This document shows, one piece after another, positions 1 through 64,000 of a DNA stretch of 64,000 nucleotides. The notes beneath the pieces are model-generated. The model was not told the DNA's origin, did no database searches, and saw only the letters and a list, made by a program, of their open reading frames with translations. The translations under genes and the position numbers were made by a program. How positions within the stretch are numbered: the stretch's first letter is position 1; every line of letters starts with the position of its first letter. Source of the DNA: Nitrosopumilus sp. (GTDB lineage Archaea; Thermoproteota; Nitrososphaeria; Nitrososphaerales; Nitrosopumilaceae); the NCBI RefSeq assembly GCF_025699255.1, contig NZ_JAILWA010000002.1, forward strand, positions 196,948 through 260,947. Direction: 5' to 3'.

Positions 1-1
1 A

Positions 2-94
2 GCAGAAGTTGCAGTTGGACTATCATTAATCATTGTAGCATACAGAATGTATCAGAATGTCGATATTGCAGACTTCAGGAGCTTGAAAGGATAA
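2..94 (+). CDS. nuoK: NADH-quinone oxidoreductase subunit K (nuoK), C-terminal end only
   Basis: Frame 2 is open from the window edge and ends in a TAA that overlaps the nuoM start codon by one base (TAATG). The 30 visible residues form the end of a transmembrane helix followed by a short polar tail (YRMYQNVDIADFRSLKG), as expected for the small antiporter-like membrane subunit NuoK of complex I. Position directly before nuoM, nuoL and nuoN fits the usual complex I gene order. Only the end is visible, so identity rests mostly on context. Confidence 0.75.
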   Translation, partial: AEVAVGLSLIIVAYRMYQNVDIADFRSLKG

Positions 95-1647
95 TGGAAT
101 ACGCATTACTACAGGCAGTTTTCTTGCCACTATTATTATCACCAGTAGCATACATTATCGGTAGAAAAGTAGGACCAACTCCTGCAATGTGGTTTACATT
201 TGCAATTTTGTTATACACTACAATTCTTGTAATCAATGCAGCACTTTCTGGAACCGTAGAAGAACATTACCCATGGACTGAACAGTTTGGTGAGTTTGGT
301 TTCTTACTGGATGGATTGGCATCTCCGTTTGCAATTATCATCTATGTGCTGTCTACAATCTTAGCACTCTACTCAAAACCATATATGATTCACAAATTCC
401 ATGAACAATTTGAGGAAGAAAAGAATCTCCATAGTTCTGGAAGTGGCCAAACTTCAGTTGTTGAATCTTCATCTCTATCTGATTATGTAAATGCAAAATC
501 TGGTCTTTACTTTGCACTCTATCTTGTATTTGCAATGGGAATGCTTGGAACAGTTCTTGCAACAAACTTGATTGAATTTTACATCTTCTTTGAAGTGATG
601 TTGATTCCTGGTTTCTTCTTGGTTGCTCTTTGGGGTGATGGTCCACGAAGAAAGATTGGTTTAATGTTCCTGTTTTGGACTCATGCCGGTGCAGTTGTTT
701 TACTCTTAGGATTTTTGATGATAGGGCTTACTATTGGCAGCTTTGACTTTGCAGATATTCAAGAATCTGAAATCCCTGCAGACATTGCGATGTATTCTGC
801 TGTTGCGATTTCAATAGGACTTGGGGTCAAACTAGCAGTCTTTATGTTCCATGTTTGGTTACCATACGTCCACGGCTCAGCACCTACCCCAATCAGTGCA
901 TTGTTGTCACCTGCAATGATCGGAATTGGAGCTTATGGTCTTTTCAGATTAATTGTAGAATTTTTACCCTTAACATTTGCAGAACTTTCAATTTGGTTCC
1001 ATATCTGGGGTCTTGTCACTATGATTTATGGTGGCGCAATGGCGTTAATGCAAGATGATCTAAAACGTCTCCTTGCTTATTCTAGTATCAGTCAGATGGG
1101 CTATCTTTTGTTTGGAATTGGTTCTATGTCCTCACTTGGTCTTACAGGCGCAGAGATGATGTATGTAACACACGGAATTGGAAAAGGCATTCTCTTCATG
1201 ATGGCGGGAATTATTATTGTTAAAGTTGGAACTAGAAGTATTTCAAAATTAGGCGGATTAGCAGGAAAGATGCCTATTACTGCAGTATGTGCAGTTATTG
1301 GTGCATTGACTATCATGGGAGTTCCACCAACAAGTGGCTTTATGGGAGAATGGATTCTATTTTACGGTGCATTAGAGACTGCCATCGAAGAAGGTTCAAC
1401 ATTAAGAGCTGTAACATTTGGTTTGGGTCTTGTTGCAACTGCACTTACAATGTCTTACATGCTTTGGATGCTAAAACGTGTCTTCTTTGGAAAGACTCCA
1501 GAACATCTAGAAAATGTCAAAGAAGGAAGTTGGTACATGACAGCTCCAATGATGGTATTAGCAGGCTTCTCAATTGTAGTTGGTATTTATCCAGATATTT
1601 TCTTGAAGACAATTATTCCATACATGAACGGAGTGTTGGGAGTATAG
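94..1647 (+). CDS. nuoM: NADH-quinone oxidoreductase subunit M (antiporter-like proton pump)
   Basis: A 517-aa multi-helix membrane protein of the complex I antiporter family. The conserved acidic site lies in the helix FYIFFEVMLIPGFF (Glu near residue 167) and a pump lysine in GVKLAVFMFHVWLPYVHG (Lys near 246), followed by the hallmark HVWLP...APTPISALL segment and the LLAYSSISQMGY motif. It moves protons across the cytoplasmic membrane as complex I oxidises its donor; in ammonia oxidisers the complex probably runs in reverse or uses ferredoxin/quinol (inference). The start ATG overlaps the nuoK stop, and the nuoL start follows three bases after the stop, so translation is coupled. Confidence 0.95.
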   Translation: MEYALLQAVFLPLLLSPVAYIIGRKVGPTPAMWFTFAILLYTTILVINAALSGTVEEHYPWTEQFGEFGFLLDGLASPFAIIIYVLSTILALYSKPYMIHKFHEQFEEEKNLHSSGSGQTSVVESSSLSDYVNAKSGLYFALYLVFAMGMLGTVLATNLIEFYIFFEVMLIPGFFLVALWGDGPRRKIGLMFLFWTHAGAVVLLLGFLMIGLTIGSFDFADIQESEIPADIAMYSAVAISIGLGVKLAVFMFHVWLPYVHGSAPTPISALLSPAMIGIGAYGLFRLIVEFLPLTFAELSIWFHIWGLVTMIYGGAMALMQDDLKRLLAYSSISQMGYLLFGIGSMSSLGLTGAEMMYVTHGIGKGILFMMAGIIIVKVGTRSISKLGGLAGKMPITAVCAVIGALTIMGVPPTSGFMGEWILFYGALETAIEEGSTLRAVTFGLGLVATALTMSYMLWMLKRVFFGKTPEHLENVKEGSWYMTAPMMVLAGFSIVVGIYPDIFLKTIIPYMNGVLGV

Positions 1648-1650
1648 ATT

Positions 1651-3729
1651 ATGGCAACCGAAGCTATTGGATTACCATTTGAAGTTGGAGCTGCAAGTGC
1701 TTGGCTAGTTTGGATTTTACCCTTTGCAGCTGCAATGATTATGCCAGGAATTGGAAAATTATCCAAGAATGCAACTGGCTTTGTTGCAGTTGGTTTTGCA
1801 TTAATGAGTGCTCTTTCTGCAGCATCAATGCTACCAATGGCTTTAGAAGCACATGAAATTCATGATCAAATAATGTGGATTGAGGCAATTGGTCTCAAAG
1901 CAGGTGTTCTAGCTGATCCACTTTCAATAATTATGGCAAATGTAGTTGGTTGGATTTCCTTCTTGATTATGATTTACAGTACTGGTTACATGAAAGGTGA
2001 CAAAGACATTACAAGATTCTGGTTCTGGATGATGTTCTTTATTGGTTCAATGCAATTGATTGTCTTGTCTGATAACTTGTTGCAAGTATTCTTTGGATGG
2101 GAAGGTGTAGGACTTGCATCATATGCTTTGATCAGCTTTTGGTATCGTGACAAAAAGAAAGATCATGTTGGTACAGAAGGACGTACTGTTCTAGGAATGT
2201 TAGATTACTATGCACCAACACACGCTGGAATGAAGGCCTTCATCATGACCAAGGTTGGAGATGTAATGATGATTGCAGGTATGCTTTTGATATTCTTATT
2301 TGCAGGAACATTTGGATTCAAGGAATTAATGGGTTCTACTGATTGGGCAATGGCTATGAATGCTCAAGGATTGTTAGTTCCTGCATTTGTTTTGTTATTT
2401 GGCGGAGCTGTAGGAAAATCTGCACAATTCCCACTAAATGAATGGTTACTAGAAGCAATGACTGGTCCAACTGCAGTTTCTGCATTAATTCACGCTGCTA
2501 CAATGGTAAAAGCAGGTGTCTTCTTGGTTGCAAGAATTGGTCCACTTGTATTTGCATTGGGTGCTGCAGGAATTATGGCAGATCAGTTCTTTGAAATTGT
2601 TGCTTGGGTTGGTGCTATCACTGCATTATTACTTGCAACACAAGGTATGGTTAATCCTGAAATTAAGAAAGTCCTTGCTTATTCAACAGGTTCACAAATT
2701 GGTTACATGATGATGGCATTAGGTGTTGCAGGACTATCTCACCAATATGTAGATGGTTACACTGCAGGATTTTTCCATTTGATTTCTCACGCTATGTTCA
2801 AGGCTTCATTGTTTATGGCAGCAGGTTCTTTGTTGCATATTGTTGGTTCTAGATTCATGACTGATATGGGTGGTTTAAGAAAACAGATGAAGAAAACTTA
2901 TGCATTCATGTGGGCTGCAGGACTTGGTTTGATGGGTGCTCCATTTATCACAACAGGTTTCTGGAGTAAAGATGCAATCTTTGCAGCAGTCTATGAATCA
3001 GGTAATGAATGGGCTTTACCACTATACATAATTGCAGTACTTACTGCTATCATAACTGCATTTTATACAACAAGAATGATTGGTATGGTCTTCTTTGGAA
3101 AGAAGAGTAGACATATCGAAAAGATGGAAGAAGAAGGACATCACATTCATGAAGCATCTTTATCAATGTGGGTTCCATATGGAATTCTTGCAGTTCTTAC
3201 AATCGGTATTGGGCTTATTGGATTATCTACTGAAGAAGGATTGCATCACTTGTTTACTGATTATCTTGAACACTCATTTGGTATTCACACTGCTCATGGT
3301 ACTGATGAAGCATCAATACTACCAGAATTCTTACAAGGACTTAACCCAGTTGCACTTGGTTCATCATTAGTAGCATTTGCAACAGGTATAGGACTTGGGT
3401 ACATATTTTACATTGGAAGATGGGTTGATCCAGTGAAATTTATCAATTCAAATATTTTCTTTTATGCAATTCACAAAGTTATCTTAAACAGATGGTATCT
3501 TAATGCAATAATCTACTGGTGCTTTGTAGTGGCACCACTGTGGTTGGCAAGAGCAATTTCACGATACTTTGAAAAGACGGCTATCGATTACGGTATGAAT
3601 GCTGGAGTTCAAAAAGCAGTTGGTTGGAGTGCCAAAGTTGTCCAAGGAACTCAAACCGGTGTTTCACAATCATATCTATTCGTATTTGGAGCAGGATTAC
3701 TATTTGTAGTTCTGATATTGTTGATATAG
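1651..3729 (+). CDS. nuoL: NADH-quinone oxidoreductase subunit L (proton pump)
   Basis: A 692-aa membrane protein, the usual length for NuoL. Visible signatures are FFGWEGVGLASYALISFWY (pump Glu near residue 150), the AQFPLNEWLLEAMTGPTAVSALIHAATMVKAGV block with its lysines, and LAYSTGSQIGYMM. The C-terminal third carries further helices and the long amphipathic arm expected of NuoL. It is the distal proton-pumping subunit of the complex I membrane arm. The ATG comes three bases after the nuoM stop, and nuoN starts 12 bases downstream. Confidence 0.96.
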   Translation: MATEAIGLPFEVGAASAWLVWILPFAAAMIMPGIGKLSKNATGFVAVGFALMSALSAASMLPMALEAHEIHDQIMWIEAIGLKAGVLADPLSIIMANVVGWISFLIMIYSTGYMKGDKDITRFWFWMMFFIGSMQLIVLSDNLLQVFFGWEGVGLASYALISFWYRDKKKDHVGTEGRTVLGMLDYYAPTHAGMKAFIMTKVGDVMMIAGMLLIFLFAGTFGFKELMGSTDWAMAMNAQGLLVPAFVLLFGGAVGKSAQFPLNEWLLEAMTGPTAVSALIHAATMVKAGVFLVARIGPLVFALGAAGIMADQFFEIVAWVGAITALLLATQGMVNPEIKKVLAYSTGSQIGYMMMALGVAGLSHQYVDGYTAGFFHLISHAMFKASLFMAAGSLLHIVGSRFMTDMGGLRKQMKKTYAFMWAAGLGLMGAPFITTGFWSKDAIFAAVYESGNEWALPLYIIAVLTAIITAFYTTRMIGMVFFGKKSRHIEKMEEEGHHIHEASLSMWVPYGILAVLTIGIGLIGLSTEEGLHHLFTDYLEHSFGIHTAHGTDEASILPEFLQGLNPVALGSSLVAFATGIGLGYIFYIGRWVDPVKFINSNIFFYAIHKVILNRWYLNAIIYWCFVVAPLWLARAISRYFEKTAIDYGMNAGVQKAVGWSAKVVQGTQTGVSQSYLFVFGAGLLFVVLILLI

Positions 3730-3741
3730 GAGAATTATGAA

Positions 3742-5226
3742 ATGATCGAAATTACTTCAACTCCATTGATAATAATTGCAATTTTGGGTACCGTTGGAAT
3801 TCTTCTTCCAATAATCAGCATTGCAAGAAAAGAAAAAGGTTCTAATTCATTTTATGCAGTAATTGCATTTGCAGCCCTAATTGTATCCATGGGATATGTT
3901 GGATATCAATTCATTAATGAAAACATTGCTTCATCTGCTCTTTTCTCAGAGGATGTAATTGTTGATGATGCCTTTGGAGGTTTCTTTGCAATTGCAATGT
4001 TAATTGTTGCTGTATTCACAACTGTTGGCTCTTTCAATTATATGAGAAAACATAATTCGCCTGCTGTTTACTACTCACTAATTTTACTTGCCACCATTGG
4101 TATGGTGCTTGTTGCATATTCAACTGATTTGATCATGCTATTTGTTGCATGGGAGCTAATGAGTATTCCAACATACATTTTGGTTGGATATATGAAAAAG
4201 AATCCAAGCTCAAACGAAGCAGCTCTGAAATATTTCTTGTTTGGTGCACTGTCTTCTGCTATCATAGTTTACGGAATTTCAATATCTTATGGATTAACTG
4301 GTTCTACAAACATTGGAGAAGTTATTCACGGTTATTCAACACTTGATCCTTCCATGTTGCCTCTTGCATTACTTTCTGTTGGAATGTTTATTGCAGGATT
4401 CGGATTCAAAATGGGTCTTGTACCATTCCATCAGTGGTTACCCGATACATATGACGGAGCTCCTCCTACCATTACTGCCTTATTAGCTGCTGCAACAAAG
4501 AAAGCAGGTTTTGCTGCAACAATTAGAATTGTAGTTCTTGGTATGGTTGTTCTAAATCTTGATTGGACACTAGCTCTTGGTATTCTTGCAGTAATGACAA
4601 TGACTGTAGGAAATGTTGCCGCAATTATGCAAAAGAACATTTCAAGAATGTTGGCTTATTCCAGTATTGCACATGCAGGTTATATCCTAATTGGACTTGC
4701 AGTTGCTCCACATAGTTCTTTAGGTTTACAAGGTTCTCTGTACCAAATCATGAACCATGCTGTGATGAAAGGTGCTGCCTTTATTGCAATCGCTGGTATT
4801 GTTACAACTCTTGCAGTTACTCACATTGACAAACTAAAAGGATTAGGACGAAGAATGCCAATCACTGCTTTAGGTCTAGTTATTGCTTTGTTCGCACTTG
4901 CAGGTGTACCTCCATTATCTGGATTTTGGAGTAAATTGATGTTATTTGGAAGTGCATTAGATGCAACTTCTGCTTTATGGTGGGCACCTTGGCTTGCAAT
5001 CGCTGGTGTTCTTAACAGTGCATTATCTCTTGCTTACTATGGTTGGATTACAAGAAAAATGTACTTTGAAGGAGAAACAGAAAAGAGAATTGCAGAACCA
5101 AAATCTGTAATAGCTGTAATGATCTTTTCAACAATCTTCTTAGTCGGATTTGGTGTATATCCAGAACCACTACTCAAATTTGTAGAATTTGCAACTCCAG
5201 TAATTAGTTTAGGCCTTATGCCTTAA
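3742..5226 (+). CDS. nuoN: NADH-quinone oxidoreductase subunit N (proton pump)
   Basis: A 494-aa antiporter-like subunit. The acidic helix reads LIMLFVAWELMSIPTYILVGY (Glu near residue 137), followed by KMGLVPFHQWLPDTYDGAPP and MLAYSSIAHAGYILIG, the usual NuoN order. It is the last gene of this complex I run. The start ATG sits nine bases after a GGAG ribosome-binding site next to the nuoL stop; a nearby upstream ATG is out of frame and stops at once. Its 3' end overlaps the convergent prenyl synthase gene by 11 bases. Confidence 0.95.
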   Translation: MIEITSTPLIIIAILGTVGILLPIISIARKEKGSNSFYAVIAFAALIVSMGYVGYQFINENIASSALFSEDVIVDDAFGGFFAIAMLIVAVFTTVGSFNYMRKHNSPAVYYSLILLATIGMVLVAYSTDLIMLFVAWELMSIPTYILVGYMKKNPSSNEAALKYFLFGALSSAIIVYGISISYGLTGSTNIGEVIHGYSTLDPSMLPLALLSVGMFIAGFGFKMGLVPFHQWLPDTYDGAPPTITALLAAATKKAGFAATIRIVVLGMVVLNLDWTLALGILAVMTMTVGNVAAIMQKNISRMLAYSSIAHAGYILIGLAVAPHSSLGLQGSLYQIMNHAVMKGAAFIAIAGIVTTLAVTHIDKLKGLGRRMPITALGLVIALFALAGVPPLSGFWSKLMLFGSALDATSALWWAPWLAIAGVLNSALSLAYYGWITRKMYFEGETEKRIAEPKSVIAVMIFSTIFLVGFGVYPEPLLKFVEFATPVISLGLMP

Positions 5227-6082
5227 ACGAAGTAAATTTAATTAAATTATCTAGATTTATTTTTGCATCACTATCTGGGATTTTTCTTAAACCTGATCTA
5301 GCTTTTTCTGAATATTCTTTAAGCAATTCTTCCATTTTATTAAAAACATCTCTTGGATCAGAGCTTTTCTTAATTAGCAAATTGAATAACTTGTCTTCAT
5401 TTTTCCAATCTAACAAATCATCTCTAATTTGATATGCAATTCCGATATTTTTCCCATATTCAGTTAAGGCTTCAATTTGTTCTTCTGTTCCATTTGCAAT
5501 AATTGCACCAATTCTTGCAGCAACTTCAAAAGCTACTGCAGTTTTGTATTCTATTACTTTTAGGTAATCATCAAATGTTACATCTTCACCTGTTTCTAAT
5601 CTCCCCTCTATCATTTCTCCTTCGCTCATTAACATAGCAGTTGTAGCCAAATCTTTAGTAATTCTAGCATTGTCTAATCTAGACGATATTGCAAGAATCA
5701 ACCCTAGTACGAAATCACCAGTTAATACACTGGTATTGTATCCATATTTCACATGGAATGGATCTTTTTGTCTTCTCATTGTTTCATTATCAATAATATC
5801 ATCATGAATGATTGATTCCATGTGAAGAAATTCAACGGCACATGATGCGGCTAGTACATTTTCATCAATTTTACCCACACTTTCAGCCGCTAAATTCAAA
5901 ATAATTGGTCTGATTCGTTTACCTCCTTCTAAGGAATACTTTAGAGGTTCAATAAATTCAGATTCAGAATAAATAGACAATTCATTTTCTAACGCCTTGT
6001 CTATTCGTTGAATATATTTTCCATAGGTTTCAAGCAAAGGATTAATCTCGATATTTTTCCTGTCCAAGATGAGCCTGATCAA
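5216..6082 (-). CDS. Short trans-isoprenyl diphosphate synthase
   Basis: A 288-aa all-helical prenyl synthase. The first Asp-rich motif is DDIID in ESIIHDDIIDNETMRRQKDPF, the GGKRIRP substrate motif precedes it, and the second Asp-rich motif is DDLLD in YQIRDDLLDWKNED. It condenses IPP units onto an allylic diphosphate. It is shorter than the usual 320-350 aa, mainly because little follows the second motif. A second paralogue lies at 26.1 kb, so this copy may make a different chain length, for example a quinone side chain or an undecaprenol-like carrier (inference). The start is TTG; a second TTG at 6067 fits the TATA spacing about equally well. It sits just downstream of tRNA-Glu on the same strand. 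Confidence 0.85.
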   Translation of the reverse strand: MIRLILDRKNIEINPLLETYGKYIQRIDKALENELSIYSESEFIEPLKYSLEGGKRIRPIILNLAAESVGKIDENVLAASCAVEFLHMESIIHDDIIDNETMRRQKDPFHVKYGYNTSVLTGDFVLGLILAISSRLDNARITKDLATTAMLMSEGEMIEGRLETGEDVTFDDYLKVIEYKTAVAFEVAARIGAIIANGTEEQIEALTEYGKNIGIAYQIRDDLLDWKNEDKLFNLLIKKSSDPRDVFNKMEELLKEYSEKARSGLRKIPDSDAKINLDNLIKFTSFKA

Positions 6083-6109
6083 AAAACTTTCCCATAAGTA
6101 AATAAATCT

Positions 6110-6188
6110 TGGTGCTCCAGCCGGGATTTGAACCCGGGATCACTGCCTTGAAAGGGCAGTATGCTTGACCGGTCTACACCACTGGAAC
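6110..6188 (-). tRNA. tRNA-Glu (TTC anticodon)
   Basis: On the minus strand a full cloverleaf can be drawn. The acceptor is GTTCCAG/CTGGAGC, the anticodon stem CTGCC/GGCAG encloses loop CTTTCAA (anticodon TTC), and the T arm is CCGGG-TTCAAAT-CCCGG. Discriminator A is followed by a genomically encoded CCA. The prenyl synthase gene follows within 30 bases on the same strand, so the two may share a transcript. Confidence 0.95.
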
Positions 6189-6268
6189 CCATGAAAATTC
6201 TGCATTATCATCATAAAATCTTTTGTAAACCACAAAGATTTTTTTATTGGCATTATTGATGATGAATC

Positions 6269-6901
6269 ATGAATATAATACAGAAAATTGATGAAATGAT
6301 TGAAGAGAGAAGTTTACTAAAACACCCATTTTACCAAATGTGGTCTGATGGAAAATTAACAAAGGAATCTCTTGCAGGATATTCTAAAGAATATTTTCAA
6401 CTTGTGAAAGCAGTTCCTTCTTTTATGACTCCTATAATTGAAAAATCACCTGATGGCGTAATTAGTGAATTAGTTGAGAATCAACAAGAGGAATCTGATC
6501 ATATTAAACCATGGATTGCTTTTGCTGGAGAACTTGGAATTTCTGAAGATGAATTGGTTTCATATTCTGGAACATCTAAAACCCAGAAAGCAGTATCTGA
6601 CTTGAATCAATTAATGGATACTTTTGATGGAGGTGCATGTGCAATGTATGCATTTGAAAAAGAAATTCCAAAAATTAGCCAAACCAAACTTGATGGACTA
6701 GCAGAATTCTATGGATTGACAAGCAATGAAGCAACAGAATATTTCAAACTTCATACTGAAGCTGATATTAGACATGCTGCATCATGGAGAAATATACTTG
6801 AGAAATCTTCAGTTGATTCAGAAAAATTGATTGAAATTGCAGACAAATCAATATCTGCACAAAACTTGTTACTTGACAGTTGTTACGAAGAATACTGCTA
6901 A
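6269..6901 (+). CDS. TenA/PqqC-superfamily di-metal oxidase, CADD-like (candidate 4-aminobenzoate synthase)
   Basis: A 210-aa all-helical haem-oxygenase-fold protein. Likely metal ligands are H78 in SDHIKPW with an acidic residue shortly before it (E70 or E74), E130 in AFEKEIP, and H162/D166/H169 in LHTEADIRHA. The His-x3-Asp-x2-His spacing matches the iron ligands of the chlamydial protein CADD, which, with relatives such as the Nitrosomonas protein NE1434, replaces the pabABC route to 4-aminobenzoate. TenA thiaminases lack this ligand set. Tyrosines in GYSKEYFQLVKAVP align roughly with the CADD region that donates its own tyrosine. The likely role is making pABA for folate or methanopterin-type cofactors. 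A TATA-like box about 25 bases upstream suggests a leaderless ATG. Confidence 0.75.
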   Translation: MNIIQKIDEMIEERSLLKHPFYQMWSDGKLTKESLAGYSKEYFQLVKAVPSFMTPIIEKSPDGVISELVENQQEESDHIKPWIAFAGELGISEDELVSYSGTSKTQKAVSDLNQLMDTFDGGACAMYAFEKEIPKISQTKLDGLAEFYGLTSNEATEYFKLHTEADIRHAASWRNILEKSSVDSEKLIEIADKSISAQNLLLDSCYEEYC

Positions 6902-6942
6902 TCTCATAACATTTTATACCTGAGAAAAAATTCCTTTGCTTA

Positions 6943-7016
6943 GGGCCCGTAACTCAGCTTGGTAGAGTAACCGGCTCATAACCGGTGAGCCAAGGGATCG
7001 AAGCCCTTCGGGCCCA
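6943..7016 (+). tRNA. tRNA with CAT anticodon (elongator Met or Ile2)
   Basis: The acceptor is GGGCCCG/CGGGCCC with discriminator A. The anticodon stem ACCGG/CCGGT encloses loop CTCATAA, giving anticodon CAT. The G1-C72 pair argues against initiator tRNA. The GGGCCCGTA start resembles archaeal tRNA-Ile2, whose C34 is modified to agmatidine, so Met or Ile cannot be decided by eye. The T-loop reads ATCGAAG, lacking T54. A TATA box (ATTTTATACC) lies about 26 bases upstream. No CCA is encoded. Confidence 0.9.
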
Positions 7017-7059
7017 TTATTTTCAATTAGTTTTAAAATAAGCACATCAAAAATTATTT

Positions 7060-7123
7060 GGCCGCAATGAAGAATCAGAGTTATATCTGAATTGATGATT
7101 GGAAGGCATTTGACTGAGCTGCC
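7060..7123 (+). ncRNA. Candidate C/D box sRNA (2'-O-methylation guide)
   Basis: In the short gap between the CAT tRNA and pyrE the boxes occur in the canonical order: C-like ATGAAGA (7067-7073), D' CTGA (7087-7090), C' TGATGA (7093-7098) and D CTGA (7114-7117). A terminal stem of GGCCGC with GCTGCC closes them. The TATA-like TTTTAAAATA at 7031-7040 is 25 bases before the predicted 5' end. The guide before box D is complementary to CAAAUGCCUU, which I recall as part of the conserved 23S rRNA segment after AAGGUAGC. The C box has one mismatch to RUGAUGA. Inference from pattern only; no target search was run. Confidence 0.65.
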
Positions 7124-7128
7124 AAAAA

Positions 7129-7734
7129 TTACTTGTTGATTTGCTTTTTGACTTTTTCTAGTATCTCTTGATCAATTAGATTTTGCTCATACAGTGCTTC
7201 AGTAATCTGTAAAATATTTAGAATTGAATGCATTTTTACTCCTAATTCTAATAATGCTTCATCTGCACCTTCCATTCTGTTCACAATAACATATGCATCT
7301 TTAACTGAGATATTGACTTCTTTTAGAGATTTTATTGCATTAACCACTGACCCTCCAGTTGTTGCAACATCATCTATCATTACAACTTTCATGTTGTCAT
7401 GAATTTTACCTTCAACTGATTTGGATGTTCCATAATCTTTTGGCTTGCTTCTTACATAGATCAATGGTTTGACAGTTTCAATTGCTAATGCTGATGCAAT
7501 CACTAATCCTCCAGTTGGAACTGAAACAATAGAATCAAAATTATCTAATCCAATATCTTCTACAATTTGATTTTCAAGATATTTCACCATTTTTCTGAAT
7601 TCTATCGGATAACTTGGTACTAATCTTAAATCAACATAATACGAACTATGCTTTCCACTTGCTAGTGTAAAGTCACCGAATTTTATAATGCCTTTTTGAT
7701 GCAAAAATGTTGCAAACTCTTTTACAAATTCCAT
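7129..7734 (-). CDS. pyrE: Orotate phosphoribosyltransferase
   Basis: A 201-aa type I phosphoribosyltransferase. The PRPP-binding motif is VVMIDDVATTGGSV, and the flexible loop YVRSKPKDYGTSKSVEG carries the catalytic lysines typical of PyrE. It converts orotate plus PRPP to OMP in pyrimidine synthesis. ATG start; length is normal. Its 3' end lies six bases from the candidate sRNA coming from the other strand. No other pyr gene is in the window. Confidence 0.93.
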   Translation of the reverse strand: MEFVKEFATFLHQKGIIKFGDFTLASGKHSSYYVDLRLVPSYPIEFRKMVKYLENQIVEDIGLDNFDSIVSVPTGGLVIASALAIETVKPLIYVRSKPKDYGTSKSVEGKIHDNMKVVMIDDVATTGGSVVNAIKSLKEVNISVKDAYVIVNRMEGADEALLELGVKMHSILNILQITEALYEQNLIDQEILEKVKKQINK

Positions 7735-7784
7735 ACAAAAGTTAACTACACTGGATTTATTTTGTTTTGTATTGAGTGATAATT

Positions 7785-8867
7785 ATGCCTGAAATCTGGT
7801 TAAATTATGGAATTACAGACGTAGTTTTGGATATAAAGGCAGAAAACCTTGAACAAAAAATTGATTCTGAAGGCAAAGTTTTGGATGATTCTGCGATCAA
7901 TGAAAAACTCAACACTCTTGATTTGTCAAAACCTATGGAACTAGTAGTATTACATAATTCCAAGTCTATTCTAAAAATTATCTCATCATTGTTTACATTA
8001 TGTGAACAAAAGTCAAAACCATTTCCAAAAATATTAACCGATAAAAAAATCCTGAATTTAGTAAAATCTGGTCTACCTGAAGGAAGTTCAATCAATGAAT
8101 TTGATAGTGTTGGAATGGAAAATTCAAATCTCGTTTTCATGGGAGAAATGGAGTTTAATGGATTGTTTGGTTATGAAACTATTTCTACTCGTCTAGTCAA
8201 AAAATTTGGTCAAGAATCAATGCTTGCAGCATATGCAAAAAGACAGGGAAATCTTCCAACACCTGGACAATATCCTGAAAGTTTGACTGAAGCAAAAAAA
8301 TTCACAGATAATTTTGAAATTCAAGGAATAGAAATTATTGCAAATTCTGAGGGAATTTTAGATTTCACCATAGGTCACCCTTCAGAAACTATGTCCTCAA
8401 CCAAAATTCTTGAATCTAATTCTATCAAGGATGTAGGTGAGCATAAAACAATGGTGATCAGTACTGGAAAAGATGCAAGTAATGACACTCTTGGTAATTC
8501 CTTTTCATCTCTTTGGAACTGTTCAAATGCTATCAAACAAGATGGGCTTGCAATCTTAGTGGCTGAATGTAAAGGTGGATTGGGCTCTGATGCATTACAA
8601 CAATACATTGAAGATAGATTAACTATTGAACAACTAAGAAATCCTACCAAATATCTTAATGGCATGGAGGATCTCTTGTTCCTTTCTGAAATTCAAAAGA
8701 AATTTCAAATTGGTTTGGTTTCAATTTTGCCTGAATTTTATGCCAAGAAACTAAACATGATATCAATGCAGGGAATAAAATATTCTATGGATTATATTCT
8801 AAAAACACAAGGTGCACGTCAGAAAGTTGCAGTTGTAACTGATGGTGCAAGATTGCTATTACGGTAG
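7785..8867 (+). CDS. LarA-like (DUF2088) protein with degenerate active site
   Basis: About 360 aa with the two-domain layout of lactate racemase LarA. It opens with a YG...DIKAENL segment (near residue 11) and a divergent counterpart of the SDxTR loop (VVLHNSKSI, 57-65). The GEMEFNGLFGYETIS segment (123-137) occupies the place of the LarA pH-x-x-GYSGG-x-K block, and the ISTGKDASND...AILVAECKGGLG block (228-270) matches LarA's C-terminal domain. The catalytic His and the Lys that carries the NPN cofactor appear replaced, and the GTHRP segment is missing. It may be a non-racemase relative or use the cofactor differently. The cofactor genes larB, larC and larE lie 42-45 kb downstream. ATG at 7785 is preferred; a GTG at 7776 is also in frame. 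The 3' end overlaps the convergent protease gene by nine bases. Confidence 0.65.
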   Translation: MPEIWLNYGITDVVLDIKAENLEQKIDSEGKVLDDSAINEKLNTLDLSKPMELVVLHNSKSILKIISSLFTLCEQKSKPFPKILTDKKILNLVKSGLPEGSSINEFDSVGMENSNLVFMGEMEFNGLFGYETISTRLVKKFGQESMLAAYAKRQGNLPTPGQYPESLTEAKKFTDNFEIQGIEIIANSEGILDFTIGHPSETMSSTKILESNSIKDVGEHKTMVISTGKDASNDTLGNSFSSLWNCSNAIKQDGLAILVAECKGGLGSDALQQYIEDRLTIEQLRNPTKYLNGMEDLLFLSEIQKKFQIGLVSILPEFYAKKLNMISMQGIKYSMDYILKTQGARQKVAVVTDGARLLLR

Positions 8868-9968
8868 AAAAGCTGGCAAAAAATCTGATGGTAGCGGTGC
8901 ACACAAAACTGCTAAAACTATAATTCCAATATATGCAAGTTTTCTATTTCTTGAAAGTGGTGATACATCATCTAATGGGGATGCACTAGGATTTCTTGAA
9001 CTCATTACAAGAATCAAAATTGCCATTAACCAATAATTCAACAAAACAAGTATTCCTATACTTCCAAAAGTTGCATATCTGTGAAGTTTTACTCCTAACA
9101 ATGTTCTTGCCATATGTCCACCATCTAACTGCCAAGCTGGTAACAAATTCAAAAATGTAATTAGAAATCCTATCCATGCCGCAAACATTACGGGAGTCAA
9201 GATCACTTCATGTCCTGCTCCTCCTTTTCCAAATAATGCCAAACTAGCAGTCATCAGTAGTGGTTCTCCTTGATTCCATTCAATTAATTTTGATTCTTCA
9301 AAGAATCCTGCAGCAATTTCTGGATCTAATACTGGTGCTGTATATGCCCCATAAATTGAAACAATTACCGCAATTACTAGTCCTGCAATGGGACCCGCAA
9401 TTGCAACATCAAACAAAATCTCACGATTTATGGTTAATCCTCTTGATTGAATGAATGCACCAAATGTTGGAATGCCAATAACTGGAAGACCGGGAATAAA
9501 GTATGGCCAAGTTGTTTTTAATCCATGGGCTTTTGCTGCAACAATGTGGCCAAGTTCATGAATTCCTAAAATCCCCAAAAGCGACAATGTATAGACCGCT
9601 GCCATTTCTAGAGGATCTCCAATCTCTACAATCGAATTTGTTCCAGATGTTCTGTAGTATCCATCAATCATAACAAATCCTATTACAATTGCAAACAATA
9701 TTCTTGGAGTCCAAGCAGTACTCATCCATCTTCTCTGTTTTTTCGGAGAAAATTTTTGAATGATAACATATAGTCCACCATCTTCCATTTTTTCTAATTT
9801 GCAAACATAACTCATGTTTTCTAATCTCCTTGCTAATCCTTCAAACTTTGATTTGAAATCCGTATCTTGTATCTGAAACTCTAATGAAAATTCAGTTTTG
9901 GTAAAGTCACTAACTTGAAAAATTGAATTTACTAACGAAATAATCTCTTCTTGTGAGGGGTCTTCCAC
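8859..9968 (-). CDS. Site-2-protease-family (M50) intramembrane metalloprotease
   Basis: A 369-aa polytopic protein. The zinc site is HELGH (residues 137-141) and the third ligand is in LLPAWQLDGGH (LDGG near 281-284), the S2P family signature. About 85 soluble N-terminal residues, predicted cytosolic, precede the first helix. Such proteases cut transmembrane segments of regulators or signal remnants; the substrate here is unknown. GTG start, with a TATA-like box (TTTAATGG) about 25 bases upstream. Divergent from the RimI-like gene. Confidence 0.9.
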   Translation of the reverse strand: MEDPSQEEIISLVNSIFQVSDFTKTEFSLEFQIQDTDFKSKFEGLARRLENMSYVCKLEKMEDGGLYVIIQKFSPKKQRRWMSTAWTPRILFAIVIGFVMIDGYYRTSGTNSIVEIGDPLEMAAVYTLSLLGILGIHELGHIVAAKAHGLKTTWPYFIPGLPVIGIPTFGAFIQSRGLTINREILFDVAIAGPIAGLVIAVIVSIYGAYTAPVLDPEIAAGFFEESKLIEWNQGEPLLMTASLALFGKGGAGHEVILTPVMFAAWIGFLITFLNLLPAWQLDGGHMARTLLGVKLHRYATFGSIGILVLLNYWLMAILILVMSSRNPSASPLDDVSPLSRNRKLAYIGIIVLAVLCAPLPSDFLPAFLP

Positions 9969-10041
9969 ACTTTATGACCAGATTTTTCCATTAAATGGTC
10001 TTTTGGTTTAAAATTAAATATTGATAAAAATATCTAATATC

Positions 10042-10539
10042 ATGCAAGTAATCCTACGTCAATTAGGAGATTGTAATATTCGAAGAGCAGAGCCAAGCGA
10101 TCTAATTTCAGTAATGGAAATTAATCTAAAAACTCTACCTGAACATTATTCTGATTATTTCTATGAAAGCTTACTTGCAGAACTTCCAGAAGCTTTCATT
10201 GTTGCAGAAATTGGTGGCAAACATGTAGGATATATTATGTGTAAAACTGAATTTGGATTTTCAAATTTTAAGAAACTAGGGTTTGTAAAAAAAGGACATG
10301 TTGTGTCTATTGCCGTACTTGAGGAGCACCGAAAAAAAGGCATTGGAAATGCACTTGTTGAAGAATCTGTAAATGGTGTAAAATTAAGAAAATGCGATGA
10401 GTTCTATCTGGAGGTTAGATGTAGTAATACTGAAGCTGTAAGATTGTACGAAAAACTAGGATTCGTTATCAGACAACAACTAAATGCTTACTATCGAGAT
10501 GGTGAAGATGCATATCTCATGGCAATCGAATTAAATTAG
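10042..10539 (+). CDS. GNAT acetyltransferase, RimI-like (N-terminal protein acetylation)
   Basis: About 165 aa with the full GNAT fold. The acetyl-CoA loop lies in VSIAVLEEHRKKGIGNALV (R/Q-x-x-G-x-G/A form), and the RimI/Ard1 C-terminal signature is LEVRCSNTEAVRLYEKLGFVI. Archaeal members acetylate protein N-termini. An in-frame TTG at 10021 is possible, but the TATA box near 10008-10018 places transcription start at about 10042, so the ATG there is preferred as a leaderless start. Confidence 0.88.
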   Translation: MQVILRQLGDCNIRRAEPSDLISVMEINLKTLPEHYSDYFYESLLAELPEAFIVAEIGGKHVGYIMCKTEFGFSNFKKLGFVKKGHVVSIAVLEEHRKKGIGNALVEESVNGVKLRKCDEFYLEVRCSNTEAVRLYEKLGFVIRQQLNAYYRDGEDAYLMAIELN

Positions 10540-10576
10540 TTCAAACCAATAAATAACTCACAAAAAATTCTTCGCC

Positions 10577-10792
10577 ATGGATAAGAGAAAAGGAATGGGC
10601 ATTACCATTTTTATTTTATGTATTGGCGGCTTTTTTCTCTATGCATATTTGTTAATGTTGTCTGAATGGAGTCCTATTGTATTACAATTATCTGTACTAA
10701 TGATTGCAGGTGGAATTTTAGGTGTTATAGCATGGATTGGATATGTTATGGCAACAACAAAACCTTCTCCAGCTTCGATTACTGACGATTAA
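10577..10792 (+). CDS. Small two-helix membrane protein, function unknown
   Basis: A 71-aa protein with two predicted transmembrane helices (about residues 6-26 and 33-56), a basic N-terminus (MDKRKGMG) and a polar C-terminal tail ending TDD. No family was recognised. It starts 37 bases after the RimI-like gene with its own ATG, and ends just before the convergent trm5 gene. Size and layout match the many small membrane proteins of thaumarchaeal genomes. The call rests on an intact frame, a clean start and hydrophobicity. Confidence 0.7.
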   Translation: MDKRKGMGITIFILCIGGFFLYAYLLMLSEWSPIVLQLSVLMIAGGILGVIAWIGYVMATTKPSPASITDD

Positions 10793-10794
10793 TT

Positions 10795-11631
10795 TTATTT
10801 AGAAATTTTTACATCAACAACTGTTTGATAGTATCTTGGACCAACAGCTCTGACAATTTTGGAATCTAAAATCTCTGATTTTACTGGTGTAACATTCAAG
10901 TAATGCTGTTCTGAAAGTTTGCCTGCATCTATTTTCTTATCTGCATGAATATGTGAATAATAATGAATTATGCCCCCATCTTTTGTAGTGTCAATTGCAG
11001 ATTGTAAAAATTCATCAGATCTCTCTGGCAACAACATAAGTGTTCTATCTGACTTGTCTATCAGCTGTTCTTTGATAATTTTTGCTGCATCTCCATTTAT
11101 AGAAATTACATCTCCTGCAAGTTTATTCAATGCAATGTTAGTCTCACACAATTTTGAAGCTATTGGGTTGATATCTAGACTATACACTGTGCATTTTTTC
11201 CTTTTTGCAGCCATTATTGAAAACATCCCTACGCCTGCAAACATGTTGGTTACTATTTCTCCATCTTGAATCAAATTTGCAATTCTTTCTCTTTCTGTTG
11301 ATAGCCTAGGGGAAAAAAATGCATTTTTAACATCTACTCTAAATTTACATCCAAATTCTTTGTATTCAGTCTCAGTATTGTCTTCACCAGCAAGAATTTC
11401 TAGATCTCTTGTTCTAAAATCTCCTTCTACAGCTGATGCCTGATAGAATACACTTCGTACGATTTTTACTTCATCTAACAATGCTTTTCCAATTATTTTC
11501 TTTTTTGATAATAATGAATCTGGAATTCTTACAATGATTATTTCTCCTATTTGATCAAATGCTGAAATCAATTCATCACTTTCTTTCTCTGTAAGCACAT
11601 TCTCTAGTGCTTTTTTCAACATTCGAGTCAA
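10795..11631 (-). CDS. trm5: tRNA (guanine37-N1)-methyltransferase, Trm5/Tyw2 family
   Basis: A 278-aa class I SAM methyltransferase. Motif I is NMFAGVGMFSI, and the adenosine-binding acidic loop follows in VYSLDINPIA. The catalytic-pocket segment MLLPERSDEFL matches the NLP-x-x-x-x-x-FL motif of archaeal Trm5. It makes m1G37 next to the anticodon, preventing frameshifting, and Trm5a types can also methylate the wyosine precursor. Its ATG overlaps the stop of the upstream ABCE1 gene (ATGA), coupling a tRNA-modifying enzyme to the ribosome recycling factor. Confidence 0.85.
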   Translation of the reverse strand: MTRMLKKALENVLTEKESDELISAFDQIGEIIIVRIPDSLLSKKKIIGKALLDEVKIVRSVFYQASAVEGDFRTRDLEILAGEDNTETEYKEFGCKFRVDVKNAFFSPRLSTERERIANLIQDGEIVTNMFAGVGMFSIMAAKRKKCTVYSLDINPIASKLCETNIALNKLAGDVISINGDAAKIIKEQLIDKSDRTLMLLPERSDEFLQSAIDTTKDGGIIHYYSHIHADKKIDAGKLSEQHYLNVTPVKSEILDSKIVRAVGPRYYQTVVDVKISK

Positions 11632-13415
11632 TGCTTGTAGTAGAAATTTCCGGTTGCTTTCTGATCTTTGTCTAGTCTACTTTCTAATTTGTTTACACGT
11701 GGTCTCAAACTTTTTTCGTCTCTTCTAAATGACATATCCAGTGATTTCAAAAATCTATTCATCGCATCTGCTTTTGGTAATGGGGATGTTGCTCTACCTG
11801 CAGAACCTGACTCTCCCTCAAAAATTACCATTGAATCTGACATTAAATCCATTAATTGTAAATCGTGGTCAATAATTATTGCTGATTTTCCAAAAGAGCG
11901 GACAAATTTTTGTAAAAATTTTGCAACTGCAATTCTATCTTCTACATCTAAAAATGCTGATGGTTCATCTAATGCATACAAATCCACTTTTTGTAATAGA
12001 CAAGAGGCAACTGCCACTTTTTGCAATTCTCCACCTGATAGATTTTTGATAGATTTGTTATAGAGTTTTTTAATTTTTAACGGATCAAGTATTTGCTCTT
12101 CTTCCATACTTCCTTCTACTGGATCTCCATTTGCTTTATCTAGAATCGAAATTACTTCCACATCAAGATCATTTTGAAGATATTGTGGTTTGTATGCAAT
12201 TTTTATTTTTTTATCAACACTTCCAACATCTGGTTTTTCAACACCTGCTATCATTTTCATCATTGTTGTTTTACCTAATGCATTAGCACCCATAATGCCT
12301 AGAATTTCTCCTTTTCTGACTTTCCCAGGCTCAATTTCTACTGAAAATGTAGGATATTTTTTTACTAATTTGGGATATGAAACAATTTCACTTCCTTCTT
12401 GGAAGATGTCTGTAGTAGTTGATGATACATCAAAAGAAAATTTCTTATCTCGAAATCTTACGTTCTCATTTGGTAAATATCCATCTAGAAAAACATTGAT
12501 TCCTACTTTGGTAGATAAAATATTTGAAACAATGCCGTATGCAGTAGGTTCTCCATATAAAACTTCGATATAATCACTTAGAAAATCTAACAACGTTAAA
12601 TCGTGTTCTACAACCATTACACTTTTTCCAATTTTTGCTAAATTTTGAATTACTCTTGCAACCCCTGTTCTTTGAAAAACATCATTGTATGATGATGGTT
12701 CATCAAAAAAGTAAAACTCTGTATCTTTTGATGCTGCTGCTGCTACTGCAATTCTTTGTAATTCTCCACCGCTTAATTCCTTCAAACTTTGCTCCATAGA
12801 GTTTTCTAATCCTAATTCTTTGATCAACTCTCTTGATACTCCGCGTTCATCATATTTGTCAAGAAGTTCTTTTCCTGTTCCATCAAATGCTTCTGCAATG
12901 TGATGTACTTGTTGTGGTTTTATTGAAGCGCGGATTTGCTTTTGTTCAATTTTTTCAAAATGTTGTTTGAGTTCTGTTCCACTATAATGTTTTAAGATCT
13001 CATCCCATTCTGGAGGATTTTCATATCGTCCTAAATTTGGTTTAAGATTTCCTGATAGAATATTGACTACCGTACTTTTTCCCATTCCATTTCTGCCTAA
13101 TAGTCCTACAACTTCTCCTTTCTTTGGAGTAGGTAATTTGTAAAGTCTAAAGGAATTCATCCCATACTGGTGAATTTTATCTGTAGCTAATTCACTTGCA
13201 AGATTCACAATTGTGATTGCATCAAAGGGGCATACTTTGACACAAATTCCACACCCATTACAGACATCCTCGTCTATCTGGGCTTTTTTTGACTCTTCAT
13301 TTATGGTGACACATTCTGCACCTGATTTGTTAACAGGACAATATTTTATACATTCTAGACCACATTTTTGAGGCTGACATAGATCTTGATCTAATACGGC
13401 TACTCTGTGAGTCAT
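11628..13415 (-). CDS. ABCE1/Rli1 ribosome recycling ATPase
   Basis: A 595-aa protein with the complete ABCE1 architecture. Two Cys-rich ferredoxin-like Fe-S clusters lie in residues 1-75 (including CNGCGICVKVCPF). Two ABC ATPase domains follow, with Walker A GRNGMGKST and GANALGKTT, signature motifs LSGGELQR and LSGGELQK, and Asp-Glu Walker B sites (FFDEPSS, ALDEPSA). It splits post-termination ribosomes. A TATA box (GGTATAAAGC, about 13438-13446) is about 27 bases before the ATG, so the mRNA is probably leaderless. It is cotranscribed with trm5. Confidence 0.97.
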   Translation of the reverse strand: MTHRVAVLDQDLCQPQKCGLECIKYCPVNKSGAECVTINEESKKAQIDEDVCNGCGICVKVCPFDAITIVNLASELATDKIHQYGMNSFRLYKLPTPKKGEVVGLLGRNGMGKSTVVNILSGNLKPNLGRYENPPEWDEILKHYSGTELKQHFEKIEQKQIRASIKPQQVHHIAEAFDGTGKELLDKYDERGVSRELIKELGLENSMEQSLKELSGGELQRIAVAAAASKDTEFYFFDEPSSYNDVFQRTGVARVIQNLAKIGKSVMVVEHDLTLLDFLSDYIEVLYGEPTAYGIVSNILSTKVGINVFLDGYLPNENVRFRDKKFSFDVSSTTTDIFQEGSEIVSYPKLVKKYPTFSVEIEPGKVRKGEILGIMGANALGKTTMMKMIAGVEKPDVGSVDKKIKIAYKPQYLQNDLDVEVISILDKANGDPVEGSMEEEQILDPLKIKKLYNKSIKNLSGGELQKVAVASCLLQKVDLYALDEPSAFLDVEDRIAVAKFLQKFVRSFGKSAIIIDHDLQLMDLMSDSMVIFEGESGSAGRATSPLPKADAMNRFLKSLDMSFRRDEKSLRPRVNKLESRLDKDQKATGNFYYKH

Positions 13416-13510
13416 GTTCTAATCGAGTATTTTCTTTGCTTTATACCTATTTTGAGCATTTTCAAAACCTGCGTTACGTTAATAGATGAGAATTTGGCTT
13501 GAAATTTCAA

Positions 13511-13623
13511 GCCGGCCATAGCGTTAGGGTGCGACCCAATCCCTTTCCGAACTTGGAAGTCAAACCTGACGTCGCTGTTGTGCTACTAAGATGCGAGAGC
13601 TCTTGGGAAGCAACGGTGCTGGC
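13511..13623 (+). rRNA. rrf: 5S ribosomal RNA
   Basis: About 113 bases with terminal helix GCCGGC/GCTGGC. The universal 5S loop segment CCGAACTTGGAAGTCAAACC lies at 13547-13566, and the E-loop side reads GATGCGAGAGCTCTTGGGAAGC. It stands alone, unlinked to 16S/23S in this window, between the divergent ABCE1 promoter and a zinc-finger microgene. A TATA-like GTTAATAG is about 28 bases upstream. The exact ends are approximate by a few bases. Confidence 0.93.
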
Positions 13624-13670
13624 ATTTTCTAATTTACAATCTATTAATATCGAGTTTTTCAAAATCTTTC

Positions 13671-13799
13671 ATGCCAAATTGTTCTGTTTGTGGAGAAATT
13701 TGTGATAACGACATTAGATTGATGAATCACATGATGGAAAAGCATGGTTGGAGAAATCCAAATGTTGGAAAACCAGACAGAAACAGTAGAGGGTACTAA
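13671..13799 (+). CDS. 42-aa C2H2-type zinc-finger microprotein
   Basis: An ATG frame of 42 codons beginning MPNCSVCGEICDNDIRLMNH. Cys4 and Cys7, then His20 and His25 (NHMMEKHGW), give a C-x2-C-x12-H-x4-H arrangement resembling a single C2H2 finger, with an extra Cys11. The tail is polar and basic. It lies directly downstream of 5S rRNA and overlaps the convergent pepA end by four bases. An AT-rich stretch (CTATTAATAT) about 25 bases upstream could be its TATA box. Nucleic-acid binding or protein contact is plausible but unproven. Confidence 0.7.
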   Translation: MPNCSVCGEICDNDIRLMNHMMEKHGWRNPNVGKPDRNSRGY

Positions 13800-15274
13800 C
13801 TTTTCAAATTTTGTAAGTAATCTAAAATCAATCTGACGCCAAATCCTGTAGCTCCTTTTGGATTGTATGATTTTTCTTTTGTAGCCTGTTGTGTCCATGC
13901 AACACCTGCAATGTCAATATGTATCCATGGTGTTTTTTCTATTGCATTTTTCAAAAATGCAGCTGCTGTTATGGTTCCTGCTGCTCTTCCAATACCAACA
14001 TTTTTCATATCTGCAACATCTGATTTTATCATGTCCATGTAGTCTTGATTTAATGGCAACTCCCACACTTCTTCTGTTGTATTCTTTGAAGATTCTTTGA
14101 TTTTCTTTTTTAATTTTTCATCATTGGATACAATTGCTGCAACGTTAGTACCAAGAGCTACAATACATGCACCTGTCAGTGTTGCAAAATCAATTATTGC
14201 CTTTGGCGAATAATGTTTTTCTCCATACGATAATGCATCAGCTAAAATCAATCTGCCTTCTGCATCTGTATTTAGAATTTCTGCTGTTTTACCACTGTAT
14301 AGTTTAATGATGTCTCCTGGTCTATATGATTCTCCTCCTGGCATATTCTCAACTGAGGGTACAATTCCTACAACATTAATTGGTAGTTTTAATTCTGATA
14401 CGGCTTTCATAATTCCCAATACTGTACATCCACCACATTTGTCAAATTTCATTTCATCCATTGAAGCTCCCGGTTTTAGTGAAATGCCTCCTGTGTCAAA
14501 TGTTACTGCCTTTCCTACTAACACAATTGGTTTTTCATTTTTTGGTCCACGACTGTGTTCTAAAATGATTAGTCTTGGTTGATTCTTACTTCCTTGACCA
14601 ACTGCTGAAATTCCACCAAAACCTTTTTTCTTTAATTCTGGTTCTGAAACTATTTTACATTTCATTTTATTTTTCTTTGACATGCTTTTTGCAAAGTTTG
14701 CCAGTGTTGTAGGAGTACATTCGTTTGGAGGTAAATTGGCAATACTTTTTGTATATATTGCACCATCTGTAACAATCTCGGAAGTTTTTACAGCTTTTGA
14801 AATTTTATTTGATTTTGAAACAATAATTGTAAGATTGGGCGATGCATCTACTTTTTCACTCTTGAATTTTTCAAATTTGTAAAGAGACATTTTGGTCCCT
14901 TCAATTATCTGAGAAACTGCTGAAACTGGTTCTGATACAAAACTTGGAGGTGATATAATTGAAAATTCAGCTAATTTCAATTCTCTGGCTTTCTGAGCAA
15001 TTTTTCCTGAGACAAATCTTATGGTATCTTTAGTAAGATTCTCTTTTTTTCCTAGACCTGCAAGTAGAATTCTCTGTATAGGTTTTTTTCCAGGGATTGG
15101 AATAATGCTTAGTTTGCCTAGTTTCCCTTCCATGTCTTTAAGAGACTGATTAATCGCTGATGTTGTTTTAGTATCAAATTTTGGCAATCCCATGGGTTTG
15201 TTAGTATTTTCTAACACAAATCCACACAGAAGATTAGTTTTCTTTTTCGCAGAACTTTCAACCTTAATCTTCAT
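13796..15274 (-). CDS. pepA: Leucyl aminopeptidase (M17 family)
   Basis: A 492-aa cytosolic aminopeptidase. The M17 signature NTDAEGRL (in EILNTDAEGRLILADAL) and the metal-binding VGKAVTFDTGGISLKPG block with its following Asp/Lys are intact, and an N-terminal macro-like domain precedes them. It releases N-terminal residues from peptides using two metal ions, and also acts on Cys-Gly. ATG start, 23 bases after the DCC-family gene on the same strand, so the two probably form an operon. Confidence 0.95.
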   Translation of the reverse strand: MKIKVESSAKKKTNLLCGFVLENTNKPMGLPKFDTKTTSAINQSLKDMEGKLGKLSIIPIPGKKPIQRILLAGLGKKENLTKDTIRFVSGKIAQKARELKLAEFSIISPPSFVSEPVSAVSQIIEGTKMSLYKFEKFKSEKVDASPNLTIIVSKSNKISKAVKTSEIVTDGAIYTKSIANLPPNECTPTTLANFAKSMSKKNKMKCKIVSEPELKKKGFGGISAVGQGSKNQPRLIILEHSRGPKNEKPIVLVGKAVTFDTGGISLKPGASMDEMKFDKCGGCTVLGIMKAVSELKLPINVVGIVPSVENMPGGESYRPGDIIKLYSGKTAEILNTDAEGRLILADALSYGEKHYSPKAIIDFATLTGACIVALGTNVAAIVSNDEKLKKKIKESSKNTTEEVWELPLNQDYMDMIKSDVADMKNVGIGRAAGTITAAAFLKNAIEKTPWIHIDIAGVAWTQQATKEKSYNPKGATGFGVRLILDYLQNLKS

Positions 15275-15297
15275 ATGGATTCTCTTTTTTCAAAGTA

Positions 15298-15687
15298 TTA
15301 TTTAGATTTACTTAGTTCTATCGTCTTACTATTTGTAATCAAACTAGTTGATCTTACAAAAACTGCTTTTATTGTTTTACAATCTTGATTGCATTCTTCA
15401 TCAAATCTAATTTTTGATTTATTGTTTGTACTCTTTACTAAAATTGCTTTAAACAATGGTATTAGAGCAGCTCTTCCCCCATATGCTCTGTTTTTAGTAA
15501 TGAACCAAAACATCTGCAATGCTGAATCATCTAAAATATCATCTCGAATTTTTTTACCTTGTTCTGAATAATGTCCAATTATTTTCAATTTTCCTCTAGA
15601 AAAAAAATTCATTATTTTTGCAAATTTTATACACAGATAACATTGATTATCAAACAAAACAATTGGATTATCTTCTTTGATTTCCAT
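15298..15687 (-). CDS. DCC-family (DUF393) thiol-disulfide oxidoreductase-like protein
   Basis: A 129-aa protein beginning with the family motif IVLFDNQCYLCIKFAKIM (D-x-x-C-x-x-C near residues 13-18), a thioredoxin-like CxxC placed after the first strand. The family is named for the DxxCxxC signature; substrates are unknown. Central residues (WFITKNRAYGGRAALIPLFKAI) match the family's second conserved part. It is upstream of pepA on the same strand and divergent from the transketolase operon. Confidence 0.8.
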   Translation of the reverse strand: MEIKEDNPIVLFDNQCYLCIKFAKIMNFFSRGKLKIIGHYSEQGKKIRDDILDDSALQMFWFITKNRAYGGRAALIPLFKAILVKSTNNKSKIRFDEECNQDCKTIKAVFVRSTSLITNSKTIELSKSK

Positions 15688-15763
15688 AATTATGGATAGT
15701 AGCGATCAAATTAAAATTTTACAGAAGTAGATTTTTATTCAATTTCCAAAAGAATACGATCGA

Positions 15764-17431
15764 ATGGGGCTTAACTATTATCAAATTAAGAAAAATGTTC
15801 TCCGAGCTAGGAAATTAGTTATCAAAGGAACCAATATTGCAGGTTCTGGACATCCAGGTGGTTCCTTTTCTATGGCTGAAATTTTGGGATGTCTCTTCAA
15901 CAAATATCTCAAATTTGATCCTAAAAATCCACAATGGGAAGACCGAGACCGTCTGGTACTCTCAAAAGGGCATGCCGCACCTGGATTATTCTCTAATATG
16001 GCAGTTGCAGGATATTTTCCAGAATCTGAAATTGAAACTCTGAGAAAATTTGGCAGTAAATTACAAGGACATCCAGACTTGAAATGTCCTGGAGTAGAAT
16101 TTTGTGGGGGTTCTTTAGGCACAGGATTATCCTATTCAATTGGAATTGCACTTGCTGCAAAAATTGATTCTAAAGATCATCATGTCTATACTATAATCGG
16201 AGATGGTGAATCGGATGAGGGACAAGTTTGGGAAGCTGCAATGACTGCTTCTAAATACAAAGTTGATAATCTTACGGCTTTTCTAGATAGGAATTTTATT
16301 CAACAAGATTCTTACACTGAAAAAGTTATGCCACTTGATGAAAAGTTAGAAGGTGATAATCTTTCAGAAATGTGGAAAGATGCATCTCGATGGAAAACAG
16401 GTGATAAATGGAGATCCTTTGGTTGGAATGTAATTGAAATTGATGGACATAGAATTGAACAAATTGATGCTGCAATTGCAAAAGCAAATGCAACAAAAGG
16501 AGTGCCTACAATGATAATTTCTAGAACAATTAAAGGAAAATCTATAGAACATATGGAAGATAATCCTCAATGGCACGGAAAAGCTCCTGATTCTGATGTT
16601 GTTCCAATAATTAATCTTGAATTAGATTCACAATTCATGATTTCTCCATCAATCATTGCTGGCGATATGACTAATTTAGAAAATGAAGTTAAAAGATGTG
16701 TTGCTGGCAGAGCTGATTATATCCATCTTGATGTGATGGATGGACAGTTTGTTCCAACTAAAACATTTGATCATATAAAAATTAAAGAACTAAGACCTCT
16801 AACCGTAATCCCATTTGATACTCACTTGATGATCAATGAACCTGTAAAATATGTTAAGGATTACATTGATGCTGGTAGTGACATAATCACTGTACACGCA
16901 GAAGTGACTGATGAATCTAGTTTTGGTGAAATTCATGATTTATTAAAACAAAATCAAGTTGGTGTTGGTTTTTCAATAAACCCTGAAACCGAATTGCCTG
17001 AATGGTCTTACAAATTTTTACCCACACTTGATCAACTAATTGTCATGTCTGTGGTTCCAGGAAAATCTGGTCAAAAATACATTGAGGAAACTCATGAAAA
17101 AATGTCCAGACTAAATTCTATTTTAAAAGAACATAATTTTACTGGCTATATTGAGGCTGATGGAGGAGTAAATCTTGAAAATATTGGCTCTGTTTTTGTC
17201 GATGGTGCACGTGCTTTTGTTGGTGGTGGTGCAATTATTGGACAACAAGATGTTAGAGGCGCTATCAGAGATTTCAGAACTGAGGTTTTGAAATCTAGAA
17301 GACGAAGTTTACTTGATAAAGCACACGAACTAGGTGGTTCTGAATTAGTAAACAAATGGATTGGCTTACACGTAATTGGAGAAAAACAAGAACAAATTAA
17401 AAAAATTGCACAGGAGGTTGGATACATTTGA
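15764..17431 (+). CDS. Transketolase N-terminal subunit fused to ribulose-phosphate 3-epimerase
   Basis: A 555-aa two-enzyme protein. Residues 1 to about 285 are the thiamine-diphosphate half of transketolase: SGHPGGS (28-34), SKGHAAPG, and the TPP motif GDGESDEG (146-153) followed by LDRNFIQ. Residues about 291-505 are a complete ribulose-phosphate 3-epimerase: SPSIIAGD, HLDVMDGQFVP (metal His and Asp), DTHLMI, HAE and EADGGV. A 50-residue helical tail ends the protein. No stop or frameshift lies between the parts. It supplies xylulose 5-phosphate directly to the transketolase half. The C-terminal half and transaldolase follow with four-base overlaps. Confidence 0.93.
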   Translation: MGLNYYQIKKNVLRARKLVIKGTNIAGSGHPGGSFSMAEILGCLFNKYLKFDPKNPQWEDRDRLVLSKGHAAPGLFSNMAVAGYFPESEIETLRKFGSKLQGHPDLKCPGVEFCGGSLGTGLSYSIGIALAAKIDSKDHHVYTIIGDGESDEGQVWEAAMTASKYKVDNLTAFLDRNFIQQDSYTEKVMPLDEKLEGDNLSEMWKDASRWKTGDKWRSFGWNVIEIDGHRIEQIDAAIAKANATKGVPTMIISRTIKGKSIEHMEDNPQWHGKAPDSDVVPIINLELDSQFMISPSIIAGDMTNLENEVKRCVAGRADYIHLDVMDGQFVPTKTFDHIKIKELRPLTVIPFDTHLMINEPVKYVKDYIDAGSDIITVHAEVTDESSFGEIHDLLKQNQVGVGFSINPETELPEWSYKFLPTLDQLIVMSVVPGKSGQKYIEETHEKMSRLNSILKEHNFTGYIEADGGVNLENIGSVFVDGARAFVGGGAIIGQQDVRGAIRDFRTEVLKSRRRSLLDKAHELGGSELVNKWIGLHVIGEKQEQIKKIAQEVGYI

Positions 17432-18402
17432 ACGACCCTGTAATGACTGATATGCGTTCAGAATATTCAAAGTCATTAATTCAACTTGGTAAGGAGAATC
17501 CAAATGTTGTTGTTTTAGGTGCAGATACTACTGATTCACTAAAAACTTCTGGATTTGGAAAAGAATTCCCAAATCGATTTTTTAATGTGGGTATTGCTGA
17601 GGCAAATCTTGTAACTGTTTCAGCTGGATTAGCATTTTCTGGAAAAATTTCTTTTGCAAGTACTTATGCAATATTTTTGCCTGGAAGAGCAGTTGATCAA
17701 ATCAGAAACAATGTTGCATACCCTTCTCCTCCTGGAAAAAAAGGACTAAATGTAAAATTAGTCACTTCCCATGGTGGTCTATCTGTAGGTCCAGATGGAG
17801 GCTCTCATCAACAAATTGAAGATATTGCAATTATGCGAGTAATTCCGAATTTCCGAGTCTTTATTCCTGCAGATACAGTAGCAGTTTCTAAATTGACTCA
17901 ATTAATGGCAAAAGAATATGGGCCGTTTTACATGAGAATGGCAAGATCAAAAACTCCTCTTGTCCATTCAGAATCACAAGAGTTTCAAATCGGAAAAGGA
18001 ATTATGTTAAGAGATGGGTCTGATTGTACAATTGCAGCATGTGGTATTACAGTTAGAATGGCTTTAGAAGCTGCTGAATCTTTACAACAAGAAGGAATTT
18101 CTTGTAGAGTCTTAGACCTGTTTTCAATCAAACCTATTGATGATGAAATTTTAGAAAAAGCTGCAAGAGAAACAGGTTGTATAGTAACTGCAGAGGAACA
18201 TAATATTTTTGGTGGATTAGGCTCAGCTGTGGCAGAATCTGTTTCTGAATCTTACGCTGTACCCATTAAAAGAATTGGAGCCCAGGATATGTTTGGGGAA
18301 TCTGCAAGAGATAATGAAATTCCATTACTCTTGGAGAAACATGGAATAACATCTTTTAATATAGCAAAACAAGTCAAAGAAATTAGGAGTAAAAAATTAT
18401 GA
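17428..18402 (+). CDS. Transketolase C-terminal subunit
   Basis: A 324-aa protein with the pyrimidine-binding domain (FFNVGIAEANLVTVSAGLA, carrying the Glu that activates TPP) and the transketolase C-terminal domain (EEHNIFGGLGSAVAE). It completes the enzyme with the N-terminal half encoded immediately upstream. The TTG start overlaps the upstream stop (TTGA) and lies nine bases after a strong GGAGGT ribosome-binding site (17413-17418), which supports TTG over the ATG at 17443. The split form of transketolase is common in archaea. Confidence 0.93.
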   Translation: MNDPVMTDMRSEYSKSLIQLGKENPNVVVLGADTTDSLKTSGFGKEFPNRFFNVGIAEANLVTVSAGLAFSGKISFASTYAIFLPGRAVDQIRNNVAYPSPPGKKGLNVKLVTSHGGLSVGPDGGSHQQIEDIAIMRVIPNFRVFIPADTVAVSKLTQLMAKEYGPFYMRMARSKTPLVHSESQEFQIGKGIMLRDGSDCTIAACGITVRMALEAAESLQQEGISCRVLDLFSIKPIDDEILEKAARETGCIVTAEEHNIFGGLGSAVAESVSESYAVPIKRIGAQDMFGESARDNEIPLLLEKHGITSFNIAKQVKEIRSKKL

Positions 18403-19070
18403 AAATTTTTCTAGATACTGCCAATCTTGAATCTATTAGAAAATTCAATGATATGGGACTACTTGATGGAATTACAACTAATCCCTCATTAATGTCAAAA
18501 GAAGGAGGCAATCCAAAAGATGCCATGGCAGAGATTACAAAAATTATCAAAGGAGATGTAAGTCTAGAAGTTGTCAGTACTGATTATTCTGGAATGATGG
18601 AAGAAGGCAAACGTCTCCGTCAATATGGAGAAAACGTTGTAGTTAAAGTTCCAATGACTCCAGATGGTCTTAAAGCATGCAAATCTCTGTCTTCTGAAGG
18701 TATACCAGTAAATGTTACATTGATATTTTCTGCAAACCAGGCTTTACTTGCAGCAAAATCTGGTGCAAAATATGTTAGTCCATTTATTGGAAGATTAGAT
18801 GATATTGGACAAGATGGAATGGAACTAATTAAAGAAATCAAAAAAATTTTTGAAAATTATCCTCAAACAATCAAAACTCAAATTCTTGTTGCAAGCGTTC
18901 GTCATCCATTGCATGTTATTGATGCCGCAAAAGTAGGTGCAGATGTTGCAACATTGCCTCCTGGAGTTTTAGATAAGATGATGTTACATCCGTTAACAAC
19001 CATTGGTTTAGAAAATTTTCTTAAAGACTGGGAAAAACTCAAAGCTGGAAACTCTGATATCAAAATATAG
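18399..19070 (+). CDS. tal: Transaldolase (short TalC/MipB type)
   Basis: A 223-aa TIM-barrel aldolase of the small transaldolase class. The family start MKIFLDTANLESIRKF, DGITTNPSLMSKEG and the Schiff-base lysine in VVVKVPMTPDGLKA are visible. It transfers dihydroxyacetone units between sugar phosphates, finishing the non-oxidative pentose-phosphate set with the two genes upstream. The ATG overlaps the preceding stop by four bases and follows an AGGAG site. Small family members can instead be fructose-6-phosphate aldolases, but context favours transaldolase. Confidence 0.92.
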   Translation: MKIFLDTANLESIRKFNDMGLLDGITTNPSLMSKEGGNPKDAMAEITKIIKGDVSLEVVSTDYSGMMEEGKRLRQYGENVVVKVPMTPDGLKACKSLSSEGIPVNVTLIFSANQALLAAKSGAKYVSPFIGRLDDIGQDGMELIKEIKKIFENYPQTIKTQILVASVRHPLHVIDAAKVGADVATLPPGVLDKMMLHPLTTIGLENFLKDWEKLKAGNSDIKI

Positions 19071-19121
19071 AGTATCCACTAGAAAAATAAACAATAAAAA
19101 TTAAAAATTGAGGCTTTTTAA

Positions 19122-19391
19122 TTAACTACCTTTGTTTCTACTTTTCCTTGAACTAGTTCCTCTACCTGTACTTCTAGTCATTCCTTCTGTAGAAGGTCTT
19201 GCTTTAGGTTCAGGCATGTCTCCTAATTTTCTTGAACCGGTTCCACGTCCTGTATGAACCATCCTATTTGCAGTTGCTTTTTTCCTTGCTTCTTGGATCT
19301 TTCTAAATTCGTCGCCAGACCATTTTGAAGCATCTTCATCAACTTCGATAGTTCCTGTGCCTCTGCCAGTTCTAATTCTAATTTTCCCCAT
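19122..19391 (-). CDS. Small basic protein with three TGRGT motifs, unknown function
   Basis: An 89-aa, strongly basic protein. The motif TGRGT recurs at residues 8-12, 47-51 and 75-79 (TGRGTGT, TGRGTGS, TGRGTSS), each followed by Ser/Thr or a basic stretch. The middle (SKWSGDEFRKIQEARKKATANR) is predicted helical. The Arg/Gly repeats recall RGG-type RNA-binding tails, but no family was recognised. Single-gene unit between transaldolase (convergent) and corA (same strand, 66 bases upstream). ATG start. Confidence 0.72.
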   Translation of the reverse strand: MGKIRIRTGRGTGTIEVDEDASKWSGDEFRKIQEARKKATANRMVHTGRGTGSRKLGDMPEPKARPSTEGMTRSTGRGTSSRKSRNKGS

Positions 19392-19457
19392 GTTTTATGT
19401 TAAATTATCTCGTATTTATCTAAGCTTATTTTTATGCCTAGATCTGATTTTGTTAAT

Positions 19458-20480
19458 TTAACTGCTAATCCAACCTAATTTCTTAAAATATGCAAACATC
19501 ATGATTGCTGGTGTTGCTGATGCAATGATTACAACAATGAAAGTTGTAAATGGCCCCAAAATTGTTGAATCACTTCCAATTCCTCCAGGCAAATCCACAT
19601 TCATTCCATAAAATGTTCCAATTACTGTGGATGGAATTGCTAATGTAAAAATTATAGTTAAAACTGCCAAAACTTTGTTGGTTTTTTCCGTACTTAACAC
19701 AAAATCTGTGTCTTTGTAAATTTCCATAGTTTCTCTTGATTCTTCCAAAGTTTCAATCACCTTATCAATATGGTCTATCACATCGTCATAATACAATACT
19801 AGTTCATCATCTTCATTTTCTGAAAATCTTTTGACATTTTTTGCAATTTCTAACACAAATTTCTTTAGTGGATTTGCAATTCTTCTTAATCTATTAATTT
19901 CTCTTCTAAGCAAGGCTATGCTTCTTGCAACTGGTTTTGTTTCATCAAACACCCTGTCTTCAATTTCATCTAGATTTGCAATCATTTTTCTTGATGTGTG
20001 AAGAAGATCATCTACTAATACATCCAAGATTTCGTGAAGTAACAATCCTGAGGATTTTTCCAATAACTTGTTTTTTCTTTGTTGATCTGTATCAGATTTA
20101 CAAATATCTACTAATTCTACCAATGGTTTGAGATCTCCTTGATGAACTGTTACTATGAAATCTTTTCCTACAAATATTGATAATTGACTATTCTTTGATA
20201 TTGCTATTTTTTGTGCAAGTGGTGGGAAATGAAGAATTACAAAGAAATGATCATCATAACTATCTAATTTTGGAAGTTCAAATTTAGTCATACAATCTTC
20301 TATGTTTAATGCATTGAAATTGTATTTTTGAGCCAATTTTTCAACATCGTTTCTGTCTGGATTTTGCAAATCAATCCATACAAATTTCTCTCCTTGAATA
20401 GTTTCCATCTTCCTTTCAACAGTACTCTCTATTGATTTTCTACCTGAACGTAATCTGTTGGTGATGAATCCTTTCTTCAT
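19458..20480 (-). CDS. corA: CorA-family divalent cation channel/transporter
   Basis: A 340-aa protein with a long cytosolic alpha/beta and coiled-coil domain and two C-terminal transmembrane helices. The ion-selectivity signature GMN is present at the end of the first helix (GTFYGMNVDLPGG). It takes up Mg2+ and sometimes Co2+/Ni2+ as a homopentamer. A TATA box (TTTAAATTTG, about 20503-20512) lies about 27 bases before the ATG. A DtxR-like box lies about 95 bases upstream. Cation choice cannot be read from the sequence. Confidence 0.93.
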   Translation of the reverse strand: MKKGFITNRLRSGRKSIESTVERKMETIQGEKFVWIDLQNPDRNDVEKLAQKYNFNALNIEDCMTKFELPKLDSYDDHFFVILHFPPLAQKIAISKNSQLSIFVGKDFIVTVHQGDLKPLVELVDICKSDTDQQRKNKLLEKSSGLLLHEILDVLVDDLLHTSRKMIANLDEIEDRVFDETKPVARSIALLRREINRLRRIANPLKKFVLEIAKNVKRFSENEDDELVLYYDDVIDHIDKVIETLEESRETMEIYKDTDFVLSTEKTNKVLAVLTIIFTLAIPSTVIGTFYGMNVDLPGGIGSDSTILGPFTTFIVVIIASATPAIMMFAYFKKLGWISS

Positions 20481-20573
20481 GTTGAAAAATACCCTGATCT
20501 AACAAATTTAAAGCGATCGCTATAGTTGTTCTTGAAAATTATGATTTACTTGAAAAGTTGTTGTATTAAATTT

Positions 20574-20588
20574 GAGGCTAACCTATTT
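20574..20588. promoter_or_regulatory. Candidate DtxR-type metal-regulator box upstream of corA
   Basis: On the minus strand the stretch reads ATAGGTTAGCCTCAA, which agrees with the core of the DtxR/IdeR/MntR consensus TTAGGTTAGCCTAACCTAA at 12 of the first 13 bases apart from single edge changes. It lies between the corA TATA region and the stop of the microgene at 20596. A half-site (ACTAGGTTAG) occurs again near 20687-20696 at the microgene start. Function is inferred only from similarity. Confidence 0.4.
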
Positions 20589-20595
20589 GATTTAT

Positions 20596-20679
20596 TCATT
20601 GTACCCATGGGAGTAAATAGTTAGTTCCTGCATAGACTAGTGCAATAGAAATTCCCATTGCAATCCACCATTTTCGCAT
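20596..20679 (-). CDS. 27-aa single-helix membrane micropeptide
   Basis: An ATG frame of 27 codons. The peptide begins MRKWWIAMGISIALVYAG and ends PWVQ, i.e. a basic/aromatic N-terminus, one hydrophobic helix and a short aromatic tail. A TATA box (ATTTATTATT, about 20698-20708) lies about 27 bases before the ATG, the spacing of a leaderless gene, and a TAGGTTAG half-site sits between TATA and ATG. It resembles small accessory subunits of membrane complexes. It is the only coding candidate in the 290-base gap between corA and tRNA-His; the rest (20481-20573) holds the corA promoter and a GCGATCGC palindrome. Confidence 0.5.
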   Translation of the reverse strand: MRKWWIAMGISIALVYAGTNYLLPWVQ

Positions 20680-20773
20680 ACTCTGATTCTAACCTAGTCA
20701 ATAATAAATCTACAGCTCTATTTCCAACAAAATCTTAAAGATTATTACAGGATAAACAAATTTTATTTTTTGT

Positions 20774-20846
20774 GGCCTTCGTAGTACAGTGGTTAGTATA
20801 GAGGATTGTGGATCCTCGGACAGGAGTTCGATTCCCCTCGAGGGCC
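20774..20846 (+). tRNA. tRNA-His (GTG anticodon)
   Basis: The acceptor is GCCTTCG/CGAGGGC with the extra G-1 (20774) opposite C73, both encoded, as required for histidine tRNA. The anticodon stem GAGGA/TCCTC encloses loop TTGTGGA, giving GTG. The T-loop is TTCGATT, with one possible A-C mismatch in the T stem. No CCA is encoded. Confidence 0.94.
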
Positions 20847-20856
20847 CTCTATAATT

Positions 20857-21204
20857 TTAAAAAATTCCAAACTTACTAGATTCCATCTCTTCTTTAATTG
20901 CTAGCTTGAATCTAGGTGATTTTGTCTCTACATTTTTTGTTAGCCATGCCAAAAATTTCTTGTCAGTTCCTTTCCCTTTTAATTTCTCAAAATCAGGACC
21001 CATCATTTCCATCAATTTTTGAATCAATGATTTATTGACACTCAATACAAAAAAATGCCATCCAAAAGCAAATTCTGAATCTGTCATTACAAAATCTTCT
21101 TCACCATGAACCATTTCTTCTAAAAGTGATAATTGATGAGTTAGCGCTTTACTAGTTTTATCATAATCTACAGCAGAAACATTGATGTTTAATCTGCTTT
21201 CCAT
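20857..21204 (-). CDS. Conserved-looking hypothetical protein, 115 aa
   Basis: No family recognised. The protein is predicted mixed alpha/beta and soluble. It begins MESRLNINVSAVDYDKTSK with alternating hydrophobic residues, then helices rich in Glu/Lys, and a central WHFFVLSVNKSLIQKLMEMMG segment. Charged composition and absence of signal or membrane segments suggest a cytosolic role. It ends 10 bases from the convergent tRNA-His and follows a methyltransferase-like gene by 40 bases on the same strand, so the two may be cotranscribed. Confidence 0.7.
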   Translation of the reverse strand: MESRLNINVSAVDYDKTSKALTHQLSLLEEMVHGEEDFVMTDSEFAFGWHFFVLSVNKSLIQKLMEMMGPDFEKLKGKGTDKKFLAWLTKNVETKSPRFKLAIKEEMESSKFGIF

Positions 21205-21244
21205 ATTTCACTTACATAAAAACAAAATAAAAGGATTACACAAA

Positions 21245-22006
21245 TTATTCTTTTAATAGATGTTCAAAATCTATGTCAAAATGCATCTTCATGATGTTGA
21301 TGTATGTTTTAATAGATTCTGGAATTTCATCACCACACACCACACCTAGTTTTTTTGCATTAATCCAAATTGTCAAAGTTTGGATAATGGTTAAAAATCG
21401 ATCATTTTTGATTTCAGGCGAACCAATAGATTTAGTATATCTTTCAGCAAATTCCCATGCCGTAACAAAATCAACACATTTGACACCAAATACTGCCAAA
21501 AGTTGTTCTTGCATGTTTTTTGCCTTTTTGAAAGGAATTTGATTTAGAATGTATGGAAAATTTACTTTATCTGGAAGGCAATCAGGAAGAGGTCCCCAGA
21601 TTGTAATGATTTTAGTTCCTGATTTAAGATTTTCAAATTTTTCTAACATTTTACTTATTACATCTTCATCAGTAAACCAAAACAAAATTACCGAAGCCGA
21701 TGAAATATCTGCTTCTTCAATATTTTGACACACTAATTCTCCTTTACTATTTTTATCTTCTAGTCTTTTCTTTGAATTTTGTATTTTTTCTAAATTATTA
21801 TCAATCCCTATTGCTTTTTTTACATGAAACTCATTTATGGCTATTTCAATTCCTTTTTCATCATTACAACCTAAATGAAAAAAAATATCTTCACTACCTA
21901 AACCCACAAATCTGAAAATTTCTCTAAATGCTTTTTCAGGTAATTGAACATCTTCTCCACTGAGTAAATTATCTGGAAGTGTTTCTAAATATTCTTCAAT
22001 TTTCAT
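21245..22006 (-). CDS. Class I SAM-methyltransferase-like protein
   Basis: A 253-aa protein. The segment FFHLGCNDEKGIEIAIN followed by KKAIGIDNN has the layout of methyltransferase motif I and the acidic ribose-binding motif, and FWFTDEDVI plus the strand GTKIITIW match motif IV/V positions. Motif I is unusual (HLGCNDEKG in place of D/E-x-G-x-G-x-G), so SAM binding is uncertain. The last 90 residues are helical and unlike common families. It sits in a run of minus-strand genes with UPF0147 and Rieske genes, spaced 25-40 bases apart. Confidence 0.6.
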   Translation of the reverse strand: MKIEEYLETLPDNLLSGEDVQLPEKAFREIFRFVGLGSEDIFFHLGCNDEKGIEIAINEFHVKKAIGIDNNLEKIQNSKKRLEDKNSKGELVCQNIEEADISSASVILFWFTDEDVISKMLEKFENLKSGTKIITIWGPLPDCLPDKVNFPYILNQIPFKKAKNMQEQLLAVFGVKCVDFVTAWEFAERYTKSIGSPEIKNDRFLTIIQTLTIWINAKKLGVVCGDEIPESIKTYINIMKMHFDIDFEHLLKE

Positions 22007-22031
22007 TATGTTTGATACATTTGTAGAGAAT

Positions 22032-22301
22032 TTATTCTCTTATGCTTTCTAGTTTTGAAACAGCTTGCCATAATTGTGTTCGGACATATGATGGCATGTT
22101 TGGATCTTGTGTAACATCATCTAGTAAACTAATTGTATTTGCGGCTCTGACTGATAATGAATATTCTTGATTATTTAGATCAGCAATCAAATCTGTAATT
22201 GATTTTTTTATTGTTTTTGGAGTAGAATTACTTGATGTGATCTGTTCTAATGTTTCAATCGCTTCTTTCATTGATTCTTTATTTTGAGTATCATCAGCCA
22301 T
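22032..22301 (-). CDS. UPF0147 family protein
   Basis: An 89-aa helical protein whose sequence ETLEQITSSNSTPKTIKK...NQEYSLSVRAANTISLLDDVTQDPNMPSYVRTQLWQ closely follows the archaeal UPF0147 family. The family is widespread and small, with no settled function. Acidic N-terminus, no membrane segment, ATG start. It is 36 bases downstream of the Rieske gene on the same strand. Confidence 0.88.
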   Translation of the reverse strand: MADDTQNKESMKEAIETLEQITSSNSTPKTIKKSITDLIADLNNQEYSLSVRAANTISLLDDVTQDPNMPSYVRTQLWQAVSKLESIRE

Positions 22302-22337
22302 TTTTTACACCTTTTCTTAAAAATTAGCAGAATATAG

Positions 22338-22646
22338 TTATATCTCTACAAAGACATTGTCTGATTCGACAACTACATTGTATGAGGTTAAATCTCTAAT
22401 TTTTGCTGGAAATTTAACTAATTTTCCTGTTTTACAATCAAATTCTGCTGCATGCCATCCACAGGTAATTGTACATCCATCTAATTTTCCTTCGGATAGA
22501 CTGGAACCTGAATGTGTGCAAGAATCATCTGTAGCACAATATTCTCCATCAATATTTGCAACTAAGATATCTCTACCATCAATTGAAACTTTGATCATTT
22601 TTCCAGGCAGAATTTCAGATGTTTTACCAGCTATAATTTTTCCCAT
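22338..22646 (-). CDS. Rieske-type [2Fe-2S] ferredoxin
   Basis: A 102-aa protein with both Rieske cluster motifs: C-x-H (CTHSGSSLSEG, near residues 43-45) and C-x-x-H (CGWHAAEFD, near 62-65). There is no signal peptide or membrane anchor, so it is a soluble cytosolic ferredoxin like those feeding dioxygenases, rather than the cytochrome bc1 subunit. Its partner is not visible nearby. It opens a minus-strand run with UPF0147 and the methyltransferase-like gene. Confidence 0.92.
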   Translation of the reverse strand: MGKIIAGKTSEILPGKMIKVSIDGRDILVANIDGEYCATDDSCTHSGSSLSEGKLDGCTITCGWHAAEFDCKTGKLVKFPAKIRDLTSYNVVVESDNVFVEI

Positions 22647-22688
22647 CGAAGTTTTTATTCGATTATTCTTAATAATTTTTTGTACTTT

Positions 22689-23474
22689 ATGAATCTAAAA
22701 ATTAGAGATGCAATTAATTCAGACAAAAATATTGTTTTAAAATTTTGTAAGAACACTTTTTCATGGGGTGATTATATTGAACATGTTTGGGATTTTTGGA
22801 TCTCTGAAGGTCATTTGTTTTTAGCAGAAAAAGAATACCCTGTAGGCATATGCCATGCTCTTTATTCAAAAGATCAAATTTGGATAGAAGGGATTAGAGT
22901 TGATCCTTCTTTTCGTCGTCAAAATATTGCATCCAAATTGATCACATATGCTGAAACCATTGGAAAAGACAAAGATCTTTCTTTTTCTTATATGCTGATT
23001 GATACTGAAAATTCCATATCTCTTTCTATGGCTAATTCACTAATGTATGATATTTTTCAAACCTGGAATTTTTATTCACTTGCTCCAAAAATTAACTCAA
23101 TTAATAATGTCACATTTGAAAAATCTCTTAATCTGCAACTTTATTCTCATTATGTGAAATCTTGGAGATGGTTTCCAATTGATAGAAAAACCATGAACAC
23201 TTTATCTGAAAAAAACAGTATTGTGAAATCTTGTGTTGCAAAGAAAAACTCTGTTGCTATTCTTTGTGATTCTGAACATTTTGACAAAACTTTGATTGTA
23301 ACTTTGTTTTCTCATTCAGATGAATCTGTTTTGGATTTACTTTCATTTATCCAAAATTTAGGTACAGAAAAAAATTATGAACGAATTCAAATTTTAACTC
23401 AAGAGAAATTACCTCTTTTTGATACATTAGAACATAAAATATCATTTCATTTGATGAAGAAATCTTTAGACTAA
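22689..23474 (+). CDS. GNAT acetyltransferase
   Basis: About 261 aa. The N-terminal half is a GNAT domain: IRDAINSDKNIVLKFCKNTF, then IEGIRVDPSFRRQNIASKLI, which holds the acetyl-CoA loop (R-R-Q-N-I-A form). The C-terminal half (about 130-261) is a second, diverged alpha/beta domain that may be a degenerate GNAT repeat. The substrate is unknown. An in-frame TTG at 22680 exists, but ATG at 22689 is preferred. The 3' end overlaps the convergent FAH gene by four bases. Confidence 0.8.
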   Translation: MNLKIRDAINSDKNIVLKFCKNTFSWGDYIEHVWDFWISEGHLFLAEKEYPVGICHALYSKDQIWIEGIRVDPSFRRQNIASKLITYAETIGKDKDLSFSYMLIDTENSISLSMANSLMYDIFQTWNFYSLAPKINSINNVTFEKSLNLQLYSHYVKSWRWFPIDRKTMNTLSEKNSIVKSCVAKKNSVAILCDSEHFDKTLIVTLFSHSDESVLDLLSFIQNLGTEKNYERIQILTQEKLPLFDTLEHKISFHLMKKSLD

Positions 23475-24337
23475 GATTTCACAATCTTTATTGTATTGTT
23501 TAATTTCCCTAAATTTTCAATTTCCATTTCAACTTTGTCTCCATCTTTCAAAAATACTGCATTAGGTTTGTTGAGCATTACCCCAGCTGGCGTACCTGTA
23601 GAAATAATGTCTCCTTTTTCTAATGTCATTACTTTGGAAATTTTTGAAACTATTTCTGGAATTTTAATAAACATGTTATTTGTTGATGAATTTTGTCTCA
23701 TCTCTCCATTAATTTTGGTAGTCATTTTCAAATTTTGAGGATCTTGGATTTCATCTTTTGTTGTTATCCATGGACCACAAGGAGCAAAAGAATCAAAACT
23801 TTTTCCTCTTGTAAATTGTTTATCTTTGAATTGAATGTCTCTTGCTGAAACATCATTGAATACCATATAGCCAAATATTGCATCATTGGCATCATCTATG
23901 CTAATATTTTTACAATTTTTACCAATAATCAGGGCTAATTCAATTTCATAGTCTAATTGAGTCACAAAATCAGGACATACAATATTTGAATTTGTACTGT
24001 TTAACGCTGTTCGTGGTTTGATAACAATGGCAGGATCTTCTGGCGCTTGTAATCCTTGTTCTTTTGCATGATCTACATAATTGAATGCCAAACAAATGAT
24101 TTTGTTTGGATTTGGAATTGGTGACAATAATTTGAATTTTGAAATGTTTTCTTCGTATGGAAGATCCTTAATTTTATTTTTAATTTCATCAAACCACCCG
24201 TCAAAAAGAAAATCTTTTACATTTTGTGGAATGGGAACTCCTGTTAAGTAAGTAATTTCATCTTTTGTAGATACTTTGTCTCCTTTAACAAAACCATATG
24301 TTTCGTTATTTCCATATGACAATCGTGCAATTTTCAT
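23471..24337 (-). CDS. Fumarylacetoacetate hydrolase (FAH) family protein
   Basis: A 288-aa enzyme with the FAH C-terminal domain. The conserved metal site acidic residues are in LDYEIELALIIGK (E-x-E) and GYMVFNDVSARDIQ (Asp), and the turn GDIISTGTPAGVM is a family hallmark. Members hydrolyse or decarboxylate acyl-pyruvates, or act as oxaloacetate decarboxylases; the substrate cannot be told by eye. It follows gltX by six bases at the end of the rpoN-eno-isoprenoid operon. ATG start. Confidence 0.9.
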   Translation of the reverse strand: MKIARLSYGNNETYGFVKGDKVSTKDEITYLTGVPIPQNVKDFLFDGWFDEIKNKIKDLPYEENISKFKLLSPIPNPNKIICLAFNYVDHAKEQGLQAPEDPAIVIKPRTALNSTNSNIVCPDFVTQLDYEIELALIIGKNCKNISIDDANDAIFGYMVFNDVSARDIQFKDKQFTRGKSFDSFAPCGPWITTKDEIQDPQNLKMTTKINGEMRQNSSTNNMFIKIPEIVSKISKVMTLEKGDIISTGTPAGVMLNKPNAVFLKDGDKVEMEIENLGKLNNTIKIVKS

Positions 24338-24343
24338 TATTAC

Positions 24344-26053
24344 TCACTTGTGTGTAAAAATTGCTTGATTCTGTGAATCCTTTCTACAATACCCAAATCT
24401 AACAAATTGAATTTCTTCTCCTTCCTTTAATTGTAGATAATGTGGTTCTGTATAAACGTCTAATTCTTCTAAACTATTTTCATTAAACTCTTCACCATTG
24501 AATAAAATTTTTGGAATAATCATTTTAATCTCATGAGCTGTTTTTTGAGGAACCCATTGAATTTTCAAAATGTTGTCTGTTTTACCATTTTCTACAAATT
24601 CTCCTTCTAATTCAATTCCTGATTTTTTAATTAATACATTACCTAAACCTAAAAGTCTGATTTCTGTCCCTTCTTTGATATTTTGCACATCGTCACCAGA
24701 AATGTAAAAATTTCCATCTACATCGATTTTTCTTTTACCCATATCGTTTACTGGATGATTTGAAATTTCAACTGATGACAATGATAAGTTATTCACTTTG
24801 AGCTTTTTGGCATTACTTACCATGAATAATCTGATACTGTTTGCATCTACAAATTTTCTGTTAAATGCTTCAAGTGAATCAAATGGTGCTAAGGTGTTGG
24901 CTTTTGTTAATCCTAAAGACATGATAAATTTTCTAATGGCCTCGGGCTTGATGCCTCTTCTTCTTAATGCCTCTAGTGTGGGTAATCTTGGATCATCATA
25001 CCATGATACCTTTCCTTCTTCAATCAAAGGTTTGATAATTCTTTTAGAAATGGGCATTCCTTTGAATTCTAACCTTGAGAAAAATCCTTGGATTGGTTTT
25101 CGCATGTTAAGAGCATCTAATATTGCATCGATTAACTCTTTTCTGAGTTCAAATTCTTTTGAACGAAATGCATGAGTTACCCCGTCAATGCTGTCTTCGA
25201 TGGCAACTGCCATATCATAACTTGGCCAAATTCTATATTTTTCTCCCAATGTGTAATGCTTGCCTTCAATAATTCTAAATAATACAGGATCACGCATTAC
25301 TGCATTATCTGCTTCCATATTTCCACGATATCTCACAATTGCATCTCCAGGTTTGAATTTTTGATTCATCTTCTCCCAATTTTTAATATTTTTTTCAATA
25401 TCTTCTCTACTGCATTTACAAGCTTTTCTTTCTCTCCTGTTTTTGCTTATGTCTTCCCTTTTACAAGTACAAACGTAAGCATTTCCAGAATTAATTAATT
25501 CATTTCCTTTCTCATAAAATAATTCCATATCATCTGATGTACTTTTTACAACATCAAATTCAATTCCTAACCATTCTAATCCTACTTTGATTGCTGCATG
25601 ATACTCCATTCTTTCTGCTTCTGGATTTGTATCATCCATTCTAAGGATGAATTTACCTCCATACATTTTGGCGTATTCTGAGTTAATGATGGCAGCTTTT
25701 GCATGACCAATATGTGGATATCCATTTGGTTCTGGAGGAAATCTTGTTATCACTTTACCCTGTTCTGCACCTTTTAGTTCTGGAAGACCCTCTCTTTCTT
25801 CAATTTTTTCTTTGGGTGTTAGCAGTTCTGGAAAATTTTCCTTAATTTCTTTTTCTTGTTCTTCAGATGATAATTGATTAACTGATGCAACAATTTCTGA
25901 AATTTCTGGTGATATCTCTTTTACCTTACTTCTAAATTCTGGTTTTGTTCCGAGAATTTTCCCTAAAATAATTTTATCTCTGGTTTCCCCACCATGCTCA
26001 AAAGCATTTTGCAGAGACATTTTTCTTATCTCTTTTCTCAATTCTTCATCCAT
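24344..26053 (-). CDS. gltX: Glutamyl-tRNA synthetase (archaeal, non-discriminating type)
   Basis: A 569-aa class I synthetase. HIGH (residues 114-117) lies in PEPNGYPHIGHAKAA, the KMSKS counterpart is in GMPISKRIIKPL, a Cys-rich knob (CTCKREDI...CKCSRED) is present, and the C-terminal half is the beta-barrel type shared by archaeal GluRS and eukaryotic GlnRS. Archaea lack GlnRS and use this enzyme to charge both tRNA-Glu and tRNA-Gln, the latter amidated by GatDE (known). It lies 20 bases after the GGPP synthase gene in the same operon. Confidence 0.95.
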   Translation of the reverse strand: MDEELRKEIRKMSLQNAFEHGGETRDKIILGKILGTKPEFRSKVKEISPEISEIVASVNQLSSEEQEKEIKENFPELLTPKEKIEEREGLPELKGAEQGKVITRFPPEPNGYPHIGHAKAAIINSEYAKMYGGKFILRMDDTNPEAERMEYHAAIKVGLEWLGIEFDVVKSTSDDMELFYEKGNELINSGNAYVCTCKREDISKNRRERKACKCSREDIEKNIKNWEKMNQKFKPGDAIVRYRGNMEADNAVMRDPVLFRIIEGKHYTLGEKYRIWPSYDMAVAIEDSIDGVTHAFRSKEFELRKELIDAILDALNMRKPIQGFFSRLEFKGMPISKRIIKPLIEEGKVSWYDDPRLPTLEALRRRGIKPEAIRKFIMSLGLTKANTLAPFDSLEAFNRKFVDANSIRLFMVSNAKKLKVNNLSLSSVEISNHPVNDMGKRKIDVDGNFYISGDDVQNIKEGTEIRLLGLGNVLIKKSGIELEGEFVENGKTDNILKIQWVPQKTAHEIKMIIPKILFNGEEFNENSLEELDVYTEPHYLQLKEGEEIQFVRFGYCRKDSQNQAIFTHK

Positions 26054-26073
26054 GCTAATCTAACCTGTTGTGT

Positions 26074-27054
26074 CTATACGCTTCTTTTAACAACAAAATC
26101 TAATAATGAAATTAATTCTGATTTTGAAGGACCTGAATACATCGCTAATGATTTTTCAGCTTTTTCTGCATATTTTAGAGCCTGTTTTCTTACATTTTGC
26201 TCAATACCTAGGGATCTAATGACTTCAACCGCTTTGCTCAGATCTGTTTTTGAAATTTCTGAATTTCCAAATGCTTTTAGAATGATTTTTTTATCTTTAC
26301 CTTTTGCTAATTTGATTGCCATTAGAATTGGAAGTGATTTTTTGCCTTCCCTAAGATCATTGCCTACTGGCTTTTTGGTAATTTTAGGATCGCCCATGAC
26401 CCCAATAAGATCATCAGTGATTTGAAATGCTATTCCTAAATTCCTTCCAAATGATGAAAGATTCGAAATATCTTTTGCCTTACTTGTTGCACAAATTGCT
26501 CCCATTGCACAAGATACATCAAACAGTGCAGCCGTTTTTTTACCTATCATTGTAATGTATTCTGCTTGCGATGGTATCTTTTTCTCCTCTGCCATTTTGA
26601 TATCTAGTAATTGACCTTCACATACATCTACACAAGCTTTTGCAAGTCTTGATACTAGTTGAGTAGTTGCATCTGTTGATAATTTTGAATCTGTGATTAC
26701 TTGAAATGCTTTTGAAAATAATACATCTCCTGCAAGAATTGCTATTGGCATTCCAAATTTTTTATGAACTGTTGGCACCCCATGTCGCATTTCATCATTA
26801 TCCATAATGTCGTCATGAACTAATGTAAAATTATGTACCATTTCTACTGCACTTGCTGCAGGCATTGCATTGGAGACTTTTCCTTTTAAAATTTGACAAC
26901 TTCTAATTACCATATATGGTCTGAGCCTCTTTCCTCCATTCACGATTAGATGCCCTGCAGCATCATAGAGTTTCTTTGGATTTCCTTTTAGTTTTGAATT
27001 AAGATATTTGTTGACGGTTTTTGCGTTTTGTTCCATTTGTTTAGTTTTTTTCAT
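26074..27054 (-). CDS. Geranylgeranyl diphosphate synthase-like prenyl synthase
   Basis: A 326-aa prenyl synthase. GGKRLRP precedes the first Asp-rich motif DDIMD (LVHDDIMDNDEMRHG); the second region reads FQITDDLIGVMGD, with the last Asp replaced by Gly. It makes the C20 chain for archaeal membrane lipids; chain length is inferred from its place after mevalonate kinase, isopentenyl phosphate kinase and IPP isomerase genes. The ATG overlaps the end of idi by 14 bases. Confidence 0.92.
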   Translation of the reverse strand: MKKTKQMEQNAKTVNKYLNSKLKGNPKKLYDAAGHLIVNGGKRLRPYMVIRSCQILKGKVSNAMPAASAVEMVHNFTLVHDDIMDNDEMRHGVPTVHKKFGMPIAILAGDVLFSKAFQVITDSKLSTDATTQLVSRLAKACVDVCEGQLLDIKMAEEKKIPSQAEYITMIGKKTAALFDVSCAMGAICATSKAKDISNLSSFGRNLGIAFQITDDLIGVMGDPKITKKPVGNDLREGKKSLPILMAIKLAKGKDKKIILKAFGNSEISKTDLSKAVEVIRSLGIEQNVRKQALKYAEKAEKSLAMYSGPSKSELISLLDFVVKRSV

Positions 27055-27691
27055 TTACTAATCTCCATTTGTCTACTGGTAGATGAACCTTGATTGCCTT
27101 TTGTAATTCATCATTAATTTCACTATTCATCCACGTAGATAAGATATTTGCATGCTTTTCAAGCATAGATTTATCCGATTTTTCTAATAATTGGAGGGCA
27201 ATTAACATCCACGGACAATAAATTTCTGGCTTAATCCTTATTTCTTCAAGTAATTCTTTAGGTGACATCCATTTAATTTCATCAATTTCTCCTTTGATTT
27301 CTTTTAGTTCTGTTGATTTGTCTATAATCCCAATTAATGTCCCACAAATTTCATTTTCAGAACCCACATTTTTGTAGGGAACATGATATTCAAATTTATG
27401 TAAATAATCTAAAGTACCTGTAATTCCTAATTCTTCAGGCATTCTTCTTTCTCCTGACGAAACATACGTTTCTGATTCTCTTGGATGGCTTGCAAATGTT
27501 CCGTCCCAATCATTTGGCCATAACATTTTTTCTTTAGCTCTTCTTGTAAGAACCAGCCTTCCTTCATTATCAAACAACAAGGCCGTAAATGCTCTATGTA
27601 ATTTCCCATTTGGCAAGTGACATTTTACTTTCTCTTCTTTACCTATTGGATTATCATTTTCATCAACTAAAATCACAAATTCTTCAGACAT
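27041..27691 (-). CDS. idi: Isopentenyl-diphosphate delta-isomerase, type I
   Basis: A Nudix-fold isomerase of about 216 aa. HRAFTALLFDNEGRLVLTRRA and TFASHPRESETYVSSGERRMPEELGI match the IDI-1 active site with its His/Glu metal site. The catalytic cysteine region differs from E. coli: ASHPRE has Ser where Cys is usual (see findings). It interconverts IPP and DMAPP. Internal ATG at 27691 (MSEEFVILVDENDNPIG) is preferred because it shortens the overlap with ipk from 38 to 8 bases. Confidence 0.88.
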   Translation of the reverse strand: MSEEFVILVDENDNPIGKEEKVKCHLPNGKLHRAFTALLFDNEGRLVLTRRAKEKMLWPNDWDGTFASHPRESETYVSSGERRMPEELGITGTLDYLHKFEYHVPYKNVGSENEICGTLIGIIDKSTELKEIKGEIDEIKWMSPKELLEEIRIKPEIYCPWMLIALQLLEKSDKSMLEKHANILSTWMNSEINDELQKAIKVHLPVDKWRLVNEKN

Positions 27692-28445
27692 TTCTTTTAC
27701 CTCTAAACAGTGTTCCTTCAAATGTCCTATTTTTAACCGCTTTCACAATTCTTTCAGGCTTGTTACCGTTTACAAAGAAAACGTTTAATCCACTCTTGGC
27801 AATTTTTAATGCTTCTTCTACTTTTCTAGTCATTCCTCCAGTAACATCCATTTTATTTTCAGAAATTGTTGGTCGTTCTCCATGTAATTCATAGATTAAT
27901 TTTTTTGATTTTAAATCAGAATACAATCCATCTTCGTTTAATGCAAAAATACAGAGTCTTGGCTTTAGGATTTTTGCAAGATGAGTCATAATTTTATCGC
28001 CTGATAAAATGTATGTTTTTTTCTGACCAAACCATAACGCATCTCCATATGTGACTGGAATTAGACCTGACTTGGCAATTTTTTCGATTTCTTTAATTTT
28101 TTTTGTAATTGGTTTATTTCCATCCATAAAATCTGTTGGTGGAAGACAGTATGGATTTAGTTTGTTTTTTAACATTGAATCTAAAATAATTTTATTTAAT
28201 TCAATCATTGAATTTTTAACTATGGAAACTCCTCTGAGATTATATTTTCTCTCTTTTGTATGCATATCGTATTTTACCGACCAATAATGTCCATAGGAGC
28301 CGCCTCCATGAACAATGATGATTGGTTCTTCAATTTTCCTTAAACTTTTAGCAAGATTTTCTATTGTTTTTTTCCTAGGTGAAAGTGGTTTTTCTTTATT
28401 TGTAATTATTGATCCTCCTAATTTGATTAGAATCATGTTGTTCAA
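27684..28445 (-). CDS. ipk: Isopentenyl phosphate kinase
   Basis: A 253-aa amino-acid-kinase-fold enzyme. The start IKLGGSIITNKE (phosphate loop and Lys), VHGGGSYGHYWSVKY with the catalytic His typical of IPK, and DVTGGMTRKVEEA near the C-terminus are all visible. It phosphorylates isopentenyl phosphate to IPP, the last step of the archaeal mevalonate pathway variants. It follows mevalonate kinase by 14 bases and overlaps the isomerase gene. Confidence 0.94.
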   Translation of the reverse strand: MNNMILIKLGGSIITNKEKPLSPRKKTIENLAKSLRKIEEPIIIVHGGGSYGHYWSVKYDMHTKERKYNLRGVSIVKNSMIELNKIILDSMLKNKLNPYCLPPTDFMDGNKPITKKIKEIEKIAKSGLIPVTYGDALWFGQKKTYILSGDKIMTHLAKILKPRLCIFALNEDGLYSDLKSKKLIYELHGERPTISENKMDVTGGMTRKVEEALKIAKSGLNVFFVNGNKPERIVKAVKNRTFEGTLFRGKRNV

Positions 28446-28459
28446 AATTAATTGATCAA

Positions 28460-29401
28460 TTAAAAAGTATCCAGTCCTCTAAAATCAATTTTCACAGAAA
28501 AACATTCGTAATTCTCATCTTTGAATTGTTTCATAGTTTCTTTGAGATTTAGTTCATCAGTTAATGATATGATGCACCCCCCTCCTCCAGCACCAGTAAT
28601 TTTTGCACCGTATGATTTGTCTTGACCAATTTTTACCATCTTTCTTAGTTTTTCATTTGAAATCCCTATTGTCTCTAAATATTCTTGATTTTCTGATATT
28701 TTTTTTCCTAGTTCTTTTAAATTATTTTCTTTTAATATATTCAAAACATTTTCTACTAATTTTGATTCTTTATTGCATAGTTCAGAAAATCTCTCTTCAT
28801 TTTTTTCTTTAAATTGTTTTACTCCTTCTACTACTGATTTAGTTGAATGCTCTATGTTTGAATTAGCAATAACTAGATGAAAATTAGGCTCGGATTCTAT
28901 TTTATTAAACCCGTTTTCTTTGCCATACTCCATAATTCCTCCATATGTACAAACAGTACAATCTGCACCAGATGTATTTTCAAAAATAGTTTTTTCAGCT
29001 TCAATAGCTAGTTCCAAAATTTCTTTTTTAGATGTTTTTTTAAATAGTCGTGATATTGCTGCAGCCCCTGCAACACAACATGCTGATGATGATCCTAGAC
29101 CTACTCCTAATGGAATTTCAGATTCTACAAAAATTTTAATTCCACAATTTTGATTTTTTGTAAATTTGTTTGCCAAAAAATAAAATGGTTTTAATGGTGA
29201 ATTAATTTCAGAAATTCTTTTGTCGCATTCTAGTTCTAACTCCCCAATGTTTGATTTAATTGAAATCTTTTTTTCTTTAATAATCTCTGCAGTAACTGTG
29301 ATTCTTTTATCAATTGCACATAGAATTGCTTTAACACCATAAACAACAAAGTGTTCTCCAAAAAGAATAACTTTTGCAGGTGCAGAAGCTTTGGATTTCA
29401 A
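28460..29401 (-). CDS. mvk: Mevalonate kinase
   Basis: A 313-aa GHMP kinase. SAPAKVILFGEHFVVYG is the mevalonate kinase start, PLGVGLGSSSACCVAGA is the ATP loop (GHMP motif 2), and KITGAGGGGCIISL is motif 3. It phosphorylates mevalonate at the head of the isoprenoid block. The start is TTG (TTG AAA TCC AAA), the only reasonable start before the conserved SAPAKV, 22 bases after the rpsB stop. Confidence 0.94.
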   Translation of the reverse strand: MKSKASAPAKVILFGEHFVVYGVKAILCAIDKRITVTAEIIKEKKISIKSNIGELELECDKRISEINSPLKPFYFLANKFTKNQNCGIKIFVESEIPLGVGLGSSSACCVAGAAAISRLFKKTSKKEILELAIEAEKTIFENTSGADCTVCTYGGIMEYGKENGFNKIESEPNFHLVIANSNIEHSTKSVVEGVKQFKEKNEERFSELCNKESKLVENVLNILKENNLKELGKKISENQEYLETIGISNEKLRKMVKIGQDKSYGAKITGAGGGGCIISLTDELNLKETMKQFKDENYECFSVKIDFRGLDTF

Positions 29402-29422
29402 TAGGACACTTAATTCTAAAGA

Positions 29423-30046
29423 TTATTCGATTTCTTCTTCGGTAATTTTTGTTTCAAAATCATCGATTTCATTTTTCATTGGATCGTCTTCTTTTAATTC
29501 TCCTTTTTCAATTAAGACTTGACGTACCAATAACCAGTAAACTGTTGCAAGAGCTTTTCTTCCTCTATTATTTGCTGGAATAATCACATCTAGATTTGAT
29601 GTGATGTTGTCTGTATTTGCAATTCCGATAATTGGAATACCTGCATTTGTTGCTTCAATGATAGCTTGTTCATCTACTTGTGGGTCTGAAATTAAAACTA
29701 ATTTTGGTTCAATGTAATATGGCAATGATGGATTGGTTAATGTTCCTGGCATGAATCTTCCAAGTAATTTCTTTGAGCCTAAACTTTCACAGAATTTTTC
29801 AATTGGAGTCTCTGCATATTGTCTTCCTGAGCAAACTATGAGGTTTTCTGCTCCTAATCTATTGATGAATTTGGCTGCAGTTTGAATTTTTTCTAAAGTA
29901 ATGTCCAAATCAAGCATGTACAACCCTTCTGGGCTGGCTTTTGTGATGAATGGTTTCATGAATTTTGTCTTTACTTGTGTTCCTACCCTGATCCCAGTAG
30001 CTAGAACTTTCTTTTTGATGTCTGTTGCTTCAGCTTGTTGACTCAT
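29423..30046 (-). CDS. rpsB: 30S ribosomal protein S2
   Basis: A 207-aa uS2 protein of archaeal/eukaryotic (SA) type. GVRVGTQVKTKFMKPF-like start (GIRVGTQVKTKFM), MLDLDITLEKIQTAAKFI, GRFMPGTLTNPSLPYYIEPKLV and PIIGIANTDNITSNLDVIIPANNRGRKALA are highly conserved family blocks. The C-terminal 25 residues form an acidic tail. It sits seven bases after eno in the rpoN operon, as in many archaea. Confidence 0.97.
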   Translation of the reverse strand: MSQQAEATDIKKKVLATGIRVGTQVKTKFMKPFITKASPEGLYMLDLDITLEKIQTAAKFINRLGAENLIVCSGRQYAETPIEKFCESLGSKKLLGRFMPGTLTNPSLPYYIEPKLVLISDPQVDEQAIIEATNAGIPIIGIANTDNITSNLDVIIPANNRGRKALATVYWLLVRQVLIEKGELKEDDPMKNEIDDFETKITEEEIE

Positions 30047-30053
30047 GACGATT

Positions 30054-31292
30054 TTAAATCTCTGCCATACCGCGTATTAAATCATGCTCTGATAGTCGTA
30101 ATAATTCATTAAGTTTAGCTACTCTTTCTCCTCCTACAATGCCTACTTTGAGCATTTTTGACTTTGTAGCAAGACCAATATGGGATATTTGTGAGTCTGT
30201 AGACTCTCCAGATCTGTGTGAAGTAATTAATTTGATGTTGTTTTGAGTTGCCTCATCAGCAAATTCTAATGCATCAAAAAGACTCCCTGCTTGATTTACT
30301 TTTAATATTGCAGCATTACATGATTTTCCATCAATAGCCTTCTTCAGAATATTCTTGTTTGTGACAGTTAGATCATCCCCTGTTACCAGTGTGTCTGGGA
30401 ATTTTTTTGTTAGTTCTGCCATGTCCTCAAAAGCCTCCTCATGAACTGCATCTTCTGCATAAATTAATTTGAATTTTTCAATAATGTTTGCTGCAAAATC
30501 AATTTGTTCTCCTGTAGAATTCTCAAATCCTGCTCTATCGTAAATATATTTTGTTTTTTCTTCATCCCATTGTGTTGATGATGCAAAGTCTACTCCTAAG
30601 GATACTTCTTTTCCTAAAGTAAATCCTAAATTCTCACAAGCCTTTGCAGAAATTTCTAATGCTTTTTGATTGTCTAATTTTGGTGCCCATCCACCTTCAT
30701 CTCCTCTACCATTTGTAAAATTAGGATCTTCTTTTTCTAAAACTCTACGAAGTTCTTTATGAACTGACAAATTAATTTCAATAGATTCCTCGATAGTTTT
30801 TGAGCCTGTAGCACAAATCAGAATTTCTTGTATGTCTGGAGTTCCAGGACCTGCATGAGCTCCTCCTCCTAAAATATTTCCTAATGGAAATGGAAATTTG
30901 AATGAAGATTCAGATGATAATATTTTAAACAATGGTTCTCCTGATGCTTTCGCAGCTGATTCCATTGATGCAATTGTTACTGCAAATGCTAATGCCCCTC
31001 CAATAACAGAATAATTTTCAGTTCCGTCTAATTCTTTTAGGATATCGTGGATTCCTTTCAGATCAGATGATTCTAATCCAACAAATTTTTGAGCATTTTC
31101 TTTTAAGATCTTTAAACTTTCTTCTGGTTTTCCATTAGGAAAACTTACTGCTTCATATTTCCCTACACTCGCTCCAGAAGGAGCACATACTCTTCCTAAA
31201 AATTGATTATCTGAATGAACATCTATTTCAACTGTTTTACTTCCTCTACTATTGTATAGAATACGTCCTTCGATTGAAGAAATCTTGGCCAA
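30054..31292 (-). CDS. eno: Enolase (phosphopyruvate hydratase)
   Basis: A 412-aa enolase. Conserved parts are ILYNSRGSKTVEIDV, the GGGAHAG loop, GDEGGWAP, metal residues in LGVDFASS, YAEDAVHEE and TGDDLTVTN, and the C-terminal LITSHRSGESTDSQISHI. It interconverts 2-phosphoglycerate and phosphoenolpyruvate. ILYNSRGSKTVE differs from the usual SRGNPT in two residues. It follows rpoN by one base. Confidence 0.97.
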   Translation of the reverse strand: MAKISSIEGRILYNSRGSKTVEIDVHSDNQFLGRVCAPSGASVGKYEAVSFPNGKPEESLKILKENAQKFVGLESSDLKGIHDILKELDGTENYSVIGGALAFAVTIASMESAAKASGEPLFKILSSESSFKFPFPLGNILGGGAHAGPGTPDIQEILICATGSKTIEESIEINLSVHKELRRVLEKEDPNFTNGRGDEGGWAPKLDNQKALEISAKACENLGFTLGKEVSLGVDFASSTQWDEEKTKYIYDRAGFENSTGEQIDFAANIIEKFKLIYAEDAVHEEAFEDMAELTKKFPDTLVTGDDLTVTNKNILKKAIDGKSCNAAILKVNQAGSLFDALEFADEATQNNIKLITSHRSGESTDSQISHIGLATKSKMLKVGIVGGERVAKLNELLRLSEHDLIRGMAEI

Positions 31293-31293
31293 A

Positions 31294-31530
31294 TTATTCT
31301 AGCTCAGATTGAACTTCTTGTTTTCTTCTTTGAATTGCTTCGTAGAATGGGATTACTTGTTGTATTGTTTCTACGGTAGTCAAAAGCATTCTTCTACAAC
31401 AATACCTTTCAAGACCTAAGGAATCAAGAGTTTTTGTAGGATCTTCCCCTGCTTTAATTTTATTTTGATAATCTTCAAATTTATCAGCAATTAATTTTCC
31501 ACAAGTTAAACATCTAACAGGAATTAACAC
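31294..31530 (-). CDS. rpoN: RNA polymerase subunit N (Rpb10)
   Basis: A small zinc-binding polymerase subunit. IPVRCLTCGKLIADKF gives the CxxC half and RYCCRRMLLTTVE the CC half of the Rpb10 zinc site. The start is taken as GTG at 31530, giving MLIPVRCLTCGK; longer versions would need TTG at 31548. The GTG lies about 25 bases from the TATA element at 31550-31560, so the operon transcript is probably leaderless. The C-terminal 15 residues (RRKQEVQSELE) extend beyond typical archaeal RpoN. First gene of the operon. Confidence 0.93.
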   Translation of the reverse strand: MLIPVRCLTCGKLIADKFEDYQNKIKAGEDPTKTLDSLGLERYCCRRMLLTTVETIQQVIPFYEAIQRRKQEVQSELE

Positions 31531-31549
31531 GAACGAAAAAGTAACCAAG

Positions 31550-31560
31550 GATTATAAAAA
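31550..31560. promoter_or_regulatory. Palindromic TATA element shared by rpoN operon and tRNA-Leu
   Basis: The stretch GATTATAAAAA contains the perfect palindrome TTATAA at 31552-31557. Its centre is about 25 bases from the rpoN GTG on the minus strand and about 26 bases from the tRNA-Leu 5' end on the plus strand. Both distances equal the archaeal TATA-to-start spacing, and no second TATA-like element lies between the two genes. Confidence 0.6.
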
Positions 31561-31580
31561 CCATGCAAGAAAAATTCCTT

Positions 31581-31665
31581 GCGGACGTCGCCCAGCCTGG
31601 CCAAAGGCGCTAGCTTGAGGGGCTAGTCTCTCAGGAGTTCGTGGGTTCAAATCCCATCGTCCGCA
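31581..31665 (+). tRNA. tRNA-Leu (GAG anticodon)
   Basis: A class II tRNA of 85 bases. Acceptor GCGGACG/CGTCCGC with discriminator A; anticodon stem CTAGC/GCTAG with loop TTGAGGG, anticodon GAG; a long variable arm (TCTCTCAGGAGTTC region); T arm GTGGG-TTCAAAT-CCCAT. No CCA is encoded. Confidence 0.95.
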
Positions 31666-31671
31666 CTAGGC

Positions 31672-32286
31672 CTATTTCTCTAATTTCTCTAAAATCTTGA
31701 TTAATTCTGTTCGTCTTTTTTCTTCAGTAATAACCGATCTGACATCATCAACTAGAATTCGGTTTACATCAATTTTTCTTCGTGCTTCTTTTACTACCTT
31801 ATCGTACATTGAGAAAGTGTAAAGTTGAAGATACAAACTTTCCATTACTTCAAATAATCTTGTTGCCTCATCAATTTTATCCATTCTGATTTTATCAAAT
31901 ACCTGTCTTTTCAATTCTCCAATACAATCCAGCAATCCTAATACATATGATTCAGACATTACTGATAATTTTTTATCTGATGGGATTTCTTTTTGTTCAA
32001 CAATAGCAATTAGACATGCAGCTTCTACAAATTCTTGTTCTGGTGTGATCAGATATCTACTTAATCCTCCTGTTGCTTTTTTCTTGTATTTTTTTAATAA
32101 TATCTGGGCTTGTTTTAGGTTCTTTTTACCAGTAATCAAATCTCCTTTATGAACAGCAATTATTGATTTGCTGCAAAGAATGACGATCTCTCTTGTATTT
32201 TTTAATAAAAATTCTCTGGCGTCTTGAGTTTCTTCTAACTCTTTTGCAATTTTATTTAATGATGGTTTTACGTTTTTTAATGTCAT
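31672..32286 (-). CDS. Archaeal translin-family RNA-binding protein
   Basis: A 204-aa all-helical protein. Features typical of the translin/TRAX family are REFLLKNTREIVILCSKSIIAVH, the EQEFVEAACLIAI helix with acidic residues, and YVLGLLDCIGELKRQVFDKI. Eukaryotic translin/TRAX form the C3PO nuclease that trims tRNA and siRNA fragments; archaeal homologues form an RNase-like octamer. ATG start. Its 3' end is six bases from tRNA-Leu on the other strand. Confidence 0.88.
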   Translation of the reverse strand: MTLKNVKPSLNKIAKELEETQDAREFLLKNTREIVILCSKSIIAVHKGDLITGKKNLKQAQILLKKYKKKATGGLSRYLITPEQEFVEAACLIAIVEQKEIPSDKKLSVMSESYVLGLLDCIGELKRQVFDKIRMDKIDEATRLFEVMESLYLQLYTFSMYDKVVKEARRKIDVNRILVDDVRSVITEEKRRTELIKILEKLEK

Positions 32287-32376
32287 GTTCTATTTGTTTT
32301 AAAACTAGGATAAAGTCGTTTGCTAAGCTCTTAGGAATCATAAAACCTATTTACAAAATATGATTTTTATTAATTG

Positions 32377-33054
32377 TTAAGATAATCCAATCTGTTTCAT
32401 AAATTCTAGATTATCCCAGAACAAATATTCCTCATCCATTACACCGTTTTCCCAATGTCCAACTGTAACCATACGTAATTTGAAAGATTTTCCAGTTGGT
32501 TCAATTACAGTACCATCAGGTAATGGCATTGGTTCTGTAAATGTACCTTCAATAATTCCAATAACACTTGTCCATTCTCCAGATGCAATTCTGACAGGAT
32601 GTTCGTAAATTCTAGTATCTGGAGCCCAAACAAACATTGCTTTCAAATCTTCTATGTGAGGCTCAATTCCTTCTGTTTGCCTACCGTCTGGCCAATGAAC
32701 AATGATGTCTTTTGAATGACTTTCATTGAGTCTATCCCATTTTTGATTTGTAAATACATCAAAATCTAATTCATCAAATGTTTTGAGATGATATGTTTCA
32801 AGTTCTTGTGATGTGTGTTTCTTATCTGAATCTTTGTGTGTTGTTTTATCATAATCTTTCACATATTCCTTAGATTTTATTTCAGAACAAAGCTTGTCTC
32901 CACAAACTTTGTTAGAACCTGTTTCAGGCAAAGAATTCCCTTTTGATTTTATTGCATCAGCTGTTTGATTGAAATCAATTATTGAAATAGACATTGTAAA
33001 GAAAATTGTGATTGTTAATGCTGCTAGTGTTGATACTTTTCTCACACTAAACAT
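32377..33054 (-). CDS. Secreted SnoaL-like (NTF2-fold) protein
   Basis: A 225-aa exported protein. Residues 1-35 form a signal peptide (basic MFSVRK, then a hydrophobic stretch, ending near TADA). A charged linker with Lys/Ser/His precedes a SnoaL-like domain of about 130 residues: HLKTFDELDFDVFTNQKWDRL, DIIVHWPDGRQTEGIEPHIEDLKAMF, and EEYLFWDNLEFMKQIGL. Such domains act as binding proteins or as hydrolase/cyclase scaffolds. The substrate is unknown. Divergent from nnrE. Confidence 0.82.
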   Translation of the reverse strand: MFSVRKVSTLAALTITIFFTMSISIIDFNQTADAIKSKGNSLPETGSNKVCGDKLCSEIKSKEYVKDYDKTTHKDSDKKHTSQELETYHLKTFDELDFDVFTNQKWDRLNESHSKDIIVHWPDGRQTEGIEPHIEDLKAMFVWAPDTRIYEHPVRIASGEWTSVIGIIEGTFTEPMPLPDGTVIEPTGKSFKLRMVTVGHWENGVMDEEYLFWDNLEFMKQIGLS

Positions 33055-33179
33055 AATTTGAATTCTGTATTTAAGGTATATTTACAAATTTTATCTCTGG
33101 AAATTTAAATGAAATTTATGTTTTTGACCATTAATCTATCATTCAAAGCTCTTATTTTGGATATTATTTCATCAAAGAT

Positions 33180-33827
33180 ATGGAAATTACTGTTGATCAA
33201 ATGTACAATATTGAAAATAAAGGTCATGATATGGGATTTTTAAAAAAATTCATGATGGAAAATGCTGGAGCTGCCGCTGTTAGAAGATTACTTGAAAAAA
33301 TAACAGATGTTGAATCAAAAAATATCCTAATTTTTGTAGGATTGGGAAATAATGGTGGTGATGGTCTAGTCATGGCACGACACTTGGCAGGATATGGCGC
33401 TAAGGTAACAGTAATACTACTTGGCAGTCCTGATAAAATCAAAACTGAAGAAAGTAATTGGAATTGGTCCATTCTACAAAAAATGCCTTCTGTAAAATTA
33501 ATGTCAGGAGATTCCATGAATTTTAATTTTAAACCTGATGTTATCATTGATGGAATTCTCGGAACTGGAATATCTGGAGAAATTAGAGAACCCTATGCAT
33601 CTGCAATCAATTACATTAATAATGCAAATTGTTTCAAATTTGCAGTAGATGTCCCATCTGGACTAGATCCACAAACTGGAGAAACTGCAAATATTTATAC
33701 AAAATGTGATATGACCGTGACCTTTCATAAAATGAAACAAGGAATTCCAAAAAGAAAAGATTTGACTGGTGAACTATTTGCAGAAAAGATTGGAATCCCA
33801 CCTGAAGCTGAAGAGGGTATCTTATGA
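33180..33827 (+). CDS. nnrE: NAD(P)H-hydrate epimerase (YjeF_N domain)
   Basis: A 215-aa Rossmann-like protein. MENAGAAAVRRLLE, VGLGNNGGDGLVMARHL, DGILGTGISGEIREPY and VDVPSGLDPQTGE are the family's conserved blocks. It repairs hydrated NAD(P)H by epimerising R and S forms. The common fused dehydratase domain (YjeF_C) is missing here and must be elsewhere if present. First gene of an operon with an MBL hydrolase (ATGA overlap) and a CobT-like gene. Confidence 0.92.
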   Translation: MEITVDQMYNIENKGHDMGFLKKFMMENAGAAAVRRLLEKITDVESKNILIFVGLGNNGGDGLVMARHLAGYGAKVTVILLGSPDKIKTEESNWNWSILQKMPSVKLMSGDSMNFNFKPDVIIDGILGTGISGEIREPYASAINYINNANCFKFAVDVPSGLDPQTGETANIYTKCDMTVTFHKMKQGIPKRKDLTGELFAEKIGIPPEAEEGIL

Positions 33828-34432
33828 GAGTTCATCAGATTCAAGTAGGAAACATGCAGAATTTTTCTTACATTGTTGAAGATGAAGATACTAGTGAGGC
33901 TATAATAATAGACCCTTCATGGGATTTAATTGAATTAGAAATGATAATTAAAAAAAATAATTTAAAAATAAAATACATTGTAAATACTCATCATCATTTT
34001 GATCATACTTTGGGAAATGAAGCAATGGTTGAATCTACACAAGCCCCTATCATTCAACATGAATATTCTGAATTAAAACATGACATTACAGTAAAGGACG
34101 GAGATGTCATTGAATTTGGAAATTCAAAATTAAAAGTATATCATACTCCTGGCCATTCTCAAGATAGTATTTGTTTAGTTGGTGACGGAAAAATTTTTTC
34201 TGGTGATACACTATTTGTTGGAAATTGTGGAAGAATTGATTTGCCTGGTGGTTCAGCTAAAGAACTCTATCATAGTCTTTTTGATATTTTATACAATTTA
34301 GATGAAAATTTAGTCCTGTATTCAGGTCATAATTATGGCTCTTCTGAAATTTCAACTTTGGGGCAAGAAAAACTTACAAATCATGTAATGCAAAAACGAA
34401 CAGAACGGCAGTTCCTTGACATGATGGGTTAG
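33824..34432 (+). CDS. Metallo-beta-lactamase-fold hydrolase (glyoxalase II-like)
   Basis: A 202-aa hydrolase. The metal motif THHHFDHTLG (HxHxDH form), the downstream YHTPGHSQDSICLVGDGKIFSGDTLF and final GHNYGSSE supply all expected ligands for two metals, as in glyoxalase II and persulfide dioxygenase relatives. Without C-terminal substrate-binding helices of true glyoxalase II the thioester substrate is unclear. ATG overlaps the nnrE stop. Confidence 0.9.
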   Translation: MRVHQIQVGNMQNFSYIVEDEDTSEAIIIDPSWDLIELEMIIKKNNLKIKYIVNTHHHFDHTLGNEAMVESTQAPIIQHEYSELKHDITVKDGDVIEFGNSKLKVYHTPGHSQDSICLVGDGKIFSGDTLFVGNCGRIDLPGGSAKELYHSLFDILYNLDENLVLYSGHNYGSSEISTLGQEKLTNHVMQKRTERQFLDMMG

Positions 34433-34440
34433 GGATTTCT

Positions 34441-35505
34441 ATGGACAACTTTGAATTATTTGGAAATATAGAACAAGGAAAAAATTTCCTTGAATCAATA
34501 AAGCCTGGAAAATTTCTTTTTTCATTTGTAATTTCATATACTGAAACTTGTGAAATTCCTGGAATTACTTTTGCAGGTGCAGATAGAAACTCAATACAAT
34601 TTACTCCGCCTGCTGATGCCGAATATTTACACTATGGATATTGCAAATCTATTGATAAAATCCCTATGACTCCTGATGGAAAACCCACTCCAGGATTACT
34701 AACAAAAACTGCGTTAGAATCTGCTAGTATTCCTCATTTAACGATAAATGCAGGTAGTAAAATTTCCCCACAATTACCTTTTGTTGATACTGGGATAACC
34801 TTTGGAAAAAATATTTTTGAACAAGATGCAATGACTGATTCTCAGGTATCTCATGCAGTTGATTTTGGAAGAATTGTTGGAAGAAGTATGGCATCATTAA
34901 CTGATTGTTTAGTGATTGGTGAAAGTATTCCTGGTGGAACTACTACTGCCTTAGCAGTATTGAAAGCATTGGGCTTTGATGCCAAAGTTAGTTCCAGCAT
35001 CCCAAACAATCCTGTAGAATTAAAAAATCAGATTGTTAAATCTGCTTTAGAAAGAATAGATTCTGAACATCCATACAGTATTGTTGCAAAAGTTGGTGAT
35101 CCTATGATTCCTTTTGTTGCTGGAATGTTAAGTTCTGCATCTAGTATTTCAAATGTAATGCTAGCTGGTGGTACACAAATGGCCTCTGTTTTGGCATTTG
35201 CATCAAAAATAGGATTTAATGAAGAAAAAACCGCAATTGGAACTACTTCTTACATTACTAATGATGAGACAGCAAATTTCACAAGTTTGATCAAAGAAAT
35301 TGCTGATATTCCTGCTATTTCTGTAAATCCTGGTTTGCAAAATTCAAAATTTTCTGGTCTGAAAGCATTTTCTGAAGGATTTGCAAAGGAAGGAGTAGGA
35401 GCTGGCGGTAGTATCATTTCTTCAATGATTAAAACCGGAAATGATTCAACAAAATTTTTAGAAATTGCAGAAAAAGAATATGATAGATTATTTACTTTAC
35501 AGTAA
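34441..35505 (+). CDS. Archaeal CobT-like nicotinate-nucleotide-DMB phosphoribosyltransferase family protein (TIGR00303 type)
   Basis: A 354-aa protein related to CobT. SYTETCEIPGITFAGADR, the Gly-rich LVIGESIPGGTTTALAVLKALG, and MLAGGTQMASVLAFA are the conserved segments of the archaeal family. Such proteins are candidates for attaching the lower ligand in cobalamin assembly. Thaumarchaeota make cobalamin (known), and the B12-type radical SAM at 48.1 kb and other enzymes need it. It lies eight bases after the MBL hydrolase; its end overlaps convergent glmS by 14 bases. Confidence 0.85.
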   Translation: MDNFELFGNIEQGKNFLESIKPGKFLFSFVISYTETCEIPGITFAGADRNSIQFTPPADAEYLHYGYCKSIDKIPMTPDGKPTPGLLTKTALESASIPHLTINAGSKISPQLPFVDTGITFGKNIFEQDAMTDSQVSHAVDFGRIVGRSMASLTDCLVIGESIPGGTTTALAVLKALGFDAKVSSSIPNNPVELKNQIVKSALERIDSEHPYSIVAKVGDPMIPFVAGMLSSASSISNVMLAGGTQMASVLAFASKIGFNEEKTAIGTTSYITNDETANFTSLIKEIADIPAISVNPGLQNSKFSGLKAFSEGFAKEGVGAGGSIISSMIKTGNDSTKFLEIAEKEYDRLFTLQ

Positions 35506-37252
35506 CTGATTTTGCTAGATTTCTAGGATAATCTGGATCTGCGTCTTTTTCAAGTGCTGCATAATACGATAACAATTGAATTGGAATTATTTCGGAAATT
35601 GGGTATAATACCTCATCTATTTTTGGCATTTTGATCCAATAATCATAAACATCACTTTCAATATCTGAAACCCCGATAATTTTTGCTCCACGTGCTTTAA
35701 TTTCTCTTGCACTTGTCAGAGTATCTGAATATGTTGAATCATTCGGATTTATTATTATTACAAATACTTTAGAATCCATTAATGCAAGAGGGCCATGTTT
35801 TAGTTCTCCTCCTGCAATTCCTTCAGCATGAATGTATGTCAATTCTTTAAGTTTTAGTGCCGATTCGATGGCTATTGGATAGTTTATTCCCCTGCCTAAA
35901 ATGTAGATGTCTGAAATTTCTTTCAACTCTTTTGCAATCTCTTGAATTTTAGTTGTATCCTCTAAAATTTCAAAAATTGATTTTGAGAAATTTTCAAAAT
36001 TAATTGTGATTTTATCATTACTTAATTTCTGAACAATTTTGTATAGAATTACAAGTTGAGATGTAAAACTTTTTGTTGCAGCCACTCCTATTTCAGGTCC
36101 ACAATTCATTCCAATCACAACATCTGCTTCACGTGCAAGTGATGAAGTCATCAAATTTACTATTGCAATAATCTTACAGTTTGCATGTTTTCCAATTTTT
36201 ACTGCCTCTAAGACGTCTGCACTCTCTCCACTTTGAGAAATTGCAATTACTATTGAATTCTCTTCTATGTGGTCTGGAGAAAATTGTAGTTCACTTGACA
36301 TAATTGGCTCAGCCTTAATTTTTACATATTTTGATAGAATTTGTTTTGCAATTAATGCTGAATTGTAACTAGTTCCACTGCCTGTTACATAGATATTTTT
36401 GGCATGTTTAATGTAATCAGCTGTTTTTTCAATCGCATCTAGAGTTTTCTCCCCAGCTTTGAATATTGTTTCTGGTTGCTCGTAAATTTCTTTTAATGTA
36501 AAATGAGCATAGTCTCCTTTGTATGCATCTCCAAACTCTTTTGAAACTTTGGTAATTCCATATTTTGCATGTTCTCCTTGAAAATCTAAAATCTGAAATT
36601 TATTTTTATCCAAAATTACAAAATTTCCATTTTCTAAATAGATTGCATTATCCGTGAATTCAATAAATCCTAAAACATCACTTGACAAAAAGAAATCATT
36701 TTGCCCAACACCAATAATCAATGGTTCATGAAATCTTGCCGCGGCTAGTTGACCGTTCTCAAAAAGAGCAACAAATGCATAATGTCCTTTGATTTCAGAA
36801 ACTGTTTTCAAAATCGTTTCTTTTACATCTTTTGTTTTTTCATAATGTTTCTGAAGTAGATTTGCAATGATTTCACTGTCAGTTTCACTTTTGAAATCAT
36901 ATCCCTCTGCTTCTAGTTGTTTTTTTAATTCTTCAAAATTTTCAATAATTCCATTATGTACAATAGCAATTTTTCCTGAATTACTTGGATGTGGATGTGC
37001 ATTAAAATCGGTAACTTTTCCATGAGTAGCCCACCGTGTATGACCAATTCCTATTTTTCCAGGAAGTGAATCTAGATGAATCTTTGAATTGACTTCGTTT
37101 ACTTTTCCAGTTCCTTTTTTTAATTGGATCTCTTGGTTGGATTCTGTAGCGACTCCTACACTGTCATATCCTCTATACTCCATTCTTTTCAATCCTTTAA
37201 CAAGAATGGGTGCAGCTATCTCATTTCCATAGTAGCCTATAATTGAACACAT
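35492..37252 (-). CDS. glmS: Glutamine-fructose-6-phosphate aminotransferase (isomerising)
   Basis: A 586-aa GlmS. The N-terminal glutaminase has catalytic Cys2 (MCSIIGYYG), GIGHTRWATHGKVTDFNAHPH and HNGIIENFEELK. Two SIS isomerase domains follow (GSGTSYNSALIAKQI, ISQSGESADVLEAV; RGINYPIAIESALKLKE), ending in DPDYPRNLAKSVTV. It makes glucosamine 6-phosphate for glycan precursors such as S-layer N-glycans. Single-gene unit downstream of rpsD. ATG start at 37252. Confidence 0.96.
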   Translation of the reverse strand: MCSIIGYYGNEIAAPILVKGLKRMEYRGYDSVGVATESNQEIQLKKGTGKVNEVNSKIHLDSLPGKIGIGHTRWATHGKVTDFNAHPHPSNSGKIAIVHNGIIENFEELKKQLEAEGYDFKSETDSEIIANLLQKHYEKTKDVKETILKTVSEIKGHYAFVALFENGQLAAARFHEPLIIGVGQNDFFLSSDVLGFIEFTDNAIYLENGNFVILDKNKFQILDFQGEHAKYGITKVSKEFGDAYKGDYAHFTLKEIYEQPETIFKAGEKTLDAIEKTADYIKHAKNIYVTGSGTSYNSALIAKQILSKYVKIKAEPIMSSELQFSPDHIEENSIVIAISQSGESADVLEAVKIGKHANCKIIAIVNLMTSSLAREADVVIGMNCGPEIGVAATKSFTSQLVILYKIVQKLSNDKITINFENFSKSIFEILEDTTKIQEIAKELKEISDIYILGRGINYPIAIESALKLKELTYIHAEGIAGGELKHGPLALMDSKVFVIIINPNDSTYSDTLTSAREIKARGAKIIGVSDIESDVYDYWIKMPKIDEVLYPISEIIPIQLLSYYAALEKDADPDYPRNLAKSVTVK

Positions 37253-37304
37253 AATGATTATCTCTAATAATTGGGGTTATTTACTACTAAGCCTATTTTT
37301 TCGA

Positions 37305-37940
37305 TTATTCTGTTGAAGAAGTTTTATCTTTCGGAGTTTCTTCAGCAGTAGCCTCAGTTGTTTCTTCAGCAGTAGCCTCAGTTGTTTCTTCAGCAGTAGC
37401 CTCAGTTGTTTCTTCAACAGCTACTGGCTCATCTTTCTTTGTTTTCTCTAACATTGCAGGAATCTTTGACTCTGGTGAAAAATGAACACTGTCTTCTTCT
37501 TCGACTGTGACATTGTAAGATGGGATGTCTACTTTTCTATCTCCAATCATAATATGACCATGAATTACTGCTTGTCTTGCTTGGTATGGTGTTTTGAATC
37601 CTAGTTTTTTTGTAACAATAGTTTGTAATCTTCTTGAAAGTAAATCATTTGCATTAAGGTTTAACACATCGTCTAATGTAGCATCACTGCTTACCAAACC
37701 AATTCTTGCAAGAGAGTTCATTAAGATTGGTTCTTTTTCTGCTCTAACTTCTTGTCTTAAAGAAAGTAATGATCTTGCTTGTTTTCTTACACGAGCTAAT
37801 TCTGTATGTGCTTTCCACAATTCTCTTTTAGTTCTTAATCCGAATGTTCCGAGAGTTTTTAGCTCTTCCATTTTTAATTCATAGTTAAGAGGTCTTTTTG
37901 GTTTCTTCCATACTTTACGTGAATATTTTGGATCTCCCAT
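37305..37940 (-). CDS. rpsD: 30S ribosomal protein S4 with acidic repeat tail
   Basis: A 211-aa uS4 of archaeal type. GDPKYSRKVWKKPKRPLNYELKMEELKTLG-like start is typical, and the S4 RNA-binding domain is LSRRLQTIVTKKLGFKTPYQARQAVIHGHIMIGDRKVDIPSY. The last 40 residues are an added Glu/Thr/Ala tail with the unit TEATAEET repeated three times, encoded by a 24-base tandem repeat. Archaeal S4 usually ends near residue 170. Nine bases after rpsM on the same strand. Confidence 0.96.
   Translation of the reverse strand: MGDPKYSRKVWKKPKRPLNYELKMEELKTLGTFGLRTKRELWKAHTELARVRKQARSLLSLRQEVRAEKEPILMNSLARIGLVSSDATLDDVLNLNANDLLSRRLQTIVTKKLGFKTPYQARQAVIHGHIMIGDRKVDIPSYNVTVEEEDSVHFSPESKIPAMLEKTKKDEPVAVEETTEATAEETTEATAEETTEATAEETPKDKTSSTE
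37338..37409. repeat. 24-base tandem repeat, three copies, inside rpsD
   Basis: The unit starting TTCTTCAGCAGTAGCCTCAG is repeated three times without change on the plus strand, with a fourth diverged copy beginning at 37410. In the minus-strand reading frame it gives eight residues per unit, so copy number can change without a frameshift. Confidence 0.95.
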
Positions 37941-37949
37941 TCAAAACAC

Positions 37950-38522
37950 CTATTCTTTTTTCTCCTCTGCTGGAGCTGCTGGGGTTTCTGCTGCTGGAGC
38001 TGCTGCACCCTCTGCGGCTGCTGGAGCTGCGGCTGCTGGAGCACCTGCTCCTCCTTTCTTTACAGGAGCTGCCATTCCACCTTTAGCTACACCCACTGCA
38101 CCACCTTTTCTGCCAGAAGTTCTAGTTCTTTGTCCTCTGACTTTAAGACCACTAAGATGACGATATCCTCTCCAACTTGCAGTTATTCTTTCTCTTTCAA
38201 TATCATTTCTTAATGTAAATGGAATGTCTGAAGTTAACAAATGCATATCTTTTCCAGTTTCAATATCTTTTCTTCTATTAAGGAACCATGTTGGAAAATT
38301 ACTGGCAATTGGATCTGTAATTAGTTTTTCAATAGCTTGAACATTTTCCTCTGTAAGATTGCCTATGTTGGAATTTGGATTAATTTTAAGAGTATCAAGA
38401 ATAGCAGTTGCAAAATTATAGCCAAGACCTTTAATCTGTGTTAATCCAATAATCATCTTCTTTTCTCCACGAATATCATTTCCTACAATTCTGACTATGT
38501 GTCTATATTCTTGTGCGCTCAA
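37950..38522 (-). CDS. rpsM: 30S ribosomal protein S13 with Ala/Pro-rich tail
   Basis: A 190-aa uS13. [32 protein letters not shown] and [24 protein letters not shown] are the family start and rRNA-binding end. After about residue 150 comes a low-complexity tail of Gly, Ala, Pro and Glu ending EEKKE, absent from typical S13. Start ATG at 38522 (MSAQEYRH). Heads the rpsM-rpsD pair; the usual rpsK and rpoD neighbours do not follow. Confidence 0.95.
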
Positions 38523-38645
38523 GTATTCAAAAATTCAAAGAATCCCCGATAAAAACCATGCTAGGCATCAAATTACTCCTTTTTTGAAATATGACTAAAT
38601 CTAATGTTGAAATTATGCCTAATTTTGATCTATTTTTGGGCTTAA

Positions 38646-38798
38646 TTATCTAAAGTCTTCATCCCTTGTCCAGTCATTTCCTTGAACATTCCACTGATTA
38701 CATTTACAACATTTTTTGATCCCACTTTGAGCATCAATATCTACACAAAAACAATGTACTCCTTTTCCTGATGGATCCTTATTACAGAGCTTTTGCAT
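38646..38798 (-). CDS. 50-aa Cys-rich, probably metal-binding microprotein
   Basis: A clean ATG frame of 50 codons starting MQKLCNKDPSGKGVHCFCVD. Six cysteines occur, at residues 5, 16, 18, 30, 31 and 33 (HCFC and CCKC), consistent with a zinc- or iron-binding knuckle; the C-terminus is acidic (TRDEDFR). The gap 38523-38881 has no other coding candidate; 38523-38645 shows nothing recognisable beyond a TATA-like stretch. An AT-rich box (TAATTAAG) lies about 25 bases before the ATG. No family is recognised. Confidence 0.6.
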   Translation of the reverse strand: MQKLCNKDPSGKGVHCFCVDIDAQSGIKKCCKCNQWNVQGNDWTRDEDFR

Positions 38799-38881
38799 GA
38801 TTTTTGGTAAATCTTTTTCTTAATTATCTTATTGGAAGATTTTCTCAAAAAGTTATAACTTTCTAATTTTTTAATTTAATT

Positions 38882-39193
38882 ATGGATGAAAACTTTGATC
38901 GAGAAAAAGTGGTTGAATGCATGTTTGATCCCGTTACTGCTTCAATCTTGGCTGAATTAGAGGATTCTGAAAAGGAATGTTCATTTTTAGCTGAACAAGT
39001 ATCTATCTCAGAATCTGAAGTTCTTGAAAGATTATCTTATTTGATAGAACATGAGTTTATTTCAAAAAATTCTGATGATGGAAAATGTATTTTATCTGCA
39101 AATTCTGAAAAACTTACCGCCCTTGTTGAAAATAGTGAAAACTTTGATGCAACAATTAATGGATTAGAAAAAATGGATAGCTATCTAAACTGA
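38882..39193 (+). CDS. Winged helix-turn-helix (ArsR-like) protein
   Basis: A 103-aa protein. PVTASILAELEDSEKECSFLAEQVSISESEVLERLSYLIEHEFISK follows the helix-turn-helix pattern of ArsR-type regulators, with recognition helix in ISESEVLERLSYL and a wing containing GKCILSA. Cysteines at residue 13 and in the wing could bind metal, but the ArsR CxC motif is absent. It may regulate the metal genes just downstream. ATG start. Convergent with the 168-aa membrane protein, overlapping by nine bases. Confidence 0.8.
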   Translation: MDENFDREKVVECMFDPVTASILAELEDSEKECSFLAEQVSISESEVLERLSYLIEHEFISKNSDDGKCILSANSEKLTALVENSENFDATINGLEKMDSYLN

Positions 39194-39691
39194 TCTTTGT
39201 CTGTTCTTAATTTCAAAAATTCCAATAATTGCCAAACCTATCATTCCAATGATTAATACTGATAAAGAAACACTCGAAAGAATTAATTTTTTATCTGTAT
39301 CTGGAAGTGGACCTATTGCACCCGCTACATAAATTTCATCCTCCTCCTGACTTTGTATAATCAATTGATACATTCCAGTTTCTGATACGTCAAATTCTCT
39401 CTCAATATTTTCTTCATTTACACTTTGAGAAATAATTTCCATGTTTGTTGGATCTAATATTTTGGCATAGATTGCATTTTCTTTGAATTCCATCACCTGA
39501 ACTGCAAAAATACCTACCTTTGTAATTTCTTTATCTAATTCAACTGAAATTGAAACTGTTTCACTCGTACTTACTTTTCCATTCCCTTGGCTAATTCCTT
39601 CTAATGTAATATGATTTTCCAATACTGATATTGCTAATCCTGCTACAATCAACAATCCAAAAATTACTAGTAATAATCCTGATTTTTGCAC
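39185..39691 (-). CDS. Membrane-anchored extracytoplasmic beta-domain protein, unknown
   Basis: A 168-aa protein with an N-terminal transmembrane/signal helix (LLLVIFGLLIVAGLAISVL), a beta-rich extracellular segment of about 100 residues (SETVSISVELDKEITKVGIFAVQVM), and a second helix near the C-terminus with a basic cytosolic end (KNRQRSV). It has no recognised family. GTG start; the TATA-like AGATTTAAACG (about 39713-39722) is about 26 bases upstream, and a TTAGGCTAA box lies between them. Divergent from the multicopper oxidase. Confidence 0.7.
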   Translation of the reverse strand: MQKSGLLLVIFGLLIVAGLAISVLENHITLEGISQGNGKVSTSETVSISVELDKEITKVGIFAVQVMEFKENAIYAKILDPTNMEIISQSVNEENIEREFDVSETGMYQLIIQSQEEDEIYVAGAIGPLPDTDKKLILSSVSLSVLIIGMIGLAIIGIFEIKNRQRSV

Positions 39692-39694
39692 AAA

Positions 39695-39793
39695 TTTAGC
39701 CTAATTATCTTTCGTTTAAATCTAGTTTTTCAGATTTATGATTATGTAAAGTTAGATTAGGCTAAAAAAGTTAGCTTAGGGTAAATTTAAATA
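39695..39793. promoter_or_regulatory. Divergent promoter with three DtxR-like boxes
   Basis: Three related sites occur. TTTAGCCTAAT at 39695-39705 lies between the TATA box and GTG of the minus-strand gene. TTAGATTAGGCTAAA at 39752-39766 is the exact inverse of it over 11 bases. TTAGCTTAGGGTAAA at 39771-39785 is a direct copy with two changes, 19 bases further on and touching the TATA box AATTTAAATAC (about 39783-39793) of the multicopper oxidase, whose ATG is 26 bases on. The core agrees with the DtxR/IdeR/MntR consensus TTAGGTTAGGCTAACCTAA. Confidence 0.6.
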
Positions 39794-39817
39794 CAGAATT
39801 TTGCTCTTTTATTTATT

Positions 39818-40870
39818 ATGAAATTTAGTCGTTCAACTATAATGTTCTTGTTACTTTCTTTGGTAGTTGTTTTTTCTGCTATTGCAATATTTCCTATATT
39901 CTCTGATGCTGAATCTGAACCAAAGACTTTTGTCACTCATTCAGGAGCAGTAGTTCGAACTACGGGTGAAGTTATCGATCCACTTTACACTGTTTCTACA
40001 GTTGAATTTGATCCAATGGAATATCTTAGAGAATTCAATTATGGCAAAGTTTCACAATTATCTGATGGTACAACTGTAAGAGAATACACAATAATTGCTG
40101 AAGATGATAAAATTATGGAAGTCTCTCCTGGAGTATTCTATAATGTTTGGACATTTAATGGAACTGTACCTGGTCCAACAATTCGAGCAACAGAAGGAGA
40201 TTTACTGAAAATTACTTTCATCAACAATGGTTCAAAAGAACATACCATGCATTTTCATGGAATTCATCCAGCAGGAATGGATGGTGTCTTTGAACCGGTT
40301 GGTGGAAATGGTGGAAGATTTGTATATGAATTTGAAGCTGGACCAGTTGGAGTTCATCCATATCATTGTCATGTTATGCCTTTAGAAGAACACATTGTTC
40401 ATGGGCTTTATGGTGTCTTTATTGTTGATCCAAAAGAAGAACGTCCACAAGCTGATGAAATGGTCATGGTTCTTAATGGATTAGACACTGATTTTGACAC
40501 TGAAAATAATTTTTATGCTGCAAACACAATTCCTTTTTACTATCAACATCATCCAATTCAAATCCATACAGATGAACTAATTCGAGTTTATGTTGTAAAT
40601 ATGGTTGAATTTGATCCCATCAATAATTTCCATCTTCATGGTAATCTGTACAAGTATTATCCTACAGGAACTGATCTCGTCCCATCGTTTTATACAGATA
40701 TGGTAACCATGTCTCAAACTGAGCGTGGGATCATGGAATTTGAATATGATTTTCCAGGAAAATATCTATTTCATGCTCATAAAGTTGAATTCTCAGAAAA
40801 AGGTTGGATAGGAATTTTTCTTGTAAGTGATTCAACTGAAAAAACTCCTGAGGAATCAAGTTATGAATAG
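39818..40870 (+). CDS. Two-domain multicopper oxidase (type C, laccase-like)
   Basis: A 350-aa exported copper enzyme. A signal/anchor helix occupies residues 1-30. Domain 1 has HFHGIH (145-150) and HPYHCHVMPLEEHIVHG (180-196), giving type 1 ligands Cys184 and His192, with Leu in place of axial Met. Domain 2 has HLH (NNFHLHGN) and HAH (LFHAHKVE) but no Cys. The HFH, HCH, HLH and HAH pairs suit a trinuclear cluster at the subunit interface, unlike NirK. It probably oxidises a metal or small organic substrate outside the membrane. Leaderless ATG. The ZIP gene overlaps its end by eight bases. Confidence 0.9.
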   Translation: MKFSRSTIMFLLLSLVVVFSAIAIFPIFSDAESEPKTFVTHSGAVVRTTGEVIDPLYTVSTVEFDPMEYLREFNYGKVSQLSDGTTVREYTIIAEDDKIMEVSPGVFYNVWTFNGTVPGPTIRATEGDLLKITFINNGSKEHTMHFHGIHPAGMDGVFEPVGGNGGRFVYEFEAGPVGVHPYHCHVMPLEEHIVHGLYGVFIVDPKEERPQADEMVMVLNGLDTDFDTENNFYAANTIPFYYQHHPIQIHTDELIRVYVVNMVEFDPINNFHLHGNLYKYYPTGTDLVPSFYTDMVTMSQTERGIMEFEYDFPGKYLFHAHKVEFSEKGWIGIFLVSDSTEKTPEESSYE

Positions 40871-42038
40871 TAATTATTCTTCAAAAGGAAAATCTATCGC
40901 AAGTGGATTGATTCCGTTTGTATTTGTAATTTTCATGATTGCGTATATTTTTGGACCAGGTGCAGATATGCTAGATTTTGGAGTTGCACTTCCTGAAATT
41001 ACCATTGAAAAAGTAGATTTTGTTGATTCTGAAATTCAGGCAACTGTACGAAATACCGGACCTGTTCCAGTTGAGGTAGTAATGGCTGATGTAAATGATA
41101 GAATTCAACCAGCTGCAGTAGAGCCTGATCGATTTTTAGATAGATTTGAAACTACATTGGTGAGGATTCCCTTTGAATGGAATGAAGCAGAACCATATGT
41201 TGTCGGAATAACAATTGAAGATGGAACAAGGTTTGAAAAGGAGATTAAAGCAGCTGCTCCTGCATTAGAATTTTCACTTGAACTCGGAATCTTTTTTGCA
41301 ATCATTGGAACATACGTAGGAATAATTCCTGTGATGATTGGATTATTGTGGCTTCCATTCATAAAGAGAATTAGCAAACAAAAATATCATTTCTTTTTGG
41401 CACTAACTGCTGGATTATTGCTTTTCTTAGCAATTGATTCTATTGAAGAAGCAGTTGAGGTTTCTAATGAAAATTTATCTGCAAGTTTTAACGGGACATT
41501 ATTAGTGGCAACAGCTACTGTGTTATCTTTTCTTGGATTATATTATTCAGGAAATAAACTGGTTAAACTAGCAGATTCATCCAGATTTACCAAACCTGTA
41601 GCTATTGCATTAATGATTTCTATTGGCATTGGATTACATAATTTTGGTGAGGGTTTAGCAATTGGGGCTGCTTTGGGAATGGGCTCTATTGCATTTAGTA
41701 CATTTTTGATAGTTGGATTTGCTCTGCATAATACCACAGAAGGATTGGCTATTGCAGCACCCATGTCTAGGGGCAAGTTGATGTTGGGGAAACTCGCAGC
41801 CATGGGAATTATCGCTGGCAGTCCTGCTATTTTTGGTGCATGGATAGGTGGATTTGTTTATTCTCCATTCACATCCGTAATTTTTCTAGCAATTGGAGCC
41901 GGTGCTATTTTTCAAGTAATTCTTGTTATTATGAAATGGATAAGAGACGAAAATGATCAAAAGCTCTCAAATTTGTCCGTAGTAACTGGATTTGCTCTTG
42001 GAATGCTAGTAATGTATTTGACCAGTATTTTGGTTTAG
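40863..42038 (+). CDS. ZIP-family metal transporter with N-terminal ectodomain
   Basis: About 391 aa. The metal-binding transmembrane signatures HNFGEG and HNTTEG of ZIP proteins are intact. An unusual N-terminal part precedes the eight helices: one helix (about residues 10-30) and then about 95 residues of beta-rich, probably extracellular sequence (EITIEKVDFVDSEIQATVRNTGPVPVEVV). The ATG at 40863 overlaps the oxidase stop (ATGAATAG), so the two are translationally coupled and probably handle the same metal. Iron, zinc, manganese or copper supply is possible. Its end overlaps the convergent CDF gene by four bases. Confidence 0.9.
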   Translation: MNSNYSSKGKSIASGLIPFVFVIFMIAYIFGPGADMLDFGVALPEITIEKVDFVDSEIQATVRNTGPVPVEVVMADVNDRIQPAAVEPDRFLDRFETTLVRIPFEWNEAEPYVVGITIEDGTRFEKEIKAAAPALEFSLELGIFFAIIGTYVGIIPVMIGLLWLPFIKRISKQKYHFFLALTAGLLLFLAIDSIEEAVEVSNENLSASFNGTLLVATATVLSFLGLYYSGNKLVKLADSSRFTKPVAIALMISIGIGLHNFGEGLAIGAALGMGSIAFSTFLIVGFALHNTTEGLAIAAPMSRGKLMLGKLAAMGIIAGSPAIFGAWIGGFVYSPFTSVIFLAIGAGAIFQVILVIMKWIRDENDQKLSNLSVVTGFALGMLVMYLTSILV

Positions 42039-43387
42039 TATGGTTCAGGATGTATAGTGATAACTGAATTATCAATTTCAGTTCTAATTATCTGTTCAAT
42101 CTCGGATGTCAAATCGTGAACTTTTTCAATTGACAGATTTTTATCAAACGAACAGTCAATATCTATTTTTAAAATATTTTCAAATTTTAGAGATACAATT
42201 CTTCCAATTTTTTTGATATCTGGATATTTATCCAAAATTGCTTTAATTTTTGCCTCAGTTTCTACATCTTCAATATTGAATTTTTTTGGAACTGTAACAA
42301 ATGGTTCTAAATGTATTGTAGAATGAGAAATATCTGGAATCTGTTCTTTAATCTTGTCTTCAATTATTTCAGAAATTTTATGTGCTGATGATAAATTAAT
42401 TTCTCTATCTACCATAACATGAAGATTTGAATAGATTTTTCCTTTTGTTTTATGTGTACTTACATTATGAACTCCTTTCACTCCGTCTACATTTTTTGCA
42501 ATATCTAAGATTTTTGCATCTAAAGGAACGTCTTCCCAGTTTGGTTCAAAATGAATTGTGGTTGATGCATTTGGAATTTGACTCTTGATATTTTTTTCTA
42601 CACTGTCACTAATTTCATGTGCTTTATCAAAACTAGTATCTCCCCTCAGTGAAATGGTCACATCTGCAAAAATTGTATCGCCCGATTTTCTCATTAAGAT
42701 TGGCTCTGCATTGATTACTCCTTCTGTAGATGTGGAAATTTCTCTTACATTTTTTACTAGTTCTGGAGATATCACATCTGTCAAATCTAATGCTGTTTTG
42801 TAGATTAGTTTGATACTCAATACTGCTAATAATCCTCCTAAGATTAATGCAGCAACAAAATCCCCAAAATACAATCCATATGAAACTAAAAGAATTCCTA
42901 CAATTGCAACTAATGTGGAACCAAGATCCATGAAAGCATGATAAAAATCTGCTTTTAATGTTGCACCTCCAATTTTTTTGATGGATCTTCTTAGTAAAAT
43001 GATTCGGAAAAAATCAATTCCAATTGTATATGCTCCTCCGATTAGTGCAAATAATCCTGGCAAAATACTGGGAGGAGGACTTTGCAATCGATTAATTGAT
43101 TCGTAAATGAAAAAACAAGCAATCAAAAATATTGCTATGCCTCCAATTAAACCTCCTAATGATTCAATTTTTCCATGTCCATACGTATGTTCTGCATCTG
43201 GTGGCTTTATTGCCCATCTTGCTGCCAAAAGTAAAACCAATGTTACAACACTGTCCAGAAGTGCATGAATACTATCTGTGATTAAGGCTAAACTATTGGA
43301 TATTAAACCAAAAATTAATTCCACTAAAAATGCTGATAATATAGCTAAGAGTGAAATCTGTAAAACCCTGGTTCTTTGAACAAACAT
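42035..43387 (-). CDS. CDF cation efflux protein with three C-terminal regulatory domains
   Basis: A 450-aa exporter. The six-helix part (1-205) has the metal-site motifs ITDSIHALLDS and DFYHAFMDLG (H-x-x-x-D). The C-terminus is about 245 residues instead of about 90. It contains three consecutive ZT-dimer-like domains, each about 75-80 residues with similar endings: STTIHFEPNWED, STIHLEPFVTV and VITIHPEPY. It exports divalent cations in exchange for protons. It faces the ZIP importer gene, convergent by four bases, so import and export genes are paired. ATG start. Confidence 0.92.
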   Translation of the reverse strand: MFVQRTRVLQISLLAILSAFLVELIFGLISNSLALITDSIHALLDSVVTLVLLLAARWAIKPPDAEHTYGHGKIESLGGLIGGIAIFLIACFFIYESINRLQSPPPSILPGLFALIGGAYTIGIDFFRIILLRRSIKKIGGATLKADFYHAFMDLGSTLVAIVGILLVSYGLYFGDFVAALILGGLLAVLSIKLIYKTALDLTDVISPELVKNVREISTSTEGVINAEPILMRKSGDTIFADVTISLRGDTSFDKAHEISDSVEKNIKSQIPNASTTIHFEPNWEDVPLDAKILDIAKNVDGVKGVHNVSTHKTKGKIYSNLHVMVDREINLSSAHKISEIIEDKIKEQIPDISHSTIHLEPFVTVPKKFNIEDVETEAKIKAILDKYPDIKKIGRIVSLKFENILKIDIDCSFDKNLSIEKVHDLTSEIEQIIRTEIDNSVITIHPEPY

Positions 43388-43480
43388 TTTCCTCGTTTTT
43401 GATGATTTGAATCATGTATTACATTTTTCTAAGAAGAAATCATACGACAACGTTATTTGTGATAAAATGGGTCTTAACCC

Positions 43481-46400
43481 ATGTTGGACAGGAAGTTTTT
43501 GGCTTTAGTGGCAACTTTTTCGCTTTTATTATGCATTCCTATACTTGATGCCGAAGCATCAAGTAATTCAAACTTGTTTGTTTCTGCAGAAAATTCACAA
43601 TTTGACAACCATTTCTCTGGATCAATGGTTGTAGAAGTAGTGGTCATTGATCATAATTTATCAGATACCGATGAAGGCAAAGGTGAACCTGATGTAACAA
43701 TTAATGGAAAATCATTACGCATGACCCAGGCAACTGATGGTAGCTGGTATGCATATTTTGCAAATTTAGACAAAGCGAAAAATGCTGATTCAACTGTTGG
43801 CCTTGCTGGGGAGGGATTGGATTTTGGAGTATTTTGTAGCAGGAATACTCCGTCTTCTGTGATTGGAATTTCTTTATCTGAAACAGATGGATTTGCTGTA
43901 CCACGTTCAACAACCGGTTCAACTAATGGAAACACAGCATTATCTGAATGTACTGCATCTCCAACTGGATCGATATTGAATAATGTTGTTAGAAATGCAA
44001 AATCCATTAATACTAATTCTAATGTCCCAACAGGTCAGATTGGATTAAACACAAATGCTTGGCCATTGATTCAATTATATTCATTTAATGAAGTAACAAT
44101 TCAATACAATCCAGGAGGTTCACCGCAAACTGTTTCGTTAGAATATGATGAGAGTCAAAACATTTCTATGAATGTTGATAGAACTCTTTATCCAAATAAT
44201 TCTGAAGTATTCTTAACAATTAATGATTTTCAACTAAATCAAGATCCTACTGATGAAGATTCTTGGACTTTTGATGTTGGATCTTCTCCATCAACGTTCT
44301 ACCAAGCTTTTGATGAAAACGGACAAAACTCTGCAAATGGCGGAGTTGGATTAGTAGATTTAGTTCCAAACCTTTCTAAAATTGGTTTTGAAGATAATGG
44401 AAAACTTTCTGTAACTCAAAACTCTGTTATCGAATTACAATCCAATGATAGACAACCTGCAACAAGTGTTTCTGATGGAACCACAACATTTTCTGAAATT
44501 GTTACTATAGTTGAAGATGGTCCAAATACTGGAATCTTTACTACTGGGGATGACAATGATCAATCTGTTCTTGGAATTTTAAGTAATGCACCAAGAGGTC
44601 AATCCGGTTCTGTTTCTTACAATAAAAATTCAATCTCAATTCTTACCGGATCTTCATCTGCTTCTGTTTCCTTAGAAAATCCTACTTTGAATATTGGAAA
44701 TGGTTTTCAGTCATTAAAACCAGGAACTAAATTTCCTGTAACCTTGTTTGATCCTGATCAAAATATTAATTCTGGTTCCCGTGATCATCTAGATGTCTAT
44801 AGAGCAACTGCAATAATCCCTACTCTGACTATTGGAAATCCTGTCACTCTTGAGAAGGCAAATGCCGTCCAATTCCATTCTGCCTCTCCAATTCTTGTAG
44901 GTGGTGATACTTCTAATTCATCTGTGCCTGATACTAATTCAGATAGGCTCATCATTGATACCTCGAATGTGGCAAACGGTTCTTATGAGATGATTTCAAT
45001 GAATTTGGGAATTTCTGCATCTACTTTATCATCTGGTTTACTGGATGTCTCAAAATCAAATACAGATGGTACAACATGGCTAAATTATGATTTAAGATCA
45101 TTTGAAAATGATTATGGAATTTCAGATTTCAGTGATACTACATTTACACTATCTTTTGGAATTTTAGGTTCATTTCCAATAACTATTGTGGATGCTGGAG
45201 ATATTTCATCCTCTTATGGATTTATTCAAATTGATGATTCTGATATTCTTGATATCTCAGACGAAAGTGGAACTGTATTTCTTGTAATCGATTTTGATTC
45301 TACTGGAAGTGGTGATAATCTTGACATTTCTAGTGAAGTAAACAAACAACCTATTGTAGTTGACTTCTTTTCTTTTGGAATAAAAAATTCAAAAGATGTG
45401 AATAATTCTATTTATCGTTTTGAATTAGAAGAAACATCTGACAATTCTTCTACTTTTGATGGAACGATGGAGTATTCTGTTGCTAATGAATTAAATATTT
45501 TAGATCCATCATTCATTCAAACTGTTCAGACCATAGATGATCAAATAAAATTCATTGTAACTGATAGACTAATTGATGATAAAGGAATTTTTATTTCCTA
45601 TTCGGATCTTGATGTAACTGGTGTTTTTACAACAACTTCTTTCCAATCTGATATTAACACAAGTGCTGGAATCATTTCATCAGATTCTAAATCCTATAGA
45701 TTTGGTCAACCTGTAACTTTGACATTAAATGATCCTGATCTTAATTTGAAAAATGATTTAGTTGATATCTATTTTGTAATCAATGATCCTAATTCTTCTA
45801 ATGTTGATACTGTTGGTAAAAATGGAATCAAATTGCTTGAAGTTTTGATTAAGGATATTCGTTACAAACGTTGCACTGTAGATGGCGTCGAATATGGTGG
45901 ATTGGGTGCTACTGGCTTTACTCTTGTAGAAACTGGTCCCAGCACTGGAATTTTTGAGGGAACCTTCAAAATGCCATCCAAAATTTGCAATAAATCTGGA
46001 ACTGGACTAATCTCTTCAGCTGGTGGTAGCCTTGATGCTAAATATTATGATTCTAGAGACAATTTTGGAAATTCAAATGTTTTTAGTTTGTTGCGAACAC
46101 AAACATCTTCTTTTCCTACATCTGCACAACTCAGTACATATGAAATAGTCAAACCTGTTTCGGGACAATCTGATGAAATTATACTATCTGGAACAGTTGA
46201 AAATCCTCGAAGAGGAATTCCTTTGGATGTTGTCATTATAGCTCCTGATGGAAAAATTCAGAATTTTGCTTCAATTTTATCTAGTGCCGGCAGTTTCAAA
46301 TCCGCAATTTCAATTAATGAAAATACCTTGACAGGTATTTACAAAATTGAACTATCTCATAATGACTCATTTTTAAAAACTATTTCATTTAAAGTTGTAA

Positions 46401-46669
46401 ATCCAATAATCCCTGATTGGATCAAAAACAATGCAAAATGGTGGTCTTCTAATTCTGTGTCTGATTCAGATTTTATTGGAGGACTTGAATATTTGATTGA
46501 AAAAGGTCTCATAATTGTTAAACCTGACACTGAACTTTCTGTTGCTTCCCAAAAAATTCCTGATTGGATCAAAAACAATGCAAAATGGTGGGCAGATGAT
46601 CAAATATCTGATGAAGACTTTGTAAAATCAATTCAATTCTTGGTCAATAAAGGTATCATAAGAATATAA
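43481..46669 (+). CDS. Large secreted surface protein with C-terminal IPDWIKNNAKWW repeats
   Basis: A 1062-aa exported protein: signal peptide 1-27 (cut near DAEA), then long Ser/Thr/Asn/Asp-rich beta-sheet domains. DPD-x-N motifs recur (LFDPDQN near 424, LNDPDLN near 750), as do EDGPNTGIF and ETGPSTGIF, which resemble repeated units of thaumarchaeal cell-surface/S-layer-like proteins (recalled from Nitrosopumilus). The end has two copies of a 49-residue domain beginning IPDWIKNNAKWW (977 and 1026) and followed by (S/E)D-F-x-x-(G/S). The repeat DNA is identical over 33 bases at 46412-46444 and 46559-46591. ATG at 43481; no PEFG tail. Confidence 0.88.
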   Translation: MLDRKFLALVATFSLLLCIPILDAEASSNSNLFVSAENSQFDNHFSGSMVVEVVVIDHNLSDTDEGKGEPDVTINGKSLRMTQATDGSWYAYFANLDKAKNADSTVGLAGEGLDFGVFCSRNTPSSVIGISLSETDGFAVPRSTTGSTNGNTALSECTASPTGSILNNVVRNAKSINTNSNVPTGQIGLNTNAWPLIQLYSFNEVTIQYNPGGSPQTVSLEYDESQNISMNVDRTLYPNNSEVFLTINDFQLNQDPTDEDSWTFDVGSSPSTFYQAFDENGQNSANGGVGLVDLVPNLSKIGFEDNGKLSVTQNSVIELQSNDRQPATSVSDGTTTFSEIVTIVEDGPNTGIFTTGDDNDQSVLGILSNAPRGQSGSVSYNKNSISILTGSSSASVSLENPTLNIGNGFQSLKPGTKFPVTLFDPDQNINSGSRDHLDVYRATAIIPTLTIGNPVTLEKANAVQFHSASPILVGGDTSNSSVPDTNSDRLIIDTSNVANGSYEMISMNLGISASTLSSGLLDVSKSNTDGTTWLNYDLRSFENDYGISDFSDTTFTLSFGILGSFPITIVDAGDISSSYGFIQIDDSDILDISDESGTVFLVIDFDSTGSGDNLDISSEVNKQPIVVDFFSFGIKNSKDVNNSIYRFELEETSDNSSTFDGTMEYSVANELNILDPSFIQTVQTIDDQIKFIVTDRLIDDKGIFISYSDLDVTGVFTTTSFQSDINTSAGIISSDSKSYRFGQPVTLTLNDPDLNLKNDLVDIYFVINDPNSSNVDTVGKNGIKLLEVLIKDIRYKRCTVDGVEYGGLGATGFTLVETGPSTGIFEGTFKMPSKICNKSGTGLISSAGGSLDAKYYDSRDNFGNSNVFSLLRTQTSSFPTSAQLSTYEIVKPVSGQSDEIILSGTVENPRRGIPLDVVIIAPDGKIQNFASILSSAGSFKSAISINENTLTGIYKIELSHNDSFLKTISFKVVNPIIPDWIKNNAKWWSSNSVSDSDFIGGLEYLIEKGLIIVKPDTELSVASQKIPDWIKNNAKWWADDQISDEDFVKSIQFLVNKGIIRI

Positions 46670-46723
46670 TCTGGTCAATTTTTGTTTCATTGAAAACATA
46701 AATACCTCAACTCACGAATCAAA

Positions 46724-47698
46724 ATGAAAATGAGGCTAACTGGATTCTTAGCATTTGCATTATTATCAATTTCAATTATATCTTATGGCATCAGTGGTAC
46801 TGCTTTTGCAACCAGCGACCCAAATCCTGCATTGCCTATCTCAACTGATCTTGAGATTGCTTCTAATGGTGCAACTGTAAAAGTTTCAGGAAGCATAAAA
46901 GATTATAATTCTTCAGATGGAAAGGGACTTACATTTATCATTAAATCTCCTGATAACAATATTGTAGGAATTGGACAAGTAAATCCAAGTTCTGATGGTT
47001 CTTTTTCAAAAAGTTTTGTTGCTGGTGGTCCTTTGTGGAAATTAAATGGTGATTATGTAGTTGAATTTCATTACGGTGCTGATAGCTCTGAAGTATCAGT
47101 AAATTATGTTGGTGGAGAACAAGTAATTTCTGGTCAACCTGAGCCAGAACCAAAGCCAGAACCAAAGCCAGAACCAGAACCAACACCTGAACCAGAACCA
47201 GAACCAACACCTGAACCAGAACCAACACCTGAACCAGAACCAGAACCAACATGTGGTGCAGGAACTGAATTAGTAAATGGAATTTGTCAAGTTATTAAAT
47301 CTGAGCCAGAACCAGACAGTGGATGTCTAATTGCTACTGCTGCATATGGCACTGAATTAGCACCACAAGTACAATTACTTAGAGAAATTCGAGATAACAC
47401 ATTATTCAGCACAACATCTGGAACCTCCTTTATGTTAGGATTTAACACATTATACTATTCATTTGCACCAACTGTTGCTGATTGGGAAAGAGAAAGCCCA
47501 ATGTTTAAAGAAACAGTAAAGACTCTCATCACTCCAATGCTTTCTACACTATCAATCATGTCATTAGCTGATGAAGGCTCTGAAGCTGAAGTCTTGGGTC
47601 TAGGAATTTCAGTTATTGCTCTTAACTTGGGTATGTATATTGCAGCACCTGCATTAATTGGATTCAAAGTTCATCAACATATCAAATCTAGAAAATAA
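46724..47698 (+). CDS. CFI-box surface protein with PEP-rich linker
   Basis: A 324-aa protein with a signal peptide (1-28), a beta domain of about 90 residues ([18 protein letters not shown]..., like the PEFG proteins at 55 kb), then a Pro-Glu-Pro/Thr linker of about 38 residues (nt 47138-47251). The C-terminal part starts with the CFI-box [24 protein letters not shown]-like block and ends with two hydrophobic segments. CFI-box domains are frequent at the C-terminus of archaeal surface proteins. ATG AAA ATG start. Confidence 0.85.
47138..47251. repeat. Pro-Glu linker repeat (CCAGAACCA-type)
   Basis: Imperfect tandem copies of the triplet pair coding Pro-Glu/Pro-Lys/Pro-Thr (CCAGAACCA, ACACCTGAACCA) fill this stretch inside the CFI-box gene. 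It gives an extended, rigid linker and creates a spurious Leu/Val-rich open frame on the opposite strand. Confidence 0.9.
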
Positions 47699-47745
47699 TC
47701 TTACATCTCTCTAGGTTATTATACTGAAACACACTACAGTTTTTC

Positions 47746-48069
47746 ATGCATATTGAATATGAGGAATTTGAAACAATTGAAGATATTCTAATGTATATGG
47801 CATCAGCTGCTCCGCCAATGAAAAATACAATGCCTATCAATTCGTATAAGGGATATGTTTTATCTTTTATTCCTCTTAGTCCTTCAACTGGAGAAACATA
47901 TCTTATGCTTTATGCAAAAGGTTCTCTTGAACCTGGAATTTATGAATTTGACGTCGCATCAAAATCATTCAAAAAAGTTGAAGGTGTAGAAAGAGCAGAC
48001 AAAGTATACTTTATTTCTTTGACCCCGAAACGAAACACAATAGCAGATGTTGCTATTGAAAATCTATAA
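47746..48069 (+). CDS. Hypothetical protein, 107 aa
   Basis: No family recognised. A soluble, predicted beta-rich protein starting MHIEYEEFETIEDILMYMASAAPPM, with a Lys/Tyr-rich middle and no cysteines or signal. A TATA-like TTATTATAC about 25-30 bases upstream supports a leaderless ATG. It stands alone between the CFI-box gene and the convergent radical SAM gene, whose stop is 30 bases away. Confidence 0.68.
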   Translation: MHIEYEEFETIEDILMYMASAAPPMKNTMPINSYKGYVLSFIPLSPSTGETYLMLYAKGSLEPGIYEFDVASKSFKKVEGVERADKVYFISLTPKRNTIADVAIENL

Positions 48070-48098
48070 AGAGGGGGCGTTCCCATTTTATTGAAAAT

Positions 48099-49679
48099 CT
48101 ATAGTTTCTTTGTTTGAATTTTTGGTGCAGTTACTGATCTACTTCTGGCATATTTTCCTATAATTTCATCCGGAGTTCTTCCATTGAATAGATCCTTACA
48201 TAATCCTCTCAAATATCTCATAATTGCCCAAGTACCAGCTTTTAGAATTCCATACATGAATACTTTCATTGGTGGACCATATGTTTTGTTTCTGAGAATG
48301 ATTGGAATGATGTCATTAATTACTCGTAAATTATTTTCCCAGCATTTCCAAAATAATGTAAATTGTGCTTCATTCAAATTTCCAAAATGCATTGAATTCT
48401 TTTCACTAAAGTCTTGGTATAGTAGTGGTGCAACTAATCCTCTAAAGTCCATTTCTCTAAAGTCACTCATCATATCTATTGTATATTGAATATCATCTGG
48501 TGTTTCATCTGGCCAACCAATAATGATGGTTGCTGCTGGGAACCAATGGTTTTCATTTAGAATCTTGGCTCCTTCTCTTACAACACTTCCCCATTCTTCT
48601 GGAGAAAATGGTTTTGTTTTTACACCCAAGTGTTTCTTTACCATATCTGGTGCTACTGTTTCAATTCCAAGATTTGTTGCAAGCCATCTGCCTGTTTTGT
48701 CTTGTTCATTAACATGAGAAATTTGTTGCATCAAAATTGGATCTGCCGCAACAGCAGAAAATGTCATATGTGTAGTTCCTACAAAATTTGCTCCTAATCC
48801 TTTTAGTCCTTTCCACAAATCAACAATTGCGTCTCTGTTTGGAACAAAGTCTCTATTATCACATCCATAAAGTAACATTTCATCAGAATGTAACCAAACT
48901 GAATCAAATCCATAATCTAAGTTAGTTTTAGCCTCATGCTGTAATCTTTCTAGAGGTAGATCTTTTTTTGATCTTTTATTCACATCACAAAAGTCACAAC
49001 CTCTTCCACAGCCTCTCATTGCTTCAATCAATGAATTGATTGTAGGTCCTTCAATAACTGGTATATTTTCGAGATTTCGTACAAAACAATGCATTAATTC
49101 TGGTGCATCATTTTTTTCTAGATCTTGAAATAAATCTACAGCTAACTCATCTGCTTCCCCAACAACAACTGTATCAATTCCATGTATTTTCATTCTATCT
49201 GATTTGGCTAATTCCCATGCTCCATTTCCTCCTACTACAACTTTGAAATCATATTTCTTTTTGAGTTGAATTATGCTTGCACACATTTTTTTAAATTTCA
49301 TCGCAACATAGGATAATTTTTCTGGGGACATTGTTGTTGTAACTGGAGCCATACCCAATGGATCCATTACGTTAATTCCGACTACTTTTGTATCTGGACC
49401 AATTGATTTGTGTAGCATTTCAGGATGTGCCATGAATACATCTTCTCTTTTGTATCCTCCTTGAATCAATGAACTTTCAATTCTTCTTAATCCTACTTGA
49501 GCAACTTTAACTTCTCCCGTAATTGGATCTGTTTCTACAGATGGGCAAAATACTTTGTCAAAAACCCATTCTGGTAAAACTTCATAGGGCCCACATGCAA
49601 TAAATCCATAAAGAAAATTTCCACGATAATTTGTCATTAAGCTACGATCAGCAGTAAGTACAACACGTTTGCCAGCCAA
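48099..49679 (-). CDS. B12-binding-type radical SAM protein (candidate lipid- or C-C-bond-forming enzyme)
   Basis: A 526-aa protein. Residues about 95-190 look like a degenerate cobalamin-type Rossmann domain (VVVGGNGAWELAKS and VVVGEADELAVDLFQDL). The radical SAM cluster C-x3-C-x2-C lies at 224, 228 and 231 (MRGCGRGCDFCD). The SAM core continues to DETPDDIQYTIDMM, with a helical C-terminus. The layout matches large archaeal B12 radical SAM enzymes such as the GDGT ring synthases GrsA/GrsB; thaumarchaea make cyclised GDGTs including crenarchaeol. That assignment is a hypothesis. ATG start. Confidence 0.8.
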   Translation of the reverse strand: MAGKRVVLTADRSLMTNYRGNFLYGFIACGPYEVLPEWVFDKVFCPSVETDPITGEVKVAQVGLRRIESSLIQGGYKREDVFMAHPEMLHKSIGPDTKVVGINVMDPLGMAPVTTTMSPEKLSYVAMKFKKMCASIIQLKKKYDFKVVVGGNGAWELAKSDRMKIHGIDTVVVGEADELAVDLFQDLEKNDAPELMHCFVRNLENIPVIEGPTINSLIEAMRGCGRGCDFCDVNKRSKKDLPLERLQHEAKTNLDYGFDSVWLHSDEMLLYGCDNRDFVPNRDAIVDLWKGLKGLGANFVGTTHMTFSAVAADPILMQQISHVNEQDKTGRWLATNLGIETVAPDMVKKHLGVKTKPFSPEEWGSVVREGAKILNENHWFPAATIIIGWPDETPDDIQYTIDMMSDFREMDFRGLVAPLLYQDFSEKNSMHFGNLNEAQFTLFWKCWENNLRVINDIIPIILRNKTYGPPMKVFMYGILKAGTWAIMRYLRGLCKDLFNGRTPDEIIGKYARSRSVTAPKIQTKKL

Positions 49680-49745
49680 TTATCCAACTTCTTTTAACTA
49701 TGTTATATATCATTTACGAGATAGACATGGCCTAAATTTTTGTTA

Positions 49746-50516
49746 TTATTTTTTGCTTGCTCTATTTGCTATATTTGCTGCTATTCCACCTGCTGCAATT
49801 CCGTTGTCAATATTTACCACTGATAATCCCAATGAACAACTTTGAAGCATCGAAGCTAATGCTGCTATTCCTTTTTCTCCATATCCATATCCTACTGATG
49901 TTGGAATTCCTATTATTGGAATGTCTACTAATGTGGAAACTAATGTAGCTAAAGCCCCCTCCATTCCTGCTGCGACAATTATGCATTCCACCTCTTCATC
50001 TATGATTTCTTTTAAAACTGGAAAAATCCTTTGTATTCCTGCAACTCCAACATCATAACTAACTATACATTTACAATTCATTGCTTCACACATCAATCTG
50101 GATTCTTCAGCCACTCCTATGTCTGAAGTTCCTGCTGTGATTATTCCTACCTTGCCTCCGTGAAATTTGATTGGTTTTTTAAACAATAGTATTGTCGATG
50201 AATTTTTTCCAGTTTTGATTTTCACTTTTAATCTTTTTGCAAATGTTAAGATTTTTGGATAATCTTTTTTCTTGATCCTTGATATGATAACCGAATTTGT
50301 TTTTTCTAAAGTTTTTTTTGTTATTTTTTTAATCTCTTCTAATTCTTTTGATTCTGCAAAAATAACTTCTGGAATTCCCCTTCTGTTTTTTCTATTGATA
50401 TCTATTTTTGCAAACCCTTCTATTTTTTCAATTGAATATAATGACAATAGTTTTTTTGCATTATTTGTTGAAATTTTACCTTCTTTTACTGACTCTAATA
50501 TTTCATTGATATCCAA
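49746..50516 (-). CDS. larB: LarB, nickel-pincer nucleotide (NPN) cofactor carboxylase/hydrolase
   Basis: A 256-aa protein with a PurE-like C-terminal domain: GIITAGTSDIGVAEESRLMCEAMNC, VAAGMEGALATLVSTLVDIPIIGIPTSVGYG, and SMLQSCSLGLSVVNIDNGIAAGG. LarB carboxylates nicotinic acid adenine dinucleotide and hydrolyses it, giving P2CMN (known). The start is TTG (TTG GAT ATC AAT GAA). It follows mdh by 33 bases on the same strand, and the other two NPN genes lie divergently on the far side of mdh. Confidence 0.92.
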   Translation of the reverse strand: MDINEILESVKEGKISTNNAKKLLSLYSIEKIEGFAKIDINRKNRRGIPEVIFAESKELEEIKKITKKTLEKTNSVIISRIKKKDYPKILTFAKRLKVKIKTGKNSSTILLFKKPIKFHGGKVGIITAGTSDIGVAEESRLMCEAMNCKCIVSYDVGVAGIQRIFPVLKEIIDEEVECIIVAAGMEGALATLVSTLVDIPIIGIPTSVGYGYGEKGIAALASMLQSCSLGLSVVNIDNGIAAGGIAANIANRASKK

Positions 50517-50549
50517 TAATTGACAGTCTTTGTTAGTGTAAAAAAAGGC

Positions 50550-51464
50550 TTAGATTTCAATACCTGAGATGGCACTTTTTACACTTTCAACTGCCTTATC
50601 AAACACTTGTTTCTCTTCATCATTAAGGTTTAATTCGATGATTTTTTCTACACCTTTCTTGCCAATTATTGCTGGTACTCCAATAGTTACATCCGAATGA
50701 CCATATTCTCCATCAAGATATGTTGCAACTGGAATGACTTGTTTTCTGTCTCTTACCACTGATTCAACAATTGCCGAAATTGCATTTCCTGGAGCATGTA
50801 CTGTAGCTCCTTTCAATTCAATAACTTTTGCTGCTACTTGTTTTGTGTTAACGACCAATTCGTCTAGTTTTTCTTTTGGCAAAAATGACGATAATGGAAT
50901 GCCTGATACTGATGAAAATCTTGGTAGAGGTAACATATTTTCCCCATGTTCTCCAATAACTAGTGCTCTGATTGAATCTCGAGAATGACCTGTTGCTTCA
51001 TGAATAAATTGTCTGAATCTTGATAAATCTAACATTCCACCCATTCCAAATACCCGACTTCTGTCAAATCCTGAAACCTTGTATGTTATGTATGCCATAG
51101 GATCAAGTGGATTTGTTACAGGAATTATCATTGAATTATCTGCATATTTTTTTACATTTTCTACTACGCTTTTCACGATTGATGCATTAATTTTCAAAAG
51201 ATCCATTCTGGTCATACCTGGTTTTCTTCCAGAACCTGCTACTACTACAACAACATCTGAACCCTTCATGTCTGCAAAATCATTAGAACCTTTGACTTCT
51301 ACGTCTATTCCTTGTTCTGATAACATATGGTTGATATCCATAGCTTCTCCTTGAGGAAGCCCTTCAGCTACATCGAGTAATAATATTTGATCATCTAGTC
51401 GTTTTAACGCTGAAAACAATGCAGCGTCTCCACCCACTTTACCAGAACCGATGATAGTAATCAT
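50550..51464 (-). CDS. mdh: Malate dehydrogenase (LDH/MDH superfamily)
   Basis: A 304-aa NAD(P)-dependent dehydrogenase. The Rossmann start is [17 protein letters not shown], followed by [19 protein letters not shown] (substrate Arg), [18 protein letters not shown] and the catalytic His in [18 protein letters not shown]. The residue pattern RKPGMTR is that of MDH, not LDH. It interconverts malate and oxaloacetate in the TCA and 3-hydroxypropionate/4-hydroxybutyrate context. Position between larB and the larC promoter is notable given LarA's link to lactate; malate racemisation is one imaginable connection. Confidence 0.92.
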
Positions 51465-51553
51465 GAAAATCGGTGTTAATTTTCAATAATTAAATCTAGT
51501 GAAAGTCGTGAAATATTAGTCGAATTTATAAGCATTTTTGATAATTTTTAATC

Positions 51554-52783
51554 ATGGTTGTTGTTATTGATCCTCAAATAGCTGGGATCTCTGGTGATAT
51601 GCTTCTGTGTTCCTTAGTTGATTTGGGTGCTGACAAAAATAAAATAATTGATGGAATCAAATTGTCTGAAAAATTTCTTTCAGGTTCGACAATTAAAAAA
51701 ATTGAATTTGAAAAAATCCAAAAAAATGGAGTTGAATCATTACAGTTACTTTTAGATATTGATGAAGATATTCATGAAAGAAAAGGTCATGAGATTAAAA
51801 CTGCAATTATCAATTCTACAAAAGAACTGAATCTTTCTGAAAAAGCAAAAATTTTTGCAAAATCCTGTATAGATACACTCATTTCTTCAGAATCTAAAAT
51901 ACATGGAATTCCTGAAAATTCTGTTCATTTTCATGAGGCATCAAGTATAGATACTTTGGTAGATATTATTGGAATCACAATTGCAATAGATGATTTAGAA
52001 TTATTTGAAGAAAAAATTGTATGCTTACCTATTTCTGTTGGAGGTGGCTCTGTAACTTTTTCACATGGCACAATGTCAAATCCTGCAAGTGCAATTTTGG
52101 AGATTTTTAAGAATTCTAATTTGATCATTCAAGGCAATGATGCAAATGAGGAACTTACTACTCCTACCGGTGCGTGCATTTTAGTAAATTTTGCTCATGA
52201 ATCTGTAAAATACTACCCTCCAATGAAAGTAGATGCTATTGGATATGGGGCAGGTCAAAAAGATTTTGAATCTTTTTCAAACACACTGAAAATTATCAGA
52301 GGCTCAGAAAACCAATTGGAAGTTGATTCAGTAAAAATCCTTGAAACCAATGTAGATGATGTATCTGGAGAAATTTTAGGAAATCTTATTGAGAAGATTA
52401 TGGAAAAAGGAGCTCGAGACGTCTCTATTTATCACGGAATTACCAAGAAGGGAAGACCCACAAATCTTGTATCAGTTATCTGTACTGATGAAACTGTTGA
52501 TGAGATAGTTGATACTCTGATATTAGAAACTGGAACTTTGGGTGTCCGAATTTCTGATTCTAATAGATTTATAGTTCCTAGATCAAGCCATTCGGCTTCT
52601 ATATCTTTGAATGGGAATCTTTTTGAAATAAACTACAAAAAATCATCCTTTAAGGGAAAAAATGATTTTAAGATAGAATTTGATGATTTGAAAAAAATTT
52701 CAAAAATTCTTGATAAATCCATTAAAGCAACAGAATCTTTGTTGAGGAAAGAAATAGAAAAATTGGAGTTAAAAAATGCCTAG
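51554..52783 (+). CDS. larC: LarC, nickel-insertion protein for the NPN cofactor
   Basis: A 409-aa single-chain LarC (some bacteria use a programmed frameshift of LarC1/LarC2; no frameshift here). IDPQIAGISGDMLLCSLVDLGA is the family start; HFHEASSIDTLVDI and GRPTNLVSVIC with the LDETNVDDVSGEILG block follow. It is a CTP-dependent nickel cyclometallase that inserts Ni into the thiolated cofactor (known). A TATA box (AATTTATAAGC, about 51524-51534) 27 bases before the ATG indicates a leaderless start. First gene of larC-larE-cysteine desulfurase. Confidence 0.94.
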   Translation: MVVVIDPQIAGISGDMLLCSLVDLGADKNKIIDGIKLSEKFLSGSTIKKIEFEKIQKNGVESLQLLLDIDEDIHERKGHEIKTAIINSTKELNLSEKAKIFAKSCIDTLISSESKIHGIPENSVHFHEASSIDTLVDIIGITIAIDDLELFEEKIVCLPISVGGGSVTFSHGTMSNPASAILEIFKNSNLIIQGNDANEELTTPTGACILVNFAHESVKYYPPMKVDAIGYGAGQKDFESFSNTLKIIRGSENQLEVDSVKILETNVDDVSGEILGNLIEKIMEKGARDVSIYHGITKKGRPTNLVSVICTDETVDEIVDTLILETGTLGVRISDSNRFIVPRSSHSASISLNGNLFEINYKKSSFKGKNDFKIEFDDLKKISKILDKSIKATESLLRKEIEKLELKNA

Positions 52784-53573
52784 TCTTGAAAATCTTGTAA
52801 ATTGGTTTGATGACAAAAACAAAGTAATGGTTGCTCTTTCTGGAGGTGTAGATAGTGCTCTTGTTGCATATGCTGCATTCCAAAAACTCGGAAACTCTGC
52901 AATTGCTGTTACCGCTGATTACAAAACTTTATCAAAAGAAGAATTGGCAACTGCTAAACAGATTTGTTCTGAAATCGGTATTAAACAATTGTTTTTAGAT
53001 TATAGTGAGCTTGAAAACGAATCTTTCACAAAAAATGATTCAGATCGATGCTTTCATTGTAGGATGGAATTAGGAGAACATTTGACTAAATTGGCAAAAG
53101 AACATGGCGTGGAAGTAATTGTGGATGGAACAAATCTTGATGATTTGGGTGATTATAGGCCTGGAATTGAAGCATTAAAACAGAATGGAATTAGAAGTCC
53201 TTTGGTAGAAACGCACTTTTCAAAATCAAACATTAGAGAAATTGCAAAATCTGTTGGATTATCTATATATGACAAACCCTCAAATTCTTGTTTGGCATCA
53301 AGAATTCCTTGGGGTCAAAGAGTAACTGCAGAAAAATTACTTCGAATAGAACTTGGTGAAACAATTGTTAAACAACTAACAAACGTAAAGCAAGTACGAG
53401 TTCGTGATATGAATGGTTCTGCAAAAATTGAAGTTGAAAAACAGATGATATCAAGACTTGATAAAAACATCTTAGACCAACTAAATGAGAAATTGAAATT
53501 GATTGGATTTATTTCAGTTGAAGTTGATCAGGAAGGATATAAACCAGGAAAAATTAACGTGATTGCAGATTGA
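52776..53573 (+). CDS. larE: LarE, sulfur transferase for the NPN cofactor (three-cysteine, Fe-S-type)
   Basis: A 265-aa PP-loop ATPase. SGGVDS lies at residues 22-27. Cys92 and Cys95 are in RCFHCRMELG, and Cys172 is in PSNSCLASRIPWG. L. plantarum LarE has only the last Cys, which is sacrificed. The three-Cys arrangement is that of LarE enzymes reported to hold a [4Fe-4S] cluster and act catalytically (Thermotoga, methanogens). It thiolates the two carboxyls of the precursor. The ATG overlaps larC by eight bases. Confidence 0.93.
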   Translation: MPSLENLVNWFDDKNKVMVALSGGVDSALVAYAAFQKLGNSAIAVTADYKTLSKEELATAKQICSEIGIKQLFLDYSELENESFTKNDSDRCFHCRMELGEHLTKLAKEHGVEVIVDGTNLDDLGDYRPGIEALKQNGIRSPLVETHFSKSNIREIAKSVGLSIYDKPSNSCLASRIPWGQRVTAEKLLRIELGETIVKQLTNVKQVRVRDMNGSAKIEVEKQMISRLDKNILDQLNEKLKLIGFISVEVDQEGYKPGKINVIAD

Positions 53574-54739
53574 TTTATCTTGACAATGCAGCATCTACTC
53601 AAATTCATGATGATGTTTTAGAATCCATGTTGCCATATCTTAAAGAACAGTATGGCAATGCATCATCAATTCACAGATATGGTAGACTTGCTCATAAGGC
53701 AATTGAAAAGGCAAGAAAACAAATTGCACAATTAATCAATGCAGAACCCTCTGAAATTCTGATAACTTCTGGTGGTACAGAATCAAACAATACTGTTCTG
53801 AGAGGAATTTCTAGATCTGGTTCATCTGATAAAATCATTACATCTCTAATTGAACATGATGCAATTTTAGAACCTTGTAAGAATCTCTCAAAATCTGGTC
53901 TGATCATTGATTATCTTCCTGTAGATAATTTTGGAATGGTAGATCCTCAAGAATTACAAAATCGCTTATCTGATAATACTTGTCTAGTTTCAATAATGTT
54001 TGGAAATAATGAAGTAGGTGCCATACAAAAAATTTCTGAAATTGCTAAAATATGTAATGAAAGAAAAATTCCATTTCATACAGATGCGGTTCAAGCAGTA
54101 GGCAAGATTCCAATTGATGTCAAAGAACTAGGTATAGATTTACTGTCAATTTCTTCCCACAAACTAAATGGACCAAAAGGTATAGGTGCGTTATACATCA
54201 AAAATGGTATTGAAATTGATCCTGTAATTTTAGGTGGTGGTCAAGAAAATGGTTTGCGTTCTGGTACTGAAAATGTTGCTAATATTGTTGGATTTGGAAA
54301 GGCATGTGAAATTGCAAAAAATCATTTGGATGAAAATATGGCTTATGTTAGTAAACTTCGAGATCTTCTGGTTGACAAAGTTTTACATGAAATTCCTGAA
54401 GTGACTCTTAACGGTGATCCAAAATCTAGATTGCCTAACAATGCTCATTTTACATTTCTTGGTGTTAACGGCGAAGATCTTATCATTAAACTAGATGAAT
54501 ATGGAATTGCAGCCTCTACTGGTTCTGCATGTTCTGTTAATACTCAAAAGGCTTCACATGTTTTACAGGCAATGGGGTTTTCTCATGAACAAATAACTGG
54601 ATCTTTAAGATTGACAATGGGTGTTTTCAATACTGCAGAAGAAATTGAACAAACGGTTGTACACCTCAAAAAAATAGTTGAAGAATTAAGATCTTTTTCA
54701 CCCTTCAAAGAAAAATATTCTTTTAATTCTAAAAATTAA
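53570..54739 (+). CDS. Cysteine desulfurase (NifS/IscS-type)
   Basis: A 389-aa PLP enzyme. YLDNAASTQIHDDVLESMLPYL, the PLP lysine in SISSHKLNGPKGIGALYI and the persulfide cysteine in STGSACSVNTQKASHVL are present. It takes sulfur from cysteine; placed after LarE with coupled translation (start TTG overlapping the LarE stop), it is the likely sulfur donor for rebuilding the [4Fe-4S]-LarE cluster or its persulfide (inference). It also may serve Fe-S assembly and tRNA thiolation. Its end overlaps the convergent PEFG gene by four bases. Confidence 0.93.
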   Translation: MIYLDNAASTQIHDDVLESMLPYLKEQYGNASSIHRYGRLAHKAIEKARKQIAQLINAEPSEILITSGGTESNNTVLRGISRSGSSDKIITSLIEHDAILEPCKNLSKSGLIIDYLPVDNFGMVDPQELQNRLSDNTCLVSIMFGNNEVGAIQKISEIAKICNERKIPFHTDAVQAVGKIPIDVKELGIDLLSISSHKLNGPKGIGALYIKNGIEIDPVILGGGQENGLRSGTENVANIVGFGKACEIAKNHLDENMAYVSKLRDLLVDKVLHEIPEVTLNGDPKSRLPNNAHFTFLGVNGEDLIIKLDEYGIAASTGSACSVNTQKASHVLQAMGFSHEQITGSLRLTMGVFNTAEEIEQTVVHLKKIVEELRSFSPFKEKYSFNSKN

Positions 54740-55542
54740 TCTCTAACTAGAAATCTATTTCTTGTAAATACCACTGTTGAAAATATTCCTATTACTAATA
54801 TTATCATTACAATGCTTCCAAATTCTGGAACAACATAAGTTCCAATGATCTCAATGTCTGAATCTCCATTTTCAAAATCTATTCTTAATACTCTGGAATC
54901 TGCACCTATTGTAGATGATTCTTTAGGGCTTACTTCTATACCGTCAATTAAAACAATGAACGTATCGTCTTTACCATCTTGTTTTTCTGCTCCGATGAAC
55001 TCTCTTGGCAAATCTAATGTTATTACTCCTTCATCTACTGCGTCAATTTGTACTATCAATGCAAAAATCTCTGAATCAACTATCATATCTTTGACTGTTC
55101 CTCCTTTGATGGTGTATTCTACATCAAAAGTACCATGACTTCCTGCATCTACTTCAAAATTTGTTGCAGTCGAAGATACTTCTGATTTTGGAGAATAACT
55201 AAATTCTGATTCTGCAACATTACCTTCGCCATATGATGCTCTGACTGTATACTCTCCTTGTTTTTGCCATAATGGACCTTCTGCATTAACTGTATGAGAA
55301 TAGCTACCATCTTGAGCAACTGTGATTTGTGCAATATCTACAAGATTTCCTTCTGAAAATAATTGCAATGTTACAGGAGTACTTCCGACTATTGTTGCAA
55401 TGTGACCTGAAATCACTATTGTATCTCCTTCATCATAATGACTGTCATCTGTTTGAACTGAAATTATTGATTCTTGAGCAAAAACTACTCCTGTAGAAAT
55501 CATAAATAATAATATCAAACCATAAAATACTTTCAAACTCAC
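54736..55542 (-). CDS. PEFG-CTERM secreted protein (copy D)
   Basis: About 268 aa. Start taken at GTG 55542 (MSLKVFYGLILLFMISTGVVFAQ signal peptide), 25 bases from the TATA-like GAAATATAC; the longer frame to 55662 has no signal-like start. Two beta domains (VQTDDSHYDEGDTIVISGH and a middle of about 120 residues) are followed by VPEFGSIVMIILVIGIFSTVVFTRN, the PEFG sorting signal with helix and basic tail. It is the most divergent of four tandem paralogues. Sorting is probably by an archaeosortase (known for PEFG proteins by inference). Confidence 0.85.
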   Translation of the reverse strand: MSLKVFYGLILLFMISTGVVFAQESIISVQTDDSHYDEGDTIVISGHIATIVGSTPVTLQLFSEGNLVDIAQITVAQDGSYSHTVNAEGPLWQKQGEYTVRASYGEGNVAESEFSYSPKSEVSSTATNFEVDAGSHGTFDVEYTIKGGTVKDMIVDSEIFALIVQIDAVDEGVITLDLPREFIGAEKQDGKDDTFIVLIDGIEVSPKESSTIGADSRVLRIDFENGDSDIEIIGTYVVPEFGSIVMIILVIGIFSTVVFTRNRFLVRD

Positions 55543-55615
55543 AAACTTTTCAATACTCGTTTGTATATTTCCTTTACTATTAAAAAATGAAAAAATGAAA
55601 AAAGTTGTGTAACTT

Positions 55616-56506
55616 TTAGTATCTTGGAACAATGCTAAGTCTTGACTTTGCAGAGACTGCAATTATTGAGATAATTGCTACTGCAAGAATCATAGCTGCT
55701 ATTGTACCAAATTCTGGAATTACATGGGTACCAATTATTTCAATTTTCTCAGCGCCAGCTGGGAACATTACTGTTACTTTGTTTGCAACAATTTCAACAT
55801 CATCCCATTCTTCACCGTCAACTAGTACCATGAAGATACCGTCAATGGTTGTTTTTGTTGGGCTTACTGTTAGTGTTCCGTCATCTTTTGCGTTGATCAT
55901 AATGACAATTGAATTGTCATCAGTATTGATTTTTGCACCAGTTACCATTCCACCTGAAATTGTAAATGGTACACATTGACCATTTGCAGATATTTCATTA
56001 CTGCCACATTGTTTTGTGTTGTTTGGTGTGTTGTAATTTGGTGTATATGCTTCTCCACCAGTTAGTTCAACTTTTGCACTGTTGCTTTTTTCAGCACTAC
56101 CATAGTTTACTTTAATGGTGTAGGTACCATCGTATTTCCACATAGCACCTGCTGTATTTAGTGTCGTCTCAAAAGTTCCATCTTGTGATACATTGACTTG
56201 GTCAACTGTAACGATGGAGTTTAAGGGACTAACAACAGTTACTGTAACTGGAAATCCAGAGGCTACGTTTGCTACTTGGCCTGTTACCATAATCATGTCA
56301 CTATGTCCATATCCTGTTTTGTCTGTCCAAACAGATACTGGAAGAGCTTCTCTCAACATTTTGTTTGCTGTTGCCTTGGCATCTTCCATTGAACATCCTA
56401 CACATGCTTCTGGAATATCTCCTGAAGCAGCATATGCTGATGACATGGTTAAAGTACCGACTGCAGTCATTAAGGCTAGTAGCGCGAACGACGTTCGGTT
56501 GTTCAT
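55616..56506 (-). CDS. PEFG-CTERM secreted protein (copy C)
   Basis: A 296-aa exported protein: signal peptide 1-26 (ending AYAA), a short Cys-containing stretch (EACVGCSMEDAK), a beta domain SVWTDKTGYGHSDMIMVTGQV (the same adhesion-like domain as its neighbours), a linker with two Cys (CGSNEISANGQC), a second beta domain, then IPEFGTIAAMIL and a helix ending SRLSIVPRY. The promoter block at 56530-56548 is identical to that of copy B, with the ATG 42 bases downstream of the block start, so a short leader of about 15 bases is likely. Confidence 0.9.
   Translation of the reverse strand: MNNRTSFALLALMTAVGTLTMSSAYAASGDIPEACVGCSMEDAKATANKMLREALPVSVWTDKTGYGHSDMIMVTGQVANVASGFPVTVTVVSPLNSIVTVDQVNVSQDGTFETTLNTAGAMWKYDGTYTIKVNYGSAEKSNSAKVELTGGEAYTPNYNTPNNTKQCGSNEISANGQCVPFTISGGMVTGAKINTDDNSIVIMINAKDDGTLTVSPTKTTIDGIFMVLVDGEEWDDVEIVANKVTVMFPAGAEKIEIIGTHVIPEFGTIAAMILAVAIISIIAVSAKSRLSIVPRY
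55617..55717 (-). repeat. 101-base 3'-end repeat, copy in PEFG gene C
   Basis: This stretch, coding for PEFG plus transmembrane tail and ending at the stop codon, is repeated almost without change at 56570-56670 and 57542-57642. Copies C and B differ at one visible third-codon position; copy A has several more changes in its first 20 bases. Confidence 0.93.
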
Positions 56507-56529
56507 CTTGTTGCGATTTGCATCCGTCT

Positions 56530-56548
56530 CTATTTATGTATATTTAAA
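56530..56548 (-). promoter_or_regulatory. PEFG gene C promoter block
   Basis: Identical to the 19-base block before gene B (TTTAAATATACATAAATAG). The sequences between block and ATG differ in the two genes, so only the core promoter is shared. Confidence 0.75.
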
Positions 56549-56568
56549 AAGAGAAAAAAGTTGTGAAC

Positions 56569-57432
56569 TTAGTATCTTGGAACAATGCTAAGTCTTGACT
56601 TTGCAGAGACTGCAATTATTGAGATAATTGCTACTGCAAGAATCATAGCTGCTATTGTGCCAAATTCTGGGACTACAACTCCGTCCTTGATATCTACTTC
56701 AGTTGAAGCAGAATATTTTGGATCATCGAATTGTTTTACCATTACAGTGTACAATCCATCTTGTTTCCATAGTGGTCCGCCTACTGTAATTTCAGTAGCG
56801 AATTCGCCATCAAGCATTGGTGATATTTGAGCTACTTTTACCACATTTCCATTTGGTGCAATCACTTTCACTGTGATATCTTGACTAACTCTGTCTGTTT
56901 TTCCAGTAACCTCAAACATTGTAGAACCATTTTCAATAATTATTGCATCAAGCAGAATCCCTGCATCTTTTGCAACATTTGTTGTATTTGGTGTGAAAAT
57001 ACCTGTTTCTAAATTAGATTCGGTTTCAGAAGTTCTTTCAGTCATACCGTCTGTTATTTCAACAAATACCTTCAAAGTGTACAATGAATTTGCTCCTGTG
57101 CCTTGCATTGCTTTGATCTTGTAAAATCCATCTTCAGTCCATGTTGGTCCGACTTTGAATGTTTTTGCAAAAATTCCTTCTGCGTCTGGTGACACTTGAT
57201 CAATTGCAACAACATTGCTTCCACTTGGAGAAGTTACAGTAAATGTAACGTCATTAAGCTTTGATACGGTTTTACCTGTTACAGTAATTGTATCTGAGCC
57301 TTTATCGGCTGTAGCTGTAATGGACATTCCGAGATTTTGAGCAAAAGCATCTTGCTGAATAGAGGTCATTGAAACTAATGACAGTGCCATGAGGGCAATT
57401 GCCATTGATGTTGTAGAACGTTTAAAATTCAT
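56569..57432 (-). CDS. PEFG-CTERM secreted protein (copy B)
   Basis: About 287 aa with start ATG at 57432 (MNFKRSTTSMAIALMAL signal). An in-frame ATG at 57450 is less likely because the conserved promoter puts transcription start near it, and because copy C has the same 42-base spacing to its ATG. Two beta domains (ITATADKGSDTITVTGK and ILDAIIIENGSTMFEVTGK-like) precede VPEFGTIAAMIL and a helix ending SRLSIVPRY. A GGTG ribosome-binding site lies about 11 bases before 57432. Confidence 0.88.
   Translation of the reverse strand: MNFKRSTTSMAIALMALSLVSMTSIQQDAFAQNLGMSITATADKGSDTITVTGKTVSKLNDVTFTVTSPSGSNVVAIDQVSPDAEGIFAKTFKVGPTWTEDGFYKIKAMQGTGANSLYTLKVFVEITDGMTERTSETESNLETGIFTPNTTNVAKDAGILLDAIIIENGSTMFEVTGKTDRVSQDITVKVIAPNGNVVKVAQISPMLDGEFATEITVGGPLWKQDGLYTVMVKQFDDPKYSASTEVDIKDGVVVPEFGTIAAMILAVAIISIIAVSAKSRLSIVPRY
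56570..56670 (-). repeat. 101-base 3'-end repeat, copy in PEFG gene B
   Basis: Near-identical to 55617-55717, including silent positions, while the upstream halves of the genes are strongly diverged. Confidence 0.93.
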
Positions 57433-57455
57433 CCTATTTTCACCCAGCATTATTG

Positions 57456-57474
57456 CTATTTATGTATATTTAAA
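57456..57474 (-). promoter_or_regulatory. PEFG gene B promoter block
   Basis: Reads TTTAAATATACATAAATAG on the minus strand, containing the TATA box. The same 19 bases stand at 56530-56548 before gene C, and in both cases the start codon begins 42 bases from the block start. Confidence 0.75.
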
Positions 57475-57540
57475 AATGGAATTTTGCGATCTAATCTGTA
57501 TAGATCAGCTTAGTATTTAAAAATAGAAAAAAGATGAGAT

Positions 57541-58368
57541 TTAGTATCTTGGTATAATACTAAGTCTTGACTTTGCAGAGACTGCAATTATTGAGATAAT
57601 TGCTACTGCAAGAATCATAGCTGCTATTGTACCAAATTCTGGGACTACAAATGTACCGATTATTTCGATCTCTTCTGCTCCAACTGGGAATGCTATAGTA
57701 AGAACTCTGTTTGTTGATGTTGTTGTTTCATCAAAGTCTACTTCTTCTCCATCAATTAAGACGAAAAAGTCATCATCTTCCCCATTCATTGTTGCATCCA
57801 TGATAGATCTAGGAATTGTAAGAGTCAATGAACCATCGCTTGTAGCAGAAATAGAAACTATGAGTGAATTTGCATCCACATCAGGCATAATACTAAGTAG
57901 TTTTCCACCTGTAATTTCATATCCTATCAAATCAGTTGAACCTTCAATTGATACTGTTTTGTCAGTAACTTTAGGAGGATTTGTTGGTGTTGTTGTAGAT
58001 CCACCAAATTCAAATGATGTTGCTGCTGTTCGATTTTCATTTCCATATTGAACTGTAACAGTGTATGTTCCCTCTGTTCTCATTGTTCCACCTGCAGTAA
58101 TTTCAGTACTGAATTTTTTATCAGCACCAACTGCTACTTGTGCAATTGCAACAATGCTTCCATTAGAAGATGTAACGATGACACTTACTGGAACACCATA
58201 CAGATCTTTTACTTCTCCTGTTACTAGAATTGTGTCACCTTCTGAATATGATGACTTATCTGTAGTAACAACAATCGAGCTTTGTATTTGTCCAAATGCT
58301 GGTGCCATACCAATACTTGCAAATAATATTGCAGATAGGGCAAACACCGTTAGATGAGCTTTCATCAT
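57541..58368 (-). CDS. PEFG-CTERM secreted protein (copy A)
   Basis: About 275 aa with start at ATG 58368 (MMKAHLTVFALSAILFASIGMAPAFGQ signal peptide); the longer frame to 58419 lacks a signal at its start. TATA-like TTAAATAG is about 25 bases upstream. One beta domain (VVTTDKSSYSEGDTILVTGEV) and a second beta part with FVLIDGEEVDFDETTTS precede VPEFGTIAAMIL and a helix ending SRLSIIPRY. The first domain matches the TDDSHYDEGDTIVISGH domain of copy D and the CFI-box protein. Confidence 0.9.
   Translation of the reverse strand: MMKAHLTVFALSAILFASIGMAPAFGQIQSSIVVTTDKSSYSEGDTILVTGEVKDLYGVPVSVIVTSSNGSIVAIAQVAVGADKKFSTEITAGGTMRTEGTYTVTVQYGNENRTAATSFEFGGSTTTPTNPPKVTDKTVSIEGSTDLIGYEITGGKLLSIMPDVDANSLIVSISATSDGSLTLTIPRSIMDATMNGEDDDFFVLIDGEEVDFDETTTSTNRVLTIAFPVGAEEIEIIGTFVVPEFGTIAAMILAVAIISIIAVSAKSRLSIIPRY
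57542..57642 (-). repeat. 101-base 3'-end repeat, copy in PEFG gene A
   Basis: Third copy; identical to copy C over about 80 bases from the AAGTCTTGACTTTGCAGAGA region onward, with four to five changes nearer the stop codon. Confidence 0.9.
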
Positions 58369-58458
58369 TTTTACGCCTAAATTTATACTATTTAAGGTTG
58401 TGATAAAATTTGTTGACAAAATAGAAAAAAGACTGTTTTTTTTGCGGATTTCAAATTA

Positions 58459-58470
58459 CATATATATTAA
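58459..58470 (+). promoter_or_regulatory. rpoH-rpoB-rpoA promoter
   Basis: TATA box CATATATATTAA. Transcription would start near 58488-58490, giving a leader of about 55 bases, and a GGGGGT ribosome-binding site at 58531-58536 lies nine bases before the rpoH ATG. This is a leadered operon, unlike most genes of the window. Confidence 0.6.
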
Positions 58471-58545
58471 CCCGAGCGTGAATTTTTGACAGTTTGTGTG
58501 TTTTCATTAGTGTTACATTTAATGTTCGATATGGGGGTATTTTGA

Positions 58546-58797
58546 ATGGCAACTAAGAAAAATCAAGTTTTAGTACCTGATCATGTATACGTTCCAAAAC
58601 ATGAAATTATTCCAAAGCAAGAAGCTGAAGAAGTTTTAAAAAAATACAATTGTAAACCAACTGAATTACCATTAATCTTTGTAAACGATCCTGCAATTTT
58701 GGGACTTGGTGTAAAACCTGGAGATATGATAAAAATTACAAGAAAGAGTCCAACTGCTGGTGAAAGTCTCTATTATCGTTATGTGGTGGAAATCTAA
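58546..58797 (+). CDS. rpoH: RNA polymerase subunit H (Rpb5 C-terminal domain)
   Basis: An 83-aa protein corresponding to the conserved C-terminal domain of eukaryotic Rpb5: DHVYVPKHEIIPKQEAEEVLKKYNC, ELPLIFVNDPAILGLGVKPGDMIKI, and ending SLYYRYVVEI. It contacts promoter DNA downstream in the polymerase jaw. The stop overlaps the rpoB ATG by one base (TAATG). Confidence 0.97.
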   Translation: MATKKNQVLVPDHVYVPKHEIIPKQEAEEVLKKYNCKPTELPLIFVNDPAILGLGVKPGDMIKITRKSPTAGESLYYRYVVEI

Positions 58798-61700
58798 TGG
58801 CTGATCCTTCAACAAAACGTTGGCCAGTAATTCAAGACATTCTAAAACGTGAAGGTATTGCACGTCAACATCTAAACTCTTTTGATGAATTTTTAGAACG
58901 AGGATTACAAAGTATCATTAATGAAGTTGGACAAATTGATATTGAAAATGCAGAATATCCTTACAAGATTCAACTAGGTAAAGTCAAACTTCAACAACCA
59001 AGAATGATGGAGCTGGATGGTTCCATAACTCATATCACTCCAGCTGAAGCAAGATTGAGAAATGTTTCTTACTCTGCTCCAGTAATGATGGAGGCAAGTG
59101 TTGTTGAAGATGGAAAAATTTTAGAATCAAGATTTGTCCACATTGGAGATGTTCCAGTAATGGCAAAATCAAACGCTTGCATATTGCATAATTTCTCTTC
59201 TCAAAAATTAATTGAACATGGTGAAGACCCAAATGATCCTGGCGGTTATTTCATAATTAATGGTTCAGAGCGTGTCATTGTTGGATTAGAAGATCTTTCT
59301 TACAACAAAATTATTGTAGATAGAGAAACCGTTGGTGGAAATATTGTTTTCAAAGCTAAAGTATATTCTTCAATTGTAGGATATCGTGCAAAATTAGAAC
59401 TAGTAATGAAAAATGATGGATTAATTGTTGCCCGAATTCCTGGTTCTCCAGTTGACATTCCAGTTGTTACTTTGATGAGAGCCCTTGGATTAGAATCTGA
59501 CAGAGAAATTGCATCTGTGGTTTCATTAGTTGATGAGATACAAGATGAATTGGAAGGCTCTTTTGAAAAAGCAGGTGATGTACCAACATCAAAAGATGCC
59601 ATTGTCTATATCAGTAAAAGAATTGCACCTGGAATGCTAGAAGAGTTCCAGATTAAACGAGCTGAAACTTTGCTTGATTGGGGACTATTACCTCACTTGG
59701 GTAAACATCCTGAAAATAGAAAAGAGAAGGCCCAATTCTTAGGTGAAGCAGCATGTAAATTATTAGAATTAAAACTTGGATGGATTACTCCTGATGACAA
59801 AGATCATTATGGAAACAAAGTAATCAAATTTGCAGGACAAATGTTGGCAGATCTTTTCAGAACTGCATTTAGAAATTTGGTTAGAGACATGAAGTATCAA
59901 TTAGAAAGATCTGGCCAGAAACGTGGAATCAATGCAGTTGCTGCAGCAATCCGCCCTGGAATTATTACTGATAAACTAAACAATGCTATTGCAACTGGAA
60001 ACTGGGGAAGAGGTAGAGTTGGTGTCACTCAATTACTTGATAGAACTAATTATCTTTCAACCATTAGTCACCTTAGAAGAATTCAGTCTCCTCTCAGTAG
60101 AACTCAACCAAACTTTGAGGCAAGAGATTTGCATGCAACTCACTTTGGAAGAATTTGTCCGAGTGAAACACCTGAAGGCTCAAACTGTGGTTTGGTGAAA
60201 AACTTGGCCTTGTCAGGAATTATTTCAGTAAATGTACCATCTGAAGAAATAGTAGAAAAACTCTATGATCTTGGAACTGTTCATTTCTTTGATGCAAAAG
60301 AGGATTTGAAAAAAGATGGAACTAGAATTTTTGTAGATGGTCGTTTAATCGGTTATTACAAAGATGGAGGAGAACTAGCTGAATCCCTCAGAGAACTAAG
60401 AAGAAATTCAAAGATTCATCCACATGTTGGAGTCTCTTTCCATAAATCTGAGATTGAAGGTTCTACAAGAAGACTATACGTAAATTGCAATGCTGGTAGA
60501 GTATTACGTCCATTAATTATTATCAAAGACAACAAACCATTGTTAACTTCAGAATTACTAGATAAAATTTCAAAGAAATTACTTTCATGGACTGACCTTT
60601 TGAGAATGGGTGTCTTGGAAATGATTGATGCAAATGAAGAAGAAAATTGCTATATTACTTTGGATGAAAAAGATGCAAAGAAACATACCCACTTGGAAGT
60701 GTTCCCTCCAGCAATTCTTGGTGCAGGTGCTTCTATCATTCCATATCCAGAACATAACCAATCTCCAAGAAATACATACGAATCTGCAATGGCAAAACAG
60801 AGTTTAGGATTTTCTACACCTATGATGAATACCAGTACATATGTTAGACAACACTTTATGCTATATCCTCAAGTTCCAATTGTCAATACAAAAGCAATGA
60901 AACTTTTGGGATTAGAAGACAGACCTGCAGGACAAAATTGTGTTGTTGCAGTTTTGCCATTTGATGGTTACAATATTGAAGATGCAATTGTACTAAGCAA
61001 GGCATCTGTTGATAGAGGTCTTGGTAGAACTTTCTTCTTTAGAATTTATGATGCTGAAGCAAAACAATATCCTGGTGGAATGCGTGATACTTTTGAGATT
61101 CCAAATGCCGAAGATAACATTAGAGGTTACAAAGGTGAACGTGCATACAGATTACTTGAAGATGACGGCGTAGTAGCATCTGAAGCCACAGTTAAAGGTG
61201 GGGATATTTTGATTGGAAAAACTAGTCCACCAAGATTCATGGAAGAATATAGAGAATTTGAATCATCTGGACCATATAGACGTGATACTTCAATTGGTGT
61301 TAGACCTTCTGAAGCCGGTGTTATTGATACTGTAGTTATGACTCAATCCAACGAAGGTGGAAAAATGTACAAAATCCGTGCAAGAGATATGAGAATTCCT
61401 GAAATTGGTGATAAATTTGCATCAAGACATGGACAGAAAGGTGTCTTGGGAATTTTAGCTAAAGCAGAAGATCTTCCATACACTGCAAGTGGAATGTCTC
61501 CTGATGTCTTGATTAATCCTCATGCATTCCCTTCAAGAATGACAGTTGGAATGATGATGGAATCAATCTGTGGTAAAGCAGCTGCTTTGCGCGGAAAAAG
61601 ATTTGATGGTTCTGCATTTGTCGGAGAGAAAATGCCTGAAGTAAAAGAAGTGATGGATGCACATGGTTTTGAATATTCTGGTAAAGAAATAATGTATGAC

Positions 61701-62144
61701 GGAAGAACTGGTAAGTCATTCCCAGTTGAAGTTTTCATTGGAGTTGTATATTATCAAAAACTACACCATATGGTTGCAGACAAAATACATGCAAGAGCCC
61801 GTGGTCAAGTTCAGATGTTAACAAAACAACCAACTGAAGGAAGAGCAAGAGGTGGTGGATTGAGATTTGGTGAAATGGAAAGAGATTGCTTGATTGCATA
61901 TGGTGCTTCTATGATTCTAAAAGACAGATTGTTAGATGAGTCTGATAAATCTGATATTTTTGTATGTGAAAGATGTGGTCTTGTTGCATATCATGATGTT
62001 AAACAAAGAAAATATGTCTGCAGAGTATGTGGAGATAAAGCCAAAGTGTCTTCTGTCTCCGTAGCATATGCATTCAAGTTATTGTTACAAGAGATGCAGA
62101 GTCTTAATGTTGCACCTCGATTATTGATCAAGGAGAAAATCTAG
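58797..62144 (+). CDS. rpoB: RNA polymerase subunit B (unsplit)
   Basis: A 1115-aa beta-type subunit in one piece; in many euryarchaea it is split into B' and B''. GYFIINGSERVIVGLEDLS, SHLRRIQSPLSRTQPNFEARDLHATHFGRICPSETPEGSNCGLVKNLA, the active-site region GQNCVVAVLPFDGYNIEDAIVLSK, GDKFASRHGQKGVLG and the C-terminal zinc site (CERCGLVAYHD...CRVCGDK) are intact. It makes half of the catalytic cleft. ATG overlaps the rpoH stop by one base; rpoA begins one base after the stop. Confidence 0.98.
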   Translation: MADPSTKRWPVIQDILKREGIARQHLNSFDEFLERGLQSIINEVGQIDIENAEYPYKIQLGKVKLQQPRMMELDGSITHITPAEARLRNVSYSAPVMMEASVVEDGKILESRFVHIGDVPVMAKSNACILHNFSSQKLIEHGEDPNDPGGYFIINGSERVIVGLEDLSYNKIIVDRETVGGNIVFKAKVYSSIVGYRAKLELVMKNDGLIVARIPGSPVDIPVVTLMRALGLESDREIASVVSLVDEIQDELEGSFEKAGDVPTSKDAIVYISKRIAPGMLEEFQIKRAETLLDWGLLPHLGKHPENRKEKAQFLGEAACKLLELKLGWITPDDKDHYGNKVIKFAGQMLADLFRTAFRNLVRDMKYQLERSGQKRGINAVAAAIRPGIITDKLNNAIATGNWGRGRVGVTQLLDRTNYLSTISHLRRIQSPLSRTQPNFEARDLHATHFGRICPSETPEGSNCGLVKNLALSGIISVNVPSEEIVEKLYDLGTVHFFDAKEDLKKDGTRIFVDGRLIGYYKDGGELAESLRELRRNSKIHPHVGVSFHKSEIEGSTRRLYVNCNAGRVLRPLIIIKDNKPLLTSELLDKISKKLLSWTDLLRMGVLEMIDANEEENCYITLDEKDAKKHTHLEVFPPAILGAGASIIPYPEHNQSPRNTYESAMAKQSLGFSTPMMNTSTYVRQHFMLYPQVPIVNTKAMKLLGLEDRPAGQNCVVAVLPFDGYNIEDAIVLSKASVDRGLGRTFFFRIYDAEAKQYPGGMRDTFEIPNAEDNIRGYKGERAYRLLEDDGVVASEATVKGGDILIGKTSPPRFMEEYREFESSGPYRRDTSIGVRPSEAGVIDTVVMTQSNEGGKMYKIRARDMRIPEIGDKFASRHGQKGVLGILAKAEDLPYTASGMSPDVLINPHAFPSRMTVGMMMESICGKAAALRGKRFDGSAFVGEKMPEVKEVMDAHGFEYSGKEIMYDGRTGKSFPVEVFIGVVYYQKLHHMVADKIHARARGQVQMLTKQPTEGRARGGGLRFGEMERDCLIAYGASMILKDRLLDESDKSDIFVCERCGLVAYHDVKQRKYVCRVCGDKAKVSSVSVAYAFKLLLQEMQSLNVAPRLLIKEKI

Positions 62145-62145
62145 A

Positions 62146-64000
62146 ATGTCTGTCCAAGCAATCAAAGCAATTGATGGAATTCGTTTCTCAGTTTGGTCTC
62201 CAACTGAAATTAGAAAATACTCTGTAGCTGAAATTACTGCTCCTGAAACATATGATGAAGATGGAATGCCTGTCCAAGGAGGTTTGATGGATGGAAGATT
62301 GGGAACACTTGAGCCTGGACAAAAATGTCTTACATGTGGAAACACTGCTGCAAGATGTCCTGGTCACTTTGGACACATTGAACTAGCTGAACCAATTTTG
62401 CACATTGCATTTATTGATAACATCTACAAATTACTACAATCTACATGTCGTTCTTGTGCCAGACTCAAAGTACCACAAGAAGATCTAAATGCATTCAAAA
62501 AAATTAAGGATAAACATGCCGCATACACTGTTGTTTCACAAAAACGTATTCCAGAACAAATTATTGAAAAAGCCAAAAAAGCAAAGGAATGCCCTCACTG
62601 TGGAAAAACACAATATGAATTGGTATTTACAAAACCAACAATCTTTGTAGAGAAGACTGAGATTGGTGAACACAGATTGTTGCCAATTACAATTAGAGAA
62701 AGATTTTCACAAATTGCTGATGAGGATTTAGAATTACTATCTTATGATCCAATTACTGCTAGACCAGAATGGTTTATTCTACAGGCTTTGCCTGTTCCAC
62801 CAGTAACTGTAAGACCTTCAATTATTCTTGAAACAGGAATTAGATCTGAAGATGACCTGACTCACAAAATGGTTGACATCATCAGAGTTAATCAGAGATT
62901 AAAAGAAAGTAAGGAAGCAGGAACTCCGCCATTAATTGTACAAGACTTGGTTGACTTGTTGCAATATCACTCTACAACATATTTTGATAATGAAGTGTCT
63001 GGAATTCCTCAAGCTCATCATCGTTCCGGACGTCCACTCAAGACATTAACTCAAAGACTCAAAGGAAAAGAGGGAAGATTTAGAGGTTCATTATCTGGAA
63101 AGAGAGTTGACTTTTCAAGTAGAACTGTAATTTCTCCAGATCCTAACTTGGACTTGTCTGAAGTTGGTGTACCTGAACAAGTTGCTATGAAACTAACCAT
63201 TCCTGAAATTGTTACAGAATGGAATATTGAAAGAATGAGAAAACTTGTAATTAACGGCCCTGAAAAGTTCCCTGGTGTAAACTATATTGTTAGACCAGAC
63301 GGTGTCAAAATTAGATTAGATTTCGTAGAAGACCGCTCTACAATTGCTGAAACCCTTGAAATTGGTTATCTGATTGAAAGACATCTTGCAGATGGCGATA
63401 TTGTTATGTTTAACAGACAACCATCACTTCACCAGATGTCTATCATGGCTCACTATGTGAGAGTACTGCCAGGCAAAACCTTCAGATTGCATCCTTCAGT
63501 TTGTCCACCATACAACGCAGACTTTGATGGTGATGAGATGAACCTTCACGTTCCTCAAAGTGAGGAAGCAAGAGCAGAAGCAATTCTTTTGATGAGAGTT
63601 CAAGATCAATTGATTTCTCCAAGATATGGTGGTCCAATTATTGGAGCACTGAGAGACTTTGTTACTGGCGCTTATCTGTTAACCAAAGATGATACTGTTC
63701 TATCTATTCAAGAATTTTCAAACTATGCTATGCTTGGTGGATACACTGGCGAACTTCCAAAACCTGGAACAAAAACAAAAGATGGTCCAGCATACACTGG
63801 AAAACAATTGTTCTCATTGTTCCTTCCAAAAGACTTCAACTATGTCCTTACATCAAAATGGTCAAAGGGAACAAAAGGTCCTGAAAAAGATGTTGTCATC
63901 AAAAACGGTGAACTCATCAGCGGTGTAATTGACAAGACATCAATTGGTGCAGAAGAACCTGAAAGTATCTTACACAGAATTACCAAAGACTATGGAAACG
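62146..64000 (+). CDS. rpoA: RNA polymerase subunit A (A'), 5' part, cut by window end
   Basis: The frame runs from the ATG to the window edge without a stop (about 618 codons). The N-terminal zinc site reads CLTCGNTAARCPGHFGHIEL, a second zinc pair lies in CRSCARLK and ECPHCGK, and the Mg-binding active-site motif NADFDGD is at 63514-63534 (YNADFDGDEMNLHVP). It is the largest catalytic subunit. Whether A' and A'' are fused into one gene, as reported for Thaumarchaeota, cannot be seen here. Confidence 0.97.
   Translation, partial: MSVQAIKAIDGIRFSVWSPTEIRKYSVAEITAPETYDEDGMPVQGGLMDGRLGTLEPGQKCLTCGNTAARCPGHFGHIELAEPILHIAFIDNIYKLLQSTCRSCARLKVPQEDLNAFKKIKDKHAAYTVVSQKRIPEQIIEKAKKAKECPHCGKTQYELVFTKPTIFVEKTEIGEHRLLPITIRERFSQIADEDLELLSYDPITARPEWFILQALPVPPVTVRPSIILETGIRSEDDLTHKMVDIIRVNQRLKESKEAGTPPLIVQDLVDLLQYHSTTYFDNEVSGIPQAHHRSGRPLKTLTQRLKGKEGRFRGSLSGKRVDFSSRTVISPDPNLDLSEVGVPEQVAMKLTIPEIVTEWNIERMRKLVINGPEKFPGVNYIVRPDGVKIRLDFVEDRSTIAETLEIGYLIERHLADGDIVMFNRQPSLHQMSIMAHYVRVLPGKTFRLHPSVCPPYNADFDGDEMNLHVPQSEEARAEAILLMRVQDQLISPRYGGPIIGALRDFVTGAYLLTKDDTVLSIQEFSNYAMLGGYTGELPKPGTKTKDGPAYTGKQLFSLFLPKDFNYVLTSKWSKGTKGPEKDVVIKNGELISGVIDKTSIGAEEPESILHRITKDYGN

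Follow-up and report, generated by a model that had tools for sequence, protein, structure and literature searches.

The sRNA locus and its anatomy

A short interval between two genes of Nitrosopumilus sp. raises the question of whether a guide RNA is encoded there and, if so, which nucleotides of the ribosomal RNA it may address. The window, meaning the whole stretch of 64,000 nucleotides that was analyzed, is located on contig C2 of a 1.65 Mb genome. In an initial annotation, made from the letters alone, a C/D box sRNA was proposed at 7060-7123, with one guide matching conserved 23S rRNA. The interval lies 43 nt downstream of tRNA-Met (6943-7016) and is followed by a convergent phosphoribosyltransferase ORF (7129-7734, Pfam PF00156), perhaps pyrE. 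The 5S rRNA gene is found on the same contig (window 13508-13627), and the 16S-23S pair is located separately on contig C1.

The boxes, the terminal stem and the TATA-like element that had been claimed were all located in the sequence (Table 1), with C, D', C' and D following in this order within about 60 nt. Both C and C' deviate from consensus: box C differs from RUGAUGA in the fifth letter, and an alternative C' chosen by consensus (TTGATGA, 7092-7098) would stand 15 nt from box D. In the stem, 5 of 6 positions are paired, with one C-U mismatch. The stem closes the C/D k-turn, and the ends are k-turn-like, with a single unpaired base before box C and a stem that directly abuts box D. The published rule for inter-box spacing, as given in excerpts of PMC3608112, is 10-12 nt. 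With 12 nt from C' (family register) to D and 13 nt from C to D', the C' and D' spacings of this sRNA are less than ideal. A single instance of the C/D architecture was found in the 64 kb, and none in 60 Markov-simulated windows, both strands included.

Table 1. Features of the sRNA locus (positions in the window).
Feature	Position	Strand	Support
Box C/D sRNA, whole, 64 nt	7060..7123	+	Model R2, 65.6 bits, E 3.9e-15 in the window; model R1, class-wide
TATA-like promoter block GTTTTAAAAT	7030..7039	+	100% identity in 30 genus loci
Terminal stem, 5' arm GGCCGC	7060..7065	+	Covariation
Box C ATGAAGA	7067..7073	+	TGA at fixed register in 74/74 listed archaeal loci tested
D' guide	7074..7086	+	9 bp to helix 69, own 23S 2014-2022
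Box D' CTGA	7087..7090	+	Read from sequence; 13 nt after box C
Box C' ATGATTG, family register, 12 nt to D	7095..7101	+	Family alignments, spacing counts
D guide core AAGGCATTTG	7103..7112	+	10 bp to own 23S 2038-2047
Box D CTGA	7114..7117	+	CTGA in 159/165 distinct homologues
Terminal stem, 3' arm GCTGCC	7118..7123	+	Covariation

Pairing with the ribosomal RNA of the same genome

The 23S and 16S rRNAs were located with Rfam models, and target runs were required to be contiguous Watson-Crick pairs extending through position -5. The alignment to the organism's own 23S rRNA that the annotation had proposed gave 10 bp through -5 with CAAAUGCCUU (2038-2047); the predicted ten-base complementarity is thus present in the same genome, and the next-best run of the D guide in 23S or 16S is 6. 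By the rule of five, the nucleotide addressed is A2041 (E. coli A1938), the last A of CAAA, as had been stated. The D' guide forms 9 bp with 23S positions 2014-2022 in helix 69 (H69), with a next-best run of 7 in 16S, and its +5 nucleotide is A2015 (E. coli A1912). Near the box this second duplex is imperfect, with G-U at -1, A-A at -2 and G-U at -3. The two targets are 26 nt apart, that of D' lying upstream, within H69, and that of D just 3' of the helix. The annotation was therefore right about the target of the D guide and incomplete in missing both the D' target and the deep family described below.

An assembly of boxes by chance might be considered, as such boxes are short and as, among 3000 stretches of 64 nt drawn at random from the window, 47 had a D run of at least 10 bp through -5 and 194 a D' run of at least 9. 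The D match alone (1.6% by chance) is only suggestive; both guide matches within 100 nt, however, were found in 0 of the 3000 stretches. The two guides jointly, together with their conservation, are decisive for a real sRNA, and the probability that we attach to chance assembly is negligible. Read from these pairings, the RNA appears to be a double guide directed at the subunit-interface hotspot of 23S.

Conservation in the genus, class and phylum

In 30 genus loci, including this one, both guides are 100% identical, and mean identity is 95.4% over the sRNA and 66% over the 5 bases 3' of it. The TATA-like block is identical in the same 30 loci, and the spacer that follows (7040-7058) averages 66.5%. 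All 50 family loci inspected have such an element some 29 nt before the stem, and it is retained where the tRNA is not adjacent (L040, L045, L053). In some relatives (e.g. G098, G158, G181), the tRNA match is located elsewhere in the genome and the sRNA still has its TATA block.

A covariance model, R1, was built from 18 family sequences and applied with a cut-off of E<=0.1. Of the 400 genomes of the class, 345 gave a match, and so did 72 of the 82 genera, a distribution that again argues against chance. An earlier family-genome count (193/200) was left unused for prevalence, its query having contained the tRNA. When 30 genomes were picked for divergence among the R1 matches, all 30 matched again; the D core AAGGCAT was present in 28, the D' core CAGAGTT in 29 and both in 27.

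Beyond the class, the exact two-guide pattern was found in 102 of 398 phylum genomes, and the backward-read control was empty in every row. By our own count of the table, 72 of the 74 genomes belonging to the class are included; the 324 others contribute 30, of which one (G645) is doubtful. A broader model, R2 (44 sequences, cut-off E<=0.01), matched the sRNA or its relatives in 273 of the 398 genomes. From the table we counted matches below 1e-5 in every one of the 74 class genomes and in about 119 of the 324 others; weak matches near 1e-3 (e.g. families f42 and f45) may represent any C/D sRNA. Among the matches listed, 20 from outside the class contained AAGGCAT in 18 cases, and AGAGTT in 13 with AAAGTT in the other 7, a sample biased by the inclusion of the guides in R2 itself. 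In the AAAGTT form one base mispairs with the target CTCTGA, a target sequence seen in three such lineages or close kin.

Scanning all contigs returned 106 stretches, 101 with archaeal and 5 with bacterial labels, by a pattern that demanded a non-T after the D' core and so left out most of the sRNA's own family. Where the archaeal label is specific, it is always of TACK (Nitrososphaerota, Bathyarchaeota, Thermofilaceae, Marsarchaeota, Calditenuaceae, others), and the named relatives are mostly Nitrososphaerota, Nitrosopumilus included. No Asgard or euryarchaeal label was seen among the 106, several labels being just 'archaeon', and in other archaea the target letters may differ. The C box is missing in 4 of the 5 bacterial-labelled stretches, as should be the case for chance matches, versus 0 of 74 archaeal ones. 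L230, on a contig labelled 'bacterium', holds the full archaeal architecture and was retained as a member; its bin label is probably wrong.

In the fixed-register box analysis, the expression failed to pick up five loci (L096, L105, L111, L183, L266), and L168, L213, L226, L229 and L249, which have no TGA in box C, were excluded before the stem count. Two of these, L249 and L266, proved to be genuine members that the expression had misread. The R2 match is good for L096, L105 and L183 and weak for L111 and L276.

Covariation of the stem and decay of box D'

Covariation is strong in the terminal stem, whereas the two guide cores hardly change. Among 56 distinct arm pairs, a mean of 4.98 of the 6 positions is paired, compared with 3.75 (sd 0.10, maximum 4.11 of 2000) with arms swapped. 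In 44 diverse sequences, double changes occur at all six stem pairs, and double-change cells number 58, a value reached by 0 of 500 shuffles (19.0, sd 3.6); slid registers gave 9 to 21. This covariation also refutes chance assembly. Within the 18 family sequences alone the stem is nearly invariant, and support from covariation is absent. The target, too, hardly varies within the phylum.

The same data bear on whether the interval is instead an unrelated hairpin, or a terminator, that belongs to the tRNA-Met gene before it or to the convergent phosphoribosyltransferase gene. Its location between two genes and the internal UCAGA/UCUGA, which can pair as a hairpin, would agree with this. That hairpin, however, is gone in lineages without CTGA; the sRNA and its TATA block are also found where the tRNA lies elsewhere, and the guides are conserved and complementary to rRNA. 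The free-energy fold is no better than that of shuffled sequences (z -0.25), as expected of an open guide RNA. With class-wide matches and stem covariation in addition, a hairpin or terminator is very improbable, and the C/D sRNA proposed by the annotation stands on anatomy, conservation in class and phylum, covariation and guide matches to its own rRNA.

Spacing between C' and D is 12 nt in most homologues; as the last TGA or TGT was used for measuring, at least some of the 31 sequences scored at 9 nt have ATGATGT and a spacing of 12 nt. Of 165 sequences, 83 have 13 nt between C and D' and 39 have 12 nt. In many lineages the D' box and its spacing decay: the box becomes GGGA or GTGA or is absent, and the GA offset ranges from 0 to 4. 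Offset 4, the type of the present sRNA, points to A1912, and offset 3 to A1913, which equals yeast A2256. CAGAGTT, the H69 complement, persists in lineages with decayed D' boxes, which suggests that the pairing itself matters.

Proposed mode of action

Domains of fibrillarin (PF01269, 295.6 bits) and Nop5 (PF01798, 231.9 bits) are both encoded on contig C5, on one strand and 347 bp apart. Expression of the sRNA, RNP assembly and methylation are what we infer from these genes and from the features above. Very probably, the locus encodes a double-guide C/D sRNA whose transcription would depend on a TATA promoter of its own. L7Ae, a putative partner, would bind the terminal k-turn, where Nop5 and fibrillarin would assemble. 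The D guide would then pair with the strand 3' of H69, directing a 2'-O-methyl group to A2041 (E. coli A1938, yeast A2281). The D' guide is predicted to pair with H69 itself, so that both interface strands would be held at once during assembly, and A2015 (E. coli A1912) may additionally be methylated under its guidance.

Methylation by the D' guide is the weak part of this explanation, because the D' box and its spacing decay in many lineages. The mispairing base in 7 of 20 distant homologues also weighs against a strict need for the D' duplex. The RNA may instead work as a single guide plus an anchor, in which only A1938 would be methylated and the D' guide, by pairing with H69, would serve as an anchor or as a chaperone of folding. 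We consider this a serious possibility, somewhat short of an even chance. It would fit the retention of CAGAGTT beside degenerate or vanished D' boxes with variable GA offset, the 13 nt D' spacing and the imperfect pairs at -1 to -3 in the present sRNA, and chaperone roles have been proposed by Dennis et al. (2015, PMC4644070). Against it, the sRNA's own family has an intact D' CTGA, and lineages with offset 3 would reach A1913, the equivalent of yeast Am2256 and a real methylation site.

Comparison with known guides

We take the yeast pseudouridines 2258 and 2260 to be E. coli 1915 and 1917. Both are marked as conserved in E. coli in the table of PMC8307265, as far as its excerpt goes, and the resulting offset of 343 equates A1938 with A2281 and A1913 with A2256. 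According to excerpts of PMC5199042 and PMC8307265, Am2281 is guided in yeast by snR13 and Am2256 by snR63; the human equivalents are U15 and U46 (excerpt of PMC8817022).

The D guide is almost identical to the 3' guide of eukaryotic SNORD15/U15. That RNA and yeast snR13 share with the archaeal sRNA the D guide core AGGCAUUUG, the CUGA box and the target nucleotide A1938. The score of the sRNA against SNORD15 (RF00067) is 14.4-14.6 bits, below the gathering threshold of 75, and we know of no H69 guide in U15 or snR13. Where the archaeal sRNA has A, the eukaryotic guide has G (Rfam SNORD15), presumably matched by the 28S letter; this was not counted as evidence. The likeness to U15 may reflect either descent or convergence, since the invariant target dictates the letters that any guide to this site needs. 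The snR63/U46 RNAs also target H69, and offset-3 homologues of the sRNA would hit the same nucleotide. In eukaryotes, however, this is a separate RNA, and the D' guide of the present sRNA points one nucleotide upstream, to A1912.

None of the Rfam families matches the sRNA above threshold. The best scores among sRNA families, 24.0 and 22.4 bits, were obtained with sR20 (RF01140) and sR11 (RF01150), which are alike in box layout and size; both scores are below gathering (44 and 39), and the guide letters differ, so that the likeness resides in the boxes.

The double-guide archaeal C/D sRNAs of Dennis et al. (2015, PMC4644070) likewise carry two guides to nearby rRNA sites. In that paper, H68, H69 and H71 are described as hotspots, with predictions dense around E. 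coli A1912; the target region itself was thus already known. The sRNAs described there come from seven archaea, none of them thaumarchaeal in the text consulted, and about 17% of sites are common to any two species, whereas the guides of the present sRNA are kept class-wide and beyond. Fast evolution of archaeal C/D guides is also reported in an excerpt of PMC7994747, with fewer than two-thirds of predicted targets conserved within Pyrobaculum. The portion consulted of a 2024 review table (PMC11542601) gives no methylation in archaea (P. abyssi) at either of the two eukaryotic sites. In the open-licence literature searched, we found neither this RNA nor thaumarchaeal C/D guides described.

Evolutionary implications

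To judge from its sequence, the sRNA would represent a new, unusually conserved family within a known RNA class, with a familiar mechanism. The surprise lies in the depth to which both guides are conserved and in the site shared with eukaryotes, not in the mechanism. As both guides are kept across the class and into much of the phylum, the family is a counter-case to fast guide turnover. Of the two interface nucleotides that it would address, one is the eukaryotic Am2281 site and the other is Am2256 or lies next to it. How old these marks are, and whether archaeal and eukaryotic guides have a common origin, becomes testable by sequencing, for example in cultured ammonia oxidisers. As a speculation of low probability, the common ancestor of TACK may have had a double-guide RNA for A1938 and H69, the archaeal counterpart, possibly the ancestor, of U15/snR13 and U46/snR63. 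If true, it would join the few guide RNAs with address labels surviving from archaea to eukaryotes.

Atypical members

Some individual loci differ from the common form. Two different sRNA copies are present in one genome (G073:C18:49122-49189 and G073:C32:918-984). In another, a second 23S stretch, GTAACTATGACCCTC...GCGTAATACC (G424:C36:3743-3775), differs from the genome's other copy and resembles contamination by a different group of archaea. In one lineage (L113, L173, L187, L210, L230, L246), a GGTC...GACC hairpin can fold in the D'/C' region where a clear D' box would otherwise stand.

L276 (G645, family f42; 228-290, minus strand) at first resembled a chance match, although on re-reading ATGAAGA, 13 nt, CTGA, GTGAAGA, 12 nt and CTGA fit the architecture. 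Its D guide is the same, but its D' guide is another, GTTACCCCCG, and a good stem is missing; it is a candidate C/D sRNA, perhaps a re-targeted relative. Its D' guide would pair with the GGGGGTAAC form of the H69 stem, a few nucleotides upstream; this form occurs in L116.

Follow-up and report, generated by a model that had tools for sequence, protein, structure and literature searches.

The locus described here raises the question of whether a single reading frame that carries half of a transketolase and a whole ribulose-phosphate 3-epimerase (RPE) is a genuine fused gene and, if so, how it arose and what it does. Few cells in the sea outnumber the ammonia-oxidizing archaea, whose pentose synthesis has been described mostly through lists of genes. 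The analysed DNA (the window) is a stretch of 64,000 nucleotides from a Nitrosopumilus genome (contig NZ_JAILWA010000002.1), and positions given without a locus name refer to this window.

Fusion gene and its cluster

The fusion gene is located at 15764..17431 on the forward strand and encodes 555 aa from an ATG start, in a single open frame without internal stop. Its transketolase N-terminal (TPP/PP) domain (TktN; 15764..16618, residues 1-285) matches Pfam Transketolase_N (PF00456) at residues 12-280 with an E-value of 1.1e-48, and its best solved relative is 6yak. A short junction (16619..16633, residues 286-290) leads into a complete RPE domain (16634..17278, residues 291-505), which matches RPE structures in the PDB and Pfam Ribul_P_3_epim (PF00834) at residues 293-492 with an E-value of 1.4e-50; both Pfam matches are far over cut-off. 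The protein ends in a helical tail of 50 aa (17279..17428, residues 506-555). Two shorter features lie inside the domains, namely the PGKSGQ loop of the RPE (17057..17074, residues 432-437) and an insertion in TktN (16340..16399, residues 193-212), which the alignment places in the family of the window genome (f1) and not in a second fused family (f3), and which is modelled with pLDDT about 50-60. All these features are on the forward strand, and neither the tail alone nor the TktN insertion alone matched any family in Pfam. An initial annotation, made from the nucleotide letters, had described an uninterrupted frame joining TktN to a complete epimerase, with borders at about 285 and about 291-505 and a 50-residue helical tail. 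The ORF and the Pfam matches bear this out, the borders and coordinates are correct, and the tail is helical in an AlphaFold model.

TktC, with the transketolase pyrimidine and C-terminal domains, follows at 17428..18402 on the same strand (324 aa; PF02779, PF02780). Its TTG start overlaps the stop of the fusion gene by four bases (TTGA), and an in-frame ATG lies within it at 17443; the overlapping start is also present in relatives, as ATG in several of them. TktC hits the split transketolase 6yaj/6yak in its C-terminal chain, with an E-value of 1.5e-96. The arrangement is that of a split transketolase, with the PP domain, the TPP/metal residues and the catalytic histidines on one chain, and the Pyr and C-terminal domains encoded separately in the adjacent gene. 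The third gene, at 18399..19070 on the forward strand, encodes a TalC/FSA-like transaldolase (223 aa; PF00923, TIGR00875) and overlaps TktC by ATGA, so the three-gene cluster with four-base overlaps stands as initially annotated. Transaldolases differ from fructose-6-phosphate aldolase (FSA) at two positions, Gln59 and Tyr131 in FSA, and here the motifs LEVVS and VSPFIGR have Glu and Phe there. The same residues are found in the aligned solved transaldolases 1vpx and 3s0c, and the protein is classed as a transaldolase rather than an FSA. Adjoining the cluster at 19122-19391 on the reverse strand is a short ORF (89 aa, basic) in which a motif resembling T-G-R-G-T-x-x-R-K occurs three times.

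Conservation of the frame among relatives

The search took in 300 genomes of the order of the window genome, 132 of which belong to f1. The TktN-RPE fusion is kept as one frame in 128 of the 132 genomes, in one of which it ends at residue 490 at a contig end; the remaining four comprise two contig-end fragments (G553 and G559) and two genomes without match (G542 and G565). In f3, a single match is found in 66 genomes, and all 21 of the matches listed cover both halves without stop. Named proteins like those of f1 come from Nitrosopumilus, Nitrosarchaeum, Nitrosotalea, Nitrosopelagicus and Cenarchaeum types, and those like f3 from Nitrososphaera/Nitrososphaeraceae. Among named genomes, those of Nitrosopumilus come nearest, with identities of up to 94%, which places the host within the Thaumarchaeota/Nitrososphaerota. 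As to whether the fusion is general there, it is present in the Nitrosopumilaceae-type (f1) and Nitrososphaeraceae-type (f3) families, but the genes are separate in four other families. Viral contigs were also searched for a relative of the fusion, and none was found.

All parts of the fusion are under purifying selection, which is strong at the linker. Among 21 close relatives, dN/dS rises from 0.043 (TktN) through 0.048 (linker) and 0.073 (RPE) to 0.16 (tail), while the epimerase loop, at 0.015, is the most constrained stretch measured. These results bear directly on the reading that a frameshift or assembly error joined two genes, for which the initial annotation had pointed to a region near nt 16620. 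No point in support of such an error was found; the frame recurs in 128 of the 132 f1 genomes, with many single-contig genomes among the 128, Nitrosotalea devanaterra and other named genomes have the fusion too, and purifying selection spans the junction. The frameshift is thus refuted, and an artefact of any such kind deserves practically no weight.

Other arrangements of these genes were also seen. G275, which has the fusion, carries a second, divergent split transketolase pair without epimerase (L044:2290-4013, reverse strand; identity 39% for TktN and 33% for TktC). In the families f64, f56, f63 and f57 of the order (G350, G368, G393, G404, G342, G373 and G343), TktN and RPE lie far apart or the transketolase matches are only distant. 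Pentose metabolism therefore varies within the order.

Origin of the fusion

In the four families f2, f54, f59 and f60, TktN, RPE and TktC are found in the same order as in the window, with transaldolase next where it was found. These clusters are alike in gene order and sequence relatives, but their TktN and RPE are separate neighbours and the RPEs read there end without a tail. In f59 and f60, single matches near 1e-125 to 1e-135 gave the appearance of a fusion, but the genes are separated by stop codons and this candidate was discarded. In two f10 genomes the gene order is TktN, TktC, RPE. We built a tree from TktN, RPE and TktC of 39 loci, in which all forward (TktN-RPE) fusions form one clade (support 100/99) and f1 and f3 are each monophyletic. 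Because the forward fusions form one clade, a single origin is sufficient on these sequences, placed in the ancestor that f1 and f3 share. That ancestor would already have had a TktN-RPE-TktC-transaldolase cluster, in which the neighbouring TktN and RPE genes merged.

The tail occurs in both fused families and in no unfused cluster read. In the AlphaFold model it prolongs the last epimerase helix (497-534) and adds a second one (541-552). With a profile of the f1 tail, hmmsearch gave 8 of the 11 f3 tails higher scores than any of 2000 shuffles, yet with E-values of 0.002-0.035 only, and hhalign paired the first helix of f1 with the last segment of f3. A shared origin of the two tails is likely, although short of proof because the profile alignment is out of register.

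A fusion in the reverse order, RPE-TktN, was discovered in two genomes of one genus from another class of the same phylum. In G297 it is one frame on the reverse strand (L041:4599-6203) in which both Pfam domains are found, followed by TktC and transaldolase; in G652, an assembly of 3 contigs, it is on the reverse strand at L175:1495-3108, followed by TktC. The two proteins are 83% identical over 534 residues without stops, and what is presumably a PRPP synthetase-like gene lies directly upstream in both genomes. A binning error was considered when the form had been seen in G297 alone, and was rejected with the second copy in G652. In the 39-locus tree the reverse fusion sits on a long branch outside the clade of forward fusions.

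Catalytic residues, fold and the epimerase loop

In TktN, His30, His70, His103, Asp147, Asn177 and His271 occupy transketolase catalytic and cofactor positions, and in RPE, Ser296, His321, Asp323, Met325, His354, Met356, Met428 and Asp466 are conserved; each of these residues is invariant in 49 of 49 fused sequences. His321, Asp323, His354 and Asp466 make up the two-His/two-Asp set of metal and acid/base residues expected of an RPE. The AlphaFold model (monomer, from the 49-sequence alignment) has pLDDT 87.9 and pTM 0.90, and its low-confidence regions, about 91-120 and 181-210, are both in TktN and include the insertion. The modelled TktN superposes on the alpha chain of the split transketolase 6yak with Z 35.9 over 277 residues, and the modelled RPE is a TIM barrel that matches PDB RPEs with Z 31-33 and rmsd 1.6-2.4 A over 214-228 residues. 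The RPE falls below the strict equivalog model TIGR01163 (179.9 vs a cut-off of 212.6 bits) and passes the subfamily model NF004076 (184.6 vs 165). On these scores, assignment to the RPE subfamily is safe and strict RPE equivalence is likely. The fusion is the sole PF00834 match in a genome that is 99.5% complete. Because the catalytic residues of both halves are invariant and the genome holds no other epimerase, the protein is likely bifunctional.

The initial annotation had also called the PGKSGQ loop unusual, and so it is. In most relatives the loop is PGF[GSA]GQ, but f1 proteins have K, R or Q at the F position, and f3 proteins have F or S, mostly as PGFAGQ. The residue before PG is V or I in most f1 proteins, and N in f3 and in the aligned solved RPEs. 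Since the change is absent from f3 and unfused relatives in f2, f54, f59 and f60 have PGF, it postdates the fusion and belongs to one of the two fused families. Moreover, stand-alone epimerases of f64 (L087, L089 and L090) have PGKTGQ, with a lysine apparently gained independently, which indicates that the loop change is independent of fusion. As far as these sequences tell, then, the fusion does not explain the loop. With K for F and S for G, the rate or specificity of the f1 epimerase could differ.

Probable role in pentose synthesis and alternative readings

Glucose-6-phosphate dehydrogenase (G6PD) and 6-phosphogluconate dehydrogenase (6PGD) were searched by family in the genome, and neither was found; the gluconeogenic fructose-bisphosphate aldolase/phosphatase family (FBPase_3) and RpiA are present. 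From this gene content, net flux most likely runs from fructose 6-phosphate and glyceraldehyde 3-phosphate to pentose, so that transketolase would make xylulose 5-phosphate for the epimerase to consume. By the established chemistry of the non-oxidative route from these two substrates, each round has two transketolase steps that yield xylulose 5-phosphate, the substrate then converted by the epimerase. The proposal of the initial annotation that the fusion delivers xylulose 5-phosphate to transketolase therefore probably runs backwards, and coupling, if any, should run from transketolase to epimerase. Its other proposal, that the fusion fixes the ratio of the enzymes, is retained for TktN and RPE, whose 1:1 ratio follows provided that the fusion protein is uncleaved, but not for TktC and transaldolase, which remain separate proteins.

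The best explanation, to which we give a probability of roughly 0.8, is that the protein of Nitrosopumilus-like ammonia oxidizers is a bifunctional subunit, fused once, that acts in the non-oxidative pentose phosphate pathway and whose epimerase removes xylulose 5-phosphate. The TktN part would pair with separately made TktC into an alpha2beta2 transketolase with TPP held where these chains meet. RPE would extend from the C-terminal end of TktN, which is free in a split enzyme; in one-chain transketolases the PP-Pyr linker occupies this position. As a split enzyme does without the linker, a further domain could be attached at the end of TktN. There, RPE would interconvert xylulose 5-phosphate and ribulose 5-phosphate. 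As the autotroph most likely makes net ribose 5-phosphate from fructose 6-phosphate and glyceraldehyde 3-phosphate, the epimerase would remove the xylulose 5-phosphate made by transketolase and hand ribulose 5-phosphate to RpiA. RPE is multimeric in many organisms, and the monomer model is uninformative on how such a multimer would fit with a transketolase heterotetramer, which we count against this explanation together with the altered f1 loop.

A different reading takes the epimerase half as inactive or altered in substrate, serving now as a structural or regulatory module, with PGKSGQ as the sign of it. The replacement of F by K, R or Q and of G by S, common to f1 and absent from f3, together with the V or I in place of N before PG, would fit such a loss. 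However, all metal and acid/base residues are invariant, the same loop is under the tightest constraint, and the genome is without another epimerase, which makes this reading improbable. A further reading accepts both activities and adds true metabolic coupling, in which xylulose 5-phosphate would move from one active site to the other and the tail would hold the epimerase in place against the TktN:TktC complex. The independent reverse-order fusion speaks for it, as do the restriction of the tail to fused forms and the pTM, which suggests that the domains of the model are fixed in position relative to each other. On the other hand, gene adjacency eases fusion, co-expression by itself could account for two fusions, one in each order, and the tail evolves faster than the other parts; coupling in this sense is thus a tentative suggestion. 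Equally speculative is its evolutionary form, that coupling of transketolase and RPE was selected at least twice, as tailed TktN-RPE in ammonia-oxidizing archaea and as RPE-TktN in another class of the phylum, pulling xylulose 5-phosphate to ribose 5-phosphate without an oxidative branch.

For the preferred reading, a bifunctional subunit, the fusion offers a concrete handle on pentose synthesis, since one protein should carry the only epimerase and half the transketolase of the genome. Natural controls for the effect of fusion on pathway kinetics exist in the sister families with unfused clusters and in the RPE-TktN form.

Comparison with known systems

The fusion itself is already known. Padalko, Nair and Sousa (2024; PMC11237513) reported a TktN-Rpe fusion, cluster 341.1, in 73 of 98 thaumarchaeal assemblies, and our protein fits their description of TktN and a complete Rpe in one frame in a thaumarchaeal host. 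Their passage on cluster 341.1 gives the fusion and its count, and the text on the fusion makes no mention of the reverse-order form. The present work adds the placement of the event with the sister gene order and single origin, the tail, the loop and the timing of its change, the likely direction of flux, and the reverse-order fusion. A search of the literature for experiments on the fusion returned nothing beyond that paper.

The top-scoring solved relatives of TktN and TktC are the chains of the Carboxydothermus hydrogenoformans split transketolase (6YAK/6YAJ; PMC7661550), which is active as alpha2beta2, inactive as single chains and without the one-chain linker. It likewise has TktN and TktC on separate chains, but lacks the epimerase, the 20-residue TktN insertion and the tail of the present fusion. 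Compared with stand-alone RPEs (1RPX, 2FLI and human 3OVR), the fold, the metal ligands and the acid/base residues are held in common, whereas the present RPE is fused at its N-terminus, has the PGKSGQ loop and extends into a long C-terminal helical tail.
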